Shown piece by piece: positions 1-64,000 of a DNA stretch of 64,000 bases. The position numbers and the translations under genes were made by a program. The notes under the pieces were generated by a model that worked only from the letters and a program-made list of their open reading frames with translations, was not told where the DNA came from and did no database searches. The stretch covers positions 5,146,001 through 5,210,000 of the forward strand of contig NZ_CP063458.1 of the NCBI RefSeq assembly GCF_015169395.1. Direction: 5' to 3'. How positions within the stretch are numbered: position 1 is the first letter of the stretch; every line of letters starts with the position of its first letter. Source of the DNA: Humisphaera borealis (lineage in GTDB: Bacteria > Planctomycetota > Phycisphaerae > Tepidisphaerales > Tepidisphaeraceae).

Positions 1-2
1 AG

Positions 3-833
3 GCGCGGCAGCTCTGGTTTCTTTACAACGACAACGAGTGCTCGCTGGCCGAGCTCAAACGCCCGCACGTTTTGGAAGTCCGAAAACCCGGGCGGTCGTG
101 GTTTTCGCTGCATCCGCTGGCCACCGCCGCCGCCGGGCTGATTCTGGGGGTTTTCTGCACTTCGGTCGTGCTCGCCTATGTTCTGCCGGCTGCCCAGCAG
201 ACGGTGCGGATTCTTGATGCTGGCTTTGAGGACATCCCCTCGCCGCAGGCCCTGGGGGTTCCCAGAAGCTGCGGCCAGTGGAGTGGCGATTCGGCAGAAA
301 TCGTTGGGGCACACCATGGCGTGACACCACACGGTGGGACAAAAATGTGGCGGTTTCTTCGCGCGGACAACACCCTGCCACCGGAGGCGCAAGCGAGCTA
401 CGTTGGCGAAGCGATCCATGTGATCGATCTGAAGCCGCTGCGGCGCGCGGACGTGAAGGCGGGAAGCCAGATCGAGATCAGCGCATGGTTCGCGGCGGGG
501 CCTACTGCATCCGACCACCGGTACCACTGGAACATCAAGGCAGCAGCGTTTGAGGGGAATGCTTCGGAGGCTCCGGAGCTTTGGGGGAAGTGGAATGAGA
601 CCAGTACCAGTCTCGCACAGCGCGAAGTGCCGGCAGAAAAGCCGGGGCAATGGCAGCAGCTGCGCGTAACGATGCTTCTGCCGCCGAATGCTGATTTCCT
701 TGTTTTTGAGTGCGCCGTGGTACAGCGGCTACCGCAGATCAATCTTGGCGTCGCGGAGTTTCCTGCACACTACGTCGATGACGTACGCGTGCGCGTTCTC
801 CCACCCACTCACAACACGCAGGCCGCCGAATGA
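3..833 (+). CDS. Membrane-anchored protein, C-terminal part (possible FecR-type anti-sigma partner); 5' end cut by window
   Basis: The frame is open from the window edge, so the true start lies upstream; 276 residues are visible. The first visible residues (ARQLWFLYNDNECSLAELK) resemble the cytoplasmic end of planctomycete anti-sigma/FecR-type proteins. One hydrophobic helix follows at about visible residues 40-62. The remaining ~210 residues are extracytoplasmic and look beta-rich, perhaps a jelly-roll or carbohydrate-binding-like domain; no catalytic motif is seen. The stop overlaps the start of the next gene by 4 bases (ATGA), so translation of the two is probably coupled. Such membrane proteins often sit between an ECF sigma gene and DUF1592/DUF1552 genes in planctomycetes. 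The family call is inference; the membrane anchor is well supported. Confidence 0.6.
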   Translation, partial: ARQLWFLYNDNECSLAELKRPHVLEVRKPGRSWFSLHPLATAAAGLILGVFCTSVVLAYVLPAAQQTVRILDAGFEDIPSPQALGVPRSCGQWSGDSAEIVGAHHGVTPHGGTKMWRFLRADNTLPPEAQASYVGEAIHVIDLKPLRRADVKAGSQIEISAWFAAGPTASDHRYHWNIKAAAFEGNASEAPELWGKWNETSTSLAQREVPAEKPGQWQQLRVTMLLPPNADFLVFECAVVQRLPQINLGVAEFPAHYVDDVRVRVLPPTHNTQAAE

Positions 834-3271
834 TTGCAACGCCGTCCACAATCCGTCGCCTCTTCGCCGCAGCTCTTTGCATCGGGATATCTTCCGCGGC
901 AACCGACGGTGTGCGCGAGTTTGCCGAAACGCATTGTTTCGATTGCCACGACAGCACCTCGCGCAAGGCGGGATTGGACCTCGAGAAGGTCGATCTCTCG
1001 CTGTCGGACAAGAAGAGTGCAATGCTGTGGGAGTCGGTGTTTCATCGCGTGGCCAGCGGAGAAATGCCGCCGAAGAACAAATCGCAGCCTGCGCCTGAGG
1101 CGCGTGCGGCGTTCCTGGCGGAGTTGGGGAAGGATCTGCGCAAGGCGTCGCTGGCAAGGCAGGAAAAGGAAGGGCGTGGGCCGGTGCGGCGGCTGACCCG
1201 TACCGAATACGAAACGACCGTGAATGATCTGCTCCATATCAGGACGGACCTGCGCTCGAGCTTCCCCGACGACGCGGTGACCGCCGGCTTCGATAAGGTC
1301 GGCGAAGGACTCACACTTTCGGCAGCGCACTTCGCGGCGTATCAGGAGGCGGCCGAGAAGGCGCTCAACCAGGCGATCATGCGCGGGGCGGTTCTCAACA
1401 CCGACAGTGACGGCGCCAAGGTCTTTGCTGCCCGGCCTAAAGAGTTCACCACGTTCGGCGGCTGGCTCGAAGGCAACACGATGGCGCTGGCATCGCGGTT
1501 CTTCTACCCCTACACGACCGTCCTGGGGGCCGAAGCACCGCGCAACGGACGCTATCGAATCACGTTTACCGCGCAGGCTCGCGGCAACGGCGGTCGGCCT
1601 ATGCCGGTGGCGATCGGGATTCTCGATAGCCAGACGGTCAGGCCCGACGCCCCGGAAACCAGCCTCTGGTTCGACGTCCCCGAGGATCGGCCCCGCACGG
1701 TCGCCGCGGAACTCGATCTGGAGTTCCGGCAGCACTTCCACCTCTTCGGACCTTCTTTGGTCCACAGAGACGTGTTCATGCCTCGCATGAAGAAGGAAGG
1801 GCGTTGGGACGGTCCCGTCCTGCTTCTGAGCCGCCTGAAGATTGAAGGGCCGCTGAAAGCCGACGGCACCATCGATCACTGGCCCGGAACGGGCTATCGC
1901 GAACTGTTCGACAACATCCCTGCCAAGCCGCTCTCGCAGATTACCGGCGTGCAACCGGAGAAGGGTAAGCCCGAACCGTGGTTCCCGGCCTCGGCGGCTC
2001 CGAAGGAAGATGCCGCACGGCTGCTGCGGCGGTTCCTGCCGAAGGCGTTTCGTCGTCCGGTGCCGGAGGATGTCGCCGCGGGCTACACCGCACGGGCTCA
2101 CGAGGCGATCGATCGGGGCGTGCCGTTCCATCGCGTCATGCTCGACAGCTACAAGGCAGTCCTCTGCTCGCCGCACTTTCTTCTGCTGGAGGAAAAGCCG
2201 GCTCCGCTCGGTGGTCCGGCACTCGCGAGCCGCCTTTCGTACTTTCTCTGGAACAGTGCGCCCGACGAAGTGCTGCTGGCGGCGGCGGTGAAAGGCGAAC
2301 TCGCCACGCGCGACGGCCGAGCGCGGCAGGTCGAGCGGATGCTCAACGATCGACGTGCCGAGCGGTTCGAACGCTCGTTTATCGATCAGTGGCTCGACCT
2401 GAAAAACCTTAACGCTACCTCGCCCGACGGCGTGTTGTACTCGGAGATCACCCCTTCGATGGTGGTGGCGGCGGAACTGGAGACGCGGCGGTTCTTCCAT
2501 GACCTGCTCGCTGAGAATCGCAGTGCATTGGAGTCGATCCAGAGCGACTGGACCTATTCGAACGAGTTGCTGAGCGCGCTTTACGATCTGCCCGATGTCG
2601 CAGGCTACGAGATGCGCAGGGTGCCGCTTACGCCACAGAGCCGGCGGGGCGGATTTCTTACCCAGGCGAGCGTTTTGAAGGTGACCGCCGACGGTGCCCA
2701 TACTTCGCCCATCATCCGGGGCAAATGGGTGAATGAGCGTATCCTCGGCGTCGTCCCGCCGAAGCCGCCGGAGGACGTGCCGAAGATTGAGCCCGACATT
2801 CGCGGGGCGACGACCATCCGAGAACAGCTTGCCAAGCATCGCAGCACGCCCGCGTGCATGAGCTGCCATACTGTCATCGATCCTCCGGGCTTCGCGCTGG
2901 AAACGTTCGATGTGATGGGCGGCTGGCGTGACTACTACCGGATGCCCTCACACACCGGTGCGGTCATCGAACTGAAGCGATTCGGCGGTCGACGCGTGCA
3001 TCGTGGCCCGGCGGTTGAAAGTGGTTACACCATGCCCGACGGCCGGGCCTTCGCCGACATCACAGCTTACAAAGCTCTGCTGCTTGAGGATAAGGAACGC
3101 ATCGTTTCCGCGTTCGCCGCGAACCTGCTTACTTATGCGACCGGTTCGCCGGTGCAGTTTGCCGACCGCGACGATCTCGCGGCCATCGTTGCCGGTACCC
3201 GCGCGAACAACTTCGGCGTCCGGAGTCTCATCCACGCCGTCGTGCAATCCCGCCCCTTCCTGCACAAATAA
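830..3271 (+). CDS. Planctomycete DUF1592/DUF1588/DUF1585 haem-containing secreted protein
   Basis: This 813-residue exported protein has a signal peptide at about residues 1-24 and a cytochrome-c-type motif CFDCH at 36-40. The domain order matches the planctomycete PSCyt1 - DUF1587 (near RRLTRTEYETTVNDLLHI, ~120-185) - DUF1595/DUF1592 (~430-560) - DUF1588 - DUF1585 family. A second CMSCH lies at 676-680 inside the DUF1588 region, followed by the family signature DPPGFALETFD. These proteins are found in many copies per genome in Planctomycetota, beside DUF1552 genes as here. They are thought to act outside the cytoplasm in polysaccharide or redox chemistry, but no reaction is established. Start ATG overlaps the upstream stop; the downstream DUF1552 gene begins one base after the stop. 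Confidence 0.93.
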   Translation: MIATPSTIRRLFAAALCIGISSAATDGVREFAETHCFDCHDSTSRKAGLDLEKVDLSLSDKKSAMLWESVFHRVASGEMPPKNKSQPAPEARAAFLAELGKDLRKASLARQEKEGRGPVRRLTRTEYETTVNDLLHIRTDLRSSFPDDAVTAGFDKVGEGLTLSAAHFAAYQEAAEKALNQAIMRGAVLNTDSDGAKVFAARPKEFTTFGGWLEGNTMALASRFFYPYTTVLGAEAPRNGRYRITFTAQARGNGGRPMPVAIGILDSQTVRPDAPETSLWFDVPEDRPRTVAAELDLEFRQHFHLFGPSLVHRDVFMPRMKKEGRWDGPVLLLSRLKIEGPLKADGTIDHWPGTGYRELFDNIPAKPLSQITGVQPEKGKPEPWFPASAAPKEDAARLLRRFLPKAFRRPVPEDVAAGYTARAHEAIDRGVPFHRVMLDSYKAVLCSPHFLLLEEKPAPLGGPALASRLSYFLWNSAPDEVLLAAAVKGELATRDGRARQVERMLNDRRAERFERSFIDQWLDLKNLNATSPDGVLYSEITPSMVVAAELETRRFFHDLLAENRSALESIQSDWTYSNELLSALYDLPDVAGYEMRRVPLTPQSRRGGFLTQASVLKVTADGAHTSPIIRGKWVNERILGVVPPKPPEDVPKIEPDIRGATTIREQLAKHRSTPACMSCHTVIDPPGFALETFDVMGGWRDYYRMPSHTGAVIELKRFGGRRVHRGPAVESGYTMPDGRAFADITAYKALLLEDKERIVSAFAANLLTYATGSPVQFADRDDLAAIVAGTRANNFGVRSLIHAVVQSRPFLHK

Positions 3272-3272
3272 C

Positions 3273-4553
3273 ATGTTCAACATCAACCTTCGCAAACCGA
3301 TCGATCGCCGCCGATTTCTTCGAGCAGGGGCGGTGTGTCTTGCGCTCCCGGCCCTGGAAGCGATGCTGCCCCGCGGCACCTGGGCCGCGGCATCGCCGCC
3401 ACCGAAGCGCCTCCTGCTGGTCGCACGCAATCTCGGCTTGCATGCGCCCTTCTTCTTTCCCGACAAGCCCGGCCTCGGCTACGAGAGCACCCGCTACCTG
3501 CGGCACCTCGAAGAACACCGCGGAAAGTTCACCGTGTTCTCGGGTGTCTCGCACCTGAAATACTTCAACCATCACAGCGAGCCCGGCCTGTTCACCGGCG
3601 TCAACTGGGACCGCATAAAGGAGCCAGCGAAAGAACATCACAACTCGATTTCGCTCGATCAGTACGCCGCGGAACGCATGGGCGGCGACACGCGCTATCG
3701 CAACCTGGTGATCGGACAGCCGGTGCAGTGGAATTTTTCCTGGACCGATCGAGGGGTACCCGTACCTACGGAAAAGAGTCCCACCGCAGTATTCCGGCAG
3801 CTGTTCACTGCCGGGAGCGCCGACGAGGTCGCCGGCGAGCTCCACCGGTTGCAGACCGGGCGAAGCATTCTGGATCAGGTCAATGCAGAAGCGAAGACGC
3901 TCAGCCGTACGCTCGGCCCGGAGGATCGCCAGCGGATTGAACTGATGTTCAGCTCCATCCGCGAGACCGAGCGGAGTTTAGTGCGCAGCGAGGCCTGGCT
4001 GAACAAGCCCAAGCCCCAAGTTGATTACCCCGTGCCCAGGATGGATCCCGATTCGAATCTTATCCGGGAGCGAGAAACACTCTGGCTCGACCTTTCACGG
4101 CTCGCGCTTCAGACCGATTCCACCCGCGTCATCCTCCTGACACTCGGCGACGCGGGCCGCGCCAAGCTCGACGGTCTTACGCTCGCCCACCACGATGCGT
4201 CACATCACGGCAAGGACGAGACGAAGATCGAGCAACTCGCACTGATCGAGGAGACGGAGCTCAAGCTCTTCAGCCAGTTCCTTGGCACGATGCAGCAGGT
4301 CCGGGAAGGTGAAGGCACGCTGTTCGATCACACCGTCATCCTCAACGCGACGAACCTCAGCAATGCTTCGGCGCATACCTGCGAGAATCTCCCCATCCTT
4401 CTTGCCGGAGGCGGTTTCAAGCACCAGGGCCACGTCCTCAAGGACCGCAAGGACAATTCGCCGCTCAGTAACCTCTACGTGCGAATCCTCCAGCAGCTCG
4501 GCGTAGAGACCCAGACGTTCGGAAGCAGCACTCGGGTGATGGATGACGTCTAA
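3273..4553 (+). CDS. DUF1552 Tat-exported protein
   Basis: The 426-residue product begins with a twin-arginine signal: RRRFLRAG at residues 12-19, then a hydrophobic stretch ending near AWA. The body matches DUF1552 proteins (early HAPFFFP segment, a conserved GVSHLKYFNHHSEPGLFTGV-type region, and the late HHDASHHGKDE and CENLPILLAGGGF segments). An upstream extension of the same frame is open, but the ATG one base after the preceding stop gives the signal peptide and is chosen. DUF1552 is the usual partner of DUF1592 proteins. Tat export suggests folding, possibly with a cofactor, before export. It is related in fold to DUF1501/sulfatase-like proteins; function is unproven. Confidence 0.92.
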   Translation: MFNINLRKPIDRRRFLRAGAVCLALPALEAMLPRGTWAAASPPPKRLLLVARNLGLHAPFFFPDKPGLGYESTRYLRHLEEHRGKFTVFSGVSHLKYFNHHSEPGLFTGVNWDRIKEPAKEHHNSISLDQYAAERMGGDTRYRNLVIGQPVQWNFSWTDRGVPVPTEKSPTAVFRQLFTAGSADEVAGELHRLQTGRSILDQVNAEAKTLSRTLGPEDRQRIELMFSSIRETERSLVRSEAWLNKPKPQVDYPVPRMDPDSNLIRERETLWLDLSRLALQTDSTRVILLTLGDAGRAKLDGLTLAHHDASHHGKDETKIEQLALIEETELKLFSQFLGTMQQVREGEGTLFDHTVILNATNLSNASAHTCENLPILLAGGGFKHQGHVLKDRKDNSPLSNLYVRILQQLGVETQTFGSSTRVMDDV

Positions 4554-4634
4554 GACCTTACTGTAACGTCGCAGGTGGCGAACGGCCGGCAGAGGTTCGG
4601 AAGTCCGCCGATCAGGTCGCATGTTTAAGGGTGT

Positions 4635-4670
4635 GTTGCATGGGCGAGCGTCTTCGCCGGCCCATGCAAC
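4635..4670. terminator. Hairpin between convergent genes (candidate bidirectional terminator)
   Basis: A perfect 11-bp inverted repeat (GTTGCATGGGC at 4635-4645, GCCCATGCAAC at 4660-4670) encloses a 14-base loop with three more inner pairs. It lies between the DUF1552 gene and the oppositely oriented PDZ gene, where a shared terminator is expected. There is no strong T-tract on either side. Confidence 0.45.
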
Positions 4671-4682
4671 GAGGAACCGGTG

Positions 4683-5726
4683 TCAGTTCTCGGGCGGCCG
4701 TTGCGGCTTTTCGCCTTCGGGCCTGGGTGTGTCGCTGCGTCGATCCCCTTCGGGACGCTGGCCATCCGGTCGGCGGTCACCCTCGCGGCGGTCCCCATCG
4801 CGACGGAATCCGCCACGCATCATCCCGGGTAACGACACGTTCTTCATGCGGTCGCGGACTTCCGGCGGGAGCTTGCTGCGCTGCTCTTCGGTGTCGATCG
4901 GACCGTTGAACAGCTCTTTGCCTTCCTTGTCCTTGGCGACCAGTGTCTGCTTCCCGTTCTCCATCCTGATCACCATTGAGACTGTACCGTCGTCCCAGGC
5001 GACCGTGCCGCTCTGGTTCAACAGCGGGAATGGCATCGCCTGGCCATCGGGCCGGGGGCCGTCGGGTCGCGGGAAGACGTTGATGAACGGCGGCTGCTGG
5101 CCCGGCTGACCGCCCTGGTTCCAGTTCATCAGGCGGTCTTCCAGAATCCGCGGCTCGACTCCCAGCCGAAGTTCGTCCAACGGCGGCAGGTCGCGCTCGA
5201 TGAGTTTGGCCGTCAGTTCCACGGGCTTGCCCGCCCGAATGACAGTGAGCTTGATCGAATCGCCGGCCTTCTGCGTTCGCACCAGGACCGCCAGTTGCTG
5301 CGGGTTGACCAACAACTGGTCGTTGAGCTTGTGGAGCAGATCGTGCTGCTTAAGTCCGGCGGCGGCGGCGGGGCTGTCAGGGGCGACGGTATCGACCACC
5401 AGGCCGACGCCGTTGGGCAACTCGACCTGGTGTCGCAGCGCTTTGGAAGCCGTCGAAGTCGAGACGCCGAGATACGCGGCCTTTTCCAACTCCGCCTTCA
5501 GGTCCAACTCGATCCGCATCGGCCGATCGATGCCTTGTCCCTGGCCTTGGGGCCTGCCGTCCTGTGGCATGCGGGGGTTGCGTGGTTGTTCGTCGGGAAC
5601 CCGGGGAGCCGGCCGCGGGTTCTCGGGGCGCTCGTCGCGGGCCGACTGCGCGCCGGCCGACGACACGAGGGCCGACCCGGTCAGACAGGCTGCGGCCAGA
5701 ACGGCGTTCAAGGCACTGCTTCGCAT
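4683..5726 (-). CDS. Secreted PDZ-domain protein
   Basis: This 347-residue protein has a signal peptide (residues 1-26, ending SSAGA-QS), a Pro/Arg-rich segment (27-70), and one PDZ domain at about 85-180 (GVGLVVDTVAPDSPAAAAGL, then KLNDQLL). A variable middle holds Gly/Gln/Pro-rich sequence, and the tail (~300-347) is built of RRDGDRREGDRRPDGQRPEG-type charged repeats. No protease catalytic triad is present, so it is a binding or scaffold protein rather than an HtrA protease. It is the last gene of a minus-strand run after an ECF sigma factor and an anti-sigma-like membrane protein, and may belong to that regulator's regulon, although a long hairpin separates it from the anti-sigma gene. Confidence 0.85.
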   Translation of the reverse strand: MRSSALNAVLAAACLTGSALVSSAGAQSARDERPENPRPAPRVPDEQPRNPRMPQDGRPQGQGQGIDRPMRIELDLKAELEKAAYLGVSTSTASKALRHQVELPNGVGLVVDTVAPDSPAAAAGLKQHDLLHKLNDQLLVNPQQLAVLVRTQKAGDSIKLTVIRAGKPVELTAKLIERDLPPLDELRLGVEPRILEDRLMNWNQGGQPGQQPPFINVFPRPDGPRPDGQAMPFPLLNQSGTVAWDDGTVSMVIRMENGKQTLVAKDKEGKELFNGPIDTEEQRSKLPPEVRDRMKNVSLPGMMRGGFRRDGDRREGDRRPDGQRPEGDRRSDTPRPEGEKPQRPPEN

Positions 5727-5820
5727 GAAAGCTCCTACAAAGATTTGGAACGGCTCTCCCGGGAAACCAGACGGGCGGAGGGGGCGGTTCTAACCGGAAT
5801 GGATGCGTTCGTGATAAATC

Positions 5821-5936
5821 ACGAATGACGAAAATCGAATGGCGAATGAAGCTCAAAACCCGAATGACCAATAGCACCTGCCAATTCGATCATTGGGATT
5901 TCGAGCTTCATTCGCCATTCGATTTTCGTCATTCGT
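5821..5936. repeat. 34-bp perfect inverted repeat, 48-base loop
   Basis: Arms 5821-5854 and 5903-5936 are exact reverse complements (first bases ACGAATGACGAAAATCGAAT). Pairing continues imperfectly into the loop around the AATGA words. The arms are made of GAATGACG/GAATGGCG-like words. The element fills the gap between the anti-sigma-like and PDZ genes. Confidence 0.95.
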
Positions 5937-5952
5937 CATTCAGGACTGTTAC

Positions 5953-6558
5953 TCAGTACGTGTCCAGCTCGAAGTGCTCGACGTCTTCTTTGGGCACAGT
6001 GACTTCCACCCAGGCGCCGCGGGCGGCGTCGTAGTAGCGCAAGTGTTCGACCTGCTGGTGACGCACCCGCCGCAGCGGCGTGCTGGCACCGCCGGGTGTG
6101 ACCGTGCCTTCGTCCCAGGTTTGGTTGTAGACGTAGCGAACCATGGGCTGGTTCGTCGTCGGTGAGAGGCGGCGATCCGTATCGGGGGTGGTTTGCTGGG
6201 TCGATGCGACTCTGCCGCTCGTGCCGCCCTCGGTATCGATTCCCGCCTTGGGCAGCAGCATCAGCGTCGCCAGCGAAGCGGCGACGGCGGTACCGATGAT
6301 GCCGGTCATCCAGCCGGCGGGGCGGTTCCAGAAGCTGACGTGGGGGCGGGCAAGCGAGCGACCATTGCTCGTCTGGCCGACTTCGGTGTCTGCATCGCCG
6401 ACCAGGCGCAGGGGCGCGATGCCGGGGCCGGAAGAATGGCGTTCCTCCGCGATCCGCTGCCGGAACGCAGCTTCGGCACGGCCGAGCTGGCCGTCCAGGC
6501 GCGCCGACAGGTGTCGCGTCAGCAGGCGGTCGAGGGTGTCATCGTCGATGGGAGCCAT
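5953..6558 (-). CDS. Single-pass membrane anti-sigma-like protein
   Basis: The 201-residue protein has a cytoplasmic N-terminus (DDDTLDRLLTRHLSARLDGQ, then a charged helix), one membrane helix at about residues 83-103 (GWMTGIIGTAVAASLATLML), and a ~95-residue extracytoplasmic part. It starts 49 bases downstream of an ECF sigma gene on the same strand. That position and topology are typical of anti-sigma factors, although no zinc-binding HxxxCxxC motif is visible. The C-terminus has two motifs rich in Val, Tyr and Glu (QVEHLRYYDAARGAWVEVTV). A role as sensor of the adjacent sigma factor is inferred from context. Confidence 0.7.
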   Translation of the reverse strand: MAPIDDDTLDRLLTRHLSARLDGQLGRAEAAFRQRIAEERHSSGPGIAPLRLVGDADTEVGQTSNGRSLARPHVSFWNRPAGWMTGIIGTAVAASLATLMLLPKAGIDTEGGTSGRVASTQQTTPDTDRRLSPTTNQPMVRYVYNQTWDEGTVTPGGASTPLRRVRHQQVEHLRYYDAARGAWVEVTVPKEDVEHFELDTY

Positions 6559-6607
6559 GGGTGAAAAGTAGTGAGTTAAACGTTGGGAACTGGGACATCT
6601 CGGTCAT

Positions 6608-7228
6608 TCACGCAGTCCTGGCACTTTCCTCCGCGAACGCCTGGTTGGTCAGCAGCGTTTGCTTCAACTGTTGGCGGGCGCGGCTCAGCCGCATATCGAC
6701 CGCTGTCGCATTCATTTCCACGATCTGGCCGATCTCCTTGCTCGACAGTCCCTGGAAATACCGCAGCACGACGATCGTGCGGCTGACGTCATCCAGTTCT
6801 TCGATCGCCTTGCCGAGCAGTTCTTCCTGCTCGCGTGATTCCAGCGAGCGGCTCGGGTCATCGGCCCAGTCCCGGCCGGCAAGCGTCGCCGACGCCGGGG
6901 CGGCGGCCTCGGGCGCCGAATCGAGCGGAGCCCTCGGAGCCAGCCGAGCCCGACGGCGCTGGTCAATCGCGCCGTTCCGCACGATGCCGCAAAGCCAGGT
7001 GCCGAAGCGACCCGGGTCTTTCAGGTCTTTGACCTTCTCCCAGGCCTTGGTGAATCCATCCTGCACGGCATCGCCGGCGGCATGGGGGTCGCCGAGGGTG
7101 CCGTAAGCGACTGAGAGTGCGACCCGCTCGAATCGCCCGATCAGCGCGGCGAAAGCGTCGGCGTCGCGCTCCTGGGCGCGGCGCACGAGGGTGATAATCG
7201 CTTCAGAGTCCTGGGGCAGGGGATCCAA
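6608..7228 (-). CDS. ECF-type RNA polymerase sigma factor
   Basis: This 206-residue sigma-70 family protein has region 2 at about residues 20-90 (DPGRFGTWLCGIVRNGAIDQ) and region 4 at about 145-195 (VVLRYFQGLSSKEIGQIVEM, then RLSRARQQLK). The linker between them is long and Ala/Pro-rich (~95-140). It lacks regions 1.1 and 3, as in extracytoplasmic-function sigma factors. It heads a minus-strand run with an anti-sigma-like gene 49 bases on. It is divergent from gcvT across a 307-base intergenic region. Confidence 0.93.
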   Translation of the reverse strand: MDPLPQDSEAIITLVRRAQERDADAFAALIGRFERVALSVAYGTLGDPHAAGDAVQDGFTKAWEKVKDLKDPGRFGTWLCGIVRNGAIDQRRRARLAPRAPLDSAPEAAAPASATLAGRDWADDPSRSLESREQEELLGKAIEELDDVSRTIVVLRYFQGLSSKEIGQIVEMNATAVDMRLSRARQQLKQTLLTNQAFAEESARTA

Positions 7229-7535
7229 GACGTCGCTCTCCCGGCTCGACCGCTAACCGTTACCTACGCGAGTCGCACTGACACCATAGACGGCCGAATC
7301 GCTCAATTCTAACCGTTCCTCGGACCGTTGTTTCGCGACTGATCGCTCAGGACCAATTTCAACGCGACGCGGTGTGGTCCGCGAAGAACAAGGCCACGTC
7401 GCAAACCCGCGGAATAGACGGACCGCCGGGTGTGATCGCTGTGAAGAGTATCGTTATAATAAGCACTTTCAGAACCTTCGTAGAGATCGTCCCCGAGCTT
7501 GACGCCCCCGCGTCTTGCCCATACCTTCAGAACTA
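7229..7535. other. Divergent intergenic region (sigma factor / gcvT)
   Basis: No gene is seen. It holds the likely promoters of the sigma operon (leftward) and gcvTHP (rightward). The word CTAACCGTT occurs twice (7253-7261 and 7309-7317), and a TATAAT box lies at 7455-7460. No glycine riboswitch could be recognised. Confidence 0.6.
7455..7460 (+). promoter_or_regulatory. Candidate -10 box of gcvT promoter
   Basis: A perfect TATAAT sits about 75 bases before the chosen gcvT start in otherwise GC-rich DNA. No convincing -35 hexamer lies 16-18 bases upstream. Confidence 0.35.
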
Positions 7536-8633
7536 ATGCTTAAGCGGACTCCCTTCCACGACTTCCATGTCGCTGCCGGCGCTCGTCTGGTCGATTTCGC
7601 CGGCTGGGAGATGCCGATCGTCTACAAGTCGATCGTTGACGAGCACAACCAGACCCGCAACTCGGGTTCCCTGTTTGACGTCTCGCACATGGGACGTCTG
7701 CAGTTTACCGGCCCTGATGCGACCAGGTTCCTCGACCTGATTCTCACCCGAAACATCCAAACGCAAAAGCTCGGTCAGTGCCGCTACAGCCTTGTCTGCA
7801 ATGAGGCCGGCGGCGTGCTGGACGATGTCATCGTCAGCAAAGACCTCAAGCACTGGGCGATGGTCTGTAATGCCAGCAACCGGGAAAAGCTGGTCAAACA
7901 TTTCCACGCGGTTCGCCATGATAAGTCGCTTGATTTCGACATGGCCGACGAGACCGAAAGCACGGCGATGGTCGCGATCCAGGGGCCGAAGGTCATCGAC
8001 CGCATCGCCGAGGTGCTGCCGGTCGACATTCGCGGTATGAAGCGCTACAGCTTCGTCAGCGAAGAGCTGTTCATGACGCCGTTCACCGTCTACCGATCGG
8101 GCTATACGGGTGAAGACGGCGTGGAGGTGGTCATCCCCGCGCGGGCGGCCACAATGGCGGTCAAGATGCTGACGGGCAGCCTCGACAAGCCCGATGCGAC
8201 GATTCGCGCCGCCGGCCTGGGTGCTCGCGATACACTGCGGCTGGAGGCGGGCATGCCGCTCTACGGTCATGAGCTGGGCGAACAGGGCGACCCGATCTCC
8301 GCCGGCCTCGGCTGGGCGGTCGACCTGACGAAAGACTTCATCGGCTCGACAGCGCTTAAGGCGATCGCCGCCGCCGGCCCGAAGCGAAAGCTGGTCGGCC
8401 TGGAACTGGAAGGCCGCCGAATCGCCCGTCAGGGAACGCCGATCGTGGACGACACCGGCAAACCCATTGGCGAGGTGACGAGCGGTACCTTCAGCCCGAC
8501 GCTGCAGAAGAGCATTGCCTTGGCGTACGTTGACGCAGGTAAGAGCGACATCGGCACGGCCGTGTCAGCCGACCTTAAGGGAACGCTGAACCCCGCGAAG
8601 GTGGTTCCGTCGCCGTTCTACAAGCGAACGTAG
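7536..8633 (+). CDS. gcvT: Glycine cleavage system T protein (aminomethyltransferase)
   Basis: The 365-residue product is full length for GcvT. It transfers the aminomethyl carbon from lipoylated H protein to tetrahydrofolate and releases ammonia. The N-terminus has the family sequence LKRTPFHDFHVAAGARLVDF, then GSLFDVSHMG, and later GYTGEDGVEV and LGARDTLRLEAGMPLYGHEL. The ATG at 7536 is chosen over an in-frame TTG at 7515 because it gives the canonical start of the family; neither has a clear ribosome binding site. The TAG stop lies inside the left arm of a repeat element (8630-8720). It is followed by gcvH and gcvP on the same strand, giving the order T-H-P. Confidence 0.97.
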   Translation: MLKRTPFHDFHVAAGARLVDFAGWEMPIVYKSIVDEHNQTRNSGSLFDVSHMGRLQFTGPDATRFLDLILTRNIQTQKLGQCRYSLVCNEAGGVLDDVIVSKDLKHWAMVCNASNREKLVKHFHAVRHDKSLDFDMADETESTAMVAIQGPKVIDRIAEVLPVDIRGMKRYSFVSEELFMTPFTVYRSGYTGEDGVEVVIPARAATMAVKMLTGSLDKPDATIRAAGLGARDTLRLEAGMPLYGHELGEQGDPISAGLGWAVDLTKDFIGSTALKAIAAAGPKRKLVGLELEGRRIARQGTPIVDDTGKPIGEVTSGTFSPTLQKSIALAYVDAGKSDIGTAVSADLKGTLNPAKVVPSPFYKRT

Positions 8634-8720
8634 GGTCCGCCTTGGCGGACGCGTTTTCGTCCTGCGGCACGACCCTTTGATCCAGTGAAACCGTTTCGCG
8701 TCCGCCAATGCGGACCCTAC
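8630..8720. repeat. Paired-hairpin (REPIN-like) element, family A1, copy 1
   Basis: Two 24-base arms (8630-8653, 8697-8720) are inverted with one mismatch. Each arm contains its own palindrome; the left one is GTCCGCCTTGGCGGAC. The spacer is 43 bases. The left arm contains the gcvT stop codon, and the right arm ends two bases before the gcvH start. A second, perfect copy lies at 47574-47663 with an unrelated spacer. Confidence 0.95.
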
Positions 8721-8722
8721 TT

Positions 8723-9106
8723 ATGGCAACACCCACCGATCGTCGTTATCTCGAGTCGCACGAGTGGCACAAGCTCGAAGGCGATACCGTCGTCATCGGC
8801 ATCACACAGCATGCCGCCGACGAACTGACCGATATCACCTACGTACAGCTTCCAAAGGTCGGCACGAAGCTCGCCGCCAAGGGGCGGTTCGGGGAAATCG
8901 AATCGGTCAAGACGACCAGCGATCTGTACACCGGCGTGGCGGGCGAGGTGGTCGCCGTCAACGACGCGCTGACCAATAATCCCGGCCTCGTCAACAGCGA
9001 CCCGTTCGCCGGTGGGTGGATGGTCAAGATCAAGCCGACCAACCCGGCCGATGTGGAGACGCTCCTGTCGTCTGCCGATTACGACAAGAAGACCGGGCAC
9101 GCTTAA
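8723..9106 (+). CDS. gcvH: Glycine cleavage system H protein (lipoyl carrier)
   Basis: This 127-residue protein is standard length for GcvH. It carries the lipoyl arm that shuttles the methylamine group between the P and T proteins. The lipoylation site is Lys63 in GEIESVKTTSD, in the lipoyl-domain hairpin, followed by SDLYTGVAGEVV and the Asn/Pro-rich turn VNDALTNNPGLVN. The N-terminus YLESHEWHKLEG is typical. An in-frame ATG 15 bases upstream would add MRTLL, encoded by the repeat arm; the start at 8723 gives the usual length and is preferred. Confidence 0.97.
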   Translation: MATPTDRRYLESHEWHKLEGDTVVIGITQHAADELTDITYVQLPKVGTKLAAKGRFGEIESVKTTSDLYTGVAGEVVAVNDALTNNPGLVNSDPFAGGWMVKIKPTNPADVETLLSSADYDKKTGHA

Positions 9107-9113
9107 AGATTTA

Positions 9114-9280
9114 TCCCCTCTCTCCAGTACTCAGGGGAGAGGGCTAGGGTGAGGGGCCGAACGTCAGGCGTCGCGATTCGCCAGTTCGCCCCCGGGGACT
9201 CGCCCATAGACCGAGGGAAGGCTTGCCGCCGTTCCGCCCCTCACCACAACCCTCTCCCCCGAGTACAGGGGAGAGGGGGA
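9114..9280. repeat. Paired-hairpin element, family A3
   Basis: Imperfect arms of ~44 bases (9114-9157 and 9236-9280) are inverted. Each arm is itself a hairpin with stem CCCTCTCC / GGAGAGGG around GAGTAC-type loops. The element fills the gcvH-gcvP gap and ends 13 bases before the gcvP ATG. Confidence 0.9.
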
Positions 9281-9293
9281 AGATGTAGCCGTC

Positions 9294-12236
9294 ATGACTC
9301 CCAGCACGATCGAAATGAAGCCGACCCCCAAGCCCGGCAGTGGTCCCCGTGTGATTCCGAGCCTAGGCGATCCGTTCGACCGCCGTCACATCGGTCCGTC
9401 CGAGGCCGAGATGAAGGCGATGCTGGAACTCATCGGCGTCAAGTCGCTGGATGAACTGGTCAGCAAGACCGTCCCGCAATCCATCCGCAGCGCCCGCCCG
9501 TTGCTCGTTCCCCCGGCGGCGAGCGAGTTCGAGGCACTGACCGAGCTCCGCGCGATCGTCAGCCAGAACAAGGTCTTCAAGTCGTACATCGGCATGGGCT
9601 ACACCGGCACGATCTGCCCGCCGGTCATTCAGCGGAACATTCTTGAGAACCCCGGCTGGTACACGCAGTACACGCCATACCAGGCGGAGATTTCGCAAGG
9701 CCGGCTCGAAGCGCTGCTGAACTACCAGACGATGGTCTCGGACCTCACCGGCCTGCCGCTGGCAAACGCCAGCCTGCTGGACGAAGGCACCGCCGCCGCC
9801 GAGGCGATGGCGATGTGCCGGTCGGTCGCGACCGATGAGAACCGCAAGGTGTTCCTGGTGTCGGCCGACTGTCATCCGCAGACGATCGCGGTCGTGCAGA
9901 CCCGGGCCAAATCGGTCGGCATTGAGTGCGTTGTCGGCGATGAGTTCGACCTGACGGCGTCGGTGAAAGACCTCTCAACGCTTTGTGGCGTGCTGGTGCA
10001 ATACCCGACCACCGACGGCCGGCTTCTCGACTACGCCGACGTCGCAAAGCAGGCTCACGCCGTTGGCGCGATGGTCGTCGCCGCCGCCGACATCCTGGCC
10101 CTCACGCTCATCAAGCCGCCCGGCGAATGGGGCGCGGATATTGCCGTCGGTTCCACCCAGCGGTTCGGCGTTCCGATGGGCTTCGGCGGCCCGCACGCGG
10201 CGTACATCGCGACCAAGACCGAGTTCGCCCGCAAGATGCCCGGCCGTATTGTCGGCGTGTCGAAAGACTCTCACGGCAACCCGGCGTATCGCCTGGCGAT
10301 TCAGACCCGCGAACAGCACATCCGTCGCGAAAAAGCCACCAGCAACATCTGCACCGCGCAGGTGCTGCTGGCGGTGATGGCCGGCATGTACGCCGTCTGG
10401 CACGGCCCCGAAGGCCTTACGAAGATCGCCCGCCGCGTACACGGCCTGACCCGCCTTATTCAGATGGGCCTCGACCGCTTCGGCATCAGCTGCGGCTCCG
10501 ACCCGTTCTTCGACACCCTCCGCGTCGGCACGCCGATGCCGAAGATGGCGATTCGTAAGAGCGAAGAATTGGGCATGAACTTCCGCGTCTACGAAGACGG
10601 CAACATTGGCGTCACCGTCGATGAGACGACCACGCTGGAAGACGTCGAGAAGATCCTGCTCTGCTTCACTCCGTCGGAAGACGCGGAAATGATCCTCTCG
10701 GACATGAGCCGCGCCGACTTCGAGAACGTACCCTCGCCCGGCGGCTTCGAGCGCAAGAGCAAGTTCCTTCAGCACCCGATCTTCAACCGTTATCACAGCG
10801 AAACGGAGATGCTGCGGTACATCAAGAAGCTCGAAGGTCGCGACCTGTCGCTGACGCACTCGATGATCCCGCTCGGCTCCTGCACAATGAAGCTGAACGC
10901 GGCCGCCGAGATGTTCCCCGTCACCTGGCCGGAGTTCGGCAACATCCACCCGTTCGCCCCGGCCGAGCAGTCTGCGGGGTACGCGAAGCTGTTCAGCGAT
11001 CTGGAAAAGTGGCTCGCGTCCTGCACGGGCTTTGCAGCCGTCTCGCTTCAGCCGAACGCCGGCTCGCAAGGCGAATACGCCGGCCTGCTGGCGATCCGCG
11101 GATACCACGAATCGCGCGGCGATCACCACCGCAACGTCTGCCTCATTCCCGTCAGTGCCCACGGCACCAACCCCAGCAGCGCTGTCGTCGCCGGCATGAA
11201 AGTCGTCGTCTGCGCCTGTGACGAGAACGGCAACATCGATCTGGCCGACCTCAAGGCCAAGGCCGCGGAGCACGCCGCGAACCTGTCCGCGCTGATGATC
11301 ACCTACCCGAGCACGCACGGCGTGTTCGAAGAAGACGTCCGCGAGATCTGCCAGGTCATCCACAGCCACGGCGGACAGGTCTACATGGACGGCGCGAACA
11401 TGAACGCCCAGGTCGGCCTGACCAGCCCCGGCGACATCGGCGCCGACGTCTGCCACCTGAACCTGCACAAGACCTTCTGCATCCCCCACGGTGGCGGCGG
11501 CCCGGGCATGGGGCCGATCTGCGTCGCCAAGCATTTGGCACCGTTCCTGCCCGGCAATCCTCTGAGCCAGGGCGGACTTTCGACTTCAGGTGCCGTCGGC
11601 CCGGTGAGCGCAGCGAACTACGGCAGTGCGAGCATCCTGGTCATCCCCTGGATGTACATCCGCATGATGGGCGCGGAGGGGCTGACCAAGGCGACGCAGG
11701 TCGCGATCCTGAATGCCAACTACATCGCCAAGCGGCTGGAAGGGCACTACCCGACGCTGTTCAAGGGCCGTAACGGCTTCGTTGCGCACGAGTGCGTGAT
11801 GGACTGCCGCGACTTCGATCACGCGGCGGGTATCAAGGTCGAAGACATCGCCAAGCGGCTTATGGACTACAGCTTCCACGCCCCGACGATGAGCTGGCCG
11901 GTTCCCGGCACGCTGATGGTCGAGCCGACGGAGAGCGAACCGAAGTGGGAACTCGACCGGTTCTGTGACGCGATGATCGGCATCCGCCAGGAAATCGCTG
12001 AGATCGAGGCCGGAAAGTCAGACCGCACCGACAACCCGTTGAAGCATGCCCCGCACACCATGGTGGCGGTCACGGCGGACGAATGGAAGCACAAGTACCC
12101 GCGCTCGCAGGCGGCCTACCCGCGTGCTTCGCTCCGCGACAGCAAGTTCTGGCCGGCGGTGGGGCGGATCGACAACCCCTATGGCGATCGCAACCTCGTC
12201 TGTACGTGTCCGCCGATGGATACGTATCAAACGTGA
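9294..12236 (+). CDS. gcvP: Glycine dehydrogenase (decarboxylating), P protein
   Basis: This 980-residue PLP enzyme is the fused, single-polypeptide form (not gcvPA/gcvPB). It decarboxylates glycine and loads the methylamine group on GcvH. The N-terminal half has [20 protein letters not shown] and [20 protein letters not shown]. The C-terminal half holds the PLP lysine near residue 725 ([20 protein letters not shown]), preceded by [20 protein letters not shown]. The length and both pseudo-repeated halves are intact. The start ATG lies just after a repeat element, and no strong ribosome binding site is visible. It completes the gcvT-H-P operon; lipoamide dehydrogenase is not in the window. Confidence 0.97.
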
Positions 12237-12240
12237 TGTT

Positions 12241-12321
12241 TAGCGGTCGCACCGGAGGTGCACTCTGAGTTTTTCGATTCAGTGTTCGTGCCCGAAGCGT
12301 GCACCTGCGGTGCGACCGCTA
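12241..12321. repeat. Paired-hairpin element, family A2
   Basis: Two 23-base arms (12241-12263, 12299-12321) are inverted with one mismatch. The core is GGTCGCACCGCAGGTGCAC (right arm, reverse complement), in which GCACC-gca-GGTGC can form a small hairpin. The spacer is 35 bases. It lies right after gcvP. A solitary arm of the same family is at 46053-46075. Confidence 0.93.
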
Positions 12322-12343
12322 ATCAGGTAACCTTCTCCGCGAC

Positions 12344-13195
12344 GTGACGTCTCAAACCCCAACGGACTCGCCCGCCCCCCGAGCGCATGTGCATCGCCCG
12401 CGCAGGGGCCGCTGGTTTCAAATCAGCACGCCCTTCGACTTCGAGTGGAATCATGCGAAGCTGGAGATCCCCAACCTTCCGCCGCAGCTCGTAGGGTTGC
12501 GAATCATCCATCTGACCGATCTGCACGTGCGCGGACCCTGGCACGAAGCCTATGACTGCCTGCTCGAACGGATCGCACAGGCAAACGCCGACCTGCTGCT
12601 GTTCACCGGCGACTTTGTGGACAATAAGAAGGACCACAGCGAGGCATTGCCCTCGGCGCGGCGGCTCGCCGAGGGTTTCCGGGCGAAGCAGGGCGTTTAC
12701 GCGATCCTCGGCAATCACGACCGGCTTCACTTTCTCCCCCGGCTTCTCGAGATGCCATTGCAGGCGATCTGCGGCGAACGGCGGACGATTGCTGTCAACG
12801 GCGCGACCGTTGAACTGATCGGCCTCCCCGGCGCAGTTCGGCGGGATCTGCCTCGGGAGTTCGTCAGCCAGATGCCGCCGCCTCCGCTAAGCGGCGACAA
12901 GACCGTCCGCATTGTGCTGTCACACTTTCCGGATCATCTGCTCCGCACGGCGGCTTTGCGGCCGCATCTGTTCCTCGCCGGGCACACCCACGGCGGACAG
13001 TGCTGCCTGCCCGGCGGCATTCCGATTCTCAAACACGACAGCCTGCCACGGCGGCTCTGCACCGGGATTCACCGCGTCGAAGACACCTGGCTTGTCGTCG
13101 GCCGAGGCTTCGGTTCGACGACGTTGCAACTTCGCATCTTCTGTCCGCCAGAGGTGATCGAGATCGAGCTGGTGCGACCGGGCAACCTGCCGTAG
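12344..13195 (+). CDS. Calcineurin-like metallophosphoesterase
   Basis: The 283-residue protein carries all metallophosphoesterase motifs: D59 and H61 (HLTDLHVRG), D90 (FTGDFVDN), N124-H125 (LGNHDRLH), H194 (LSHFPD) and H214/H216 (AGHTHGGQ). These bind a di-metal centre and hydrolyse phosphoesters. The GGQ after the last motif is common in the YkuE/LpxG-like branch, which acts on membrane lipids such as UDP-diacylglucosamine in some bacteria, but no membrane helix is present here, so the substrate is unknown. The start used is GTG. The next gene is an ABC ATPase 61 bases on, on the same strand. Confidence 0.88.
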   Translation: MTSQTPTDSPAPRAHVHRPRRGRWFQISTPFDFEWNHAKLEIPNLPPQLVGLRIIHLTDLHVRGPWHEAYDCLLERIAQANADLLLFTGDFVDNKKDHSEALPSARRLAEGFRAKQGVYAILGNHDRLHFLPRLLEMPLQAICGERRTIAVNGATVELIGLPGAVRRDLPREFVSQMPPPPLSGDKTVRIVLSHFPDHLLRTAALRPHLFLAGHTHGGQCCLPGGIPILKHDSLPRRLCTGIHRVEDTWLVVGRGFGSTTLQLRIFCPPEVIEIELVRPGNLP

Positions 13196-13256
13196 CACGG
13201 CCTCGATGTCTCGGCCGCGGGTCGTTCGCTTGTGACGACCCTTTTCGCCCCCTACA

Positions 13257-14783
13257 TTGCACGACGTGAGCGACGGTTCTCCAGGAGACATTTCCGAACA
13301 ACCCGCAGTGCGGGTCGAACGCCTGGGCAAGAAGTTTGCCATCTACCCCACGCCCTGGAAGCGCGCGGCCGAATGGCTTTCGCTGGGCCGGCGCAAGCTT
13401 CACGACGACTTCTGGGCATTGCGCGACGTCAGCTTTTCACTCTCTCGCGGCGAATCGCTGGGGGTGATCGGCGTTAACGGATCGGGGAAAAGCACACTGC
13501 TGAAGATCCTCTCCGGCGCGCTCTACCCGACTGAAGGCACGTTCGTGGCGCGTGGCCGGGTGTTGAGTCTGCTAGAGTTGGGCACCGGTGTGAACCCGCT
13601 TCTGACGGGGCGGCAGAATGTCATCACGTCGTCTCGGCTGCTCGACTTCCCCGGCGGGTACGCCGAGCAGAAACTGCCGGAGATCGAACGCTTTGCCGAC
13701 CTGCCGCCGGGGTTCTTCGATCGACCGGTGGGCCTCTACAGCAGCGGCATGCTGGTGCGGTTGGTTTTCAGCATGTTCGCGTGCTTCGACCCCGATGTGT
13801 TCGTCGTCGATGAGGCACTGAGCGTCGGCGACGTCTTCTTTCAGCAGAAATGCACGCAGCGATTGCAGGAGATGCGGGCCGGCGGCACGACCATGCTCTT
13901 CGTCAGCCACGACCTGGCCGCGGTCGAGGCACTGTGCGACCGGGTCCTGGTGCTGCACGGCGGAACGGTCCGGCACGACGGGGACAAGAAGACCGGTATC
14001 GGCATCTACTACGCGCTCGGCGGCGCAGGTCAGCCGGGAACGCGGGCGTCCGTGCCAGCGCCAACTCATATGTCGCCTGCGGCGACGGCGGGCGATGACG
14101 CTCGCGTTCCCAGCGAAGCGCCCGAGGTCATCGAGGCCGCGCCGCAGTTCCAACCGGTCTCCCTCGATCTTTCCCGCACTCTGCCGTGGCAACGTCCGGA
14201 CATGCGCGAAGGCTTCGGGACCGGCGCGGTCGAGATCACTGGCGTCTGTTTTGCACGCGACGACGGAAGCCCTGAACCGGTCGTCCAGCAGGGGCAATGG
14301 CTTTCGGTCTTCATGCAGACGGTGGGGCTGCACGATGCGAAAGCTGTCAATCTCGGTGTCGCGGTGTTTGACCGCCACAACCGCCTGCTGTTCGCTCGCG
14401 GCTGGGTGAACGCAGGGCTGATGCCGATCGACATGACCGCCGGGATGGACATCGTTACGCGATTCGCGATCAAGCTCGACCTGGAGCCCGGCGAATACAC
14501 GCTGACGCTCTCGGCCGGCCAGGCGCTTCCAGACCCGACATCTCCGATCGGCTGGAATCAACACATCGGCGGCGACCGCTATCGCGAGCTGCCGCACGCC
14601 GCGAAGATAGCGGTCATCCCCGCTGCCGGCCGGCCTCGTACCAGCTTCGGGCCGGCGAACTTGCGCAGTCGGGTGGATGGCGTGATTCTGGGAAGCCGGT
14701 CCGAGTCCATTCCAGGTGCAGCGCCGATCACGCCCAATACCGCTTCAACGCTCACCCCCCATTCTTCGCCGCAATCCGCATGA
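13257..14783 (+). CDS. Wzt/TagH-like polysaccharide-export ABC ATPase with C-terminal sugar-recognition-like domain
   Basis: This 508-residue protein has an ABC ATPase core at about 17-255: Walker A GVNGSGKST (72-80), signature YSSGM (~161), Walker B DVFVVDEALSVGD, and H-loop LFVSHD. The early LGKKFAIYPTPWKRAAEWLS insertion before the core is typical of O-antigen/teichoic-acid exporters (Wzt, TagH). After a Pro/Ala-rich linker (260-295) comes a ~170-residue beta-rich domain (GTGAVEITGVCFARDDG... to ALPDPTSPIGWNQHIGGDR) like the Wzt C-terminal domain that reads the glycan end. The start could be TTG 13257 or GTG 13266. The stop overlaps the methyltransferase start by 4 bases. No Wzm-type permease gene is in the window, which is unusual because the two are normally adjacent. 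Confidence 0.9.
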   Translation: MHDVSDGSPGDISEQPAVRVERLGKKFAIYPTPWKRAAEWLSLGRRKLHDDFWALRDVSFSLSRGESLGVIGVNGSGKSTLLKILSGALYPTEGTFVARGRVLSLLELGTGVNPLLTGRQNVITSSRLLDFPGGYAEQKLPEIERFADLPPGFFDRPVGLYSSGMLVRLVFSMFACFDPDVFVVDEALSVGDVFFQQKCTQRLQEMRAGGTTMLFVSHDLAAVEALCDRVLVLHGGTVRHDGDKKTGIGIYYALGGAGQPGTRASVPAPTHMSPAATAGDDARVPSEAPEVIEAAPQFQPVSLDLSRTLPWQRPDMREGFGTGAVEITGVCFARDDGSPEPVVQQGQWLSVFMQTVGLHDAKAVNLGVAVFDRHNRLLFARGWVNAGLMPIDMTAGMDIVTRFAIKLDLEPGEYTLTLSAGQALPDPTSPIGWNQHIGGDRYRELPHAAKIAVIPAAGRPRTSFGPANLRSRVDGVILGSRSESIPGAAPITPNTASTLTPHSSPQSA

Positions 14784-15751
14784 CGACGTCAAACCCCATC
14801 TCCTGCTGGTGCGGCAACACGAGCTTGGCCGATTTCGGCCCGGAGTTTCTGCATTGCGGCGACTGCCAGACCCTGGTCTCCCGCCAGCGAGGCAGGCCGG
14901 CGGACGAGATTCTCCATGTCGGCGCCGACGAAGGCGGCCTGTACGGGAAGAGCTACTGGTTCGAACACCAGGAACAGGATGTCGGCCTGCCCGACATCAC
15001 CTCCCGAGCCCGAACCGACCTGCCCGAGCGGTGCGTCTATTGGCTGCGGACCTTGCTCGCATTCAAGCTGCCGCCGGCGAACGTTTTGGAACTGGGCAGC
15101 GCGCACGGCGGCTTCGTGGCGATGCTGCGATCCGCCGGCTACGACGCGGCCGGGCTGGAGCTAAGCCCGTATATCGTCGATTTCGCCCGGCAGACCTTTG
15201 GCGTGCCGATGCATCTGGGCCCGGTGGAGCAACAACCGATCGCGCCCGGGTCGCTCGATGCCATCGTCATGATGGACGTGCTGGAACATCTCCCGGACCC
15301 GATCGGCACGATGAAGCACGTCGCGTCGCTGCTGAAGCCCGACGGCGTCCTTATCGCCCAGACGCCGCGCTATCCGGAACATCGCACGTTCGCCCAGATG
15401 GCTGGAGCCAACGACTACTTCCTGAATCACATGCGGGGCAAAGCACCAGAGCATCTGTTGCTATTCAGTGAGTCGAGCGCCGGGCGACTGATGCGCGAGA
15501 TCGGGCTGCCGACGGTGATTTTCGAGCCGCCGATCTTCCACCAGTATGACATGTATTTTGTCGCCGCCCGACAGACGGTTGCGCGCCATCCGGCTGCGTC
15601 GCAGGCGACGGCACTTCAGGCGACGGCGGGCGGTCGGCTGACGCAGGCCTTGCTCGACGCGACCGGCGAGCGCGATTCGTATCTCGCCGAGGCCAACAAG
15701 CGCCTGGCGGTGATCGAAGGTCTGGTCGCCGAGGTCGAACGCCTCAAGTAG
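14780..15751 (+). CDS. SAM-dependent methyltransferase (class I)
   Basis: The 323-residue protein begins with a Cys-rich zinc-ribbon-like segment (CWCGNTSLADFGPEFLHCGDC), then has a Rossmann methyltransferase core: motif I VLELGSAHGGFVA, then DAIVMMDVLEHLPDP and LKPDGVLIAQTP. Such proteins modify glycans or glycan precursors in surface-polysaccharide clusters. It overlaps the Wzt-like gene by 4 bases, so the two are probably translated together; capping methylation recognised by the Wzt tail is a plausible link. The last ~30 residues (DSYLAEANKRLAVIEGLVAE) form a coiled coil that ends abruptly, as if a longer fused protein had lost its following domain. Confidence 0.87.
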   Translation: MTTSNPISCWCGNTSLADFGPEFLHCGDCQTLVSRQRGRPADEILHVGADEGGLYGKSYWFEHQEQDVGLPDITSRARTDLPERCVYWLRTLLAFKLPPANVLELGSAHGGFVAMLRSAGYDAAGLELSPYIVDFARQTFGVPMHLGPVEQQPIAPGSLDAIVMMDVLEHLPDPIGTMKHVASLLKPDGVLIAQTPRYPEHRTFAQMAGANDYFLNHMRGKAPEHLLLFSESSAGRLMREIGLPTVIFEPPIFHQYDMYFVAARQTVARHPAASQATALQATAGGRLTQALLDATGERDSYLAEANKRLAVIEGLVAEVERLK

Positions 15752-15768
15752 GGCGGGCAGCGTCCTCG

Positions 15769-16713
15769 CTAAGTGTGCCACGGCTGCCACGCCGCGATGA
15801 CAATCGCGATCGCCATCACCAGCGTGCACCAGCTCACGCGGTCTTTGATCGCGAAAAGGATGGGGTCGTCGTCGAGCGCTTTCCGCCCGGCGACGAACCA
15901 GACGCGGGTGATCCAGTACATCAGCAGGGGGCAGAGCATCCAGAGGAACACGGGGGCCGTATAGAGCTTCGACGCGGCGCTGGACGTATCGTTGATGTAG
16001 AGCGCCATGACCAGCACGGCGAGGTATCCGCTGGCGAGGCCCGCGCTTTCGACGAGCCGGAGGTCGCCAGTGTCGTAGCTGCGTCCCCGGGCCTCGGTCT
16101 GCCCGACGCCCGAGAGCAGGACCAGTTCCGCATAGCGCTTGGCAAACGCGAGCGACACAAAGAAGAAGATCGAGAACGCGAGCAACCATTTGCTCACCTC
16201 GACGCTGCCCGCGTAACCGCCGGCGAGGAGTCGAAGCGTGTAGAGTCCGGCCAGGACGAAGACGTCCAGCAGTAATCGCTGCTTGAACCACACCGAGTAC
16301 GCCACGCCGAGCGTGACGTAGACCGCGAGCGACGCACCAAAGTGCCAAGGCAGGGCGGCGCAGAGTGCGGCCGCGACGGCGAGCAGGGCACAAATCAGCG
16401 GCGGGCCGATGCGGGTGGAAAGCGCTCCTGATGCGAAAGGCCGCTGGCGCTTGGTGGGATGAAGACGGTCAACTTCCAGGTCTTTGAGGTCATTGATCAG
16501 GTAGATCGCCGATGCCGCCAGGCAGAACGCGGTGAATCCGCCAACGGCGGCAAACCACTGCCGCAGAGCCGTATGCCCGTGCCAGGGAAGGACGTGCGCC
16601 AGCAGAAGCGGAAGCAGCAGAAGAACGTTCTTGACCCATTGGTGCGGCCTCAGCGCTCGCAACGCGGCGACAGGCAGGCTGGCAGGCTGGCGTTGGTTGA
16701 CGGATTGCTGCAT
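15769..16713 (-). CDS. UbiA-family prenyltransferase, DPPR-synthase-like
   Basis: This 314-residue membrane protein has about eight or nine hydrophobic helices. It carries the UbiA signature NDLKDLEVDRLHPTKRQRP at about 74-92, and the N-terminal LRPHQWVKNVL is characteristic of the branch that includes decaprenyl-phosphate phosphoribosyltransferase (Rv3806c-type), which transfers phosphoribose from PRPP to a polyprenyl phosphate. In actinobacteria this leads to arabinan donors; in other phyla the role is less clear. It converges with the methyltransferase gene with only 17 bases between the stops. Function as an envelope-lipid enzyme is inferred from the family. Confidence 0.88.
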   Translation of the reverse strand: MQQSVNQRQPASLPVAALRALRPHQWVKNVLLLLPLLLAHVLPWHGHTALRQWFAAVGGFTAFCLAASAIYLINDLKDLEVDRLHPTKRQRPFASGALSTRIGPPLICALLAVAAALCAALPWHFGASLAVYVTLGVAYSVWFKQRLLLDVFVLAGLYTLRLLAGGYAGSVEVSKWLLAFSIFFFVSLAFAKRYAELVLLSGVGQTEARGRSYDTGDLRLVESAGLASGYLAVLVMALYINDTSSAASKLYTAPVFLWMLCPLLMYWITRVWFVAGRKALDDDPILFAIKDRVSWCTLVMAIAIVIAAWQPWHT

Positions 16714-16956
16714 TGAGGACGGTCGAATCGATCATGGGCCGCGAAATCGATCATAAGTCGCGAAATCGGGATTGCCCAATGGATGAGGCTGAGCGACCGA
16801 TAACCGCGGCATGTGTAATCCGCGGGGATGCCGGTGACCTGCGGTACATCGATACACCGCGGAAACGGCCTGTTGGACCCGCGCCCGTGCGATCGACTAC
16901 TATGTGGGACTTGTGACCTGCGCTGGCGGCGCGGGTGGAGGATTAGCACCGCGCCG
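16714..16956. other. Divergent intergenic region (prenyltransferase / ccsA-like) with a short tandem repeat
   Basis: An approximately 20-base unit (AATCGATCAT + 4 variable bases + CGCGA) occurs twice in tandem at about 16726-16766, close to the prenyltransferase start. A weak rightward promoter (TTGGAC 16873-16878, TACTAT 16898-16903, 19-base spacer) may serve the ccsA-like gene. No gene is seen. Confidence 0.35.
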
Positions 16957-17790
16957 ATGCATAACGTTTCCAACGGACAGATTGCCCTTCTGGTCGCAAC
17001 GATCGCCTGCTTTGCAGTAGCGACGATCTGTTCGCTGCTGCGCCTGCGGCGCGATCACGAAGGGCTGCGCGTCGTCGGTAAGGTTGTCGCCTACCTTGGG
17101 TTGCTCTCCAGCGTCGGCGTTCTGATCTGGCATTCGGCCGAACGCGGTACCTGGATTCCACTGGGCGACAATTTCGACACGCTGGTTTGTCTTGGCGTGC
17201 TGCTGGCGGGTTTCGTGCTTTACATGCAGGTATTCCGGCCGCTGCGAGGGTTGGAAGGCTTTCTACTTCCGATCGTGATCCTGCTGATGACCGCTGCCGT
17301 CGTCTTCGGGCGCACCCAGCCGCATGACTACGTGAATACGACCTGGTCCTGGGTCCACCGGATTGCCGCGTACGGCGGTGCGGTTGCGTTTGCGATCGCC
17401 TGTGCGGGCGGACTGATGTTCCTCTGGGTCAGCCGCCGATTGAAGTCGGCGAGGATTGCAGGTCCGGGGCCGCGAATGGGTAGCCTCGAACGCCTCGAAC
17501 ACCTGACACTGCTGTCGGTCGGTTTGGGTTTCGGCCTGCTGACGATCGGCGCCATCACCGGCCTGGCCCGCATCGCCGAGACCCCCGGCGACACGCGGCT
17601 GGGCGACCAGTGGTATCTGAATCCGAAGGTGCTGCTGGCGTTGTGCGTCTGGGTTGTTTACGCGGTTGTCCTGCACTCGCCGATCAATCCGAGCTTCAGA
17701 GGCCGCCGGGCAGCTGTGTTGAGCGTGGTCGGATTCGCGCTGATGGTCGGCACTGTCGTCGCGGTGCAGTTTGTGCCGAGTGGCAGGTGA
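16957..17790 (+). CDS. CcsA/HemX-like cytochrome c assembly membrane protein
   Basis: The 277-residue product has about eight membrane helices and matches the CcsA/CcmC/HemX superfamily (haem handling for cytochrome c maturation). Conserved His residues occur in TTWSWVHRIAAYGG and VVLHSPINPSF; the later NPKVLLALCVWVVYA segment resembles the family's W-PK region. The strict WGxxWxWD motif of true CcsA is not seen, so a HemX-type role that influences HemA is also possible. The ATG at 16957 begins the first helix; the longer open frame upstream is not protein-like. hemA follows 42 bases later, as hemX and hemA adjoin in other bacteria. Confidence 0.83.
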   Translation: MHNVSNGQIALLVATIACFAVATICSLLRLRRDHEGLRVVGKVVAYLGLLSSVGVLIWHSAERGTWIPLGDNFDTLVCLGVLLAGFVLYMQVFRPLRGLEGFLLPIVILLMTAAVVFGRTQPHDYVNTTWSWVHRIAAYGGAVAFAIACAGGLMFLWVSRRLKSARIAGPGPRMGSLERLEHLTLLSVGLGFGLLTIGAITGLARIAETPGDTRLGDQWYLNPKVLLALCVWVVYAVVLHSPINPSFRGRRAAVLSVVGFALMVGTVVAVQFVPSGR

Positions 17791-17803
17791 GTCTCGAATT
17801 GAA

Positions 17804-17827
17804 CTCAAAACCGTAAGACGGCTTGAG
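17804..17827 (+). promoter_or_regulatory. Hairpin just before hemA start
   Basis: CTCAA (17804-17808) and CCG (17811-17813) pair with CGG (17819-17821) and TTGAG (17823-17827) around loop TAAGA. The 3' arm contains the only Shine-Dalgarno-like GAG before the hemA ATG (17833), so it could lower hemA translation. This is inference. Confidence 0.3.
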
Positions 17828-17832
17828 AACCG

Positions 17833-19215
17833 ATGCAGCGTCTTTTGCTCCTGGGACTGAACCACACTACCGCGCCACTGGAGGTGCGCGAGAAGCTTGC
17901 CTTCTCCCCCGCCCAGCGCGACGCGGCTGTTGCGGCGCTGCGGGCGAGATTCCCCGAATGCGAAGCCGTTCTGCTGTCCACCTGCAACCGCGTCGAGATC
18001 TACGTATCCCGCGGCGGGACCTTCCATCATCCGCATCCGGTGGTGGAGGAACTGGTCGATTTCCTCGCCGAGTCGCACGCGCTGCCCCCTGAGGGTGTTC
18101 GTCCGCACCTGTATCACAAAGCCGGTCGCGAGGCCGCCCTGCACTTGTTCCGTGTCGCCAGTTCGCTCGATTCGCTGGTGCTCGGCGAGAACCAGATTTT
18201 GGGGCAGGTGCGCGAAGCCTATGAAACGGCAAAGGCTCAGAACACCACCGGCGCGATCCTTAACCCTCTGTTCCAGCGGGCCGTCGCGGTCGGCAAACAG
18301 GTTCGGAGCGATACCGCGCTGGCCGAGGGGCGGTTGAGCATCGCCAGTGTCGCCGTCGAGTACGCCGGTCGGATCTTCGAAACGTTCTCCGACAAGACCG
18401 TCCTGTGCATCGGTGCGGGCAAGATGGCGACGCTGGTTCTGGAGCACCTGGTGGCGCTGGCGCCGGGCAAGCTGCTGCTTTGCAATCGAAATGCCGACCG
18501 TGCCACCGCGCTGGCCGAACAGTTCAAAGGCGCGGCCGTTCCGTTCGATCGTCTTGCCGACCACTTGGCGGCGGCCGATATCGTCGTGACCTCCACCGGT
18601 TCGATCGACCCGATCATCACCCGGGCGATGTTCACCAAGGTGCTGCGCCGTCGGCGGTATCGACCGGTGTTCCTGATCGATATCGCCGTCCCGCGCGACA
18701 TTGAGGCATCTGTCGGCGAACTGGAGCAGGTGTACCTGTACAACGTTGACGACCTGCAGCAGGTCGTGGCCGGAACGCAGCAGCAACGGCAGTCGGCGGT
18801 ACAGGACGCCGAGGCGATCGTGTCAAAGCACCTCGACGAGTTTGCCGTCTGGCACCGCCAGCGTGAGATGGGGCCCACGATCGACCGCCTTTACAAGCGC
18901 TATCACCGGATGGCGCGCGAAGAACTGGACCGCACGATCAACAAGCTTCCGGCCGCTGCGCAGCAGGAGCGGGCGGCACTGGAAGAGATGACTCGACGCA
19001 TCGTCAACAAGCTGCTGCACCGACCAATCCATGCGATGCGTCATGCCGACCCGGAGCATCCCGAGATTCCGTACGTTCACGCGATGGAGAAGCTCTTCGA
19101 CCTTGAAGAGGAACTGAACGAGGCGGTCGGCGGCACGGGGGCCGCCGCGGAAAAGCCGGCATCCACCAGCATCGACCAGTCTCCGCCGACATCCAAGCCG
19201 GACGACGCGGCATGA
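17833..19215 (+). CDS. hemA: Glutamyl-tRNA reductase
   Basis: This 460-residue enzyme reduces Glu-tRNA to glutamate-1-semialdehyde, the first committed step of C5 haem synthesis. The N-terminal catalytic domain has GLNHTTAPLEVREKLAF and the nucleophile Cys51 in LLSTCNRVEIY. ENQILGQVREAY follows at about 120, then the NADPH-binding domain (VLCIGAGKMA, ~194-203) and a C-terminal helical dimerisation domain. The length is normal. It lies between the ccsA/HemX-like gene (42 bases upstream) and a membrane glycosyltransferase-like gene whose ATG overlaps the stop by 4 bases. Cytochrome c and haem are in demand here given the cbb3 oxidase elsewhere in the window. Confidence 0.97.
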   Translation: MQRLLLLGLNHTTAPLEVREKLAFSPAQRDAAVAALRARFPECEAVLLSTCNRVEIYVSRGGTFHHPHPVVEELVDFLAESHALPPEGVRPHLYHKAGREAALHLFRVASSLDSLVLGENQILGQVREAYETAKAQNTTGAILNPLFQRAVAVGKQVRSDTALAEGRLSIASVAVEYAGRIFETFSDKTVLCIGAGKMATLVLEHLVALAPGKLLLCNRNADRATALAEQFKGAAVPFDRLADHLAAADIVVTSTGSIDPIITRAMFTKVLRRRRYRPVFLIDIAVPRDIEASVGELEQVYLYNVDDLQQVVAGTQQQRQSAVQDAEAIVSKHLDEFAVWHRQREMGPTIDRLYKRYHRMAREELDRTINKLPAAAQQERAALEEMTRRIVNKLLHRPIHAMRHADPEHPEIPYVHAMEKLFDLEEELNEAVGGTGAAAEKPASTSIDQSPPTSKPDDAA

Positions 19216-21350
19216 GCAGGATCAACGACGGCTCGCCGGGCACCGCACAAGCGTCGCCAGAGCGCCGGGTGCCGCTGGGGCTGATCGTGGGCATCTGCGT
19301 CCTGATCCTGTCGTGCGCCGGTGCGGTGATCTACGCCGGCAGCAGTGCGGCCGAAGTCGCGTATCGGCTGATCGTCGAAGGCTCGATCGTGCTCTTGTGG
19401 CTCGTGTCGGCGGCAGGGTGGGGCGCCTGGCCGACGGTGTGGCTGCTGCGAGCGACGTCCGACAAGGGCAAGACGTGTCACCTTGATCCGTTGATCCGGG
19501 TCGTCACGGCGATCGCGATCGGACTCGGAGCAATGGGCCTGGCGATTCTCGGACTCGGGCTCGCGGGGCTGCTGTCGCGGGTGGTGGGTTTCGTTCTGCT
19601 AGGGTCGGGGGCGCTGAGTGCAATCGTATGGGGGCTGAGATTTTATCCGCGATTCATGTCAGCCTCCTCTAGATACGGCCATAGGGCGACCTGGCTCTGG
19701 CTGGCGGTAATACCGACGACTTCGCTCGCGCTCGCGGCGGCATTTGTGCCGCCGGGCCTGCTCTGGAAGCCGCACGAGCCGCACGGGTATGACGTCGTCG
19801 AGTACCACTTTCAGATCCCGCGAGAATGGTACGACGCCGGTCGAATCCAACCCACGCCGCACAACACATTCGGCTATTTCCCCTTCGGCTCCGAGATGCA
19901 CGACCTGCTGGCGTTCCATCTCAGCGGCGGCGCCTGGAATGGCATGTACCTCGCGCAGCTTATGCACGTGGCGACGATGGCGCTCGCGGTCATCGCCATG
20001 TGCGGCTTCGCAAACCAGATAGCGCGGTCGCCACGCGTTGCCGTCATTGCATCGGTTCTGGGCGCGACGATCCCATGGCTCACGCAGTTGGCACCGATCG
20101 GCTTCAATGAAGGTGCACTGCTTCTCTACGCCACGCTCGCGATCGGGTGGACGTTGATCGCGATCAGCCGGACGACCCTTGAAGGCCGCGGTCTGTCGGT
20201 TCGACTGCTCACCCTCGCGGGTCTGTCCGCCGGGTTTGCCTGCGGTGTCAAACTGACCGCCATACCGTTGGTCCTGATCGCGGTTCCTGTGGTTGCGACT
20301 TTGGTCGTGTTGGTGTCGGGGCCAGTTCGCCGGGTGCCCCTGCGCGATGCCGTGCGATCGGTCCTTCCGGCGTTGGTGCTGTTCGTCACGGTCGCTTTGA
20401 TCGTGTTGGCGCCCTGGCTCATCCGCAACATCGCGCGGACCGGGAATCCGGTCTTTCCGGAAGGCCGCGCGTTTTTCGGTAACGGAACCTTCAGCGAGCT
20501 CCAGACTTCACGATGGTCGGCCGCGCACACCGCCCGGCCCGACCAGCGGTCGGTCGCCGGACGACTGGCGGCATTTGTGGATGAGGTGGTGTTGAGCAGT
20601 CAGTTCGGCTACCTGCTGCTGCCTTTGGCGATCGTTGCGCTGGTGCTCAATCGACGGGACCTCGTCTCCTGGTTTCTCGGCGGATTGCTGCTGATCCAGG
20701 TTGGCTTCTGGCTCGGCTTCACCCATCTTCAGGGGCGGTTCTTTGTACTTGCGATCCCAGTTGCTGTTCTGGCGATCGCGGCCGCACCCTGGGAACGGCT
20801 GGTGCGTTACTCGCGGCGGCCTGAGGGCAACGGATGCGATGCGATACGCGGCAGAAGCCCCGTCATCGCGGTGGCAGTGGTCATGGTCGTGGCGCTATCG
20901 GCACGCAACTGGTACTTCGTTCACGATCCATTCGCCCGCAAGCTTTACGAGGAACAGGGCACCGGCATTGTCGTCACGATGGGGAAGGAAGACATCTCCT
21001 GGATCACCAGTGCTTCGATGGAAGGATTCCCCCTCGACGATGCGTCGGCCAAGCTTGTACTCGTCGGCGATGCCCAGGCGTTCTGGTATCCGCTTCCTTC
21101 GTCCCGGCTTTACTATCGCACCGTCTTTGACCTGGATACCCAGCCCAACCGATCGCTGCTTGATGCGTTCGATCCGCTCGGGTGGCGTCATGACGGCAGG
21201 ACCTGGCTGCTGATCGCGCCGGCGGAACTCGAGCGGTACGAGAAAACGTACCAGCCCTTTCCATCGATTCCGGCCTCATGGAAGCAATCGGCCGATTGGG
21301 AACGTGGGATTCCGTTCCTGGTTCGACCCGAGCACATCAAGAAGTACTGA
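19212..21350 (+). CDS. Large multi-pass membrane protein, GT-C/ArnT-like
   Basis: This 712-residue protein has roughly 11-13 hydrophobic helices and a soluble C-terminal region of ~130 residues. An extracytoplasmic loop after the fourth or fifth helix (KPHEPHGYDVVEYHFQIPRE) contains an acidic motif placed like the catalytic Asp/Glu of GT-C glycosyltransferases (PMT/ArnT family), which use polyprenyl-linked sugars. Later it has WLIRNIARTGNPVFPEGRAF, also typical of planctomycete GT-C-like proteins. The start overlaps the hemA stop by 4 bases, so it shares the transcript. The substrate is unknown, and assignment to GT-C is by architecture only. Confidence 0.75.
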   Translation: MSRINDGSPGTAQASPERRVPLGLIVGICVLILSCAGAVIYAGSSAAEVAYRLIVEGSIVLLWLVSAAGWGAWPTVWLLRATSDKGKTCHLDPLIRVVTAIAIGLGAMGLAILGLGLAGLLSRVVGFVLLGSGALSAIVWGLRFYPRFMSASSRYGHRATWLWLAVIPTTSLALAAAFVPPGLLWKPHEPHGYDVVEYHFQIPREWYDAGRIQPTPHNTFGYFPFGSEMHDLLAFHLSGGAWNGMYLAQLMHVATMALAVIAMCGFANQIARSPRVAVIASVLGATIPWLTQLAPIGFNEGALLLYATLAIGWTLIAISRTTLEGRGLSVRLLTLAGLSAGFACGVKLTAIPLVLIAVPVVATLVVLVSGPVRRVPLRDAVRSVLPALVLFVTVALIVLAPWLIRNIARTGNPVFPEGRAFFGNGTFSELQTSRWSAAHTARPDQRSVAGRLAAFVDEVVLSSQFGYLLLPLAIVALVLNRRDLVSWFLGGLLLIQVGFWLGFTHLQGRFFVLAIPVAVLAIAAAPWERLVRYSRRPEGNGCDAIRGRSPVIAVAVVMVVALSARNWYFVHDPFARKLYEEQGTGIVVTMGKEDISWITSASMEGFPLDDASAKLVLVGDAQAFWYPLPSSRLYYRTVFDLDTQPNRSLLDAFDPLGWRHDGRTWLLIAPAELERYEKTYQPFPSIPASWKQSADWERGIPFLVRPEHIKKY

Positions 21351-21358
21351 GGCGAGAA

Positions 21359-22351
21359 TCAGCCGGGCAGGCGACGACGGCGTCGCAGGGCGAGCAGGCC
21401 CGTCATGCCGACGGCCAGGGTCGCCACCGCCGGTTCCGGGACGGCCGACAACTGGCTTCGGTAGACTGACAGGTCGGAGATGAAGGTGTGCTGCCCGAAG
21501 AGGGCGAGCTCGGACGGCTGATTGGTGAATCCGTCGATCGCGTGCATGATGCCAACGAGCGAACCATCCGCGGCGAATACGGCACCGCCGGAATCGCCTT
21601 GCGAGGCCTGGGCTTCACTTGTTGTGCTGCCGCTGGCGAGAAAGTCATTCTTGGCGTTCGCGATGCTGTAGTTCGGACCGGTCCCGGATTCGTAGAAGTC
21701 CGTCTGGAAGACATCGACGTTGAACGCGCCGCCCAACCGGAAGCGCGAGCCACCCTGGCCGTCGCCGTCGTTGGTGTTGGTGCCCCACCGGATGCCATTG
21801 CTTGGTGCCCAGGCAAACCCACCGGCGCTGGCCGAAGCCGAGTTGGCCGTCGCGGTCCAGGTGACGACACCGCCGGGCGCGGTGATGTTGTAGTAGGTGG
21901 GAGTGGTCGCGCGGTTTCGACCGCCACCGACCATGGTCAGGCCGGCGCCGATTGCCGGCGTCGCCGACGCGATGGTAAGTGTGGGAAGACCCGGATCCGT
22001 CGCGAGGCGAACGAGCCGCAGGTCGGTGTTCGAAGTATCGGAATTGGTCAGAAGCTGGTCCGTCGTGCCGTCGAGAGCGAACGTCCCGACGGTCGGGAAG
22101 TTGATACCACCCGACGGCAGGCCGGCGTGGTTGGCGATCAGGACATAACGATTGCCGAGATAGGTCGCCGAAGCGGGTCCGGCACCGTTGGAATAGGTAC
22201 CCACGTTCTGCACGGCAATGCCGGCCGGCGGATTGGCCGGCAGCGAGTTCCCGGTGCCGTCGCCTGGTCCGATAATCGTGCCGTCCGCTCGCCCCACGAG
22301 CAGGGTGGACGCAGATGCCAGGGAAAATGTCAGCAGCAGACGGGTACGCAT
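21359..22351 (-). CDS. Trypsin-like serine protease with PEP-CTERM sorting signal
   Basis: This 330-residue secreted protein has a signal peptide (1-23), a chymotrypsin-fold domain with a plausible triad His75 (VLIANHAG), Asp110 (NTDLRLVRL) and Ser254 (QASQGDSGGAVF), and a C-terminal PEP-CTERM tail from about residue 302: VPEP, a hydrophobic helix, then RRRRR. PEP-CTERM proteins are processed by an exosortase and reach the cell surface or extracellular matrix. The catalytic His lies in IANHAG instead of the usual TAAHC, so the fold is divergent. It lies 114 bases downstream of the TPR-AAA gene on the same strand and converges with the GT-C-like gene (8-base gap). Confidence 0.88.
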   Translation of the reverse strand: MRTRLLLTFSLASASTLLVGRADGTIIGPGDGTGNSLPANPPAGIAVQNVGTYSNGAGPASATYLGNRYVLIANHAGLPSGGINFPTVGTFALDGTTDQLLTNSDTSNTDLRLVRLATDPGLPTLTIASATPAIGAGLTMVGGGRNRATTPTYYNITAPGGVVTWTATANSASASAGGFAWAPSNGIRWGTNTNDGDGQGGSRFRLGGAFNVDVFQTDFYESGTGPNYSIANAKNDFLASGSTTSEAQASQGDSGGAVFAADGSLVGIMHAIDGFTNQPSELALFGQHTFISDLSVYRSQLSAVPEPAVATLAVGMTGLLALRRRRRLPG

Positions 22352-22465
22352 TCTCTAGGGTCCTCCTGCATGACTCTACACGATGTAACGACCCGCCGCA
22401 CTGAAAAATGAGCGTTCTGCGCGATTCACACGGTCGGTCTGCCCTTACCGGCCGTAGTGCCAGGC

Positions 22466-23821
22466 TCAGAGTTTCATGTACTTCAGGATGTCGTCGTAGA
22501 CGCCTCCCTGGTTGGAATACAAAGCGTAGTTCTTGGCGGTGTTGAACCATTCGCGGGTGCTAGGCCGGACTTGGGCGGCGGCGGACGTGAGATCCCTGGT
22601 GGTCATCGGCTTGGGAATGCCGTCGCGCATCGCCTCGCGAAGCTTGCTCTCGATCGCCATGTCCACAACCGCCTTGAGGTCGGCGCCGCTGAAGCCGTCG
22701 GTCTTCTTCGCGATCTGATCGTGGTCGATGTCCTGTACCGGCTTACCGGTCAGCAGCAGTTGCAGGATGCCGGCCCGAGCCGTCGCATCGGGCGGCGGAA
22801 TGAACAGGATCCGGTCGAATCGGCCGGGCCGGCGGAAAGCGGGGTCGACGTGCCAGGGGGCGTTGGTGGCCGCCAGGATCAGCAGACCGTCGTTGCTCGC
22901 GGCTACGCCGTCCATCTCGGCGAGGAACTGGTTGATCTGGTGCCGCCCGCCGGAGTGCCGCATGTCGGTGCGGCTGGCGGCCAGGGCGTCAACCTCGTCG
23001 AAGAACAGCACGCACGGACGGCTCCGGCGGGCGCGATCGAAGATCTCGTGCAGGTTCCGCTCACTGTTGCCGATCCACATGTCCAGCACGTCATTGATGC
23101 CGACAGAGACGAACCCCGCCTTGATCTCGCCAGCCGTCGCGCGGGCCAGGTGCGTCTTGCCGCAGCCCGGCGGTCCGTACATCAGGATGCCGCCGCCGAT
23201 CGTCTTTCCGTACGCCTTGTAAAGTTCGGGGTGGGCGAGCGGATGAATAATCTTCATCCGGATCTCGTCCTTGAGCGTGTCCATGCCGCCGACGTCGGCG
23301 AAGGTGATCTTCGGCCGTTCGATGGGGATCGACGGATCGCCGTCCGAACCACCGGCGCCCGAGGCCCGCATGCGGCCGTCAACGACGTCGCTCTCGGCTT
23401 CCTCCGCGGCCGAGCCGTGGATGCCGAGCTGGCCGGCGTAGGTGCCGTCGGCCAGTTCTTCGTCTGCTTCGATCGCCCGCTTGTACTGCCGCACGGCGCG
23501 ATCGACATCGCCGGACTTGAAGAGCAGCTTGCTGTAGAGCAGGTAAGTCCTGGCGGGGGGGTTGGGGAGCTTGATCAGTTCCTCCACCACCACCATCGCC
23601 GGCGACCCCTTACCGCCCTTGAAGTAGGCATCGGCCAGGCCCAGCTTGCATCGGGCATCATGCGGGGCTGCCTCAATCGCGGCTTTGTATTCCCACTCGG
23701 CTTCCTCGTAACGGCCCAAACCCATCAGCGATTCGCCCAGGTGCAGGCGCAGGGGAAGGTTGTCGGGAGAGTGCTTCAGCGCTTCCCGAAGGGACTTGAT
23801 CATGTCGTCGCCGGTTGCCAT
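22466..23821 (-). CDS. TPR-AAA+ ATPase fusion
   Basis: This 451-residue cytoplasmic protein has an N-terminal TPR region (~10-120: SPDNLPLRLHLGESLMGLGR, YEEAEWEYKAAIEAAPHDAR, DVDRAVRQYKRAIEAD), a variable acidic linker (~130-168), and one AAA domain of the p97/FtsH/spastin type. Walker A is GPPGCGKTH (216-224), Walker B VLFFDEVD (271-278), sensor Asn320, and the arginine-finger region RRPGRFDR (330-337). The C-terminal helical lid is followed by ~50 residues. The TPR domain presumably binds a client or adaptor for ATP-driven remodelling. No protease domain is present. The client is unknown; neighbours on the same strand are an NTF2-like protein and a secreted protease. Confidence 0.92.
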   Translation of the reverse strand: MATGDDMIKSLREALKHSPDNLPLRLHLGESLMGLGRYEEAEWEYKAAIEAAPHDARCKLGLADAYFKGGKGSPAMVVVEELIKLPNPPARTYLLYSKLLFKSGDVDRAVRQYKRAIEADEELADGTYAGQLGIHGSAAEEAESDVVDGRMRASGAGGSDGDPSIPIERPKITFADVGGMDTLKDEIRMKIIHPLAHPELYKAYGKTIGGGILMYGPPGCGKTHLARATAGEIKAGFVSVGINDVLDMWIGNSERNLHEIFDRARRSRPCVLFFDEVDALAASRTDMRHSGGRHQINQFLAEMDGVAASNDGLLILAATNAPWHVDPAFRRPGRFDRILFIPPPDATARAGILQLLLTGKPVQDIDHDQIAKKTDGFSGADLKAVVDMAIESKLREAMRDGIPKPMTTRDLTSAAAQVRPSTREWFNTAKNYALYSNQGGVYDDILKYMKL

Positions 23822-23839
23822 GCGAATGAGGCTACAGCA

Positions 23840-23902
23840 TGAAGGCGGAAGGATGAAGGACGAAGAATGAAATCGACTTCGGCCATCACCCTTCCTCCTT
23901 CA
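23840..23902. repeat. Short imperfect inverted repeat
   Basis: GAAGGCGGAAGGATG-type words near 23840-23855 are inverted against 23884-23902 (CATCACCCTTCCTCCTTCA). It lies in the 94-base gap before the TPR-AAA start. It resembles the other low-complexity long inverted repeats of the window but is shorter. Confidence 0.6.
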
Positions 23903-23915
23903 GCTATTGCTTCGA

Positions 23916-24287
23916 TCACTTCTTTGCGCCGCTGTCATAGTAGAACCGCTCGTGGGCGATCTTCCCGTCTTTCCACCGGCTGACCGAGACCTGTTCCATG
24001 TGGACCGGCTGATCGTTCTGGGCGATGAAGTCAATCGTGCTCTCCATGAACGCCGTGTCCCCTTCGACCGCTAGTGCCTTGACCTCGAACCCTTTCCATA
24101 CCTTGACCTGCGCCAGGAACTGCTTCTCCCGCTCAATGTTCTCTGCCAGCCCCTTGGTCGGCGGGTTGCCGTTTTCCTGCATCTGGGTGTCGCTGGCGTA
24201 AAACTCGGTCATTGCATCGAGGATGCGACCGGTCTTGATGTACTCGACGAGCGAATCGACGCGACTGCGGATATTCTGGGTAGCCAT
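23916..24287 (-). CDS. SnoaL/NTF2-like protein
   Basis: The 123-residue product fits the NTF2-like alpha+beta cone fold: an N-terminal helix (SRVDSLVEYIKTGRILDAMTEFYASD), then alternating strands (KALAVEGDTAFMESTIDFIAQ, HMEQVSVSRWKDGKIAHERFYY). Most SnoaL-like proteins of this type are small binding proteins or isomerases; no specific ligand can be read from the sequence. An operator-like palindrome (24345-24360), matching one upstream of the adjacent marR-type gene, lies 58 bases before its start, so MarR control is likely. Confidence 0.83.
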   Translation of the reverse strand: MATQNIRSRVDSLVEYIKTGRILDAMTEFYASDTQMQENGNPPTKGLAENIEREKQFLAQVKVWKGFEVKALAVEGDTAFMESTIDFIAQNDQPVHMEQVSVSRWKDGKIAHERFYYDSGAKK

Positions 24288-24344
24288 GGGACTGTTCCTT
24301 TCAGGAATACGGGTTCAGGGAATCGATTGCCTCAGGGCAATCAG

Positions 24345-24360
24345 TTGTTTCAACAAGTAA
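24345..24360. promoter_or_regulatory. MarR-type operator candidate, site 1 (upstream of NTF2-like gene)
   Basis: TTGTTTCAACAAGTAA contains the perfect palindrome TTGTT-TC-AACAA. It differs at one base from site 2 (24988-25003), upstream of the MarR gene. TTGTnnnnACAA-like palindromes are common MarR-family sites. Confidence 0.55.
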
Positions 24361-24417
24361 TTGGGTGCAAGACGTCCTGTTCGTGTGACACCCTTTTCGA
24401 TTTTCTTTTGGGGCTAT

Positions 24418-24436
24418 TCGGAAACTACGTTTCCGA
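24418..24436. other. 8-bp perfect hairpin at the 3' end of marR
   Basis: TCGGAAAC (24418-24425) pairs with GTTTCCGA (24429-24436) around TAC. It includes the marR stop codon. No T-tract follows on the minus strand, so terminator function is doubtful. Confidence 0.4.
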
Positions 24437-24913
24437 TTGACGCTGCCGGGCCTTGAACAGCAGCCGGCTGAGCTCTTTCCACTCCGCTTGCGTCAATCGC
24501 GTAGCCTGCTCGTCCATCAGACGCCTCAGCGGCGCCTCCAACTCGGCCAGCAGGTCCAGCGCCTTGGGGGTGATCGCGATATAGACCACCCGCCGATCCT
24601 TCTCGCTTCGATGCCTTGCGACCAGTCCGTCAGCTTCCAGACGGTCCACCAGGCGGGTCACGTCCGGCACCCGCGCGACCATCCGGGCACCGATCTCAAG
24701 GCAAGGAACACCCTCGCCGTCGTACTCCCGGTTCTTCTTGGCGCCGCGCAAGATCCGCAGGGCATTGTACTTGGGTTCCGAGATGCCGTGCCGTTTGAAC
24801 AGCCCTTCGACCTCGGCGAGCATCACGCTATGGGTCCGGAGCAGGTTCAGGTACGCCTCTTCGACCGGAAACTCGAAGGGTTCACGCTTCTTGATCTCGT
24901 CTTTGAGGTCCAC
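24425..24913 (-). CDS. MarR-family transcriptional regulator
   Basis: This 162-residue winged-helix protein has the MarR core from about residue 15 to 150: LLRTHSVMLAEVEGLFKRHG, YNALRILRGA, the recognition region ARMVARVPDVTRLVDRLEAD and the wing RSEKDRRVVYIAITPKA. The open frame runs much further upstream, but the GTG at 24913 is chosen because AGGAG lies 6 bases before it and the extended part has no family similarity. An operator-like palindrome lies 75-90 bases upstream, and a near-identical one precedes the NTF2-like gene. The likely circuit is autoregulation plus control of that gene. The ligand is unknown. Confidence 0.92.
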   Translation of the reverse strand: MDLKDEIKKREPFEFPVEEAYLNLLRTHSVMLAEVEGLFKRHGISEPKYNALRILRGAKKNREYDGEGVPCLEIGARMVARVPDVTRLVDRLEADGLVARHRSEKDRRVVYIAITPKALDLLAELEAPLRRLMDEQATRLTQAEWKELSRLLFKARQRQSET

Positions 24914-25307
24914 AGCCTGCTCCTGGGTTGCCGTCGGCCCGAGCTTGGCCCCAATCCTCGGCGGTTTAATGATACGCGTGACAACTATTGTGTCAACAAG
25001 TAAAAGGTCGCGAAGCGTTCCCGGCTGCGGCTTACTTCGGGTGTGATGGCATGGTTCTGGCGACATCCCGGCAACTCCCGTCGAGCGGGGCTGGCGATGT
25101 CGGAACGCGTTGGCGCTCAACGACAATCGCCAGCCGCCCCTTCGCTCGTCGGGCCCCGGCACGAAGTGTGGAAGGATCACCCCGCCCCTGGGCAGCGACC
25201 CTTCCGAACAACCCAATTGCACGTCCGAACCAGAGCGCTCAAAAAAAATCGGGATTTCCCGACCGCGTGGTGATCTGGTGTTCTCTGCTGTTCCAAGATG
25301 CATTAAC
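24914..25307. other. Divergent intergenic region (marR / ECF sigma)
   Basis: It holds operator-like site 2 (24988-25003) and presumably both promoters. Long open frames cross it on both strands, but they lack family similarity and are treated as GC-driven. Confidence 0.5.
24988..25003. promoter_or_regulatory. MarR-type operator candidate, site 2 (upstream of marR)
   Basis: TTGTGTCAACAAGTAA matches site 1 at 15 of 16 positions. It is preceded by a second half-site, TGACA at 24979-24983. Confidence 0.55.
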
Positions 25308-25946
25308 ATGGCCCCGACGAGTGACACGTATACGTTTGCGGCGAGCATGTTTATGAACGAAACGGGGGACCCATCACCGACGCCTCAAGATCCGATGCCG
25401 ATTCAGACATTCATCCTCGCCAACGGCAGTCGGCTGCTGCAGTACATTCGCAAGATCTTTCCCACGTCCCTCCGCGCCTCCTACGACCCGCTCGACGTCT
25501 ACCAGACCGCCGTCTTCGAGGCCTTCCGCCGGGCACCCCAGTTCCGCCACATCAATAACGATGCCACCATGGGCTGGCTCCGACTGATCGCCCGCCGACA
25601 GATCGGCATGACCCTTCGCCGCGAACGCCACCGTCTCCTGGCGGCGACCGCCGACGCACCCGCCGGCTCGGGTCCCACCCTTCGCCTGCTCGAGGAGTAC
25701 GCGACGTACCTGCGTACACCCAGCAAGTCGGCGATGCGGCGGGAGATTCTGCGGGCGGTCGAACAAACGATGGAGTCGCTCCCGGCCCATCTCCGCGAAG
25801 CCGTCCGCCTGAAACACATCGAAGGCCTTGGCATGGCTGAAGTTGCCGCCAGGATCAACCGCACCGAGGCCGCCGCCGCCACCCTCTGCTACCGCGGTCT
25901 GCGGCTTCTGAAGCGAAAACTGCGGTCATTCTCGCAATTCGCCTGA
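25308..25946 (+). CDS. ECF-like RNA polymerase sigma factor
   Basis: The 212-residue product has sigma region 2 at about residues 40-105 (ILANGSRLLQYIRKIFPTSL, DPLDVYQTAVFEAFRRAPQF, ATMGWLRLIARRQIGMTLRR) and region 4 at about 145-205 (MESLPAHLREAVRLKHIEGL, GMAEVAARINRTEAAAATLC). No anti-sigma gene is adjacent; argC follows on the other strand. The start is uncertain: ATG at 25308 is used, with in-frame ATGs at 25347 and 25353. Planctomycetes carry many such ECF factors; the target genes are unknown. Confidence 0.87.
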   Translation: MAPTSDTYTFAASMFMNETGDPSPTPQDPMPIQTFILANGSRLLQYIRKIFPTSLRASYDPLDVYQTAVFEAFRRAPQFRHINNDATMGWLRLIARRQIGMTLRRERHRLLAATADAPAGSGPTLRLLEEYATYLRTPSKSAMRREILRAVEQTMESLPAHLREAVRLKHIEGLGMAEVAARINRTEAAAATLCYRGLRLLKRKLRSFSQFA

Positions 25947-25971
25947 AGCCGGAGCTGGTTCCCGCACCATC

Positions 25972-26958
25972 TCAAGGCCAGAGCGGCGTGCCTTCCAGCC
26001 CGGCCGTCTCCGGCTGACCGGTGATCAGGTTCGCGTTCTGAACCGCCTGTCCCGCCGCCCCCTTGCCCAGGTTGTCCACCACGCCCATCGCAATGACCAA
26101 GTTCCGCTCCGGGTCGGCGGCGTAACTCACGAACGTCAGGTTCGACCCCATCGCCCACTTGGTGTGCGGCGGCTTGTCCGTCACCCGCACGAACGGCCGG
26201 CCGGCATAGAACTTGCGCGCGGTCTCCAGGCACTGTTCGGTCGTCACGCCCGCGCCCGGATGCGTCCGGCAATAGATCGTCGCAAGAATGCCGCGCGTCA
26301 TCGGCACCAGGTGAGGCGTAAAGATCAGCCCCGCCGAGCTCCCGCCGGACACCTTCGCGATCGTCGCCGCGATCTCCGGCATGTGCGTGTGCTTGAGCAG
26401 CCCGTAAGGCGACAGGTCTTCGTTCACCTCGGCATAACTGAACTTGCTGTCCCCGCCGCCCCGACCCGCGCCGCTGACGCCGGTCTTGGCATCCACAATG
26501 ATGTTGCCCGGTTCGATCAGCTTCCCCGCCAGCAGCGGGGCGAGCGCGCCCAGCGTCGCCGCCGGGTAGCACCCCGGGTTGGCGACGCGCGACGCCGACT
26601 TGATCTGTTCCGGCCAGACGTCCGCCAGCCCGTAGGTCCAGCCGTCCACGTAGCGGTGGTCGCCGCCGATATCGACGATCTTCGTCCCCGCCGGCACCGC
26701 CGCGAGCGCGTCCTTCGACGCCCCGGTCGGCAACGACGCAAACAGCACATCGAGCTTCGGCAGGGCGGTCGGGTCCCACTTCTGAATGATCAGGTCGCCG
26801 AGCCGGCCGATGCCGGGGAACTTTTCGATCAGCTTCGACCCGGAGCTGCTCTCCCCGGCGACATACGCGACCTCGAACGACGGATGATTGGCACAAAGCC
26901 GCAGCGCTTCGCCGCCGCCGTACCCGCTGACCCCGACAATGCCGACTCGAATGCTCAT
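25972..26958 (-). CDS. argC: N-acetyl-gamma-glutamyl-phosphate reductase
   Basis: This 328-residue enzyme reduces N-acetylglutamyl phosphate to the semialdehyde, the third step of arginine synthesis. It has the NADP-binding N-terminus VGIVGVSGYGGGEALRL, the catalytic Cys130 in VANPGCYPAATLGALAP, the TGVSGAGRGG loop, a probable catalytic His in LKHTHMPEI, and the C-terminal NLGKGAAGQAVQN signature. The length matches type 1 ArgC. No other arginine genes are near, so the gene stands alone, converging with the ECF sigma gene. Confidence 0.96.
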   Translation of the reverse strand: MSIRVGIVGVSGYGGGEALRLCANHPSFEVAYVAGESSSGSKLIEKFPGIGRLGDLIIQKWDPTALPKLDVLFASLPTGASKDALAAVPAGTKIVDIGGDHRYVDGWTYGLADVWPEQIKSASRVANPGCYPAATLGALAPLLAGKLIEPGNIIVDAKTGVSGAGRGGGDSKFSYAEVNEDLSPYGLLKHTHMPEIAATIAKVSGGSSAGLIFTPHLVPMTRGILATIYCRTHPGAGVTTEQCLETARKFYAGRPFVRVTDKPPHTKWAMGSNLTFVSYAADPERNLVIAMGVVDNLGKGAAGQAVQNANLITGQPETAGLEGTPLWP

Positions 26959-27417
26959 AGTGGTGGAAGGATATGCGGCAGGGGACGGGGAGACAAAGTC
27001 GTGGTGGAAGGGACGAGATTAAGAAACGGAGAGACGAAGCGACGGAGTGGACGACCGAAGCACCACACCGCAGCAAAGCCGCAACAGAAAACAGAGGAAG
27101 CCACAGAGGCACCGAGACACAGAGGGCGTTTCGAAGCATGTTTCGGTTCTCCGAACAAGCATCGTTGAAGTCACAAGAAGACAGTGATGGCGTTCTGCCC
27201 TCTGTGCCTCTGTGGCTTCCTCTGGTTCGCGCAGAAGATCTTGTTCTTTCACTCGGCGCCCCATGGGAGGTCCGAATTCGCGGTCGGCTGTGTCGTTCCC
27301 TGCGGGTCGCCGGACTCCAGCCCGACCGTTGGTCGGTCGCGGCAAACAGGAACATCCGCTCGCGATTCGTCTCTCGATGATGACGTCCCTTATCATGCCC
27401 ATCGAGCGATCCCTTCT
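26959..27417. other. Intergenic region (argC / DUF1345-like) with long inverted repeat
   Basis: This 459-base gap contains the inverted repeat at 27094-27222 and otherwise no recognisable gene. Open frames across it encode only repeat-derived sequence. Confidence 0.6.
27094..27222. repeat. Long inverted repeat, class B (CACAGAG words)
   Basis: The left arm 27094-27127 (starts GAGGAAGCCACAGAGGCA) and right arm 27197-27222 are exact reverse complements, except for an 8-base insertion (CCGAGACA) in the left arm. The arms are made of ~8-base words CACAGAGG/CACCGAGA. Confidence 0.92.
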
Positions 27418-28074
27418 ATGACACAAAACGCGCCCATCCCCCAGGACCCCGAATCCCGCTGGCCGGTCGTTGCCGCGGTGCTCGCCACCGCCGGGCTTTA
27501 CGCGGCGTTGCCGTCCGACCTGGCGGCGGGGCCCTGGTGGCTGATGCCTGTCGTCGCCGGCATCTTTGCCGTCCTCCTGGTGGCCACCCGACGGCACTAT
27601 CACAAGCTGCATATCGTCGCCGGCCACCTGCTGTCGGGGACGATGACGGCGTTCATGATCTGGTCCGTCATCCAACTGGTCCTCTCACTGCCCACCCACC
27701 GCCTGCCGCCGGTCGCGCTGCTCCGGGCGGCCGGCGCGCTCTGGATCACCAACGTCGTGGTGTTCGCGCTCTGGTACTGGCGGCTCGACGCCGGCGGCCC
27801 GCACGTCCGCGATGCCAGGGCCGGCCACGAAACCGGCGCCTTTCTCTTCCCGCAGATGACCCTCGACGGCCCGGCCGGCGACGAAACCGACGGCAGCCCA
27901 TGGGCACCCCGGTTCGTCGACTACCTGTTCCTCGCGTTCAACACCAGCGCCGCCTTCAGCCCCACCGACACCGCCGTCCTCGGCCGCTGGGCCAAGACAC
28001 TGGTCATGACCCAGGCGATCATCTCGCTCGCCGTCGTGATCGTCCTCGCCGGCCGGGCGGTGAATATTCTTTGA
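27418..28074 (+). CDS. DUF1345-like integral membrane protein
   Basis: This 218-residue protein has five or six hydrophobic helices. Its C-terminal portion (FVDYLFLAFNTSAAFSPTDT, AVLGRWAKTLVMTQAIISLA) matches the pattern of DUF1345-type membrane proteins and resembles an ion-channel-like pore segment. The start is ATG 27418; the frame is open further upstream, but only over repeat sequence. Function is unknown. It stands alone before a repeat island. Confidence 0.75.
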   Translation: MTQNAPIPQDPESRWPVVAAVLATAGLYAALPSDLAAGPWWLMPVVAGIFAVLLVATRRHYHKLHIVAGHLLSGTMTAFMIWSVIQLVLSLPTHRLPPVALLRAAGALWITNVVVFALWYWRLDAGGPHVRDARAGHETGAFLFPQMTLDGPAGDETDGSPWAPRFVDYLFLAFNTSAAFSPTDTAVLGRWAKTLVMTQAIISLAVVIVLAGRAVNIL

Positions 28075-28217
28075 AGCAGTCAGTAGTCAGCAGTCAACAG
28101 TCAGTAGTCAGTGATGAGATGCAGAGTCCAAGATGGGTGTCATGGTTAGCCGCGACCCGAAGGGGAGCGCGCCGCGGCACGCGGAGGATGTCAGGAAGTC
28201 CGTCAACACCTCGCTTT

Positions 28218-28642
28218 GCCGAACGAACCCAGCGCACCTGCGCCGAACGAACCCAGGGCGACCCTCCAGCCCACTGTCCGTGACACGGCTTTCCAAGCCG
28301 TGCGAGGTGCGCCACACACCAGGAGACGTCCATCTTCAATCACCCGGACCCGGGGCTTCGCGCGTACGCTGCGCCCGCGGCGTGTTTGTCGAACGAACCC
28401 GACGAAACCGGTTCCACCGGTCTGCGGTACGCCGCAGACCCGCGCGCCAAGTGAGGCCGACAACGCGGGTCTCAAGAGTACCGGCGACCCGTGACACCAA
28501 CTTACGAACCGTCTTAGCGCCCGCTTCGCCGAACGAACCCACGGCCCAGTCGCTCGCAAGTCCGCCTCGCCGAACGAACCCAAGAATCCTCGGCACATCA
28601 GACAATCGCCGGCGCGACGCGCCGTTTTGCCGAACGAACCCA
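28218..28642 (+). repeat. Six direct copies of GCCGAACGAACCCA, irregularly spaced
   Basis: Copies are at 28218, 28242, 28388 (variant), 28528, 28569 and 28629; five of the six are exact 14-mers. Spacers are 10, 132, 126, 27 and 46 bases. The uneven spacing and lack of conserved spacers argue against a CRISPR. Confidence 0.9.
28410..28498. repeat. Paired-hairpin element, family A5, copy 1
   Basis: Inverted arms 28410-28444 and 28464-28498, ~35 bases, imperfect. Each contains an inner hairpin (GCGGTACGCCGC in the left arm). The same family as 43164-43251, with which it shares the ending ACCCGTG(A/G)CACCAACTT. Confidence 0.85.
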
Positions 28643-28949
28643 AGTGATAGTTCACAGTCGCGGTACTCCATGACATCCTCCGAACCGTCGCCATCGTCGG
28701 GACTGCGCGCAACGACCATTCCACACCGATCGATCGGTGCCGCAGGCCGGCGATATTGTTCTATATATGTTAGGTATAGGCGCGTCGATTGCAACAGAAT
28801 TCTGCGCCGCGCCGACCGCGTTCATCACCTTTCGGAGCAGGTCGCCGAGAACACGGAGACGTCACTGAACGTTCGCCCGAGGGTGATCGGCCCAACCTGC
28901 CGATCGACCGAATCGCGCAAGGTCCATGTCCTGCTCCGAACAAGCCGAT

Positions 28950-29019
28950 GAACCGCAGATTCCGCAGATGACGCACATGGGGAGAAAGAAATCTGCGACA
29001 TCTGCGCAACCTGCGGTTC
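28950..29019. repeat. Long inverted repeat, class B (CGCAGAT words)
   Basis: The arm GAACCGCAGATTCCGCAGAT (28950-28969, continuing to 28978) is inverted at 28991-29019 with a few mismatches. The spacer is about 12 bases. Confidence 0.85.
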
Positions 29020-29147
29020 GCTTTCCATCGTCTCGGTGAGAGCCCCGCGTCGGTCGTGCCACCGGACCCATCCGATGGTATCTTTTCGATCGTTGTCACC
29101 CCGACCGGCGTCACGATGTCGCCCGACCTCGTCGTCAACCACCCGCC

Positions 29148-29783
29148 ATGAGCGGCCACGACCCGTTTGCCAATCTCTACGACGACAGCGAGGCCCGCAC
29201 CCGGGCCGCCGACTGGGCGTTCGACGCCCTGCGCCAGGGGTGGTCGCCGGAGACGGTTGAGGCACAGCTGATCGCCAACGGCTGGTCCGCGGACGACGCC
29301 GCCCTGTTCGCCGAGAACGCCCGCAAGCAGACGCGTCACATGCGAGGCGTGGTGACGCGGTCGGATGTCGCCGACGCCGTGCAGACGTCGGTGCGGAACC
29401 GGGACTCGACGCTGTTCAACGCCGGGTACATCGGCCCGCCGCAGGGCTTCATCGACGAGCCGGCCCCGGCCACCGCCGCGCCGGACAAGGTCGTGAGCTA
29501 CGCCTCCCCGCCCGACAAGCGCGAAGCCAAACGGCTGCGGGCGGCGCGGCTCCGCGCGATGCTGACGATCCTCGGCGGCGCTGGACTGGCCGCGCTGGGC
29601 GTCCTCGTCGGCGCCGCTCAACTCCGCAGCAGGGAAGTCCTGACCACGCGGGACTTCGTCCTCCCCGGCATCATGCTGATCGGCGGATTCCTCCTGGCGT
29701 ACATCGGCTACACCGAGTACCGCGCCCCGGCCCGCCTCGTCGGAAAGATCGACCGCGGCCTGCTGGACCGACCGGAACGGTGA
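29148..29783 (+). CDS. Hypothetical protein with two C-terminal membrane helices
   Basis: The 211-residue product is not recognised. Residues ~15-60 (ADWAFDALRQGWSPETVEAQ, LIANGWSADDAALFAENARK) are two amphipathic helical repeats of a UBA-like or Sec-independent helical character. A Lys/Arg/Ala-rich segment precedes two membrane helices at about 141-162 (LTILGGAGLAALGVLVGA) and 172-192 (VLPGIMLIGGFLLAYIGY). Codon use is normal for the window, and the frame is supported by sharp coding-like composition. It sits alone between two repeat-rich gaps. Confidence 0.65.
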   Translation: MSGHDPFANLYDDSEARTRAADWAFDALRQGWSPETVEAQLIANGWSADDAALFAENARKQTRHMRGVVTRSDVADAVQTSVRNRDSTLFNAGYIGPPQGFIDEPAPATAAPDKVVSYASPPDKREAKRLRAARLRAMLTILGGAGLAALGVLVGAAQLRSREVLTTRDFVLPGIMLIGGFLLAYIGYTEYRAPARLVGKIDRGLLDRPER

Positions 29784-30152
29784 GGGATCGCATCGCGGTG
29801 AAAGGGTGACCGATTCATGCCGGAGGCATGGCAGCCATTAGCCGGGGGTCGAGCGCCACGACACCCCCGGTCAAGCACCAACAGGATTCCGACCCCGGCA
29901 GGGGTTGCAGCCGTGTTATGCGACGTGACGCGGAGTGCCGCCGCTGCGACCCCGTCCGGGGTCGGACTTGTCATGGCGATGAATCCCGGGGGTATCGCTG
30001 CGCTCAACCCCCGGCTAATGGCCGCGAACCCTCCGGGTTCAGAGCCGGTAGCGTTGCACGCGCAGGCAGGGAAAGTAACTTACCGAAACTGGGGTCGGCC
30101 GTGTTAGTCGATCCGACGCGCGGGGTATACCAGTTAATTGGCAGGAGGTCGC
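29784..30152. other. Intergenic repeat-rich region
   Basis: This 369-base gap contains the large nested repeat at 29830-30024 and, at its end, the Shine-Dalgarno sequence AGGAGG (30143-30148) of the SUKH gene. No gene is seen. Confidence 0.7.
29830..30024. repeat. Nested inverted repeat, family A6
   Basis: The outer arms, 29830-29870 (contains CATTAGCCGGGGGT) and 29985-30024, are inverted with several mismatches. The inner arms, 29890-29910 and 29944-29964 (GACCCCG...CGGGGTC), form their own hairpins. Confidence 0.88.
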
Positions 30153-30965
30153 TTGAAGATCGAGGATGTACAGGTTGCGGAGAAGCCTCTCGTGCTTGCG
30201 ACTGCGGCTGATTTGGACACGCTAGCGTCACGCCTCTGGATCACGTTCCCATCTGGTTACCGTGAGTACGTCATGCGTCTCGGTGAGGGCGTCCTTGGCG
30301 GCTCCTTCGTGCGAATCTATCCCCCGTGGCGGATCGAGAAAGAGCTTCCGGAATGGAGGCGGCGCATCAATAAGTACTGGTTCTGGGCTGAAGGCCGCGA
30401 ACTGCTGCCCAAGGAACGCGCCTTGGAGTGCGTGCTCATTGGAGATACCGTCAACGGCGACGAACTTGTGTTTCACCCGAGCCGCCCGAATCGGCTCTTA
30501 GTCTTGCCTCGCGAGAGTGAGCAGATCTTCGACGCGGGCGGCGATCTCCTGGACGCGATAGAGTGGATGTGCACCTCAGGCGAGTTGGTCGAGCGGTTCG
30601 ACGAACGAAAGTTTGAACCCTTCGACAGCCGAGTCGATTCAGCGGATCGTGCATCCGAAGTGGCTGCGGCCGATCCCGAGGGCGAGTCGCTTGACGACCT
30701 CGTCGAACTGGCCGAGCGTTGGACAAAGCGGCATGCGGTGAAAGAAACTGCGCGGAAGCAGTTACGGCAGCAGACGCCGAAGGGTGGCAAGGCGGAACTA
30801 ATCTACGAAGGCATCCTGATCGACGGGTCGTCGAAGTTGGATGTTGGGTACGGCGTGGCTTGGCGAATCAACGACAAGGAAACCGGAAAGCTGCTCGGTG
30901 TGTTTCGCTGGCGGAAGGGCGATGGGCATCAGGGTTCGGCGTACGAGCCAGCAAAGGGCGCATGA
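30153..30965 (+). CDS. SUKH (SMI1/KNR4) family protein
   Basis: The 270-residue product has a SUKH domain at about 15-160: FPSGYREYVMRLGEGVLGGS near the N-terminus, then CVLIGDTVNGDELVFHPSRP and GDLLDAIEWM. SUKH proteins are best known as immunity proteins of contact-dependent and polymorphic toxin systems, and also as regulators. A second, ~100-residue C-terminal region (KLDVGYGVAWRINDKETGKL) is not recognised. The start is TTG 30153, with AGGAGG 4 bases upstream. No toxin gene adjoins, so it is an orphan. AT content is slightly higher than in its neighbours. Confidence 0.8.
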   Translation: MKIEDVQVAEKPLVLATAADLDTLASRLWITFPSGYREYVMRLGEGVLGGSFVRIYPPWRIEKELPEWRRRINKYWFWAEGRELLPKERALECVLIGDTVNGDELVFHPSRPNRLLVLPRESEQIFDAGGDLLDAIEWMCTSGELVERFDERKFEPFDSRVDSADRASEVAAADPEGESLDDLVELAERWTKRHAVKETARKQLRQQTPKGGKAELIYEGILIDGSSKLDVGYGVAWRINDKETGKLLGVFRWRKGDGHQGSAYEPAKGA

Positions 30966-31123
30966 ACTCGCGTTTGCACGGACCGAAAAATCCGAGGAAT
31001 CGGAACAAGTTCCGGACGAGCCCAATTCTTCCGACACTGTGATTCGCCCCGTCCCGTTTTCCGCAACGCGTGCGTCGCCGCGGCACAGATCGGCATTCCC
31101 TTCTCCCCCTTCAGGAGGCTGCC

Positions 31124-31681
31124 ATGCAACCCCTTCGCTATTCCATCAACGTGACCCTGGACGGGTGCTGCGACCATCGTGCCGGCACGACGGACGAAGA
31201 ATTGCATCGTTACTGGGCCGAGAACCTGGCGCGGGCCGACGGACTGCTCTTTGGCAGGGTCACCTATGAAATGATGGAGTCCGCCTGGCGGCCGTCGGCG
31301 ACGGGCGCGATGCCGGATTGGATGGCCGACTGGATGTTGCCCTTTGCCCGGACGATCGACGCGGCCAAGAAGTACGTCGTGTCGAGCACGCTGGACCGTG
31401 TCGATTGGAACGCGGAGCTGGTGCGCGGCGGTCTGGGGGACGCCGTCGGTCGGCTCAAGCGGGAGCCGGGCAAGGGACTGTTCGTCGGCGGCGTGACGCT
31501 CCCGAAGGCGCTCGCGGAGCTGGGGTTGATCGATGAGTACGAGTTCGTCGTGCATCCCAGGGTGGCAGGCCACGGGCCGACGCTGTTCGCGGGGCTGTCG
31601 AAGTATGTCGACCTGAAGCTCGTGAGCCGACGGGAGTTCGGCTCGGGGGCGGTGGCGCTGAGGTATGAGCCGAAAAGGTAG
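31124..31681 (+). CDS. Dihydrofolate-reductase-like (RibD C-terminal domain) protein
   Basis: This 185-residue protein belongs to the RibD-C/YwjB-YyaP family: RYSINVTLDGCCDHRAG at the N-terminus, ADGLLFGRVTYEMMESAW, KYVVSSTLDRVDWNAELVRG, and the NADPH-loop region GKGLFVGGVTLPKALAELGL. These proteins adopt the dihydrofolate reductase fold and are presumed NADPH-dependent reductases; substrates are mostly unknown. The start is fixed by AGGAGG at 31113-31118, before ATG 31124. It is a single gene, unlinked to riboflavin synthesis genes other than ribD 12 kb away. Confidence 0.9.
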   Translation: MQPLRYSINVTLDGCCDHRAGTTDEELHRYWAENLARADGLLFGRVTYEMMESAWRPSATGAMPDWMADWMLPFARTIDAAKKYVVSSTLDRVDWNAELVRGGLGDAVGRLKREPGKGLFVGGVTLPKALAELGLIDEYEFVVHPRVAGHGPTLFAGLSKYVDLKLVSRREFGSGAVALRYEPKR

Positions 31682-31790
31682 GGGGGTCGCTGCCCGTCGC
31701 CCTGCTGCGTGTGGTCTCGTGCAGCTTTACACTGTTTCTACGACCTGAGAGACTCTGTTGAACATTGACCAGGAAGGGGAGCGCTGCGCG

Positions 31791-32651
31791 ATGCCGCCGA
31801 TCATTTCGCCACAAGTTTGTTTTAAGCCCACGGGAGGTCGTACGCGCGACGACTTAGCAGCGACGTCGGTTGCAGTATCGATCGCGTGTCGATGTTTCGT
31901 GGGCATTACGCTGGTGCTCCCGATCCTTGCCACCGCCGCAGAGCCCACTACCGCCACGAGCCCGGCACCGGTGCCTGGGGCCTCAAGGCCAGCTTCCCCG
32001 CCACCGTTGGACCGACTTCTGTCACAGACGATTGACCGCGCGAATCAGGTATTGAGCGAGCCGCTGGCCCCGGGGGCGACGGCAGCCCAGGCGAAGGTGA
32101 TTCTTGCAGAGCGGGGCGAACAGGCTAGGCGATTGGCCGCATCGCTTGTCGGCCAGCGGGTGACGGTCCACATCTCTGTCGCCGACGTCGTCGACTTAGG
32201 TCCGCTCGATCCGTCGACGGACAAGTCGCTGAGCAAGGCGCACAAGCTTGCCGTCAAAGGCTCCGCCGTCCTGCCACTTCCGCCTCAGGTGGAGAAGGAC
32301 TGGAAGCAGCGGAGCTTGGATGTGGCGGCGGACTACAACAAGAAGATTGCATACGATCGACAAAAGGCACGCGACGCGACGATAGATCTCACTCGGAACA
32401 TGTATGCCGGGAGCGCCACGCGGGCTGAGGCGAAGCGTAACGCTCACCTTCGCGAGATTCAGGCCGACCAGGCGTTATGGGCTGCGCGAGCGACACTGTT
32501 GGTCGTCGGGGATGACGCCGACTTGGCTCGCCGGCGGGGCGGCGAATCCGTCCGCGGCGAAGCCGAGATCCTCTCGGTCGATTTCACCCCTGGTCACCGG
32601 TCAGCCTTGGGCTGCGGTATGAAGACTGGAGCAAAGCCGGGCGAATGGTGA
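31791..32651 (+). CDS. Hypothetical secreted or membrane-anchored protein
   Basis: The 286-residue product is not recognised. A hydrophobic signal or anchor lies at about residues 25-49 (VSIACRCFVGITLVLPILAT), preceded by an unusually long N-terminus. A Pro/Ala/Thr linker follows. The body (~80-286) is helical and charged: QAKVILAERGEQARRLAASL, a beta-like stretch VGQRVTVHISVADVVDLG, and DYNKKIAYDRQKARDATIDL. ATG 31791, with GGGGAG nine bases upstream, is preferred to an in-frame TTG at 31758. No partner genes are evident. Confidence 0.6.
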   Translation: MPPIISPQVCFKPTGGRTRDDLAATSVAVSIACRCFVGITLVLPILATAAEPTTATSPAPVPGASRPASPPPLDRLLSQTIDRANQVLSEPLAPGATAAQAKVILAERGEQARRLAASLVGQRVTVHISVADVVDLGPLDPSTDKSLSKAHKLAVKGSAVLPLPPQVEKDWKQRSLDVAADYNKKIAYDRQKARDATIDLTRNMYAGSATRAEAKRNAHLREIQADQALWAARATLLVVGDDADLARRRGGESVRGEAEILSVDFTPGHRSALGCGMKTGAKPGEW

Positions 32652-32780
32652 TTGCAATTCGGCTGGCAAATGGGCAAGCGGCTTCCAAGGCCCGGTAGCG
32701 GCTTACATTCCGATTCTGCCGCGGCTGCGGAGTCGACAACAGAGGCGACACCGGGGGTGGGGTTGCGGTACGTTCTCCGG

Positions 32781-33566
32781 ATGGACATCGACCTTCTCGC
32801 TTACAACCGCGACGCGTGGGACCGCCGGGTGGCCGGGCAGAACCAGTGGACGGTGCCGGTGTCGGCGGGGGAGATCGCCGAGGCGAGGTCGGGGAACTGG
32901 CAGATCGTGCTGACGCCGACCAAGCCGGTGCCGCGCGACTGGTTTCCGCCGCTGGCGGGGGCGCGGGTGCTGGGACTGGCCGCGGGCGGCGGACAGCAGG
33001 GACCGATCCTGGCGGCGGCCGGTGCCGAGGTTACCGTGTTCGATCTCTCGCCCGCCCAGCTCGCCCAGGATGACCTCGTCGCCCGGCGCGACGGGCTGGC
33101 CCTTCGCACCGTGCAAGGCGACATGGCCGACCTCTCCTGCTTCGCCGACGGCAGCTTCGACCTGATCGTCCACCCCTGTTCCAACTGCTTCGTCCCCGAC
33201 ATCCTGCCCGTCTGGCGGGAGGCCTATCGCGTGCTCCGGCCCGGCGGAACGCTCCTGGCGGGCTTCACGTACCCCATCGCGTTCGTGTTCGACCCGGAGC
33301 TGGAACAGGCCGGTGTCTTTCAGATCAAATACGCGATGCCCTATTCCGATCTGACGTTGACCGAGCAGGAACGCAAGCGCTACACCGACGCCGGCGATCC
33401 GCTGGCGTTCGGCCATAGCCTGGGGGACCAGCTGGGCGGGCAGATCGCCGCGGGGCTGGCGATCACCGGTTTTTACGAGGACCGCTGGAACCCCCAGACG
33501 CACGCGATCGCGCGGTGGATGGATTGCTTCGGCGCGACACGGGCGCAGAAGGCAAACCCCCGCTGA
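32781..33566 (+). CDS. SAM-dependent methyltransferase (class I)
   Basis: The 261-residue product matches class I methyltransferases of the Methyltransf_11/UbiE-like type: [20 protein letters not shown] at the N-terminus, motif [21 protein letters not shown], the acidic D in [11 protein letters not shown], then [20 protein letters not shown] and [17 protein letters not shown]. Close homologues are annotated only as class I methyltransferases; the substrate is unknown. ATG 32781 is chosen because the open frame upstream is not protein-like. It has no operon partner. Confidence 0.9.
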
Positions 33567-33583
33567 GGCACGGAGACACGGAG
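33565..33583. repeat. Solitary class B repeat arm (CACGGAG words)
   Basis: GAGGCACGGAGACACGGAG matches the arms of the inverted repeat at 48364-48600. It begins within the methyltransferase stop codon region. No inverted partner is nearby. Confidence 0.75.
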
Positions 33584-33694
33584 GAAGGTCCGCCTCCCGG
33601 CCGATTATGTGACGCGAGAATCCCCCTGCGCGCGCCCGAACCTCGTATGATGAGACCTTCCCGGGGGAATCACCTCTTACGAAAGAACATCACT

Positions 33695-33832
33695 ATGGGC
33701 GACAAAAACCCGAAATCCGCGAAGAAGAACGCCGACCAGAAACAGGCCAAGAACGATCAGGCCAGCCAGAAGAAGCAGCAGGCGATCGCCGCCAAGCAGG
33801 CACCGGTCCTCAAGACGCTGAAGAAGAAGTAA
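33695..33832 (+). CDS. Small basic conserved protein (MGDKNPKS type)
   Basis: This 45-residue, Lys/Gln/Ala-rich protein begins MGDKNPKSAKKNADQKQAKN and ends KTLKKK. Small proteins with the same MGDKNPKS start occur in diverse bacteria; their function is unknown, and the composition suggests nucleic-acid or ribosome association. It was found inside a longer frame; ATG 33695 gives the conserved N-terminus. It stands alone, just before a perfect 31-bp inverted repeat that could act as a 3' stem-loop. Confidence 0.75.
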   Translation: MGDKNPKSAKKNADQKQAKNDQASQKKQQAIAAKQAPVLKTLKKK

Positions 33833-33882
33833 CCGCCGACCGGTCGGCGATCTGGCCGAAGTTCAACCAGAGATGCGCGTCT

Positions 33883-33956
33883 AACCACAGATGCACACAG
33901 ATCTGCACAGATAGGACGAGAATCTTATCTGTGCAGATCTGTGTGCATCTGTGGTT
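33883..33956. repeat. 31-bp perfect inverted repeat, 12-base loop, class B (CACAGAT words)
   Basis: Arms 33883-33913 and 33926-33956 are exact reverse complements (AACCACAGATGCACACAGAT at the start). It lies between the small basic protein gene and the prolyl oligopeptidase gene. Confidence 0.97.
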
Positions 33957-34053
33957 CTCGCGCTTGGTCAATCCCCGCGATGGCGGTGCGGAGCGGCAGT
34001 TCGTATCCTGCACGGACTGAATCGCACCTGTTACGCCAACGCGGAGATTGCCC

Positions 34054-36384
34054 ATGCCGTCATTGCCAGTGGGGTTTGCGCCGGTCCTTTGGACGTCGCC
34101 GGTCGTGGTGACGTTGTTTGTGCTCGCATTCGTCCTGGCGGCCAGCGCCGCGCGGGGCGAATTGCCGTTGCCCACGCCGACGGCCGCAGCGCCGCTTGCG
34201 CCGGCGGAGGAATCGGCCGTGCCGGCGCAGCAAGCCGTCCCCGCGCAGCCGCCGGTCGCCCCGGTTCGGCCGGTGGTGGACGACTACTTCGGCGTCAAGC
34301 TCAGCGATCCGTATCGATACTTCGAGAACCTGTCCGATCCGGAAGTCCGCGCCTGGTTCAAGGGGCAGGGAGATTACGCCGCCGCGACGCTGAAGGCGAT
34401 CCCCGGGCGCGACGCGCTGCTGGCCCGCATTCGCGAGCTCGATGAAGCCGCGCCCTATCGCGTTTGGCCGGTTCGTCGCTGGCCCAACGGCGACCTCCAC
34501 TACAACAAGCGCCTGGCCAACGAGAACCTCGACAAGCTTTACTTCCTGCCGGCGGGCGAGAAGGTTGGCGGGCCGACCGAACGCCTGCTGGTGGACCCCG
34601 AGCAGTTCTCGGCCGCCGACGGCAAGCACGCGTCGATCAGCTTTGTCCGGCCGTCGCCGGACGGAAGGCACATCGCGTTCGGCATTGCGATCGCCGGGTC
34701 CGAACAGACAGTACTGCGTGTGCGCGACGTGGCGACGGGCAAAGACCTGCCCGAGACGATCGACCGGCTCGAGCACGATTACCTCGACCCGTATTGGCTC
34801 CCCGACGGCAGCGGCTTCGTGTACGGCCGCCGCCGGGCCCGGGCGGCCGGCGCCCCCGAGACCGACCACTACAAGGACACCTATTCCTCCCTGCACATCC
34901 TGGGCACCGACCCGGCGAACGATCCTGTGATCTTCTCGCGGGCGACGCATCCGGCGGCCGGGCTTTCCGAGGCGGATTTCCCCGCCGTCGCGCTGACCCC
35001 CGGCAGCCGGTACATGATCGGGCAGGTCCGGCACGGCGATGCACGGGAGCTGACGCTGTTCGTCGCGCCGATCACCGCACTGTCGGCCGCCGAGCTGGCC
35101 AGGAACGCCGTGCCCTGGACGCCAATCTGCGTTCGCACCGACGAGGTGGAGGACTACGCCGTCCACGGCGACGACGTGTACCTGAAGACGGCAAAGAACG
35201 CGCCGACCTACAACGTGGTCCGCCTGTCGCTGGCCAAGCCCGACCTGGCGTCGGCGAAGGTGGTGGTCGAGGCCACTCCCGCGATGGTGGTGCGCGGCAT
35301 CGCCGCGGCGAAGGACGGCCTGTACGTGGAACGACTCGACGCCGGCGTGGAGAAGGTGTTCCGCCTGCCGTACGGCGATGGGGCGGCGATCGAGGCGATC
35401 CAAACGCCTGCCGGCGAGCCGTCGGCATCGGCTTTTGGAACGAGCACCGATGTGGACGGGGCGCTGATCGCGACGTCTTCCTGGGTTCGCGGCGGAAAGA
35501 TGTACACCTACGACCCGGCGAAGAAATCCCTCGCCGATGCAGGTTTGAAGCCGGCGGGAAAGTTCGACCATGTCGAAGGCTTTGAATCGATCGACGTGCA
35601 GGTGCCGAGCCACGACGGCGTGAAGGTGCCATTGTCGATCGTCTACAAAATGGGCCTGAAGCTGGATGGATCGCACCCGACGCTGGTCAACGGCTACGGC
35701 GCCTACGGTATGACCACGCCGCCACACTTCGACCCCATCCGGCTGGCGTGGCTGGAGCGCGGCGGTGTGCTGGCGTATGCCAGTGTTCGCGGCGGCGGGG
35801 CACTGGGCAAGCCGTGGCATCAGGGCGGACAGAAAACGACCAAGCCCAATACCTGGAAGGATTTCATCGCCTGCTGCGAGTATCTCGTGAAGCAGGGCTA
35901 CACCAGCCCCGGCAAGCTCGCCGGGCAGGGGGGCAGTGCCGGCGGAATCCTCATCGGTCGGTCCGTCACCGAACGGCCGGACCTGTTCGCGGCGGCGATC
36001 GCGAACGTCGGCTGCCTGGACGCGGTGCGGATGGAAACCACCGCCAACGGCGTACCCAACATCCAGGAGTTTGGCACGTTTACCACCGAAGAAGGCTTTA
36101 AAGCGCTGCTGGCGATGAGCGCGTACGCCAACGTGAAGGACGGCGTGAAGTACCCCGCGGTGTTGCTGACACACGGCCTGAACGACCCGCGCGTAGAGCC
36201 GTGGCAGTCGGCGAAGATGACCGCCCGCCTGCAGGCGGCAACGGGCAGTGGCAAGCCGATCCTGTTCCGCGTCGATGCCGCCGCCGGGCATGGCATCGGT
36301 TCGACCAAGACGCAGCGGCAGGAGCAGCGGGCCGATGAATGGGCGTTTCTGTTGTGGCAGATGGGGGAGAAAATCGGAGGGTGA
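34054..36384 (+). CDS. Secreted prolyl oligopeptidase (family S9A)
   Basis: This 776-residue peptidase has a signal peptide or anchor at about residues 14-36, a Pro/Ala linker, then the S9A N-terminal segment (VVDDYFGVKLSDPYRYFENL), a seven-bladed beta-propeller, and a C-terminal alpha/beta-hydrolase domain. The triad is Ser628 (GQGGSAGGILIGR), Asp in LNDPRVEPWQ, and His in AAAGHGIGSTK. It cleaves after proline in short peptides, here outside the cytoplasm. The GGSAGG motif and the position of the triad match the family. The start is ATG 34054 with GGAG upstream; an in-frame TTG lies two codons earlier. It is a single gene, with inverted repeats on both sides. Confidence 0.95.
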   Translation: MPSLPVGFAPVLWTSPVVVTLFVLAFVLAASAARGELPLPTPTAAAPLAPAEESAVPAQQAVPAQPPVAPVRPVVDDYFGVKLSDPYRYFENLSDPEVRAWFKGQGDYAAATLKAIPGRDALLARIRELDEAAPYRVWPVRRWPNGDLHYNKRLANENLDKLYFLPAGEKVGGPTERLLVDPEQFSAADGKHASISFVRPSPDGRHIAFGIAIAGSEQTVLRVRDVATGKDLPETIDRLEHDYLDPYWLPDGSGFVYGRRRARAAGAPETDHYKDTYSSLHILGTDPANDPVIFSRATHPAAGLSEADFPAVALTPGSRYMIGQVRHGDARELTLFVAPITALSAAELARNAVPWTPICVRTDEVEDYAVHGDDVYLKTAKNAPTYNVVRLSLAKPDLASAKVVVEATPAMVVRGIAAAKDGLYVERLDAGVEKVFRLPYGDGAAIEAIQTPAGEPSASAFGTSTDVDGALIATSSWVRGGKMYTYDPAKKSLADAGLKPAGKFDHVEGFESIDVQVPSHDGVKVPLSIVYKMGLKLDGSHPTLVNGYGAYGMTTPPHFDPIRLAWLERGGVLAYASVRGGGALGKPWHQGGQKTTKPNTWKDFIACCEYLVKQGYTSPGKLAGQGGSAGGILIGRSVTERPDLFAAAIANVGCLDAVRMETTANGVPNIQEFGTFTTEEGFKALLAMSAYANVKDGVKYPAVLLTHGLNDPRVEPWQSAKMTARLQAATGSGKPILFRVDAAAGHGIGSTKTQRQEQRADEWAFLLWQMGEKIGG

Positions 36385-36432
36385 TGCGACGACTGAGACC
36401 TGCGGATGAGCCCCTTTCGTCGTCCGCTTTAA

Positions 36433-36543
36433 ACACGAAGGTCACGAAGGCACGAAGCTCACGAAGAGTCAATGCACGATTCGATCTTGGGCACACTCCA
36501 TCATTTTTCCTTCGTGACCTTCGTGCCTTCGTGAGCTTCGTGT
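36433..36543. repeat. 34-bp inverted repeat, class B (CACGAAGG words)
   Basis: Arms 36433-36466 (ACACGAAGGTCACGAAGGCA start) and 36510-36543 are inverted with two mismatches. The spacer is 43 bases. Confidence 0.95.
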
Positions 36544-36619
36544 TGAAAACGGAGGACCAGAGGCGTTCATCCGCCGGTGGCAGCGACAGTTTCGGAACAG
36601 CTACGAGCCTCGCCCCAGA

Positions 36620-36656
36620 TGCAATCACAATGCAATTGACACGAGGCTGCAACTGA
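36620..36656 (+). promoter_or_regulatory. Three TGCAA(T/C) repeats upstream of the zinc cluster
   Basis: TGCAATCAC (36620), TGCAATTGA (36631) and TGCAACTGA (36648) lie within 55 bases of the TTG start of the His-rich gene. Direct repeats of this kind may bind a metal regulator; they do not match a known Zur or Fur box. Speculative. Confidence 0.25.
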
Positions 36657-36672
36657 GGCATGCTATCCGGCG

Positions 36673-37041
36673 TTGCGATTCACCGCGGTCATTCTCCTGC
36701 TCCTGGGCGTTGTCGCCGCCGGCACCGGCGCGGTAGCGCACCTGCACCGCGCCCAACACGCCACCAACGCACACCATCACCACGACGATCACCGTCACGT
36801 CGAACATGACGACGACGGCGACCATGACAACGCATGCCACGAATTGACCGCTGACGTCGGCGACCATGACGGCCACTGCCAGACCTGCCTTGATCTGTTG
36901 TTCCGCGTAGTCATCGCGGATGCCGCTCCGCCGACCGTCGCCTGCCGTGCCGCCGCCGTCGGGCGGCTCTCGCTCGAGTGGCAGGTTTTCGTCGTCGCCA
37001 TTCCCCTTTGCATCGATTCGACGGGTCCGCCCGTCTCCTGA
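36673..37041 (+). CDS. Small secreted His/Asp-rich protein (candidate metal-binding)
   Basis: The 122-residue product has a signal peptide (~1-22) followed by a segment with 14 His in about 46 residues (AHLHRAQHATNAHHHHDDHR, HVEHDDDGDHDNACHELT, DVGDHDGHCQTC). A CxxC pair (HCQTC) ends this segment, and a less conserved tail follows. The composition predicts binding of zinc, copper or nickel in the periplasm. It stands first in a same-strand run with a porin and a zinc-type ABC transporter, so a zinc chaperone or sponge is the best guess. The start is TTG, without a strong ribosome binding site. Not a recognised family; it resembles short His-rich proteins often encoded near Znu genes. Confidence 0.72.
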   Translation: MRFTAVILLLLGVVAAGTGAVAHLHRAQHATNAHHHHDDHRHVEHDDDGDHDNACHELTADVGDHDGHCQTCLDLLFRVVIADAAPPTVACRAAAVGRLSLEWQVFVVAIPLCIDSTGPPVS

Positions 37042-37181
37042 AGAGCATCTCTTTTGCCGTGAATCCGAGACAAATCCCCGTCGGATTCAGCCGGTGCGTT
37101 CTGTTCGACATCTCGTCTATCGCCGTGGCACAGGCTTCCCGCTTGTGTTGCGTCGTGCTCTTCCCATTCTGCAGGAGACCC

Positions 37182-38558
37182 ATGCGCCTCGACATTCCAA
37201 GGCTTCGCGGCCTGACCGCCGCGATCGCTCTGCTCTTTGCGTCACCTTCTATTTCTCCGTCTGTTGCCCAGGAGACCAACCCATCGTCCGACGACCGTAT
37301 CAAGCGGCTCGAACAGCGGTTCGAGCAGATGGAGAAAGACCTCAAGTCCCGTGAGGCCGAGATCGCTCGCCTGCAGGGCGAACTCGAGAAACGTCCCGCG
37401 GCCGCCCCGGCCACCCAGCCCTCTGTCGATGAAATCGAGAGAACCCGGCAGGACATTCTCGGCGACATCGACAAGCGAAAGGCCGACCCTTTTTCGCTGC
37501 GAATGCCGGCGGATTTCAATCCGAATATCGCAGTGATCAGCGATTTCATCGGCAACTACTCGTCCAACCGCAAGAACGATGCGCTCAACCGATTCGACGT
37601 CCGCGAGGTGGAGCTCGACTTCCGCGCCGCCGTCAGCCCCAATGCCGACGGCGTGCTGATCCTGGCGTTCGAGCGCGACGCCGAGAACCCCGTCTTCCCC
37701 GAAGGCGAACCACTCGAAGGGCCCGAGGGGTCGGTCAACATCGAAGAGGCGTACCTCAATCTGCACGACTTCGGCGTGCCGAATCTGCAAGCCAAGATCG
37801 GCCGGTTCCACGTTCGGTTCGGCCGGCAGAACATGCTGCACCTGCACGACCTGCCCACCAGCGATCCGCCGCTGGTCAATCAGGCGTTCCTGGCTCCCGA
37901 GGCGCTGACCGACGGCGGCATCTCGCTGAGCTATCTGTTGCCGCCGTCGCTGACCGGCGGACAGGCGATCGAAGTAATCGGCGAAGTGCTCGCCGCCGAG
38001 GGCGCCGGCAGCGAGTCGGCGACACTTACCGGCGATATCAACGTCGACTCGCCGGCGTTCAACGTCCACGCCCTTTGGAATACCGACATTTCCCCGGAAT
38101 GGAATTTTGAGCTCGGCGGTAGTTTCCTCACCGGCCCGCGCGGGCCGGACAACAGCCAGCGGGCAAACCTCTACGGCGTCGATGCCACACTGCTTCGTCG
38201 CGATCCGACCGGTGGGTTTAAGAACACGCTTCTCCAGTCGGAGTTCATGTTCGGAGATCTCGACCAGGTCGACGGAACCAGCAGCCAGTCGTGGGGTGCC
38301 TACGTGCTGGCGCAACAGCAGATCGACCGCGACTGGTTCTTCGGGCTGCGGCTCGACTACACCCAGGACCCCAATGACGACAAGGCCGAGGCCTTCGGCT
38401 TCTCGCCGTACGTCAGTTGGTACTGGACCGAGTTCCTGCGATTCCGCCTTCAGTACCAGTACAAAGCCGGTGACGTGCCGACCGAGAACAACGTGTACTT
38501 CCAGCTCACCTGGCTGTTCGGCGCGCACCCGGCCCATCCGTACTGGGCGATGCGATAG
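37182..38558 (+). CDS. Outer-membrane porin-like protein with N-terminal coiled coil
   Basis: This 458-residue protein has a signal peptide (~1-30, ending VAQ), then a coiled coil (~38-75: RIKRLEQRFEQMEKDLKSRE, AEIARLQGELEKR), then a beta-barrel-like region with alternating hydrophobic strands (VREVELDFRAAVSP, FFGLRLDYTQDPN, LRFRLQYQYKAGD), ending with VYFQLTWLFG. This resembles SlyB/OprP-like porins and the OMP genes that often adjoin ZnuABC. The coiled coil may contact peptidoglycan or trimerise the porin. ATG 37182 has AGGAG upstream. Position between the His-rich gene and znuA suggests metal import through the outer membrane. Confidence 0.82.
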   Translation: MRLDIPRLRGLTAAIALLFASPSISPSVAQETNPSSDDRIKRLEQRFEQMEKDLKSREAEIARLQGELEKRPAAAPATQPSVDEIERTRQDILGDIDKRKADPFSLRMPADFNPNIAVISDFIGNYSSNRKNDALNRFDVREVELDFRAAVSPNADGVLILAFERDAENPVFPEGEPLEGPEGSVNIEEAYLNLHDFGVPNLQAKIGRFHVRFGRQNMLHLHDLPTSDPPLVNQAFLAPEALTDGGISLSYLLPPSLTGGQAIEVIGEVLAAEGAGSESATLTGDINVDSPAFNVHALWNTDISPEWNFELGGSFLTGPRGPDNSQRANLYGVDATLLRRDPTGGFKNTLLQSEFMFGDLDQVDGTSSQSWGAYVLAQQQIDRDWFFGLRLDYTQDPNDDKAEAFGFSPYVSWYWTEFLRFRLQYQYKAGDVPTENNVYFQLTWLFGAHPAHPYWAMR

Positions 38559-38654
38559 GCCTTCGCGAAGAAGGAGAGTGGACGCTAGGTCGGCCGCCGT
38601 GCCTCCGTGGTGCTCCCCCTCGCTACAACCGCAGAAATCTCAAAAAGGAATGAC

Positions 38655-39557
38655 ATGAAATCAACACTGCTGACGCTCCTCGCCGTCATCGCATTCGCCG
38701 CTTCGCCGGCGAGTGCCAAGCTCAAGATTGTCACTACCACGCCCGACTTTGCCGACCTTGCACGGCAGATCGGCGGCGATCGCGTGGAGGTGCATTCGGT
38801 CATGAAAGGGCCGGAGAATGTTCACAATGTCCTCGCGTCGCCGCCGGAGATGGTGAAGCTCAACCAGGCGGATTTGTTCGTCCACAGCGGCCTCGATACC
38901 GAGCCCTGGCGCGACAACCTGTTGCGTGGGGCGCGCAATCCGCGGCTGGCCGCGGGCAAGCCGGGCAATGTCGATATGAGCGCCGGCATCGAGCTGAAGG
39001 ACGTCCCCACCGGCCGCGGAGATCGTGCCCAGGGCGACATGCACGCCTACGGCAATCCGCACTTCACACCGCACCCGCTCAATGCGCAACGCATGACTGC
39101 CACGCTCGCCAAGGCGATGATCGCCGTCGATCCGCCGAACGCAGATCTGTATACGCAGAACGCGAAGAAGCTGGTCAATGACCTCGCCGACACGGCCAAG
39201 TGGATGAAAGAGCAGATGGCCCCCTTCGGCGGGCTGAAGGTAGTGACTTTTCATCAGGCTTGGCTGTACTTCGCCGAGTCCGCGGGTCTGAACATCGTCG
39301 GCACGATCGAGCCCAAGCCGGGGATCACGCCGTCGGCGGCTCAGGTGGCGCAGCTCATCGCGACGATGAAAGCACAGGGAGTGAAGCTGGTAATCGTCGA
39401 GACTTACAACGACGAAAAGCTTGCCGCGAGAGTCGCCGAGGCGGCGGGGGCGAAGCTGCTTCGGCTGCCCGATCACGTGAACGGCGTTCCCGAGGCGAAA
39501 AGCTATCAGGAGCTGTTCCGGTACAATGTCGGGAAGATTGTCGAGGCGGCGAAGTAG
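38655..39557 (+). CDS. Metal ABC transporter substrate-binding protein, ZnuA/TroA type
   Basis: The 300-residue product has a signal peptide (MKSTLLTLLAVIAFAASPAS) and the TroA-superfamily fold: KLKIVTTTPDFADLARQIGG, the metal ligands His57 (GPENVHNVLASP), His136 (AYGNPHFTPHP) and His200 (VVTFHQAWLYF), and a fourth acidic ligand probably in IVETYNDEK. The His-rich loop found in many ZnuA proteins is absent; a separate His-rich gene upstream could take its place. ATG 38655, with AAAGGAA upstream, is chosen over the longer frame. Zinc is the likeliest ion, but manganese cannot be excluded. Confidence 0.93.
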   Translation: MKSTLLTLLAVIAFAASPASAKLKIVTTTPDFADLARQIGGDRVEVHSVMKGPENVHNVLASPPEMVKLNQADLFVHSGLDTEPWRDNLLRGARNPRLAAGKPGNVDMSAGIELKDVPTGRGDRAQGDMHAYGNPHFTPHPLNAQRMTATLAKAMIAVDPPNADLYTQNAKKLVNDLADTAKWMKEQMAPFGGLKVVTFHQAWLYFAESAGLNIVGTIEPKPGITPSAAQVAQLIATMKAQGVKLVIVETYNDEKLAARVAEAAGAKLLRLPDHVNGVPEAKSYQELFRYNVGKIVEAAK

Positions 39558-39859
39558 CCGAAAGGCGAACCCTCTTCAGGAGGACGGACATTCCTGTCTG
39601 TCACTCGGGCGAGGAGGATTTTCGAACTTCGGCACGCTTCTTCGGTGGGGCAGACATTCTTGTCTGCCTCGGACACGGTACGCCGTGTCCGACTCAACTG
39701 GGCCGGATCGATGTGCTTCGGACGGATGGGTACATCCGTCCGAGGCAGACAAGAATGTCTGCCCCACCAGAGCGCAGCCGAAGGTTCGACAGATCTTCCT
39801 CGGCCCGGGTGACAGACAAGTGCGTTCGTCCCCCCTCAGTTCACCTCTCCAGGATCTCC
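39558..39859. other. znuA-znuC gap filled by nested repeat
   Basis: The 302-base gap is occupied by the repeat at 39596-39818 and shows no gene. The ABC ATPase start follows, with AGGA at 39851-39854. Confidence 0.75.
39596..39818. repeat. Nested inverted repeat with paired hairpins, family A4
   Basis: The inner arms 39644-39672 and 39740-39768 are exact 29-base reverse complements. Each contains the perfect hairpin GGCAGACATTCTTGTCTGCC. Two small hairpins (ACACGGTACGCCGTGT and GACGGATGGGTACATCCGTC) lie between them. An outer, imperfect pair (TGTCTGTCACTCGGGC near 39596; GCCCGGGTGACAGACA near 39803) surrounds the whole. Confidence 0.95.
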
Positions 39860-40591
39860 ATGCCGCTCGTTCAACTCAACAACGCCAGCTTCGGCTACCG
39901 CCGACGGTCGGTGATCGCCGGCGTTTCGTGCGTTGTTGAAGCGGGGCGGTGCTTGGGCATCTACGGCCCCAACGGCGTCGGCAAGTCCACGCTGCTCCGT
40001 GGGATGACCGGGCTTCTTGCGCCGCTGACAGGCACAGTCGATGTCGCCCCCGGCATGCGGTTCGGCTATCTGCCGCAGCAGCGGGCCGGCGAAAGCCATT
40101 GGCCGATGACCTCACTCGACGCCGCGAGCATGGCGATCTCTGCGCAGGCGCGGTTTGGCTTCCTCCGGGGACGGCAGGAACGCGTCCTCAGTCGGATGGA
40201 CGAACTCGGTGTCGTCGAACTGGCCGGCCGGCCGTTCTTTCAGTTGTCGGGCGGGCAACAGCAGCGGGTGCTACTGGCCGGCGCGTTTGCCGCCGACCCT
40301 TCAGTCCTCGTGCTCGACGAACCAATGAGCGGCGTTGACGCGGGCGCCCGGGAACTGCTGATCGAGCACCTCCAGCGTGCCAAGGCGAACGGCCTGGCGA
40401 TCCTGATCGTCAGCCATGACGTCGCGGACCTGCTTGCGCTGGCGGATACCGCGCTCCTGTTGGAACCAGCGGCAGACGCCGGCAAACCCTCGCGGGGAGT
40501 GTCGATCGCCGCCGACGACATCGTCTCCCGTCTGACCGCCGGCCGAAGCGGTTTCAACCGGCAGCCGGCGTGGCAGGGGGCTGCGTCATGA
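39860..40591 (+). CDS. Metal ABC transporter ATPase, ZnuC type
   Basis: The 243-residue ATPase has Walker A GPNGVGKST (~36-44), signature LSGGQQQR, Walker B VLVLDEPMSGVD, and H-loop ILIVSHD. The GYLPQQR segment after a short variable region is typical of manganese/zinc ABC ATPases (ZnuC/MntB). It powers import together with the ABC-3 permease, whose ATG overlaps its stop. The start is ATG 39860. It lies 302 bases from the ZnuA gene across a large repeat, so it may have its own transcript or depend on read-through. Confidence 0.94.
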   Translation: MPLVQLNNASFGYRRRSVIAGVSCVVEAGRCLGIYGPNGVGKSTLLRGMTGLLAPLTGTVDVAPGMRFGYLPQQRAGESHWPMTSLDAASMAISAQARFGFLRGRQERVLSRMDELGVVELAGRPFFQLSGGQQQRVLLAGAFAADPSVLVLDEPMSGVDAGARELLIEHLQRAKANGLAILIVSHDVADLLALADTALLLEPAADAGKPSRGVSIAADDIVSRLTAGRSGFNRQPAWQGAAS

Positions 40592-41511
40592 GTGGCTCCA
40601 TCGGCGACGGTTCCCTGTCGAGTTATTACTGGCCGATCATCCAGCTCTTCGCCCCGGCGATCATCACCGGGCTGGCGATGGCGGCTTCCGGCGCGAGCAC
40701 CGGTGTGTTGCTTTTGCTTCGGCGGGAAGCCCTGCTGGCGCTGACCCTGCCGCAGGTCGTCGTACTCGGGGCGGCGTTCGGGCTGCGCTACCTGGCGTTC
40801 GACGACTCCGCCGAGCCATCGCCGACGGCACAATGGCTTATCGATCACACGGGCTGGCCGACACTCCCCGGCGCGGTGATTGCCGTTGTGGCGGCGCTGC
40901 TGCTGACGGCGGCGGCGCGAGTTCGCCGGGGCGAGTCGGCGGCGTCGTCGCGGTCGGGTATCGTGCTGCTTCCGTCGCTGTTCGTGGGCGCGATCTGCGC
41001 CGCCGTGCTGGTGGTCGCCGGTGGCGGCAATCATCTGATCGACGTACAGAATCGCTTCGTCGGGGCGGACATCGCTGTGGACGTACACCTGGCCGAGATC
41101 TCAACGACGGCGCTGCTGGCGTGCGGACTGGTTGCGGCCCTGCTCTGGCGACGCTGGCTGCTGATGGCCCAGGCACCGGGCATCGCCCGCATTGCCGGGC
41201 TTCGGCCGGCGCTATGGGACGGCGGGTTCCTTCTACTACTGGCGACCATCATCCTCGTCGGCACGAATGCTTTGGGGGCGGTGATGGTACTTTCGCTGCT
41301 CTTTCTGCCGGCGGCGACAGTGCTCCCCTGGTGCCGTCGCGTGCCCACCGCGATGATCGCCGCCACGATCCTGTCCCTCCTGCTCTACGCCGGAGGATTC
41401 CTGCTCTCAAACGCCGAAGGCTTCAACTGGCCGCTCAGCCATACCGTTGGCGGAATGGGACTGACGGTCTTTATCCTCTCGTACCTCCTGTCGCTTGTTC
41501 TGACTTCGTGA
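40588..41511 (+). CDS. Metal ABC transporter permease, ZnuB/ABC-3 type
   Basis: This 307-residue membrane protein has about eight helices and the ABC-3 family pattern: PAIITGLAMAASGASTGVLL near the N-terminus, REALLALTLPQVVVLGAAFG (EAA-like coupling region), GLRPALWDGGFLLLLATIIL, and LGAVMVLSLLFLPAATVLPW. It pairs with the overlapping ATPase (4-base ATGA overlap) to import zinc or manganese. The internal segment between helices 4 and 5 is longer than in E. coli ZnuB (307 vs ~261 residues). The start ATG 40588 is set by the overlap. Confidence 0.92.
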   Translation: MSGSIGDGSLSSYYWPIIQLFAPAIITGLAMAASGASTGVLLLLRREALLALTLPQVVVLGAAFGLRYLAFDDSAEPSPTAQWLIDHTGWPTLPGAVIAVVAALLLTAAARVRRGESAASSRSGIVLLPSLFVGAICAAVLVVAGGGNHLIDVQNRFVGADIAVDVHLAEISTTALLACGLVAALLWRRWLLMAQAPGIARIAGLRPALWDGGFLLLLATIILVGTNALGAVMVLSLLFLPAATVLPWCRRVPTAMIAATILSLLLYAGGFLLSNAEGFNWPLSHTVGGMGLTVFILSYLLSLVLTS

Positions 41512-41612
41512 GCCTACCCGGCCTTTGGCAAACGCCTGAGATTGGACTACAAAAGAAGCGATCGCCGGACGTCCGCTGTTCGGACGAATGGGTTCATTTC
41601 GGGGAGTCTGTC

Positions 41613-42887
41613 ATGAGCACCGTGGAGCCATTTGTTGAGTGTGCGGGTTGCGGTCGCAAGTCCCCCTGGAAGGCCGCGTACGCCGGCAAACGGCTGCGCT
41701 GCAAGTGCGGGCAGGTGATCGAAGTGCGAGCCGCACCCGTCGAGACGGCCGACGACGACGGACCGGAGATTATCGAGGAGCCTTCGCTTCGCGGCGTGAC
41801 ACCCCACCGGATTCCCGTTGCGCCGGACGTGCCCCTGCCGACAAGTCCCGTTTCGACCGTCGCCGCGCCGCCCAATCCGTTCGACGAACCCGAGGCGGCG
41901 TCCATCCCGCTTGCACCTTCGGCGGAGGAACCCCCGGCGGCACCTCCCGATGATCGCGTGTCCGATCCCGATGACTACGGTTCTTACGGTATCGCGCCGA
42001 TGGCGGCGATTCCGATCACGCGACGGCCCGAGCCGGCCGTCGCGTACAACCCGGCCGAAGATGACGACGACGATGACGATCTGCTTCCGGCGCGGCCATC
42101 CCGCGGCGGGGCGGCGGGCGTGTCGATGATGTCGGGGCCGATGACGCCTGTCCTGGGATACAACGCCGCCCGCCGTCGCCGGGCCACAGACGACGAACAG
42201 GAGCAGATCGCGTCGTACCAGAAGAAGGAGATGGTCCTGCCGGCGATCCTGATCGCGGTCGGGCTGCTCGCGACGTTTGTCCAGGCGCGAATCGACCTGG
42301 GCAGGTTCGATATCCTGGCGATGTGCGTTTACGTCGCCGTCGCGACGGTCATCAACCTGGTGCTGATCTTCGCGGCGCTGCTGATCGCCGCCAAGCTGCT
42401 CGACCTGGGCCTCGGCGAAGTCGGGCCGGCGCTATTGAAGATCGCCGCCGTCGCGATCCTGCCGTCGGCGATCGGCGGCATGATCCAGGCGTCGGTCGGG
42501 TTTATCGGCGGGATGCTGGCGTGGGTGGTCACGCTCGGGCTGTTGTACCTGCTGTTGAGCTGGCTCTTCGAGATGGACGCGCAGGAGATGATGATTACCG
42601 CGGTCATCATCTGGTTCATGCGGACATGGGTCGCGTACTTCGTCATCATGGCGATCTTTAGCGGCGGCTCGGACGACAGCTCCACCGCCAACACAAACGC
42701 GGGCGGCGGAAATACGCCGTGGGTCGCCCCGGCCGGAGGCGGTGGTACCGGTAGCACACCAGCGCCATCCGGCGACGGCACCGACCCCGGCGACGGCACA
42801 ACGCCGCCTGATGACGGCACGACGCCTCCGGCCGCCAAGCCGCCGCAGGATGGAACCACGCCACCCGAGACCCCGCCAGGCGAGTGA
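41613..42887 (+). CDS. Membrane protein with N-terminal zinc ribbon and acidic/Pro linker
   Basis: The 424-residue product is not a known family. The N-terminus is a zinc ribbon (CAGCGRKSPWKAAYAGKRLR, then CKCG), of a type common in planctomycete hypothetical proteins. A long Pro/Ala/Asp-rich linker follows (~45-200), with an EDDDDDDDD run near 150. Then come about five membrane helices (~205-355: VLPAILIAVGLLATFVQ, VATVINLVLIFAALLIAA, AWVVTLGLLYLLLSWLF) and a Gly/Thr/Pro tail (GDGTTPPDDGTTPP). ATG 41613 with GGGGAG upstream is chosen over a much longer frame that runs through znuB. Only 101 bases separate it from znuB, so co-transcription is possible. Confidence 0.75.
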   Translation: MSTVEPFVECAGCGRKSPWKAAYAGKRLRCKCGQVIEVRAAPVETADDDGPEIIEEPSLRGVTPHRIPVAPDVPLPTSPVSTVAAPPNPFDEPEAASIPLAPSAEEPPAAPPDDRVSDPDDYGSYGIAPMAAIPITRRPEPAVAYNPAEDDDDDDDLLPARPSRGGAAGVSMMSGPMTPVLGYNAARRRRATDDEQEQIASYQKKEMVLPAILIAVGLLATFVQARIDLGRFDILAMCVYVAVATVINLVLIFAALLIAAKLLDLGLGEVGPALLKIAAVAILPSAIGGMIQASVGFIGGMLAWVVTLGLLYLLLSWLFEMDAQEMMITAVIIWFMRTWVAYFVIMAIFSGGSDDSSTANTNAGGGNTPWVAPAGGGGTGSTPAPSGDGTDPGDGTTPPDDGTTPPAAKPPQDGTTPPETPPGE

Positions 42888-43335
42888 GACCTGTTGCGAC
42901 GCTTTCTGGGAACGCCGAGCTCCAGCTCGGCACCTCTAGGCTCGATTTCACCGCAACCTGGCTAAGGGTTAGCACCGGAAAGTCCGCATTCAACACGAAG
43001 ACACGAAGGGCACAAAGGGCACGAAGAAGCGGCCGAAAAGGCGCTGTTTACGACGGCTGGCCGATGTTGCTGATGTTCCCTCGTGGCCTTCGTGACTTCG
43101 AGCCTTCCTGCTGGAATTGTGGGGATTGAGCTCCAACCAACGAGACTTCGCTTAGCGGCATCGGGTGCCACGGGTCGGCGGTACTCCGCAGACCCGTGCG
43201 CGGGTCACGTCGTCCGCACGGGTCTCTGGAGTACCAGCGACCCGTGGCACCAACTTGCGTGCCGAGGCACCGTTTGTATCCCTGCCCCTCGCGGCTCGAT
43301 TGTATTCAGATCCCGGCGTCCCCTATGCTTCCCTT
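42888..43335. other. Intergenic region with two repeat elements
   Basis: This 448-base gap holds a weak class B inverted repeat (about 42991-43102: CACGAAGACACGAAGGGCAC against CCTCGTGGCCTTCGTGACTT) and the family A5 element at 43164-43251. No gene is seen. Confidence 0.7.
43164..43251. repeat. Paired-hairpin element, family A5, copy 2
   Basis: Arms 43164-43200 and 43215-43251 (37 bases each) are inverted with four mismatches. Each arm folds on itself; the left one has stem GGGTC/GACCC around GCGGTACTCCGC. The spacer is only 14 bases. Confidence 0.93.
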
Positions 43336-44505
43336 ATGCCTGCCGCGACTGACGAACTCTTTCTCCGCCGTGCCATCCGCCTGGCGATGAACGGGCGGGG
43401 AATGGTCGAGCCCAACCCGATGGTCGCCTGCGTGCTCGTCCGTGACGGGCAGGTGATCGGCGAGGGGTACCACGCGAGGTTTGGCGGCCCGCACGCCGAA
43501 CCGTCGGCACTGGCCGACTGCCGCGAGCGGGGCAACTCGCCCGCCGGCGCGACGGCGTATGTCACCCTCGAACCCTGCTGCCACACGAATAAGAAAACGC
43601 CGCCCTGCGCGCCGCGACTTATCGAGGCCGGCGTGGCCCGAGTCGTCATCGGCTGCCTTGATCCCAACCCTGCCGTCAACGGCAACGGCGTGGCCATGCT
43701 CCGCGCCGCCGGCATCGAGGTGACCAACGGCGTCTGTGAAGGCGAGGCGAAACAACTGATCGAGCCGTTCCTGCGATCGGTCGAGCACGACAGCTACCTG
43801 ACATTGAAGTGGGCACAGTCGGCCGACGGCAAAGTGGCCGGCCCCGGCGGGAAGCGAACACAGATCAGCGGGCCAGAGTCGTCACGGCTGGTGCATCAAC
43901 TCCGGGCCCGATCGGATGCGATTGTCATCGGCATTGGCACGGCGTTGATCGACGACCCGATGCTGACGCCACGCGATGTACCCCTGCGGCGTAAGCCGCT
44001 GCGGATCGTGCTCGATCCGCAACTGCGGCTGCCGCTGACATCGAAGCTGGTGTCGACGGCGAAGGATTGGCCGACGGCGGTCATCCATGACGAATGCCGC
44101 ACAAACTCCCGTCACGCGGAGGAACTTCGTGAGCGAGGCGTAGCAGTTCATTGCAGTGAGCATTTCGGCAGGCGCGGCCAACTCGAAGCCTTCGCGGCAT
44201 TGCAACTGATTCGCGAGGAACTCGGCGTTCGTGACCTCTTTATGGAGCCCGGCCCCACGTTAGCTGGCAGCTTTCTGGCAGTAGCGAATCGTGTCTGGGT
44301 GTTCCGATCGCTGACGAGCATGAACGATTCGACCGCACCGGCCGCGGCGACGATCCCCGCCCAACTGGTACCGTCGGGAACAATCCGTGTCGGCGACGAT
44401 GAGCTCACCGAGTACCGCCGGCCCATGATCGATGCCGCGACGGATCGACCTTACGCGGTGTCCGCGTCTGCGGACCTGGTGCTGGCGTCTTCGACGCCGA
44501 GTTGA
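43336..44505 (+). CDS. ribD: Bifunctional riboflavin deaminase/reductase
   Basis: The 389-residue RibD deaminates and then reduces the pyrimidine intermediate of riboflavin synthesis. The N-terminal deaminase holds the zinc motif: His53 and Glu55 (GPHAEPSALADC) and PCCHTNKKTPPC at 80-91. The C-terminal reductase has LKWAQSADGKVAGPGGKRTQ, RARSDAIVIGIGTALIDDP, the PLRIVLDPQLRLPLTSKLVS region, and RDLFMEPGPTLAGSFL. ATG 43336 gives the normal length; other starts upstream lie in repeat sequence. Other rib genes are not in the window. Confidence 0.95.
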   Translation: MPAATDELFLRRAIRLAMNGRGMVEPNPMVACVLVRDGQVIGEGYHARFGGPHAEPSALADCRERGNSPAGATAYVTLEPCCHTNKKTPPCAPRLIEAGVARVVIGCLDPNPAVNGNGVAMLRAAGIEVTNGVCEGEAKQLIEPFLRSVEHDSYLTLKWAQSADGKVAGPGGKRTQISGPESSRLVHQLRARSDAIVIGIGTALIDDPMLTPRDVPLRRKPLRIVLDPQLRLPLTSKLVSTAKDWPTAVIHDECRTNSRHAEELRERGVAVHCSEHFGRRGQLEAFAALQLIREELGVRDLFMEPGPTLAGSFLAVANRVWVFRSLTSMNDSTAPAAATIPAQLVPSGTIRVGDDELTEYRRPMIDAATDRPYAVSASADLVLASSTPS

Positions 44506-44758
44506 TCGGGCGTGGGGTGTTCGGGTTCGCTTCATCCGCCTGGCCCGGCTCCGTCTGTCGAAATCGGGTCGATTTCTCGTACCCGTTTGAACGCCTGCTG
44601 CGAATTCGCGTTGTGCGAGTAGAATGCCGACGGCGACGAAATGAGTGCGCGTGAATCGGCGTCGTTGTGGTGCAGCCGTCCCGGCTGCATTGCAGGCGGG
44701 ACGCCAGCACCAAAAGCGCTGAATCCAACACACTCATCACGTATCCCACGCACCGCGC
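44506..44758. other. Intergenic region ribD-cpaF
   Basis: This 253-base gap shows no gene. A short inverted pair (CCGTCCCGGCTGCATTGCAG / GGCGGGACG) near 44688-44711 may be a fragment of another repeat. Confidence 0.4.
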
Positions 44759-46039
44759 ATGACCCGAATCCCCCCAACCAATCCTCAGCCCGGCGCGGCC
44801 CAGGCGTCGTCGTCGCAGGCACTGACCCCAGTCGCCCGACCCGCCAACGCGCCGGCTGGATCGCCCGTTCGACCCGCCGCGACATCCACGCAGGTGCCGA
44901 CGCCGGTACAGGTCGCCGCGTCCACCGGGGCACAAACGCCGCATACATCGGCGATTCATCGCGCGTTCGAGGCGAGCCTTGAGTTCTTTCTCGGCCCGCT
45001 GTTGCCGTTCCTGCGCGACGCCGAGGTGACCGAGATCATGGTGAACGGCCCGACCGACATCTACGTCGAGCGCGCCGGGCAGATCACGCGGACCCAGGCG
45101 GTCTTTCCTTCCGAGGCCGACGTGCAGGCCGCCGCCCGGAATGTCGCCCAGTTTGTCGGTCAGCCGATCTCCGAAGAGCGGCCGATCATGGACGGCCGGC
45201 TGCCGGACGGCTCACGTGTATGCGTCGTTCTCGGCACCGTTGCGGCAAGAGGGACACAGATCAATATTCGCCGGTTTCCGCAGGCCAGCGGGACTCCGCA
45301 GTTTCTCATCGACCGCGGCGCGATTACGCCGATGGCGATGGAGTTTCTGCTGCTGGCGGTCCGGGCCAAGTGCAACCTGATGGTCAGCGGCGGGGCGGGC
45401 TGCGGGAAGACGACGCTGATCAACGTGCTCTCCACCGCGTTCGGGGCGGCCGAGCGGATCCTGGTCATCGAAGACACGCGAGAATTGCAGATTCAGCGAG
45501 AACACGTCGTTCAGATGGAAGCCCGCCCGCCCGACGCCCACGGCCGGGGGCAAATTACCATCCGCGACCTGTTCGCGGCGTCGCTGCGCATGCGGCCGGA
45601 CCGGATCATCATCGGCGAAGTTCGGCGGGGCGAGGCGCTGGACATGATCCAGGCGATGACCAGCGGTCACCGTGGCGCGCTCGCAACTGTTCACGCATCA
45701 ACGCCTTACGATGCGTGTCATCGGCTCGAAACCCTGGCGATGATGGCCGACGTCGGCATCCCGCTGCACGCGTTGCGGCGGCAGGTGGCGTCGGCGGTGG
45801 ATTTGCTGGTGCAGGCCGAGCGTCTCAGTTCCGGCAGACGTCTGATATCATCGATCTCCGAGGTGTCGCTCGACGAGGCAACCCAGCAGTATGCCCTCAA
45901 CGAATTGTTCCGACTGGAAGGCGAGGGCAACGCCCGGCAACTCGTCTGGACCGGCGGGCGGTCCAGAACGCTCGCCACGGTCGCCGAGGCCGGTTTGGGT
46001 GGGCAAATGCAGCTAACGTTGCCGATGAGCGGACGGTAA
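44759..46039 (+). CDS. CpaF/TadA pilus assembly ATPase
   Basis: This 426-residue hexameric secretion ATPase powers Flp pilus assembly. A Pro/Ala-rich N-terminus (1-65) precedes the N-terminal domain (FLRDAEVTEIMVNGPTDIYV, ERPIMDGRLPDGSRVC). The ATPase domain has Walker A GGAGCGKTT with Lys217, the Asp box EDTRELQIQ, Walker B region MRPDRIIIGEVRRGEALDMI, and the His box GHRGALATVHAS. These are CpaF/VirB11-type features. It heads a same-strand run of Flp-like pilins, prepilin peptidase and TadE/TadG-like genes. The usual partners CpaB, secretin, CpaE and TadB/TadC are not in the window. Confidence 0.95.
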   Translation: MTRIPPTNPQPGAAQASSSQALTPVARPANAPAGSPVRPAATSTQVPTPVQVAASTGAQTPHTSAIHRAFEASLEFFLGPLLPFLRDAEVTEIMVNGPTDIYVERAGQITRTQAVFPSEADVQAAARNVAQFVGQPISEERPIMDGRLPDGSRVCVVLGTVAARGTQINIRRFPQASGTPQFLIDRGAITPMAMEFLLLAVRAKCNLMVSGGAGCGKTTLINVLSTAFGAAERILVIEDTRELQIQREHVVQMEARPPDAHGRGQITIRDLFAASLRMRPDRIIIGEVRRGEALDMIQAMTSGHRGALATVHASTPYDACHRLETLAMMADVGIPLHALRRQVASAVDLLVQAERLSSGRRLISSISEVSLDEATQQYALNELFRLEGEGNARQLVWTGGRSRTLATVAEAGLGGQMQLTLPMSGR

Positions 46040-46052
46040 AGTGGTCACTGGT

Positions 46053-46075
46053 TAGCGGTCGCACCGCAGGTGCAC
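46053..46075. repeat. Solitary family A2 arm
   Basis: It has the 23-base consensus arm of the element at 12241-12321 (core GGTCGCACCGCAGGTGCAC) with no inverted partner within 100 bases. It lies 13 bases after the CpaF stop. Confidence 0.9.
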
Positions 46076-46098
46076 CGGGCGTTGGATGTGACATCGAC

Positions 46099-46299
46099 AT
46101 GCTGATCCGACGATGCCGAGTTTCGCTCCGCCGACTTCGCCGCCGACTGGCGGGTGATTCGGGAGCGCTCTCGACGGAATACATGCTGATCATGGTGTTC
46201 GTGGTGCTGCCGATCGCGTTTCTAATGCCGATGTTCCTGAAGATGATCAACACCTACGGCACGCGGGTAACGAGTCTGATGCGGTCGCCGTTTCCGTGA
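46099..46299 (+). CDS. Flp-type pilin (small)
   Basis: The 66-residue product has a basic leader (MLIRRCRVSLRRLRRRLAGD), then SGALSTEYMLIMVFVVLPIA: the Flp processing motif G|XXXXEY, with Glu at +5 and Tyr at +6, opening the hydrophobic pilin helix. Length and motif are those of Flp1-type major pilins, although the leader is longer and more basic than usual. It follows CpaF by 59 bases. The neighbouring A24 peptidase would cleave after the Gly. Confidence 0.85.
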   Translation: MLIRRCRVSLRRLRRRLAGDSGALSTEYMLIMVFVVLPIAFLMPMFLKMINTYGTRVTSLMRSPFP

Positions 46300-46416
46300 C
46301 TGTTGTGGCATGGGCAGATACTCTTGTCCGTGCAAAGGGCGAACCAGGCACGGGCATGAGTAGATGCCAATGCCACAAGTATCGGGGCGACGGGATTGCG
46401 GAGAATGGAGCCAACT

Positions 46417-46596
46417 ATGCTGAAACGGATCGGGCGGAAGATCAAAGCCTTGCACGAAAACGAGTCGGGCGCGATGTCGGTCGAGAAAGTGATGATCATC
46501 GCGCTGATCGCGCTGCCGATCATCATCGCGCTCTGGCTGTTCCGAAAGACACTCGTCGGTTGGTTTACCGACCAGACCCAGGATCTGCAGCCGTAG
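46417..46596 (+). CDS. Flp-like pilin, variant motif
   Basis: The 59-residue product has KRIGRKIKALHENESGAMSV, then EKVMIIALIALPIIIALW. The processing site reads G|AMSVEK: Glu at +5 is kept, but the +6 Tyr is replaced by Lys, so the two pilins differ in a residue that is conserved in Flp proteins. The start is ATG 46417, with GGAG 6 bases upstream; earlier ATG and TTG exist in frame. Possibly a minor pilin or assembly primer. Confidence 0.8.
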   Translation: MLKRIGRKIKALHENESGAMSVEKVMIIALIALPIIIALWLFRKTLVGWFTDQTQDLQP

Positions 46597-46795
46597 GGTG
46601 ACGCTGTCGCGCGCCGGACAGCGGTCTGATGGAGCCGTGTGTCCATGACGCAAGCCACTCCCGTGTGCGTTGGGCGGGACGCGAAATGAGTTATCTTCTT
46701 GCGGGCGTCCTTTGAACTCCATCGCACCACGCACGGGCTGGAAGCCCGTGTCACAGATTGCGTCGTTCGACTTCGTCGCCGAACTGCGATTGATC

Positions 46796-47557
46796 ATGGA
46801 CGCCGACACCGCCGTCATCTCCGCCGATATCAAAGCCACGGCGAGAACGCCCTGGGCTGAGGCGTGGGGCGGGATGGTCGGAGTGGCGGCCGTAGCGGCG
46901 ACGGCGGCGATGCTCGTCCGCGGCCCAGCCGCAACTAGCGCGGGCGGAATCCCCGCTGCTGGATCCGGCCTGTTCCTTCCCGTCCTGTGTCTGGGCGTGA
47001 CGGTGATTGCGGCGGGTTTTGACGCCGCGACCAACCGCATTCCCAACCCGCTGACCTACACCGCTGTCCTGGTTGGGGTTCTTGTTAATTGTCTTGCGCT
47101 CTTGCTCAATCAGATCGCGCCGCGCGTGGCATCGCAGTGGCTCGGGGCGGCGGGGCCGACGCAGTCGGCGCTGGGGCTGCTGCTGTTCGGCGGGATCGGC
47201 CTGATTGGGGTTGTCTTCGCCGGCATGGGCGGCGGCGACATGAAATTGCTGGCCGCGATCGGTGCGATGCTCGGGATGTCGCGGGCGTCGGATGTACTCA
47301 TCTGCGGAGCGGCGGTCGCCGTCGTCTATGCCCTGGTCAACCTGTTGATTGCCGGCCGACTGAATGCGACGTGCCGGCTCGCGGCGAGCCACCTGCTGAA
47401 CTGGGTCTATCTGCGGCGATGGACGTTGTCAGACGACCAGGAGAAGCCGGCATCCCGGCGAACGATTCCCTTGGCCTTGCCGCTTCTTGCGGGCACGATG
47501 CTGGCGCAGACGCCGCTGGTCGCGAATGCGATCGGGTGGATGTCGGGTGTCGGATAA
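46796..47557 (+). CDS. A24 prepilin peptidase (CpaA/TadV type)
   Basis: The 253-residue membrane aspartic peptidase has about six helices, with the two catalytic Asp residues in GFDAATNRIPNPLTY and in the GxGD-like GMGGGDMKLLAAIGAMLGMS. It lacks the N-terminal methylation domain of PilD, as is usual for Tad peptidases. It would process the neighbouring Flp and TadE-like proteins. ATG 46796 gives a compact protein; the frame extends upstream but without family similarity. Confidence 0.92.
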   Translation: MDADTAVISADIKATARTPWAEAWGGMVGVAAVAATAAMLVRGPAATSAGGIPAAGSGLFLPVLCLGVTVIAAGFDAATNRIPNPLTYTAVLVGVLVNCLALLLNQIAPRVASQWLGAAGPTQSALGLLLFGGIGLIGVVFAGMGGGDMKLLAAIGAMLGMSRASDVLICGAAVAVVYALVNLLIAGRLNATCRLAASHLLNWVYLRRWTLSDDQEKPASRRTIPLALPLLAGTMLAQTPLVANAIGWMSGVG

Positions 47558-47573
47558 CGGTGCGAGTGACGCC

Positions 47574-47663
47574 GTAGGGTCCGCCTTGGCGGACGCGAGT
47601 GCTTCACCGGTCGTAACAGCTTCGGCGTGGTTTGACGTTCGCGTCCGCCAAGGCGGACCCTAC
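47574..47663. repeat. Paired-hairpin element, family A1, copy 2 (perfect)
   Basis: Arms 47574-47597 and 47640-47663 are exact 24-base inverted repeats with internal palindrome GTCCGCCTTGGCGGAC. The 42-base spacer is unrelated to that of copy 1 (8630-8720). Confidence 0.97.
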
Positions 47664-47717
47664 AAAAAGGCGACACCGAAGTCAGTCTGTGAGAATGCGC
47701 CTGGTCTGCGAACATTA

Positions 47718-48338
47718 ATGTCGTCAAACCGTTCCATCATCGTCCGCATTATCCGCACCGCCCGCGGTGACGACGGCGCGGCGGCCGTCTCGTTCATCAT
47801 GACCTTCCCGTTGTTCCTGTTGATTGTCGCGATCATCGTGCAATTGGCCCTGATCGTGACCGCCAAGATCATGATCTCCCACGCGGCCGACACCGCGGCT
47901 CGCGCCGCGATGACGAGCCTTCCGGAAGACAAGCCCGACAATGTTGCTCGTGCCGCCAGACTGGCGCTGACGCCGATCTGCCCGGAAGCAAAGAACGGTG
48001 CGTCGTCGCAGGCGTCGGCAGTCGCCGATGCCTTGCGGCAACTCGGCACCGAAGTCCCTGAAAGCTTTGCCAATCGATACACCTACGCGATGGAAGCGAC
48101 GCAGGTCAACTGGACGCCGTCGGAGCACAACTACATCGGGTCGGAAGGCTCGCCGGTCGAGGTCGAATTGACGTATCAGTTTCGCCTGACGGTACCCTTC
48201 GCGATGCGGCTGGTCTCCGGCAGAGAGACCTCTGTCGCCGGCGTGAGCGGCCGTTTCTGGGAAGTGTCGGCCCGCCGGCAGGTTCAGGCGTCGCACGGCC
48301 GGCGGGCGCGGATTGATAACGATTTCTGGTCGCGGTGA
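47718..48338 (+). CDS. TadE-like pseudopilin
   Basis: The 206-residue product has a short cytoplasmic leader, then GDDGAAAVSFIMTFPLFLLI and a single hydrophobic helix to ~50, with a periplasmic body of ~150 residues. The TadE (PF07811) pattern is clear, with ARAAMTSLP after the helix, but the residue at +5 of the G|XXXXE-type site is Ser rather than Glu. ATG 47718 is chosen; the long frame upstream crosses the repeat and is not family-like. It stands third in the pilin-gene order after the peptidase. Confidence 0.85.
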   Translation: MSSNRSIIVRIIRTARGDDGAAAVSFIMTFPLFLLIVAIIVQLALIVTAKIMISHAADTAARAAMTSLPEDKPDNVARAARLALTPICPEAKNGASSQASAVADALRQLGTEVPESFANRYTYAMEATQVNWTPSEHNYIGSEGSPVEVELTYQFRLTVPFAMRLVSGRETSVAGVSGRFWEVSARRQVQASHGRRARIDNDFWSR

Positions 48339-48363
48339 ACGAAGGCATCGCCACGGCCGAGAA

Positions 48364-48600
48364 ATCACCACGGAGGCACGGAGACACGGAGGGCAACCGG
48401 TGATCAGCACGAGTTGTCATCCTGCGGTACTCCGAAGGACCGTGTATCCCTGGCGGAGACGTAAACGACCGGACTGTGCCCGTGGATAGCGCAACCGACG
48501 TTCGAGGCATAACTTGTCTTGGACACAAGGGCCTTCGAAGTACCTCAGGATGACAAATGTGCGCGGTACACCGAGCGTGTCTCCGTGCCTCCGTGGTGAT
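48364..48600. repeat. Nested inverted repeat, class B outer arms
   Basis: The outer arms 48364-48388 and 48576-48600 are exact 25-base reverse complements made of CACGGAGG words. An inner imperfect pair (TGTCATCCTGCGGTACTCCG at 48415; CGAAGTACCTCAGGATGACA at 48536) belongs to a different family. The whole 237-base element fills the TadE-TadG gap. Confidence 0.95.
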
Positions 48601-48624
48601 TCAGCGTTTTCGACGAGGCGATTC

Positions 48625-51156
48625 ATGACAGACCCATGTAAAGCCGCAATTCGCTGGTGTCATCGGCGGTTTCATGTCGACGACCGGGGGAACCTGGGCA
48701 TCTTGCTGCTGATGACGATCTGGGCGTTGGTCCTTCTGATCGCGATGGTCTGGAACACCGGCGAACTTGCGACCCGTCGTCGGCACGTGCAGGCGGCGGC
48801 CGATTCGGCGGCCCACGCGAGCAACCAGTGGGTCAGCCGAACCACCAACCTGACGGCCAGTTCCAACCTCGTCATGAGCCAGAATGCCTCGGCCGAGGTC
48901 ATGCTGCGGTCGGTCACGCCAACCCGGAACGACATTCAGAAGCGATTCGATGGCGAACGACGCCGGGCCATACAACTTCGGGATGGCGACCGAAAAAGCG
49001 AGCCAGAGGAAGGCATTCCCGACTGTGAATACTTCGAAGAACTGCTGGGATTTGGTTCCTGGAGCGGCAAAGGCCGTGGGCAGGAGCGCAAGAAGGAACT
49101 TACCGCGCTGACACCCGATGTGCTTCGGGCCCTGGACATGGTGCTTCCGTTGCTACAAGCGCAGCAGGCGCAGCGGCTGAGCCAGGACATGAACACGGCG
49201 CTTCAGCAGAACCGCTTCATCCTGGACTGGCTCCTAGACACCTACATCGGCCCGGTCGGCGGTGCGTCCGGCACTCCCGCGCCCGTCCCTTCGCCGTCGA
49301 GCTTTACGCCCGTGGGTGCGCCCGTCTCGGACTGGATCACCAACCAGGTTCGGCCTCGGCTCGAAGACATCCTGGCGACGCTGGATGTCGAACAATCTTG
49401 GCTCGATAAGTGGGTCGCCCAGACGGCCCCGGCCTTGTCCACCACGCCGGAGGAACTCCGTCAGGTGCGGTTCGAGATCTTCGACTACCAGAACCAGATC
49501 CGCGACCTGACGCCTGCTGTCGTTGAAGAACAGCGCAACGCGCTGGCGACGATGTACAAGGTGGAAACGTCGGCATCCGTTCCCGGGCGGCTAAGTGAAG
49601 GGGAGCCAACGCCTGTCACCGCGCCGGTGACCACCTCGGCTTCTGTCGGCGGCGAAACGGTGCAGGACAGCATCCGCCAGCGCTATCCCGGCGCCACGGC
49701 AAGGCGGTGGGGGAGTCCGTCGCCGGAGGTCTATGTCGATCCGATCAATGTCAACGTAGACCACAGCGCCATTTGGCATCCTGGCAGCGGTAGTTCGGTC
49801 GACGGTGTCGTCCTCGAGAACGCGACCTACAGTGGCAGCGTGTCTGTCGGCGGCGGCGACTGGGGCCGAATCCCCTGTGCGCCGCTGAACCGTTACGTCA
49901 ATGATCGCGTGTACCGCGATCGCGAAGGGCTGCGTACCGAGCCGCGGGCGATCGACGGGGTTCGGTCCGACCTTCGCGGCCGCGTCCATCCGCCGCCGTC
50001 GCCGCCGACCATCTCGCCGCTCCCGAACCAGGTGGATGAACCCACCACTACAACGCCTCCGCCGAATCCTGCTCCTCGCGTCTCGTTGCCGCCGAGACAG
50101 ATACCCAGCCTGCCGCTGCCCCAGGAACTGACGCAGGCAAACCGCGATGCGATAACGGCCGTGAATGACCGCATCCGCGAGTACAACCGCGAACTGCGGG
50201 ATTTCGTGAGCGATCTTCGTCGGCTGGAGAACGCCGTCGCCCGGATGCACGACCACCTGCACTCTCTGACCGATGTTTCGTCCCAGCGGTTCGCCGATGC
50301 GACATGGCTCGGACATGTCGATCGCAACCGCGACCTGGTGCTTCGGCTGATGGGTTCGGACAAGCATTTCATGGTGCTGGCGACCTACCAACTGCACCAC
50401 ATCCCCGACTGGGCGATCGACGGGATGCGCGCCGACGTACAGCGGCACGTCTACAACCTGATCTATTCGCGCAGCATCAACCCCGTCACCCGGCGACTGC
50501 AGCAGGAGATTTATCAGTGGGCGCTGGGCGTTCTGGGCGGATCGCTGCCGCAGGGGACGCCTCGCAGCACGATCAACAACAGGGCCCGGCAATTTGCCCA
50601 GCAGGCGGCACCGCCGGCGGCACAGAACGCCGTCCGCCGGGCGGCCGAAACTGTCTCGCGAGAGGTTGCCGCCGAGTGGATCCGTCGGCCTTGGCCGTAC
50701 GAGATCGCGCCGCCGACCGAAGAGGTCCCTCCGGCGCGCGGCCTCTCCGACGACGAGCGGAAGAAGCATTTCACATCCCTCGCGGCTGCACTGACGACCG
50801 ATCAGAGCAGCGCACGCACACTGCTTGCCAAGTACTTTAAGACCGACAGCGGGCCGATGGTTGCTTTTGCCCAAAGCGAGATCTTCAACTGGATGGAGTT
50901 CCAGGAAGGGTATGGCGCCAGCGATCGGTATGACCGCATCACCTTCTACGGTCATGGCGACATGGGCGGCTCGCCGCGCCCCTGGCGTCTGGGTTCGCCC
51001 GGCGGATGGAACTGGGAACCCCGGCTCGCCCACAGCGACGCCTTGGCACAGGCAATCGCCGATGGCGAACACTTTCGCGGACTTTTCGAGAAAGGGGGCG
51101 TGAATGCGAACGGCAACAGCGACAGCGATTCGATTCAGACGCTTGCCACTCATTAA
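48625..51156 (+). CDS. TadG-like Flp pilus-associated protein
   Basis: This 843-residue protein has one N-terminal helix of the Tad type (DDRGNLGILLLMTIWALVLL, then ELATRRRHVQAAADSAAHAS; PF13400-like), with the rest outside the membrane. The exterior part contains a helical region (~130-330), two Pro/Thr-rich linkers (~215-235 and ~465-500), and a conserved-looking C-terminal domain (~530-840). The G|XXXXE pilin cleavage motif is absent, which fits TadG-type anchors. Length exceeds most TadG proteins (~400-600), and no von Willebrand factor domain was recognised. Start ATG 48625 follows the repeat. The 3' end overlaps the next gene by 53 bases in another frame. Confidence 0.8.
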   Translation: MTDPCKAAIRWCHRRFHVDDRGNLGILLLMTIWALVLLIAMVWNTGELATRRRHVQAAADSAAHASNQWVSRTTNLTASSNLVMSQNASAEVMLRSVTPTRNDIQKRFDGERRRAIQLRDGDRKSEPEEGIPDCEYFEELLGFGSWSGKGRGQERKKELTALTPDVLRALDMVLPLLQAQQAQRLSQDMNTALQQNRFILDWLLDTYIGPVGGASGTPAPVPSPSSFTPVGAPVSDWITNQVRPRLEDILATLDVEQSWLDKWVAQTAPALSTTPEELRQVRFEIFDYQNQIRDLTPAVVEEQRNALATMYKVETSASVPGRLSEGEPTPVTAPVTTSASVGGETVQDSIRQRYPGATARRWGSPSPEVYVDPINVNVDHSAIWHPGSGSSVDGVVLENATYSGSVSVGGGDWGRIPCAPLNRYVNDRVYRDREGLRTEPRAIDGVRSDLRGRVHPPPSPPTISPLPNQVDEPTTTTPPPNPAPRVSLPPRQIPSLPLPQELTQANRDAITAVNDRIREYNRELRDFVSDLRRLENAVARMHDHLHSLTDVSSQRFADATWLGHVDRNRDLVLRLMGSDKHFMVLATYQLHHIPDWAIDGMRADVQRHVYNLIYSRSINPVTRRLQQEIYQWALGVLGGSLPQGTPRSTINNRARQFAQQAAPPAAQNAVRRAAETVSREVAAEWIRRPWPYEIAPPTEEVPPARGLSDDERKKHFTSLAAALTTDQSSARTLLAKYFKTDSGPMVAFAQSEIFNWMEFQEGYGASDRYDRITFYGHGDMGGSPRPWRLGSPGGWNWEPRLAHSDALAQAIADGEHFRGLFEKGGVNANGNSDSDSIQTLATH

Positions 51157-51628
51157 CCCGCGACGCGGCACGGCCGAGATCGAACTCGTCCTGTCGGTCG
51201 TCGTGATGATTACCCTGCTGATGCTGACGCTCGGCGCGATGAAGATCGCAATCGCCCGGCTCGATACCGCCAACACCGCCGAGTTTGAAGCGTTTTACGA
51301 TGCCACCAGCGCGCAGGATCCGCAGTACACCGGCTATTCCGACCTCACCCCCATTGGCGGCGTCGGCAATGTTCGGCCGGGTCTTCCCGATCGCACCCAT
51401 GTCGCCAAGCCAACCGCCCGGGTGACGATATCGACGGGCAATCGCGAATCGTTGACCACCGAAACCGGTGGCAAGGCAGGGCTGATCAGCCCTGCTTGGA
51501 ACTACTCTGGCTATCCGGTGGGCAGTGCCGATCACGTCGTCACCGGCGGCTGGTTCGGCGATTACGCCAACGAGTCGCACGGCCAGCTGACCGACCCCCT
51601 CCGTCTGGCACCGGCCTGGACACCGTGA
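51104..51628 (+). CDS. TadE-like pseudopilin (second)
   Basis: The 174-residue product has a leader with RRGTAEIELVLSVVVMITLL: the cleavage-like site G|TAEIEL has Glu at +5, then a hydrophobic helix, then a ~120-residue external domain ending LRLAPAWTP. It overlaps the TadG-like gene by 53 bases in a different frame; AAAGGGGG at 51091-51098 is its ribosome binding site. It completes the pilin cluster, followed by a 202-base gap without recognised features. Confidence 0.78.
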   Translation: MRTATATAIRFRRLPLINPRRGTAEIELVLSVVVMITLLMLTLGAMKIAIARLDTANTAEFEAFYDATSAQDPQYTGYSDLTPIGGVGNVRPGLPDRTHVAKPTARVTISTGNRESLTTETGGKAGLISPAWNYSGYPVGSADHVVTGGWFGDYANESHGQLTDPLRLAPAWTP

Positions 51629-51830
51629 TGGTCGTACTTCCCCGTGAATCTGGGGGGTATGGACAGTGGTAGACGCACTCCAGGACCCGAGCAACTCTGT
51701 CCCGACGTGCCGCCGCGGTTCCCGCAAGGCAGGCGATTGCCAAACCACACACACAACAGAAGTCCGCGCCTGAAGTAACGATTGATCCGCGGATGTCAGT
51801 CACCGAAACCGAGAAACCCAAGGTCCCGTG

Positions 51831-54800
51831 ATGCCAATGATCAAGTCCATCGTCCTCGCTCTCCTGGTTCTCGCGACCAGCGCGAACGCCGCTCCGCTTG
51901 TCTTCGAAGGAACCGAAGGCCCCGGCAAGGGCAAGCACATCGTCTTTCTTGCCGGCGACCATGAGTACCGGTCGGAAGAATCGCTGCCGGCGATCGCCCG
52001 CCTGCTCGCCAAGCACCAGGGCTTCAAGTGCACCGTGCTGTTCAACATCGATCCGGCAACGGGCGATATCGTCGCGGGCAACTCGAACATGCCCGGGATG
52101 GAAGCCCTCGATACCGCCGACTTGGCTGTTGTGTTCCTGCGCTTCCAGGCCTTCCCCAAAGAGCAGATGAAGCACTTCGACGACTACCTCAACCGGGGTG
52201 GTCCAATCATCGGCCTTCGGACGGCGACGCACGGTTTCAAGACCGGCAAGGACGACCCCTTTGCCAAGTATTCGTACGACAGCAAAGTCGCCGGCTACGA
52301 GCTGGGTTTTGGCCATCAGGTGCTGGGGCAGACGTGGGTCGGCCACTACGGCAAGAACCACTCACAGAGCACGCGGATCACGATCGTCGAAGACAAGAAA
52401 TCGCATCCCATTCTTCGTGGCGTGAAGGACATCTGGGTTCAGGTGGGCGCGTATGTGGGCAAGCCGACTGACGGCGATATCCTGACCATGGCGCAGCCGC
52501 TGAACGGCATGACACCCGATTCGCCGCCGGATGCCACCAAGCCGCCGCAACCGTCGGAATGGACGCGGACGTACAAGTCGGCATCGGGCAAGGCCGGCCG
52601 GGTCTTCACGACGCTTTACGGCACCTCCGAGGACATCACCAATGAAGGCTACCGCCGAATGCTGGTCAACGCCTGCTTCTGGGCGATCGGCCTGGAAGAC
52701 GCGATCAAGCCCGACCTGACGATCGACTTTGTCGGACCGTTCAAGCCGAACACGTTCAACAACGCCGCCAATGCCAAGGGGGTCAAGCCGGAGATGTACG
52801 CGGGCTTTGAAAGCCAGATCCCGGCAAACAATGACATCAAGAAGCCGGAACCCAAGCCCGCGCCGGCCAAAGCCGCCCCGGCGAAGAACGCGCCGGCTGA
52901 AAAGAAGGAACCAAAGGCCCAGGCGAAGAAGGAACCGAAACCGGCCGATGCCAAGAAGCCAGCCCCGGCTTCGGGTGAGGTCCTTGTCGCGGTCCCGGCC
53001 GACTACCGCGATCCGACTCCCTTCGAGTTCAGCAAGGGCGACACGGTAGCGATTCTCGGTAACGGCCTCCCCGACCGCATGCAGCACGACGGCTGGATGG
53101 AAACGGTCCTTCAGGCGCAGATGCCCGAACTGCAGGTCCGCTTTCGCAACATGAGCGCCAGCGGCGACCGGCCGGACTCCTTTCCCCGCAGCAAGGGGCA
53201 GGCGTCGATGACCGAGTATCTGCAGCTGGTCAAGCCAGATGTCGTCTTTGCGTTCTTCGGCTACAACGAATCGTACGACGGCGTCGAGAAGGCCGATGCC
53301 TACCGCAAGAAACTCGTCGACTTCGTCCAGAAGACACGCGCGGCCAGGCCGAACGGCAAGAGCTTCCCGCGCATCGTCCTGTTCAGCCCGATCGCCCACG
53401 AAGACACCCGCAACCCCAATCTGCCCGACGGCAAAGCTCATAACGTACAGCTCGAAGCCTACACCAAGGCGACCGAAGCCGCGGCAAAGGAAGCGGGCGT
53501 CGCATACGTTGACCTGTTCCATCCGTCGATCGGATTGTTCAAGTCTGCCGCAAAGCCGTTGACGATCAACGGCGTACACCTGACGGCAGAAGGCAACCGC
53601 CGGCTTGCCGAAGTCATCGGTCATACGCTGCTCGCGAAGCATGTCAGCGCGTCGGAGTCGCTCGAGCCATTGCGGCAGGCAGTTCTAGATAAGGACAACC
53701 ACTGGAACAACCGCTATCGCGCCCGCGACGGAAACGACGTCTGGGGCGGTCGTTCCACGCTTGCGTTTGTCGACGGTCAGACCAACGCCGTCGTTCTTCA
53801 GCACGAACTGACGATGCTCGACGTCATGACGGCCAACCGCGACGAGCGCATCTGGGCCCGCGCGGCCGGCAAAGATAAGACGATCGACGACAGCAACGTG
53901 CCGGCACCGGTGCCGGTGGTCTCGAACGTCGGCGGCAAGAGCAAGAGCTCCAACGCGCAGAAGGAAGGTGTGCTTCGGTACGTCAGTGGCGAAGAGGGCA
54001 TCAAGCAGATGGCCGTCGCCAAAGGGTTCGAGGTGAGCCTGTTTGCCGATGAAGCCAGGTTCCCGCAGCTCATCAATCCCGTACAGCTGCAGGTCGACAC
54101 CAAAGGGCGTCTCTGGGCCGCCGTCTGGCCGACCTATCCCAAGTGGGAACCGCTCAAGGCGATGAACGATGCCATCCTCATCCTTCACGACGATAACAAC
54201 GACGGCAAGGCTGACCGCGTAACCGAGTTCGCCAAGGTCCACAACCCGCTCGGCTTCGAGTTCTGGAACGGCGGTGTCATCGTCACCTGTGCGCCTGAAA
54301 TCCTGTTCCTGAAAGACACCGACGGTGACGATGTCGCCGATGTGCGGGAGATCATCCTTCAGGGTGTCGACTCATCGGATACCCACCACAGCGCCAACAA
54401 CCTGATCTACGGTCCCGACGGCGCCATCTACTGGCAGAGCGGGGTGTTCATGCAGCACAACCACGAGCATCCGTGGGGACCGTCGCTGAACACCGGGGCG
54501 TCGGCGATGTACCGGTTCGACCCACGCCGTTTCGCCATCTCGATGCACGCGGCCAACTCGCCCAACCCGCACGGAACTTCGTTCGACTACTGGGGCTACC
54601 AGTACGCCACCGACGGCACCGGCGGCAGGGCGTTTCAGGTGCGCACGACCGACAAGGGGTTCAAAATGACCGAACTTCTGAAGAAGGAAGTTCGGCCGGT
54701 CACTGCGAGCGAAGTCGTCTCCAGCGCCAACTTCCCCGAATCCATGCAGGGGGACTTCCTGATCTGCAATGTGATCGGTTTCCTGGGCATCAAGCACTAC

Positions 54801-55865
54801 CACCTTGATCGTAACCCCACCACCGGTGCGGTCTGGGGCGAACCGGCCGGCGACGAACTGACTGCCACCGTGATCAATGCCGACGGCAGCAAGACTGAAG
54901 AAAAGTCGCGCGGCCTGATGATGAGCGGAGACAAGAACTTCCGTCCGTCCGATGCCATTTTCGGGGCCGACGGCGCGCTGTACATCGCCGACTGGCACAA
55001 CGTCATCATCGGTCATATGCAGCACAACGTGCGTGACCCCAACCGCGACCACAGCCACGGTCGCATCTATCGCATGACCGCCACCGGCCGGCCGCTTCAG
55101 AAGCCGGTCGCGATCGACGGCCAGCCGATCCCCGCGCTGCTCGAAAACCTCAAGCACCCGATCGACGGTGTTCGCCACCGGACCCGGGTCGAACTCAGCG
55201 AGCGCGACACCAAGGAAGTCCTCGCTGCAGCGAAGGAATGGATCAAGCAGTTCGATCCCAACAAGAAGGAAGACGCCCATCACCTGCTCGAAGCGCTCTG
55301 GCTACACCAGCAGCACAACGTGCGCAACCCCGAACTGCTGGCCACGCTGCTCAAGAGCCCTGAGCCGCACGCCCGCAATGCGGCCGCGACCGTGCAGTAC
55401 CTCTGGAGCAATGTCGAGGCCGGCCAGCACGGCGGCGTCATCGCCGGTGCGGTTTTCGAAGAGGCCAAGCCCTCGGGTATCCTCTCCGACACGCCCGAAC
55501 TGACCACCATCCGGATCGCGACCATCCCCGAGAAGATGCTGTACGACGTCAAGGAAGTGAAGGTGAAGGCCGGCAAGAAGATCAAGCTGACCTTCGCCAA
55601 CCCCGACTTCATGCCGCACAACATTCTACTGGTCAATCCCGGCAAGGCCGAGGATGTTGCCTTCCGCGCGATGGCGTTGGGCGCCAAGGGCTTTGACGTT
55701 CATTTCGTCCCCAAGAGCCCTGACATCATCTGGGCCGGCAAGATGATCGATCATGGCAAGGAAGAGGTCATCGAGTTCAACGCGCCGACCAAGCCCGGCG
55801 TCTACCCGTTCCTGTGCACCTTCCCCGGGCACCAGAACATGCGTGGGAAGATGATCGTGGAATAG
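51831..55865 (+). CDS. ThuA - SGNH hydrolase - PVC-type dehydrogenase - cupredoxin fusion protein
   Basis: This 1344-residue secreted protein has a signal peptide (~4-22: [17 protein letters not shown]) and four modules. (1) ThuA-like domain, ~30-300 ([33 protein letters not shown]). (2) After a Lys/Ala/Pro linker (~335-380), an SGNH/GDSL-like hydrolase, ~385-603 ([53 protein letters not shown]). (3) PVC-type membrane-bound dehydrogenase beta-propeller, ~713-1085, then a helical region. (4) C-terminal type 1 copper domain, ~1224-1344, with ligands His1263, Cys1329, His1334 and Met1337 ([14 protein letters not shown]). The c-type haem often found between the last two modules in relatives is absent. 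A carbohydrate-oxidising, copper-wired enzyme is plausible; the reaction is unknown. Confidence 0.93.
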
Positions 55866-55901
55866 AAGCACTCGACGCGTCGTCCGAACAGGTGCGTAAG
55901 C

Positions 55902-57230
55902 ATGTCCCGGATCACCTTACTCATCATCGCCGCGCTGGCCCTGAACCCTGTTTCAGGACTGCAGGGTGCCGACAAGCCTGTCGTGGAGTCGGCCGGGATT
56001 GTCGGCCCCTGGAATCTCAACGATCTGAAGCAGCCTCCGAAGATGCGTTGGCTCAAGCAGGGTGGCCCCGTGCATTCGCTGCTGTACGCTGGCGAAAAGT
56101 ACCAGGGCAAGGACACTGAGGTCTTCGCGTTTTATGCCTCACCTGCGACGCTCGGTGTTGCCAAGGCGGGGGAGAAGTTCCCCGGCGTGGTCCTGATCCA
56201 CGGCGGCGGGGGGACGGCGTTCGCCGAATGGGCCTGGCTCTGGGCCAGACGCGGATATGCGGCGATCGCGATGGACCTCGGCGGCTGCAAGCCGATCGAT
56301 CCGGTTTACGATGCCAACGGCGTCCCCGTTCTGAACCAGACCGCAAAAGCCGATACCCGAACCCGCCTGCCCAACGGCGGTCCGAATCAGGGGCATCCCG
56401 AGAAGTTCGACAGCATCGGCGGCGACATCTCCGACGACTGGCCTTATCACGCCGCCGCCAGTGTCATCCGGGCTCACTCGCTTCTCCGCTCCTTCCCCGA
56501 AGTGATCGCCGACCGGACCGCGGTCACCGGCATCAGCTGGGGCGGGTACACCACCTGCCTCGTCGCCTCGCTCGACGACCGATTCAAGGCCGCGGTACCG
56601 GTCTACGGGTGCGGCTTTCTCCACGAAGGCGAATCCGTCCAGAAGCCGTCAATCGACAAGCTCGGCGACCGCCGGGACCAATGGGTCAGGGAATATGACC
56701 CGTCAAGCCTGTTGCCGCGATGCCGGGTGCCGATCCTGTTCGTCAACGGCACGAACGATGTGCATTACCCCCTCGACAGCTACCAGAAGAGCTTTCAGGC
56801 GGTTCCCGGCCCGAAGCAGATGCGCATTGAAGTCAACATGAAGCACGGCCACCCGCCGGGTTGGGCACCGCAGGAAATCGGCCTGTTCATCGATTCGTTC
56901 TGCCGCGACGGCAAGCCACTGGCAGTCCCCGGCCCGCTCACGATCGACGGCGGAAAGGTTCGGCTGGCGTACACCAGCGCGGTTCCTCTGAAGTCGGCCG
57001 TCCTCCATTACACGACGGGCAATGAGATTCGTTCCAAGCGGCTCTGGAACAGTATTCCGTCGGATATCGCACCCGGCGTGGTGACGGTAGCCATACCACC
57101 GGCCGATGCGAACACCTGGTTCATTGCGCTGACCGACGAGCGCGGTGCGATGGTGACGAGCCCCGTGCAGATTGTCGCACCTCTGCCGGGCAAAGCTTCG
57201 AGTCTGAAGACGGGGAGCCAGCCGCAGTAG
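55902..57230 (+). CDS. Secreted alpha/beta hydrolase (acetyl-xylan-esterase-like)
   Basis: The 442-residue product has a signal peptide (1-23) and an alpha/beta-hydrolase core: oxyanion region VVLIHGGGGTAFAEWAWLWA, nucleophile Ser212 in VTGISWGGYTTCL, Asp in NGTNDVHYPLDSY, His in MKHGHPPGWAP. A ~100-residue beta-rich C-terminal domain follows (~330-442). It starts 36 bases after the giant fusion gene on the same strand, so the two are likely co-expressed in saccharide breakdown. Closest family features are those of planctomycete secreted hydrolases related to acetyl xylan esterases/dipeptidyl peptidases; the substrate is unproven. Confidence 0.88.
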   Translation: MSRITLLIIAALALNPVSGLQGADKPVVESAGIVGPWNLNDLKQPPKMRWLKQGGPVHSLLYAGEKYQGKDTEVFAFYASPATLGVAKAGEKFPGVVLIHGGGGTAFAEWAWLWARRGYAAIAMDLGGCKPIDPVYDANGVPVLNQTAKADTRTRLPNGGPNQGHPEKFDSIGGDISDDWPYHAAASVIRAHSLLRSFPEVIADRTAVTGISWGGYTTCLVASLDDRFKAAVPVYGCGFLHEGESVQKPSIDKLGDRRDQWVREYDPSSLLPRCRVPILFVNGTNDVHYPLDSYQKSFQAVPGPKQMRIEVNMKHGHPPGWAPQEIGLFIDSFCRDGKPLAVPGPLTIDGGKVRLAYTSAVPLKSAVLHYTTGNEIRSKRLWNSIPSDIAPGVVTVAIPPADANTWFIALTDERGAMVTSPVQIVAPLPGKASSLKTGSQPQ

Positions 57231-57388
57231 CGGCTACCGCTGGACTGGGCGGCTGAGCTGGGCCACATTCACGGGGCGCGGAAACGACGGCTCGAACCGC
57301 CGATTGAACTTTTAACCTGTGCTTCTCGTCCGGGACCTGTGTGCAGTGCGCATGTGGCGGCACTTACCTCGTCACCGGATCCTGAAGC

Positions 57389-59827
57389 ATGACCGAAGTA
57401 CTGGACTCTTCCGCGGCTTTCCCTGCCGAGCATCAACCAGAGGACGCTCACCGGCTTGCCGGTGCGTTGCAAACCTATCGGTACGACGACAAGACCGTAC
57501 GCGCTTTTCTCGTTGCGACCTACGTCTGGGGCATCGTTGCGTTCCTTGTCGGGCTTTACGTTGCGGTGCAACTGGTGTGGCCGCAGACATCGTTCGGCCT
57601 CGAGTTTCTGTCGTTCGGCAGGCTGCGACCGCTCCACACCAATGCCGCGATCTTTGCGTTCGCCGGAAACGCCCTTTTTGCCGCCATCTACTACTCGACG
57701 CAGCGGCTCTGCAAGGCCCGGATGTGGAGCGACAAGCTTTCGCGGGCGCATTTCTGGGGATGGCAGCTGATTATCGTTTCGGCAGCACTCACGCTGCCCC
57801 TGGGCGTCACGCAGGGCAAGGAGTACGCCGAGCTCGAATGGCCGATTGACCTGATGATCGCCGTGGTCTGGCTCGGCTTCTTCGGCGTCAATTTCTTCAT
57901 GACGCTCAAAAACCGCCGCGAGCGGCACCTGTACGTCGCGCTCTGGTTCTACATCGCGACGATCGTCACCGTCACGGTACTGCACGTTTTCAACAACCTT
58001 GTCGTCCCCGCCGGCTTGTTCAAGAGCTACTCCATCTATGCCGGCGTGCAGGACGCGTTCATGCAGTGGTGGTACGGCCATAACGCCGTCGCGTTCTTCC
58101 TGACGACGCCTTTCCTCGGCCTTATGTACTACTTCCTGCCCAAGGCGGCGGAACGGCCGGTGTTCAGCTACCGGCTGTCGATCGTCCACTTCTGGTCGCT
58201 GGTGTTCCTCTACATCTGGGCGGGTCCGCATCACCTTCACTACACGGCGACGCCGGACTGGGCTTCAACCCTTGGCATGCTGTTCTCGCTCATGCTCTGG
58301 ATGCCCAGCTGGGGCGGCATGATCAACGGCCTGCTGACGCTCCGCGGTGCCTGGAACAAGGTGACCACCGATCCCGTGCTCAAGTTCTTCGTCGTCGGTA
58401 TCACGTTCTACGGCATGTCGACTTTCGAAGGCCCGCTGCTGAGCATCAAGAGCGTCAACGCCCTGAGCCACTACACCGACTGGACGATCGCCCACGTCCA
58501 TGCCGGCGCATTGGGTTGGAACGGCTTCATGACCTTCGGGATGATTTACTGGATGCTGCCCCGGCTGTTCCAGACCAAGATCTGGAGCCCCAAGCTCGTC
58601 AATGCCCATGTCTGGCTCGGGACCATCGGCATTCTGCTCTACGTCATCCCGATTTACGTCGCCGGTATCACGCAGGGCCTGATGTTCCGGGCGATTACCG
58701 AGGCCGGACAGCTTCAGTATCCCGACTTCGTCGAGACCGTGCAGGCGATCCGGCCGATGTACATGCTGCGCATCCTCGGCGGAACGACGTTCCTGGCCGG
58801 TGCGCTGATCGGCGGCCTCAACTTCTTCATGACCTGGCGGTCGCGGCCACGGGTTTACGAAGAACCCACCCATTCGGCACCCGCGCTCGCGAAACATGTA
58901 GCGATCGTCGACGCCCGGCCGGAAGTGCTGGGAACCGGTATCGTCGCTGCCGCCAGCCGCCTGGCCAACTGGACCACGCTTTGGTGGCACCGAGGCTGGG
59001 AGCGACTCCCGCTGAAGTTCACCGTGCTGGTGATTGTCGCGGTGGCGGTCGCATCTCTGTTCGAGATCATTCCGACGTTCCTCGTCCGCTCGAACGTACC
59101 CACGATCGCATCGGTCAAGCCTTACACGCCCCTGGAACTGGCCGGCCGGGACATCTATCTCGCCGAAGGCTGCTACAACTGCCACAGCCAGATGATTCGC
59201 CCGATGCTGGCCGAGACCAAGCGGTATGGCGAGTACTCCAAGCCCGGCGAGTTCGTGTACGACCACCCGTTCCAGTGGGGCAGCCGGCGCATCGGGCCTG
59301 ACCTGGCGCGGGAAGGCGGCCGAAAGTCGGACCTTTGGCATTACCAGCACTTCCTTGCTCCGGGCGAAGTGACGCAGGGTTCGATCATGCCGCCGTATGC
59401 ATGGCTCAGCGATCAGGACACCGATTTCGGGTCGATCGCCCTGCGCGTCCGAGCGATGCAGGCCTTGGGTGTGCCCTATACCGATGCTGATCGGGCAGGG
59501 GCGTCGGAATCGGCAAAGGTGCAGGCAGGCCGAATCGCCGCGAACATCGCACAGCAGGGCGGCCCTCCGGGACTTGAGCAGAAGAAGGTCGTCGCGCTGA
59601 TCGCTTATGTGCAACGGCTGGGCAAGGATCTGTTCGAGCCGCCGCCGCCGGGGCCGGCCGTTCCCCCGCCTCCTCCTGCGGCGAAGGTGCCGCCCGTCGC
59701 TGACCCCGCGACAATGCCGGCGACGCAGCCCGCCGCCACACTACCGGCGACCGCGCCGGTCGCTCCACCCACCACGACGGTGACCAGTACAACCAAGCCA
59801 GCCAACGCCGAGGGAGGCAACCGATGA
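57389..59827 (+). CDS. ccoNO: cbb3-type cytochrome c oxidase, fused subunits I and II
   Basis: This 812-residue fusion of CcoN (~1-525) and CcoO (~540-812) reduces O2 to water with high affinity. CcoN ligands are all present: RPLHTNAAIFAF, WWYGHNAVAFF, AGPHHLHYTA and HYTDWTIAHVHAGALGWNG, with Tyr in FLYIWAGPHH as the likely cross-linked residue. CcoO has one membrane helix (~548-568) and a single haem c site with Cys595 (EGCYNCHSQMIRPM). A Pro/Thr/Ala-rich tail ends the protein. Fused ccoNO genes occur in Bacteroidota and other phyla. The stop overlaps ccoQ by 4 bases. Confidence 0.96.
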   Translation: MTEVLDSSAAFPAEHQPEDAHRLAGALQTYRYDDKTVRAFLVATYVWGIVAFLVGLYVAVQLVWPQTSFGLEFLSFGRLRPLHTNAAIFAFAGNALFAAIYYSTQRLCKARMWSDKLSRAHFWGWQLIIVSAALTLPLGVTQGKEYAELEWPIDLMIAVVWLGFFGVNFFMTLKNRRERHLYVALWFYIATIVTVTVLHVFNNLVVPAGLFKSYSIYAGVQDAFMQWWYGHNAVAFFLTTPFLGLMYYFLPKAAERPVFSYRLSIVHFWSLVFLYIWAGPHHLHYTATPDWASTLGMLFSLMLWMPSWGGMINGLLTLRGAWNKVTTDPVLKFFVVGITFYGMSTFEGPLLSIKSVNALSHYTDWTIAHVHAGALGWNGFMTFGMIYWMLPRLFQTKIWSPKLVNAHVWLGTIGILLYVIPIYVAGITQGLMFRAITEAGQLQYPDFVETVQAIRPMYMLRILGGTTFLAGALIGGLNFFMTWRSRPRVYEEPTHSAPALAKHVAIVDARPEVLGTGIVAAASRLANWTTLWWHRGWERLPLKFTVLVIVAVAVASLFEIIPTFLVRSNVPTIASVKPYTPLELAGRDIYLAEGCYNCHSQMIRPMLAETKRYGEYSKPGEFVYDHPFQWGSRRIGPDLAREGGRKSDLWHYQHFLAPGEVTQGSIMPPYAWLSDQDTDFGSIALRVRAMQALGVPYTDADRAGASESAKVQAGRIAANIAQQGGPPGLEQKKVVALIAYVQRLGKDLFEPPPPGPAVPPPPPAAKVPPVADPATMPATQPAATLPATAPVAPPTTTVTSTTKPANAEGGNR

Positions 59828-60045
59828 CGCTCGCGATCATGTACAAAGAATCGTTTCAGGCGCTGGATCTGACGTCCCTCGGCGTCACCGCCTTGGTGAT
59901 CTTCTTCGTCACGTTCATCTCGATGGCAATCTGGGCGGCCGCCCAGCAGCGCGAAGATATCCGTCGCTGGTCGGCACTTCCGCTGGCTGAAGACGGCGTG
60001 GCATCCAAGCAAGTGCAGGGGCAGGCGAAGGAGGAACGGCGATGA
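59824..60045 (+). CDS. ccoQ: CcoQ-like small subunit
   Basis: This 73-residue protein has one hydrophobic helix (VTALVIFFVTFISMAIWAA), then a charged tail, as in CcoQ, which stabilises the cbb3 complex. It overlaps ccoNO and ccoP by 4 bases each, so the three are translationally coupled. Assignment rests on size, topology and position. Confidence 0.85.
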   Translation: MTLAIMYKESFQALDLTSLGVTALVIFFVTFISMAIWAAAQQREDIRRWSALPLAEDGVASKQVQGQAKEERR

Positions 60046-60758
60046 GTGACACGCAGCCCCCCAAGCCAGACTCGAGTGCGCCTCCAGCGGGTGCTCCGTT
60101 CGTCGGTCCGGGTCCCGACCTCCTGACCGATCATGCCTACGACGGCATTCAGGAGTACGACAACCCCATGCCGGGATGGTGGAAGTGGCTGTTCGTCGCC
60201 ACCATCGCGTTCTCGCTGGTCTACGTCACGGTCGATGTTGTCAGCGGCGGTCGGCACGCGCCGGTTGTCGCTTACGAGCAGGCCCGCGAACTGGAACTTC
60301 GCCTGCAGAACGCCAAGCCGCTGCGGGACGACGTGAACTCCCTGCTGGGCTACATCCACGATGACAAGGTTCGATCGGCCGGGGCGGCGATCTTTGCGGC
60401 CAACTGTGCGCTGTGTCATAAGCCCAACGGCTCGGGCCAGGTCGGGCCGAACATGACCGACGATGTTTACATCAACATCCGGACAATTGACGACATTCCG
60501 CGTTTGATTCGCAGCGGAGCGAAGAACGGTGCGATGCCTTCCTTCGCCCGCATGCCGCCGAATGACATTATCCGGGTGGCGGCGTTTGTTGCGTCTCTGC
60601 GAGGCACCAACGTTCCGGGTGGCAAGCCGATGGAAGGCGTTGCAATCCCTCCTTGGGGATCGACCGCGCCCATGACGATGCCATCAACGACTCGTCCGGC
60701 CACGACCCGCCCGGCAACCCTTGCCGCGACACTCCCGACAACGGTTCCGGCAAAGTAG
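60042..60758 (+). CDS. ccoP: cbb3 oxidase subunit III, single-haem
   Basis: The 238-residue CcoP has the typical N-terminus (YDGIQEYDNPMPGWWKWLFV) leading into one membrane helix, then a cytochrome c domain with Cys122 (NCALCHKPNGSGQVGPNMTD) and axial Met probably in AMPSFARMPP. Canonical CcoP has two CxxCH sites; only one is present, and the protein is ~60 residues shorter than usual. The C-terminus is a low-complexity Thr/Pro/Ala tail (STTRPATTRPATLAATLPTT). It follows ccoQ with a 4-base overlap and precedes a hairpin. Confidence 0.95.
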   Translation: MSDTQPPKPDSSAPPAGAPFVGPGPDLLTDHAYDGIQEYDNPMPGWWKWLFVATIAFSLVYVTVDVVSGGRHAPVVAYEQARELELRLQNAKPLRDDVNSLLGYIHDDKVRSAGAAIFAANCALCHKPNGSGQVGPNMTDDVYINIRTIDDIPRLIRSGAKNGAMPSFARMPPNDIIRVAAFVASLRGTNVPGGKPMEGVAIPPWGSTAPMTMPSTTRPATTRPATLAATLPTTVPAK

Positions 60759-60796
60759 CGATCAGAGGCTGCGATCAAGGTCAGAATCATGCAGCA

Positions 60797-60837
60797 GCCG
60801 TCGGAGACGGGCGTCACAGGCGCTCGCCTCCGACGGC
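60797..60837 (+). terminator. Hairpin between ccoP and ccoG (candidate terminator or attenuator)
   Basis: GCCGTCGGAG (60797-60806) pairs perfectly with CTCCGACGGC (60828-60837), with more inner pairs (CGGGCG/CGCTCG), followed by CTTT. It lies in the 141-base gap and may separate ccoNOQP from the assembly genes ccoGHI. Confidence 0.6.
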
Positions 60838-60899
60838 CTTTGTCGAATGGGTTTTAAGGGAACCTCCCACGTCCCGCGCCACGTCTGGCACTACGTCGT

Positions 60900-62429
60900 A
60901 TGAGCGCGGAAACACCACTGATCAAGGCCAACGGTCGCGTCCTTTCCACGATGGAGGAGGACGGCTCACGGCGATGGCTCTGTCCACGGCTGGCACCGGG
61001 CCGCTTCTGGTTCGGACGCCGGTTGGTGGCCTACGTGCTGATCGCCATTTATGCATTCGTGCCGTTCGTGACGATCAACGGAAAGCCCGCCGTACTCCTT
61101 GACCTTACCCATCGTAGGTTCACGTTCTTCGGGTTCACCTTTCTCCCCACCGACACGATACTGCTCGCCCTTTCCGCAGTCGTCGCAATCCTGCTGGTGT
61201 TTCTGACGACCGCACTGCTCGGGCGCATCTGGTGCGGCTGGGCGTGTCCGCAAACGGTTTACCTCGAGTTCGTGTTTCGTCCGATCGAGCGACTGTTCAT
61301 GGGCAGGCAGGGCGTCGGCGGAAAGCCGCGTGCCGGTCTTGCGCGATGGCGGTTCGTCGGTATGTACGCCACGTTTTTTGTCCTTAGCCTCCATCTGGCC
61401 AATACGTTTCTCGCATACTTTGTCGGTGCCAGCACGCTCCACTCCTGGATTCTGGGATCGCCACTACATCACCCGGCCGGCTTCGTCATCGTCGCGGCAG
61501 TCACCGGATTGATGATGTTCAATTTCGGCTTCTTCCGGGAGCAGACCTGTCTGATTGCCTGCCCCTACGGCCGATTGCAATCCGTCCTGCTGGACCGGTC
61601 GTCGCTGATCATCAGTTATGACGTAACGCGCGGCGAACCACGGGGGAAGAAGAAACGTGGGCTGGTAGCGGGTGACGAGATGGGGCGGTTGCCAGCGGGG
61701 AAGCTTTCACTTCCGGTGGTATCCACGGCTTTGCAGTCTCGAACGCCAGTCTCTACCCCTCCCCACAATGGCGACTGCATTGACTGCGGGCTTTGTGTCG
61801 CCGTCTGCCCGACGGGAATCGATATTCGCGACGGGCTGCAGTTTGAATGTGTCGGTTGCGCACAATGCATTGACGTCTGCGACGACGTCATGACGAAGAT
61901 TCAGCGTCCCAAAGGCCTGATCCGATACGGCTCCCAGGCCGGGATGGCCGGCGAACGCGTACGCCTGATCCGGCCGAGGGTCATCATCTATCCGCTGATC
62001 ATTCTCGCGATCGGGACGCTTCTCGGATTCCTGCTGCTAACGCGGTCTCCCGTCGACGTCGTGGTCCTGCGAGGACCGGGTCAGCCCTTCCTGGTGCTCG
62101 CCGACGATCAGATTGCCAACGTGCTTCGCGTCAAGCTGACGAACCGCACCGACGAATCGCAGAGGCTCGTCATGACTGTCGTCGGCGCGGAGGGCATCCG
62201 GGGTGTTGCTTCTCAGGCGGTGGTCGAACTGCCACCGCAGCAGACCTGGACCGAATCGGTCGAAGTCTTCGCCCCGCAGAGCATCTTCACCGGGAAAGGC
62301 TCCACCGACGTGACGGTTCGCGTTACATCGGTGACTGGTGCGGCTGTACAGGTCGATCGCGCTTTCAAACTGCTCGGTCCGATGTCCAGACCAGTTCCTG
62401 CCGCTACTCAACAGGGAGTCTTGCCATGA
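60900..62429 (+). CDS. ccoG: cbb3 oxidase assembly protein CcoG
   Basis: The 509-residue membrane ferredoxin has about five or six helices and a cytosolic 2[4Fe-4S] domain (CIDCGLCVAVCP at ~292, then CVGCAQCIDVCD at ~318). N-terminal features are RLAPGRFWFGRRLVAYVLIA and GRIWCGWACPQTVYLEFVFR. CcoG supplies electrons for copper reduction during CuB insertion. A C-terminal ~100-residue Ig-like extracytoplasmic domain is also usual for the family. The stop overlaps ccoH by 4 bases. Confidence 0.96.
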   Translation: MSAETPLIKANGRVLSTMEEDGSRRWLCPRLAPGRFWFGRRLVAYVLIAIYAFVPFVTINGKPAVLLDLTHRRFTFFGFTFLPTDTILLALSAVVAILLVFLTTALLGRIWCGWACPQTVYLEFVFRPIERLFMGRQGVGGKPRAGLARWRFVGMYATFFVLSLHLANTFLAYFVGASTLHSWILGSPLHHPAGFVIVAAVTGLMMFNFGFFREQTCLIACPYGRLQSVLLDRSSLIISYDVTRGEPRGKKKRGLVAGDEMGRLPAGKLSLPVVSTALQSRTPVSTPPHNGDCIDCGLCVAVCPTGIDIRDGLQFECVGCAQCIDVCDDVMTKIQRPKGLIRYGSQAGMAGERVRLIRPRVIIYPLIILAIGTLLGFLLLTRSPVDVVVLRGPGQPFLVLADDQIANVLRVKLTNRTDESQRLVMTVVGAEGIRGVASQAVVELPPQQTWTESVEVFAPQSIFTGKGSTDVTVRVTSVTGAAVQVDRAFKLLGPMSRPVPAATQQGVLP

Positions 62430-62947
62430 TCTCGGGCAGTGTCGGACCCTCATCGGCCCAAAGCCCCCGTCCGTTCCCAAGGCGGTGGCTGAAGATCGTC
62501 GTCGGTCTGCTCATTGGGCATACGGCGTTGATGATTTCCTTCGTCTTCATCGCCACCCGCGACGCCAGCTTCTCGGTCGATCCGGACTACTACGGCAAGG
62601 CCGTTCGATGGGATGCCGATCAGGCCCGGCGACGGACGAGCGACCTGCTCGGCTGGAACGCCGCGCTGGAGGTTGTCGGCCCGGCCGGAACTGATGGAAG
62701 CAGGGTCGTGTCGCTGGAGTTGACCGATGCCTCCGGTCGTGCGATTCCCAATGCCGTCGTCGCGGTCGGCTACTTTCATCACGCCCATGGTCGGGAGAAG
62801 CGAACTGCAATACTGACGGTTTCCGGCGATCCACGGCGACACCAGGCGGGACTTCTCATGCCTCAGGCCGGGGAATGGGAGTTCGAATTGACCGCCCGAG
62901 CAGGTGCCGACGAGTTCCTAAAGACTGTGACGATCAAAGTGCCCTGA
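62426..62947 (+). CDS. ccoH: FixH/CcoH-like protein
   Basis: This 173-residue protein has an N-terminal helix (RRWLKIVVGLLIGHTALMISFVF) and an extracytoplasmic domain with the FixH pattern VDPDYYGKAVRWDADQARRR, then a beta-rich part. CcoH is needed for stable cbb3 assembly. It overlaps the end of ccoG by 4 bases. The position between ccoG and the SafE-like gene is typical for the ccoGHIS order with an inserted gene. Confidence 0.92.
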   Translation: MISGSVGPSSAQSPRPFPRRWLKIVVGLLIGHTALMISFVFIATRDASFSVDPDYYGKAVRWDADQARRRTSDLLGWNAALEVVGPAGTDGSRVVSLELTDASGRAIPNAVVAVGYFHHAHGREKRTAILTVSGDPRRHQAGLLMPQAGEWEFELTARAGADEFLKTVTIKVP

Positions 62948-62971
62948 ACACCCGACTGCTTTCTGACCGAA

Positions 62972-63820
62972 ATGATCGCTCTAGCCGCCGCCGTATTCGC
63001 CGCCAGTCTTCTCGGCAGTTTCCACTGCGCCGGGATGTGCGGTGCGTTCGTCGCACTCGCGTGCGGAGCCGCCGAGACCAACGCAGCAAAACAGCGCTCG
63101 CTCCAGGCGGCGTATCACCTCGGACGCCTTGCCACCTATGTCACTTTGGGTGCGGCGGCGGGACTGGCAGGACGACTGGTCGATCTCACCGGGGCGCTCA
63201 GTGGTGTCCAATCGGCCGCGGCGGTGCTGGCCGCTTTTGCGATGCTCGCTTTCGCCGTTGTTGCCCTCGTTCGTTCGAGGGGGGCATCACTCCCTAAGTT
63301 TCGGCTTCCCCTGGGATGGCAGTCGCTGATCTCGAAGGCACACCGCGCCGCGATGGACCGGCCACCAGTCGCCCGGGCCGTCGCCATCGGACTACTGACG
63401 ACGCTTCTGCCATGCGGATGGCTCTACGCGTTTCTGGTCACGGCGGCGGGAACAGGTCACCCCCTGAGTGCGGCACTAGTGATGGCCGTCTTCTGGGTCG
63501 GCACGCTGCCCGTCATGGTCGTGGTCGGTGCCGGTGCCCGGCTCATGCTCGGCACAGCGGGAAAGTACCTGCCGCTTGTCAGCGCCTCGGCAGTGATCGT
63601 GGTGGCCGCGCTTACGCTGATCGGCCGGATTCGGCTGGATGCTGCAGCCCTGGCGTCAGCGGTCGATGCTGCTGCCGGTGCTCGGAATGTGCAGGTTGCC
63701 GATCCCGCTGCAACGCCGGCTTGCTGTCAGGTTGCTGCACCCGACGCAGCGGAGCGCCAAGGCGAGCGCGCTCATGCCGATTCGGGCGCCGCCAGGATCG
63801 ATACGGAAGTCAGGCCATGA
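62972..63820 (+). CDS. SafE/DsbD_2-like membrane protein of the cco cluster
   Basis: The 282-residue product has about six helices with the N-terminal LLGSFHCAGMCGAFVALACG (CxxxC pair in the first helix) and LGRLATYVTLGAAAGLAGR, then LLPCGWLYAFLVTAAGTGHP. This matches the TauE/SafE-like (DsbD_2) family that often lies next to ccoI in cco clusters. The C-terminal ~60 residues are soluble and hold a CC pair (TPACCQVAAP). Possibly it assists copper handling or thiol redox for the oxidase. It overlaps ccoI by 4 bases. Confidence 0.88.
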   Translation: MIALAAAVFAASLLGSFHCAGMCGAFVALACGAAETNAAKQRSLQAAYHLGRLATYVTLGAAAGLAGRLVDLTGALSGVQSAAAVLAAFAMLAFAVVALVRSRGASLPKFRLPLGWQSLISKAHRAAMDRPPVARAVAIGLLTTLLPCGWLYAFLVTAAGTGHPLSAALVMAVFWVGTLPVMVVVGAGARLMLGTAGKYLPLVSASAVIVVAALTLIGRIRLDAAALASAVDAAAGARNVQVADPAATPACCQVAAPDAAERQGERAHADSGAARIDTEVRP

Positions 63821-64000
63821 CACTCGTGATTGATTCAATCTCCCCGGTTGAACCGGTTCGCAGGTCGTCTGCGACGGCGTCCGTCGCGTGTGCGCATTGT
63901 GGATTGCCGGTCCCTCCCGGACTGATTCTGGCGGATGCTGAAGCGCAGTTCTGCTGTGCCGGGTGCCAAGCCGTTTACCAGACGCTGCGTGCGTGCGGCC
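63817..64000 (+). CDS. ccoI: CcoI copper P-type ATPase, N-terminal fragment
   Basis: Only the first 61 codons are in the window. The N-terminus MTLVIDSISPVEPVRRSSAT is followed by CAHCGLPVP and, after a short segment, FCCAGCQAVYQTL, the Cys-rich metal-binding motif typical of FixI/CcoI copper exporters that feed cbb3 oxidase. The start ATG overlaps the preceding stop by 4 bases. The rest runs off the right edge. Confidence 0.9.
   Translation, partial: MTLVIDSISPVEPVRRSSATASVACAHCGLPVPPGLILADAEAQFCCAGCQAVYQTLRACG

Follow-up and report, generated by a model that had tools for sequence, protein, structure and literature searches.

Gene content of the locus

The locus lies in a 64,000-nt stretch of Humisphaera borealis (NZ_CP063458.1), hereafter the window, in whose positions all coordinates are given. 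According to the ORF list, it contains five genes, all on the plus strand, encoding a 122-aa protein, a porin, a ZnuA-like substrate-binding protein (SBP), an ABC ATPase and a permease (Table 1). The order proposed in the initial annotation (His-rich protein, porin, ZnuA-like, ZnuC-like and ZnuB-like) was borne out by the ORFs and Pfam and, for the porin, by an AlphaFold model. The start codon of the first gene was assigned from an alignment with relatives. The permease gene overlaps the ATPase gene, and the 302 nt between the ZnuA-like and ATPase genes hold REP-like repeats.

Table 1. Features of the locus, in window positions
Feature	Position	Strand	Basis
Putative leader gene, 122-aa exported His-rich protein, TTG start, stop included	36673..37041	+	ORF; directly upstream of porin as in relatives
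Codons of residues 23-68, 14 His	36739..36876	+	Sequence
Codons of CQTC (C69, C72), presumed metal-sensing CxxC	36877..36888	+	CxxC in 60/65 leaders; invariant in alignment A3
Codons of TGPP (residues 117-120), in place of relatives' R[AGS]PP, two codons before stop	37021..37032	+	Comparison with relatives
Leader-porin spacer, 140 nt, with 9-bp hairpin at 37060-37089	37042..37181	+	Hairpin z -1.9
Porin, 458 aa, N-terminal coiled coil and 16-strand barrel	37182..38558	+	AlphaFold model; OprP/OprO-like fold; profile A4
ZnuA-like SBP, 300 aa, without His-rich loop	38655..39557	+	PF01297 2.9e-56; conserved H57, H136, H200, E249
ABC ATPase	39860..40591	+	PF00005 2.5e-22; nearest NCBIfam AztA, below cut-off
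ABC-3 permease	40588..41511	+	PF00950 1.8e-14; nearest NCBIfam AztB, below cut-off

Counting by eye in the translation agreed with the initial annotation on a His-rich first protein, with the 14 His followed by CQTC. Its maximal 15-residue hydropathy (2.6) and a modeled helix at residues 2-32 indicated an N-terminal export signal or transmembrane segment. Apart from this helix and a short one after the CxxC, the protein had no predicted fold (pLDDT 67). No Pfam family exceeded its cut-off, DUF2946 (PF11162) being unmatched even at E<=1, and a DUF2946 search of the window's own genome gave nothing at E<=0.001. Querying with this protein alone retrieved no match in 25 other genomes of the same family, nor in plasmids; plasmids were also without a match when a related putative leader was the query.

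The porin model (pLDDT 86.8) showed coiled-coil helices at residues 36-70 and 82-99 and a 16-strand barrel, upholding the coiled-coil porin annotated initially. Pfam returned only BBP2 (5e-4), under its cut-off. The best fold match was OprP (VIA-align Z 28.0, rmsd 2.6 A over 293 residues), and DcaP also matched (Z 23.8). Despite the OprP/OprO-like fold, identity to OprP is just 15%, and anion selectivity is an OprP/OprO trait. Two histidines, H220 and H449, were invariant across 56 porins (profile A4), and the porin was present in 146 of 392 sampled genomes of the window's phylum.

Conserved features of the putative porin-linked leaders

It was only by following porin synteny that relatives of the small protein came to light. 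In 60 of 65 non-duplicate loci, the ORF immediately before the porin gene encoded an export helix, a CxxC and an R[AGS]PP motif a few codons ahead of the stop. The 65 leaders had been picked without use of the motif, which was found in 37 of 5214 background segments and for which residue shuffling gave an expectation of 0.28 of 65. The loci without R[AGS]PP were the window, where TGPP was found alone among the 65, and L072, L074, L099 and L103. Every member carried R[AGS]PP in 36 of the 41 leader clusters. Weaker porin hits led to 20 additional loci, of which 12 had R[AGS]PP and 6 had RPPP, the latter read by eye (18/20 together), with the motif missing from L132 and L150. The porin-linked leaders span several phyla.

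Loss of the small gene and porin from the side of znuA in relatives had been set beforehand as a refutation of the initial annotation. The three genes were instead kept side by side, with the SBP gene following immediately in 61 of 65 loci and not seen within the fetched stretch in the other 4. The leader is the first gene of the operon, with a median leader-porin spacer of 97 nt in relatives, and the window leader likewise comes first in a presumed metal operon, ahead of a 140-nt spacer.

The distance between CxxC and motif was 41-47 residues in 59 of 60 leaders, with a median of 44, which is also the distance in the window. The linker between the two was essentially random (mean identity 0.10), and the number of His per leader ranged from 3 to 16 (58 leaders). 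DUF2946 was matched at E<=0.01 by 17 of 60 leaders, one of which, the porin-linked leader of G078, exceeded the PF11162 cut-off (24.5 vs 23.7 bits). The conservation of CxxC, spacing and R[AGS]PP, together with a variable number of His and little predicted fold, thus bears the marks of a regulatory leader.

We have compared these features with arrest leaders described in excerpts of the published work. CruR (Bp2923) of Bordetella pertussis, a DUF2946 (PF11162) protein, is a copper-sensing arrest leader with 45 residues between CxxC and motif; adding 5 residues strongly reduced copper control, and the R139A+A140S change abolished downstream expression (excerpts of PMC9426467). Like the window leader, CruR is a small exported protein, first in a metal-uptake operon, with a CxxC ~45 residues from its C-terminal motif, a long spacer and an outer-membrane protein gene next. 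The two differ in that CruR acts with copper and a TonB-dependent transporter, as opposed to a 16-strand porin and a ZnuA-like ABC system, whereas the window leader has more His before its CxxC, ends in TGPP where CruR has a RAPP-type motif, and has no significant DUF2946 match. In Rhodobacter capsulatus CutF, which has a CxxxC and not a CxxC motif, copper enhances a process resembling stalling, with induction of a multicopper oxidase (excerpts of PMC9973294). RAPP and RGPP arrest ribosomes in other peptides, and Arg is irreplaceable in ApcA, ApdA and ApdP (excerpts of PMC12992588). These three and SecM resemble the leaders studied here in being small exported uORFs with an RxPP-type motif at the C-terminus, but what they track is protein export and the genes they regulate are sec/yidC, and the excerpts of PMC12992588 and PMC10987492 describe no metal-binding CxxC for them. 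In the available excerpts of the open-access PMC literature, we found no zinc-responsive arrest leader or zinc-uptake system under one; the downstream classes in the supplement of PMC12992588 may include a porin or zinc SBP.

The ABC transporter and the candidate metal

The ZnuA-like protein is a member of PF01297 (191.3 bits, cut-off 29). H57, H136, H200 and E249, invariant in 11/11 ZnuA-like proteins, are presumably the metal ligands. The absence of the His-rich loop that marks ZnuA proper, annotated initially for the window protein, extended to 10 aligned relatives; such a loop is not universal among ZnuA-type SBPs. The nearest NCBIfam model was AztC (NF040870), at 132.1 bits against an equivalog cut-off of 350. 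The window operon shares its SBP, ATPase and permease families with AztABC and ZnuABC, its closest NCBIfam models being AztA, AztB and AztC. It differs from both in having a porin and a leader in addition, and from AztABC in missing all three equivalog cut-offs and having no AztD-like chaperone among the five genes. Of the zinc uptake cluster proposed initially, Pfam and synteny sustained a ZnuABC-like operon for metal uptake, with zinc itself being the likeliest metal only.

The third ligand position of the window SBP is His, which it has in common with the zinc SBP 1pq4 but not with MntA 5hx7. We have dropped this residue as proof of zinc, because the genome's second SBP carries the same His. 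ZIP and Fur-family genes lie upstream of the leader in locus L066. That the same kind of arrest leader would respond to, and the operon import, copper, manganese, nickel/cobalt or iron is unlikely, yet carries some weight: copper is sensed by the characterized relatives CruR and CutF in the excerpts cited above, CutF-like proteins adjoining HupE/UreJ hint at nickel/cobalt, PF01297 includes Mn and Fe binders, and Deinococcus MntC scored second-best after AztC. Against these stand AztC as best match, the third-ligand His and the neighbors in L066. The second SBP, moreover, sits near a DtxR-type repressor and is the likelier Mn/Fe system. Zinc is thus the likeliest metal of the leader-porin-ABC operon.

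We have also searched for other regulatory elements. A Zur box, which the initial annotation had suggested looking for, did not emerge as a shared element: of seven Fur/Zur-type patterns, modeled on known families, six had no match in the 61 regions upstream of leaders, and the TGCAA type matched twice, in relatives (L037 and L106). Half-sites shared between gapped palindromes in these 61 regions were not above shuffles, although a site of another type may be present. The genome has two Fur-family genes, neither tied to the porin operon. Further scans gave no Rfam match, no promoter and one terminator-like site vs 0.5 expected.

Probable nascent-chain control and its alternatives

Taken together, the small gene probably encodes a CruR-type nascent-chain metal-sensing leader that controls import of a metal, likeliest zinc, by the porin and the ZnuA-like ABC system. 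We infer stalling, metal sensing, zinc and the direction of the switch from gene order, its conservation, the motif and the fixed distance. A ribosome translating the leader would stall on reaching the C-terminal R[AGS]PP, placing the CxxC, usually with histidines before it, ~44 residues away and just outside the exit tunnel. If metal is absent, the stall would persist and the downstream genes would be expressed, with the stalled ribosome either blocking Rho or opening the RNA around the porin start. If metal is present, the CxxC/His site would bind it, releasing the stall and turning uptake off. The metal would enter through the porin and pass to the periplasmic binding protein and then to the ABC transporter. 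RNA opening as a general mechanism was rejected, as its average effect was weak and many loci, the window among them, did not show it; in the window, RNA folding prediction left the porin start closed upon masking by a stalled ribosome (change -0.06). Owing to these weak or absent effects, RNA opening and control through Rho are kept side by side as candidates.

Whether the window leader itself still arrests ribosomes is a separate matter. Arrest by its own TGPP copy is doubtful, because the Arg of the motif is replaced by Thr. It may be a decaying or constitutive remnant while relatives still use theirs, a possibility that we place somewhat short of an even chance. The uniqueness of TGPP, the irreplaceable Arg of other arrest peptides and the closed porin start point this way. 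Nevertheless, the export helix, the CxxC, the 44-residue distance and the PP two codons before the stop are all intact. In excerpts of published work, moreover, TGPP served as a RAPP-like query on the ground that it recurs in short exported uORFs within one order, and for certain arrest peptides QAPP and HAPP are important.

The initial annotation had taken the small protein for a periplasmic zinc carrier that replaces the missing His loop of ZnuA and relays zinc to it from the porin. The abundance of His, the retention of the gene beside porin and SBP, and the precedent of PA4063, a His-rich protein of the periplasm discussed for a zinc operon (PA4063-PA4066, excerpts of PMC8456098), would suit this role. 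The relay nonetheless gave way to the regulatory leader, since it is the CxxC, the ~44-residue spacing and the R[AGS]PP that are conserved, while His falls to 3 in relatives. A fold is predicted for two helices only, and the SBPs of aligned relatives are without the loop even where the leader is His-poor. In addition, CruR is thought to be short-lived (excerpts of PMC9426467), and CutF is rapidly degraded (excerpts of PMC9973294). We therefore consider a relay improbable; by analogy with PA4063, the leader may have a second role as a His-rich periplasmic protein. Since RxPP lies at the extreme C-terminus of a protein that is exported, it could also be read as a signal for protein sorting or processing. 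We consider this even less probable than the relay, given that the CxxC distance is fixed across unrelated sequence and that the motif is identical to motifs whose arrest of ribosomes has been demonstrated and which proteomes avoid (excerpts of PMC12992588).

If the nascent-chain leader is confirmed, the class of small His/Cys proteins that resemble periplasmic metal carriers would gain a likely function. With a fixed distance bridged by random sequence, the leaders would amount to dozens of natural rulers with which to ask how metal bound beyond the tunnel frees an arrest, and the window's TGPP would test directly whether Arg is always needed. Nascent-chain metal sensing would be extended from copper to zinc-type uptake and porins, and would be a common form of control in phyla in which little is known of how zinc is regulated. 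More tentatively, and with nearly even chances, a zinc-sensing regulator read at the exit of its CxxC/His site from the ribosome may control porin-type zinc import in Planctomycetota, Myxococcota, Omnitrophota and other phyla, replacing Zur or acting beside it. This would be a post-transcriptional zinc switch undescribed in the literature searched.

The operon in the window and its relatives

The five-gene description of the initial annotation proved to be accurate, with all five genes found on the forward strand of a genome that consists of a single 7.19-Mb contig.

Genes of the uptake operon in the window
Feature	Position	Strand
Exported His-rich protein, 122 aa	36673-37041	+
Porin	37182-38558	+
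ZnuA-like binding protein	38655-39557	+
ABC ATPase	39860-40591	+
ABC-3 permease	40588-41511	+

A REP-like palindrome, GGCAGACATTCTTGTCTGCC, lies as an inverted pair between the binding protein and ATPase genes (39644-39768). Palindromes of this type occupy 43 genomic sites with up to 2 mismatches, frequently as opposed pairs ~100-150 nt apart, and the reversed control pattern has 0 sites genome-wide. Directly 5' of the His-rich gene (hereafter, the leader) there is a long inverted repeat of CACGAAGG-type units (36393-36583, 74-nt arms, 84% complementary), with a weaker opposed pair at 43002 and 43078.

The porin, modelled with 55 relatives, presents a coiled coil followed by 16 strands (pLDDT 86.8), its closest solved fold being that of OprP (Z 28.0; 293 residues superposed with rmsd 2.6), a likeness that does not imply a common function. 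H220 and H449 (motifs LHxHD and GxHPxHPYW) were invariant in 56/56 porins and, judging from sequence, could possibly provide a metal path.

The ZnuA-like substrate-binding protein (SBP) had matches in 4 of 26 family genomes (E ≤ 1e-20) and in 26 of 397 class genomes (E ≤ 1e-30). The porin profile matched 146/392 genomes of the phylum (E ≤ 1e-20), with loci being taken from the best 30 matches. Among genome contigs it gave 26 named loci, with records labelled Phycisphaerales, Phycisphaerae, Planctomycetota, Myxococcales, Polyangiaceae, Deltaproteobacteria, Desulfuromonadales, Nitrospirae, Omnitrophota, Poribacteria and Oligoflexia; metagenome-bin labels are possibly wrong, the same leader appearing in loci L060 and L061 under two phylum names. 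After removal of duplicates by leader end and of loci whose upstream DNA was too short, 65 loci remained; these are partly non-independent (41 clusters by leader similarity). The fetched stretches contained an ATPase cluster in 9 loci vs. a permease in 31, and many relatives having leader, porin, SBP and permease lacked an ATPase gene within these stretches (L038, L039, L047, L054, L060, L063, L064 and L066 among them).

C-terminal motif of the leader and its distance from the CxxC

The upstream ORF of each locus was picked by its hydrophobic segment, CxxC and His, the C-terminus playing no part. The ribosome-arrest motif R[AGS]PP was present within the last 25 residues of 60/65 leaders (RAPP 33, RGPP 18, RSPP 9; L069 and L075, truncated by the contig end, are included), and in every member of 36/41 clusters. 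Shuffling the leaders' own residues gave an expectation of 0.28/65, and the motif occurred in 37 of 5214 (0.7%) other segments of at least 50 residues from both strands of the same loci. In 20 further loci with weaker porin matches, chosen avoiding those with little upstream DNA, an SBP was downstream in 19, and the tails contained R[AGS]PP in 12 and RPPP, as read by eye, in 6, with neither in L132 and L150. Leaders L134-L138 and L142, all from one planctomycete family, end in IRPPP rather than in R[AGS]PP; replacement of A by P in the motif is reported to partly permit arrest in ApdA and ApdP (PMC12992588).

The five leaders without R[AGS]PP were those of the window (TGPP), L074 (QSPP), and L072, L099 and L103 (no motif). 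The window leader has Thr where most relatives have Arg, a residue described as irreplaceable in ApcA, ApdA and ApdP (PMC12992588). By contrast, TGPP has served as a RAPP-like query because it is common to short exported uORFs of one order, and peptides are described whose arrest depends on the Q of QAPP or the H of HAPP. Either arrest has been lost in the window leader or the host ribosome tolerates TGPP.

The CxxC and the motif were separated by 41-47 residues in 59/60 leaders and by 35 in the remaining one (median 44), with 44 residues up to the motif position in the window leader. The 25 linkers of exactly 44 residues had a mean pairwise identity of 0.10. A linker of constant length but unconstrained sequence would be expected if, given the length of the ribosomal exit tunnel, the CxxC has to stand just outside it once the motif reaches the peptidyl-transferase centre. 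In CruR of Bordetella pertussis this distance is 45, and five additional residues are reported to have strongly reduced copper control. A His was found up to 8 residues before the CxxC in 50/58 leaders, around which a loose H-D-x3-CxxC pattern could be recognized.

Kinship with CruR and output of the putative switch

DUF2946, the Pfam family of the copper-linked leader CruR, matched 17/60 leaders at E ≤ 0.01 (best 2.5e-6), with one porin-linked leader exceeding the Pfam cut-off; the window leader gave no DUF2946 match. In the window's family, an RGPP leader in L126 (1848-4542) precedes a TonB-dependent receptor gene in place of the porin, as CruR does. P. aeruginosa PA0433 (DUF2946) is perhaps another such leader. 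Together with the TonB-dependent receptor PA0434 it was raised by N-acetylcysteine, an effect that the authors attribute mainly to zinc starvation, the two genes being unmarked as Zur regulon in the published table (PMC9431628).

In the published CruR model, the ribosome stalled on RAPP in the absence of copper excludes Rho and thereby permits expression of the transporter gene that follows, and copper bound at the CxxC ends the stall (PMC9426467). By analogy, this logic would fit a porin/ZnuA-like uptake operon equally, with expression when metal is absent and release when it binds the CxxC. For CutF, the alternative proposed is the opening of a downstream start site (PMC9973294). The leader-porin spacers were more structured than their shuffles (mean z -1.9; 33/55 under -1.5), and removing the presumed footprint of a stalled ribosome increased predicted start-site openness by 0.066 on average vs. 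0.015 in shuffles (p=0.006), which is weakly suggestive of start-site opening as output in these operons. The same removal gave no opening in the window (-0.06).

Candidate metal and novelty

Zinc is the favoured metal, based on the SBP family, on AztC being the nearest NCBIfam model of the window SBP (far under cut-off), on the third ligand being a His, a feature that 1pq4 (named a zinc-uptake component) shares and MntA 5hx7 does not, and on the ZIP and Fur-family genes upstream of the leader in L066. This call is not firm, since the third His is also present in the SBP of the genome's second ZnuA-like system (L005:6531-9861), even though that system has a DtxR-type repressor (PF02742, PF01325, FeoA) nearby. 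For the Zur box that the initial annotation had suggested looking for, seven Fur/Zur-type patterns gave no match in 61 regions upstream of leaders, save 2 of a TGCAA type (L037, L106).

RAPP/RGPP leaders 5' of metal genes have already been surveyed (PMC12992588), in a main text where the words zinc, porin and substrate-binding are absent. An arrest leader combined with a porin/ZnuA-like operon and zinc as candidate ligand was not found in the literature searched, and the mechanism class is already known for copper (CruR, CutF) and export monitors.

Follow-up and report, generated by a model that had tools for sequence, protein, structure and literature searches.

An open reading frame in the genome of Humisphaera borealis raises the question of what a single secreted polypeptide might do that carries a ThuA (trehalose-utilisation) domain, an SGNH-like domain, a dehydrogenase-like beta-propeller and a blue-copper domain on one chain. 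The frame lies on the forward strand of the window, by which the whole analysed stretch of 64,000 nucleotides is meant, and runs from an ATG at 51831 to a stop codon ending at 55865, encoding 1344 aa. The reading put forward here, to which about an even chance is given, is that this one chain is a secreted redox protein from the PVC TIGR02604/DUF7133 family, which would oxidise carbohydrates and deliver the electrons to its fused blue-copper domain. The folds of the modules, the loss of the catalytic residues from the SGNH domain and the complete set of blue-copper ligands are firm at the level of the sequence and the predicted structure.

Anatomy of the protein and distribution of its layout

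All four Pfam domains of the 1344-aa protein exceeded the curated cut-offs, namely ThuA (PF06283, residues 48-285, 6.6e-11), Lipase_GDSL_2 (PF13472, residues 420-591, 2e-13), DUF7133 (residues 721-1083, 2.1e-62, 212.1 bits versus a cut-off of 27) and Copper-bind (PF00127, residues 1234-1344, 1.5e-9), as did the NCBIfam model TIGR02604 (residues 732-1085, 3.5e-53, 181.3 versus 122.2 bits); the only models that stayed below their own cut-offs were the narrow azurin and amicyanin equivalogs. The AlphaFold2 models of residues 22-345 (pLDDT 94.0, pTM 0.93) and 385-1344 (pLDDT 91.4, pTM 0.88) are confident, and the single frame of 1344 residues with a putative signal peptide and four modules, as described in the original prediction, holds; the SGNH and cupredoxin folds, for which that prediction had proposed structure modelling as a check, were both obtained. 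Its copper ligand set (His1263, Cys1329, His1334, Met1337) is complete and in place, and the alpha/beta hydrolase that it placed 36 bases downstream does start there. The frame is common to 80 relatives, most of them of 60-79% identity over the shared parts, and so represents a real and well-formed gene rather than a chance one, as judged by comparison of the sequences.

Table 1. Features of the gene and of its downstream neighbour, in positions of the window
Feature	Position	Strand	Basis or remark
Whole gene, ThuA - pseudo-SGNH - DUF7133/TIGR02604 propeller - cupredoxin secreted fusion, 1344 aa	51831..55865	+	Open frame, Pfam/NCBIfam, 80 homologous loci
Putative Sec signal peptide, residues 1-21	51831..51893	+	Read from sequence alone
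ThuA domain, residues 22-330	51894..52820	+	Pfam PF06283, AlphaFold2 model pLDDT 94, Foldseek
Lys/Pro/Ala/Glu-rich linker, residues 335-395	52833..53015	+	F5/8C (galactose-binding-like) domain here in most relatives, e.g. L033, L038 (PF22633/PF00754)
SGNH/GDSL-like domain, residues 398-684, catalytic residues lost	53022..53882	+	PF13472, profile match to 7br2 and 1yzf, AlphaFold2
Gly412 at the block I catalytic Ser position	53064..53066	+	GNG versus GDS/GNS
Asn580 at the block V catalytic Asp position	53568..53570	+	NGVH versus DxxH
Beta-propeller, residues 714-1089	53970..55097	+	DUF7133/TIGR02604; PQQ sugar dehydrogenase fold
Short, purely helical stretch behind the propeller, residues 1100-1195, HEAT-like from its position	55128..55415	+	AlphaFold2 secondary structure
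Low-confidence, probably flexible linker, residues 1200-1211	55428..55463	+	pLDDT <50
Auracyanin-like cupredoxin, residues 1215-1344	55473..55862	+	PF00127, 6kol, profile E 1.3e-25
Type-1 copper ligands	55617..55841	+	His1263 (55617), Cys1329 (55815), His1334 (55830), Met1337 (55839)
Alpha/beta hydrolase (DLH/AXE1/PhoPQ-related)	55902..57230	+	36 bases downstream, possibly co-transcribed

A single scan covering 84,980 species genomes revealed 138 relatives; 80 of these (L031-L110) were retained, and the layouts of the window protein and of the complete genes were tallied from the extracted frames with domain calls. The order ThuA-F5/8C-SGNH-propeller-cupredoxin was found in 28 complete genes and, with an additional C-terminal CxxCH, in 19, so that an F5/8C domain stands between ThuA and SGNH in 47 complete genes in all. 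Only three proteins, the window protein, L031 and L037, have the order without F5/8C, two (L032 and L100) carry a CxxCH instead of the cupredoxin, and in the rest ThuA is absent from the same frame or the gene is cut by a contig end. The F5/8C insert (PF22633, PF00754) was confirmed by Pfam in L033, L038 and L067, and the cytochrome c domain in L032, L067 and L101. Since the linker of residues 335-395 occupies the usual place of F5/8C, the window protein is a shortened form.

The insertion of SGNH between ThuA and the dehydrogenase, held at first to be unusual, is thus the standard arrangement in the relatives, where it is usually accompanied by F5/8C. The layout is common across Verrucomicrobiota and Planctomycetota, though uncharacterised, and the window protein is not unique. 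Of the original proviso that the order might prove common and characterised, therefore, the former part holds, given the 80 relatives, and the latter does not; a literature search on the architecture by name found no description of the ThuA-SGNH-propeller-cupredoxin layout.

Catalytic sites and the proposed exit of electrons

The SGNH domain retains its fold, its profile aligning with the solved SGNH hydrolases 7br2 and 1yzf, and the block II Gly445, block III Asn479 and block V His583 are invariant in the 81 aligned proteins. However, the catalytic Ser and the triad Asp that would mark an active enzyme are missing, the nucleophile position being occupied by Gly in 74 proteins, Ala in 5 and Ser in one (with one gap), and the Asp position by Asn in 81 of 81. 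The more distant paralogues vary at the nucleophile, with Ser in some (GNS, GAS) or Thr. Because both residues are lost family-wide, a classical Ser-His-Asp esterase or deacetylation activity appears unlikely, while a binding role, or a chemistry not built on this triad, is possible. The loss of the Ser (Gly412 in the window protein) and of the Asp (Asn580) had been missed when deacetylation was first ascribed to the domain, and that ascription is not supported. As for the ThuA domain, Foldseek with residues 22-345 gave the putative ThuA-like proteins 4e5v (E 8.4e-9) and 4jqs as the best matches, and a ThuA profile search against the PDB sequences gave no meaningful match; we know of no settled biochemical function of ThuA.

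The propeller matches the TIGR02604/DUF7133 profile, but the CxxCH of the family title was not found anywhere in the window protein; the TIGR02604 model covers the propeller only, and the membership in the domain family therefore stands on the profile match, while the haem label does not. By VIA-align, the six-bladed quinoprotein-type fold is clear (Z 23-27), the top ranks being taken by PQQ sugar dehydrogenases (3a9g, Z 27.4; AA12 6i1q, 26.2; 2ism, 26.0), with E. coli Asd (2g8s) at 24.6 and sGDH (1qbi) at 23.6. Other propellers, such as Diels-Alderases, HHIP and SMP-30/DFPase, come next at Z 23-24, and thus the fold alone does not fix the function. In a profile search against the PDB sequences, the matches were mostly to NHL/teneurin-type repeats, E. 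coli Asd being the one clearly relevant. Nitrous oxide reductase, which took the top Foldseek rank, was rejected as a relative at an rmsd of about 26 Å over 700 columns and a TM of about 0.2, since the rank reflects the same two fold types, propeller and cupredoxin, and not a common arrangement.

The roles of the propeller residues were assigned with the use of the hhalign alignment to E. coli YliI/Asd (E 6.2e-7, about 20% identity) and the published contact lists of sGDH and AA12 (PMC6881810, PMC6881789), the Asd positions being set by analogy. The catalytic His corresponds to His853, the second His of DTHH; in the Arg-Asn pair, the Asn is Asn912 and the Arg is replaced by Pro911; in the RxRD motif, the first Arg is Arg1038 and the second is replaced by Ser1040; and the PQQ-contacting Lys is absent from the propeller. 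The catalytic His, the Arg-Asn pair, the Lys and the RxR are thus not present together. His853 and Asn912 do not vary within the subfamily. The motifs DTHH, NPHG and NFRP show little or no variation among the 81 aligned proteins, and this conservation speaks for a functional pocket. Neither the window genome nor ten carrier genomes yielded pqqC, with the same search rising above the cut-off in 2 of 392 planctomycetes as a positive control; the searches for pqqB and pqqE gave only sub-cut-off matches, as in the control genomes. Because PQQ can be scavenged, the failure to find pqqC only lowers the likelihood of its use. No established cofactor or substrate of TIGR02604/DUF7133 proteins was found in the literature search.

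The C-terminal domain combines the cupredoxin fold with the His-Cys-His-Met ligands of a type-1 copper protein, so that copper binding is predicted, and its closest solved structures are auracyanins. The ligand set occurs in 72 of the 81 aligned proteins; among the nine without it, L032 and L100 have haem c in that place, and the rest miss some or all of the positions, mostly at contig ends. Copper instead of haem c, which the original prediction singled out as unusual, is the rule of the subfamily; among the complete genes, 19 combine copper with haem c and two carry haem c alone. The redox module behind the same propeller is thus interchangeable (copper only, copper with haem c, or haem c only), and this sharing of one place supports an electron-exit role, as far as the compared sequences indicate. 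Electron transfer to the fused copper is the natural reading of the modules.

Genomic setting and origin of the gene

In the window, Tad-pilus genes are located upstream of the gene, and the alpha/beta hydrolase, followed by a cbb3 oxidase cluster, downstream; no sulfatase lies beside the gene, and no close homologue of the hydrolase was found in the flanks of the relatives. Among the 63 adjacent genes examined in the relatives, which had been picked from 86 adjacent frames by omitting mainly those that looked wrong-strand or cut, Sulfatase was found in 18, SGSH_C in 17, ThuA in 3 and the 3-keto-disaccharide hydrolase family in one; given this selection, the fair sulfatase rate lies between 18/63 and 18/86. 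Ten carrier genomes contain from 46 to at least 99 sulfatases each, an estimated 1-4% of the genes, and at a background of 4% the binomial chance of 18/86 is about 8e-9, a value not corrected for shared ancestry. Loci flanked by sulfatases occur in both phyla. Sulfatases are the commonest neighbours in the relatives, which makes a (sulfated) poly- or oligosaccharide the probable substrate.

The window genome contains 14 stretches that match the window protein, and these are further DUF7133 proteins and separate ThuA frames. The DUF7133 paralogues have the layouts SGNH-propeller-HEAT-cytochrome c, SGNH-propeller-HEAT-F5/8C-cupredoxin and SGNH-propeller-HEAT-cupredoxin-cytochrome c, and the full ThuA-SGNH-propeller-cupredoxin order is found in only one gene; no other full-length copy was found among 61 genomes of the same class, many of which are incomplete drafts. 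In the tree of the SGNH and propeller parts, built by a quick method with SH-aLRT supports and no bootstrap, the window protein falls inside a strongly supported set (SH-aLRT 100) that comprises 22 proteins from Verrucomicrobiota and 11 from Planctomycetota. The paralogues of its own family lie elsewhere, in a separate group (support 96). L138 and L142, the two relatives whose contigs reach far enough, do have the cbb3 oxidase genes, but not the window gene upstream of them; the GC content of the gene does not deviate. The simplest reading is that the gene was probably acquired laterally, with loss in the relatives as the alternative.

Function, rival explanations and known systems

In the proposed carbohydrate-oxidising redox protein, the quinoprotein-type propeller would withdraw electrons from a sugar or glycan hydroxyl, and the cupredoxin on its flexible linker would collect these singly and hand them on to c-type cytochromes of the periplasm and to an oxidase; ThuA would act on, or bind, the resulting keto-sugar, and the SGNH domain would serve as a non-hydrolytic binding or scaffold module. 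The relatives would do the same job with the extra F5/8C glycan-binding-like domain and often with haem c following the copper domain. The carbohydrate role is favoured by the best propeller matches being PQQ sugar dehydrogenases, by F5/8C in most relatives and by their sulfatase neighbours, whereas the partly kept PQQ site, the failure to find pqqC and the lack of a sulfatase neighbour at the window gene count against carbohydrate oxidation. An oxidative glycan route is plausible by analogy with Lac161_ORF7 and with the 3-keto-sugar pathways, in which periplasmic dehydrogenases are paired with DUF1080 hydrolases and which, for lactose and trehalose, have been either described or proposed (PMC9007349). 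A more far-reaching version, regarded as tentative and rather improbable, is that of a PVC-specific oxidative glycan-cleaving enzyme, whose non-canonical-PQQ propeller would oxidise a (sulfated) glycoside, probably to the 3-keto form, for opening or elimination by the fused ThuA, with the electrons going to the blue copper of the same chain.

The bifunctional enzyme initially envisaged, in which SGNH deacetylates glycans, the dehydrogenase then oxidises them and copper replaces haem c, describes the module order, the folds and the copper ligands as they are, but it meets the family-wide loss of the SGNH nucleophile and triad Asp and the joint presence of copper and haem c in many relatives, and is highly improbable. 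Its dehydrogenase-fold propeller and complete type-1 copper domain stand and its deacetylation does not; the anatomy was right, and the points of novelty and the deacetylase step were wrong. A canonical PQQ- and calcium-dependent sugar dehydrogenase operating on scavenged PQQ, like E. coli Asd, would fit the fold, the alignment to Asd and the kept catalytic His and Asn, the more so as E. coli and other non-producers of PQQ make PQQ enzymes (PMC6881810) and the PQQ contacts differ among the quinoprotein subfamilies (PMC6881789); with three PQQ-contacting basic residues missing and pqqC not found in the own genome or ten carriers, it is rather unlikely.

The propeller might also cleave glycosides directly or by oxidation-elimination, as an unusual glycosidase with copper or haem for internal redox recycling only. 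Lac161_ORF7 (AGW45552), a Chthoniobacter-like TIGR02604-HEAT-cytochrome c protein described as a novel beta-galactosidase, was reported to release glucose from lactose with a Km of 1.8 mM and a kcat of 13.2 per s (PMC5342196). However, E. coli BL21(DE3)pLysS served as the production host, and the authors remark that the Km resembles that of LacZ (PMC5342196), so that contamination is, by our own inference, possible; together with its different domains as described, and with the redox module at every C-terminus, which argues for net electron export, this makes the glycosidase unlikely. Very unlikely, too, is a non-catalytic surface or binding protein with the propeller, SGNH and ThuA as degenerate scaffolds and the cupredoxin for copper handling, which would suit the degenerate SGNH and the eroded PQQ site but neither the nearly invariant pocket residues of DTHH, NPHG and NFRP in 81 proteins nor the replacement of copper by haem c in some relatives, which copper handling leaves unexplained.

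TIGR02604/DUF7133 proteins are multi-copy in planctomycetes and verrucomicrobia, as exemplified by the matching stretches of the window genome. With its conserved copper site and propeller pocket, its sulfatase neighbours and its spread over two phyla, the subfamily is a good test object that could show whether these bacteria degrade glycans oxidatively and by which route the electrons leave.

Compared with the PVC-type heme-binding CxxCH family (TIGR02604, DUF7133), the window propeller scores above both curated cut-offs, but the protein lacks CxxCH, follows the propeller with no more than a short helical stretch and bears the cupredoxin in the terminal place. Lac161_ORF7 has the TIGR02604 domain in common with it and is set apart, by description only, through HEAT and cytochrome c and no mention of ThuA, SGNH or cupredoxin. 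The PQQ-dependent aldose/glucose dehydrogenases (Asd, sGDH, AA12) share the propeller fold, the catalytic His, the Asn and one Arg, whereas the window protein carries extra fused modules and has lost the Lys as well as two Arg, one in the RN pair and the second one of RxR. In comparison with SGNH/GDSL hydrolases such as BT4096 (7br2), the fold, blocks II and III and the block V His are alike, but the nucleophile Ser has become Gly and the triad Asp has become Asn. The structures 4e5v and 4jqs are closest in fold to residues 22-345, but are stand-alone proteins of unknown activity with 13-17% identity. Auracyanin of Chloroflexus/Roseiflexus has the same His-Cys-His-Met ligands at 40% identity and 1.4 Å rmsd (6kol), but is a separate carrier, while the window cupredoxin is covalently fused to a dehydrogenase-like propeller. 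The nearest counterparts are the ThuA-F5/8C-SGNH-propeller-cupredoxin(-cytochrome c) proteins L031-L110, mostly of 60-79% identity, whose order, SGNH substitutions and copper ligands are those of the window protein, which differs in having neither the F5/8C domain nor the C-terminal cytochrome c of many of them and is matched in its shortness by L031 and L037.

Genes flanking the fusion gene

The last of the Tad/Flp pilus-type genes stops about 200 bases 5' of the fusion gene in the window. After the fused CcoN-CcoO frame come the gene for CcoP and one gene each for a FixG-like and a DsbD-like protein; this adjoining cbb3 oxidase may serve as an electron sink.

Features around the fusion gene, its relatives and its paralogues
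Feature	Location	Remarks
Tad/Flp pilus-type genes	window 44759-51628	T2SSE ATPase, TadE/G-like
Fused CcoN-CcoO, cbb3 oxidase subunits	window 57389-59827	812 aa, one frame; COX1 plus FixO
Second SGNH-propeller-cupredoxin gene	L043:12557-15772
Same	L047:5692-8907
Same	L051:12560-15766
Same	L059:12493-15783
Same	L062:12553-15780
L101 relative	L101:9027-14636	1870 aa; cupredoxin region matches weakly; cytochrome c ~750 residues further on
DUF7133 gene pair, side by side	L111 (G000:C1:3277000-3290000)	window's own genome

Names and species labels

The CxxCH motif is absent from the protein of window 51831-55865 and from many relatives, though TIGR02604 (NCBIfam) is titled 'heme-binding CxxCH protein', and automatic names taken from this title are misleading for such members. 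The metagenome-assembled genomes with L042, L048, L049, L054, L055 and L065, all carrying a relative of the fusion gene, are titled, e.g., Akkermansia muciniphila or Candidatus Kuenenia stuttgartiensis; these species labels are probably erroneous.

Second genes and paralogues

In the L101 relative, ThuA is encoded by a separate gene upstream of the long frame. Several verrucomicrobia have the second SGNH-propeller-cupredoxin gene (about 33% identical) immediately 3' of the five-module gene. The L111 pair retains Ser in SGNH block I (GAS, GNS), one gene ending C-terminally in cytochrome c and the other in an F5/8C domain and a cupredoxin. The closest kin of the verrucomicrobial second gene within the window genome is L112.
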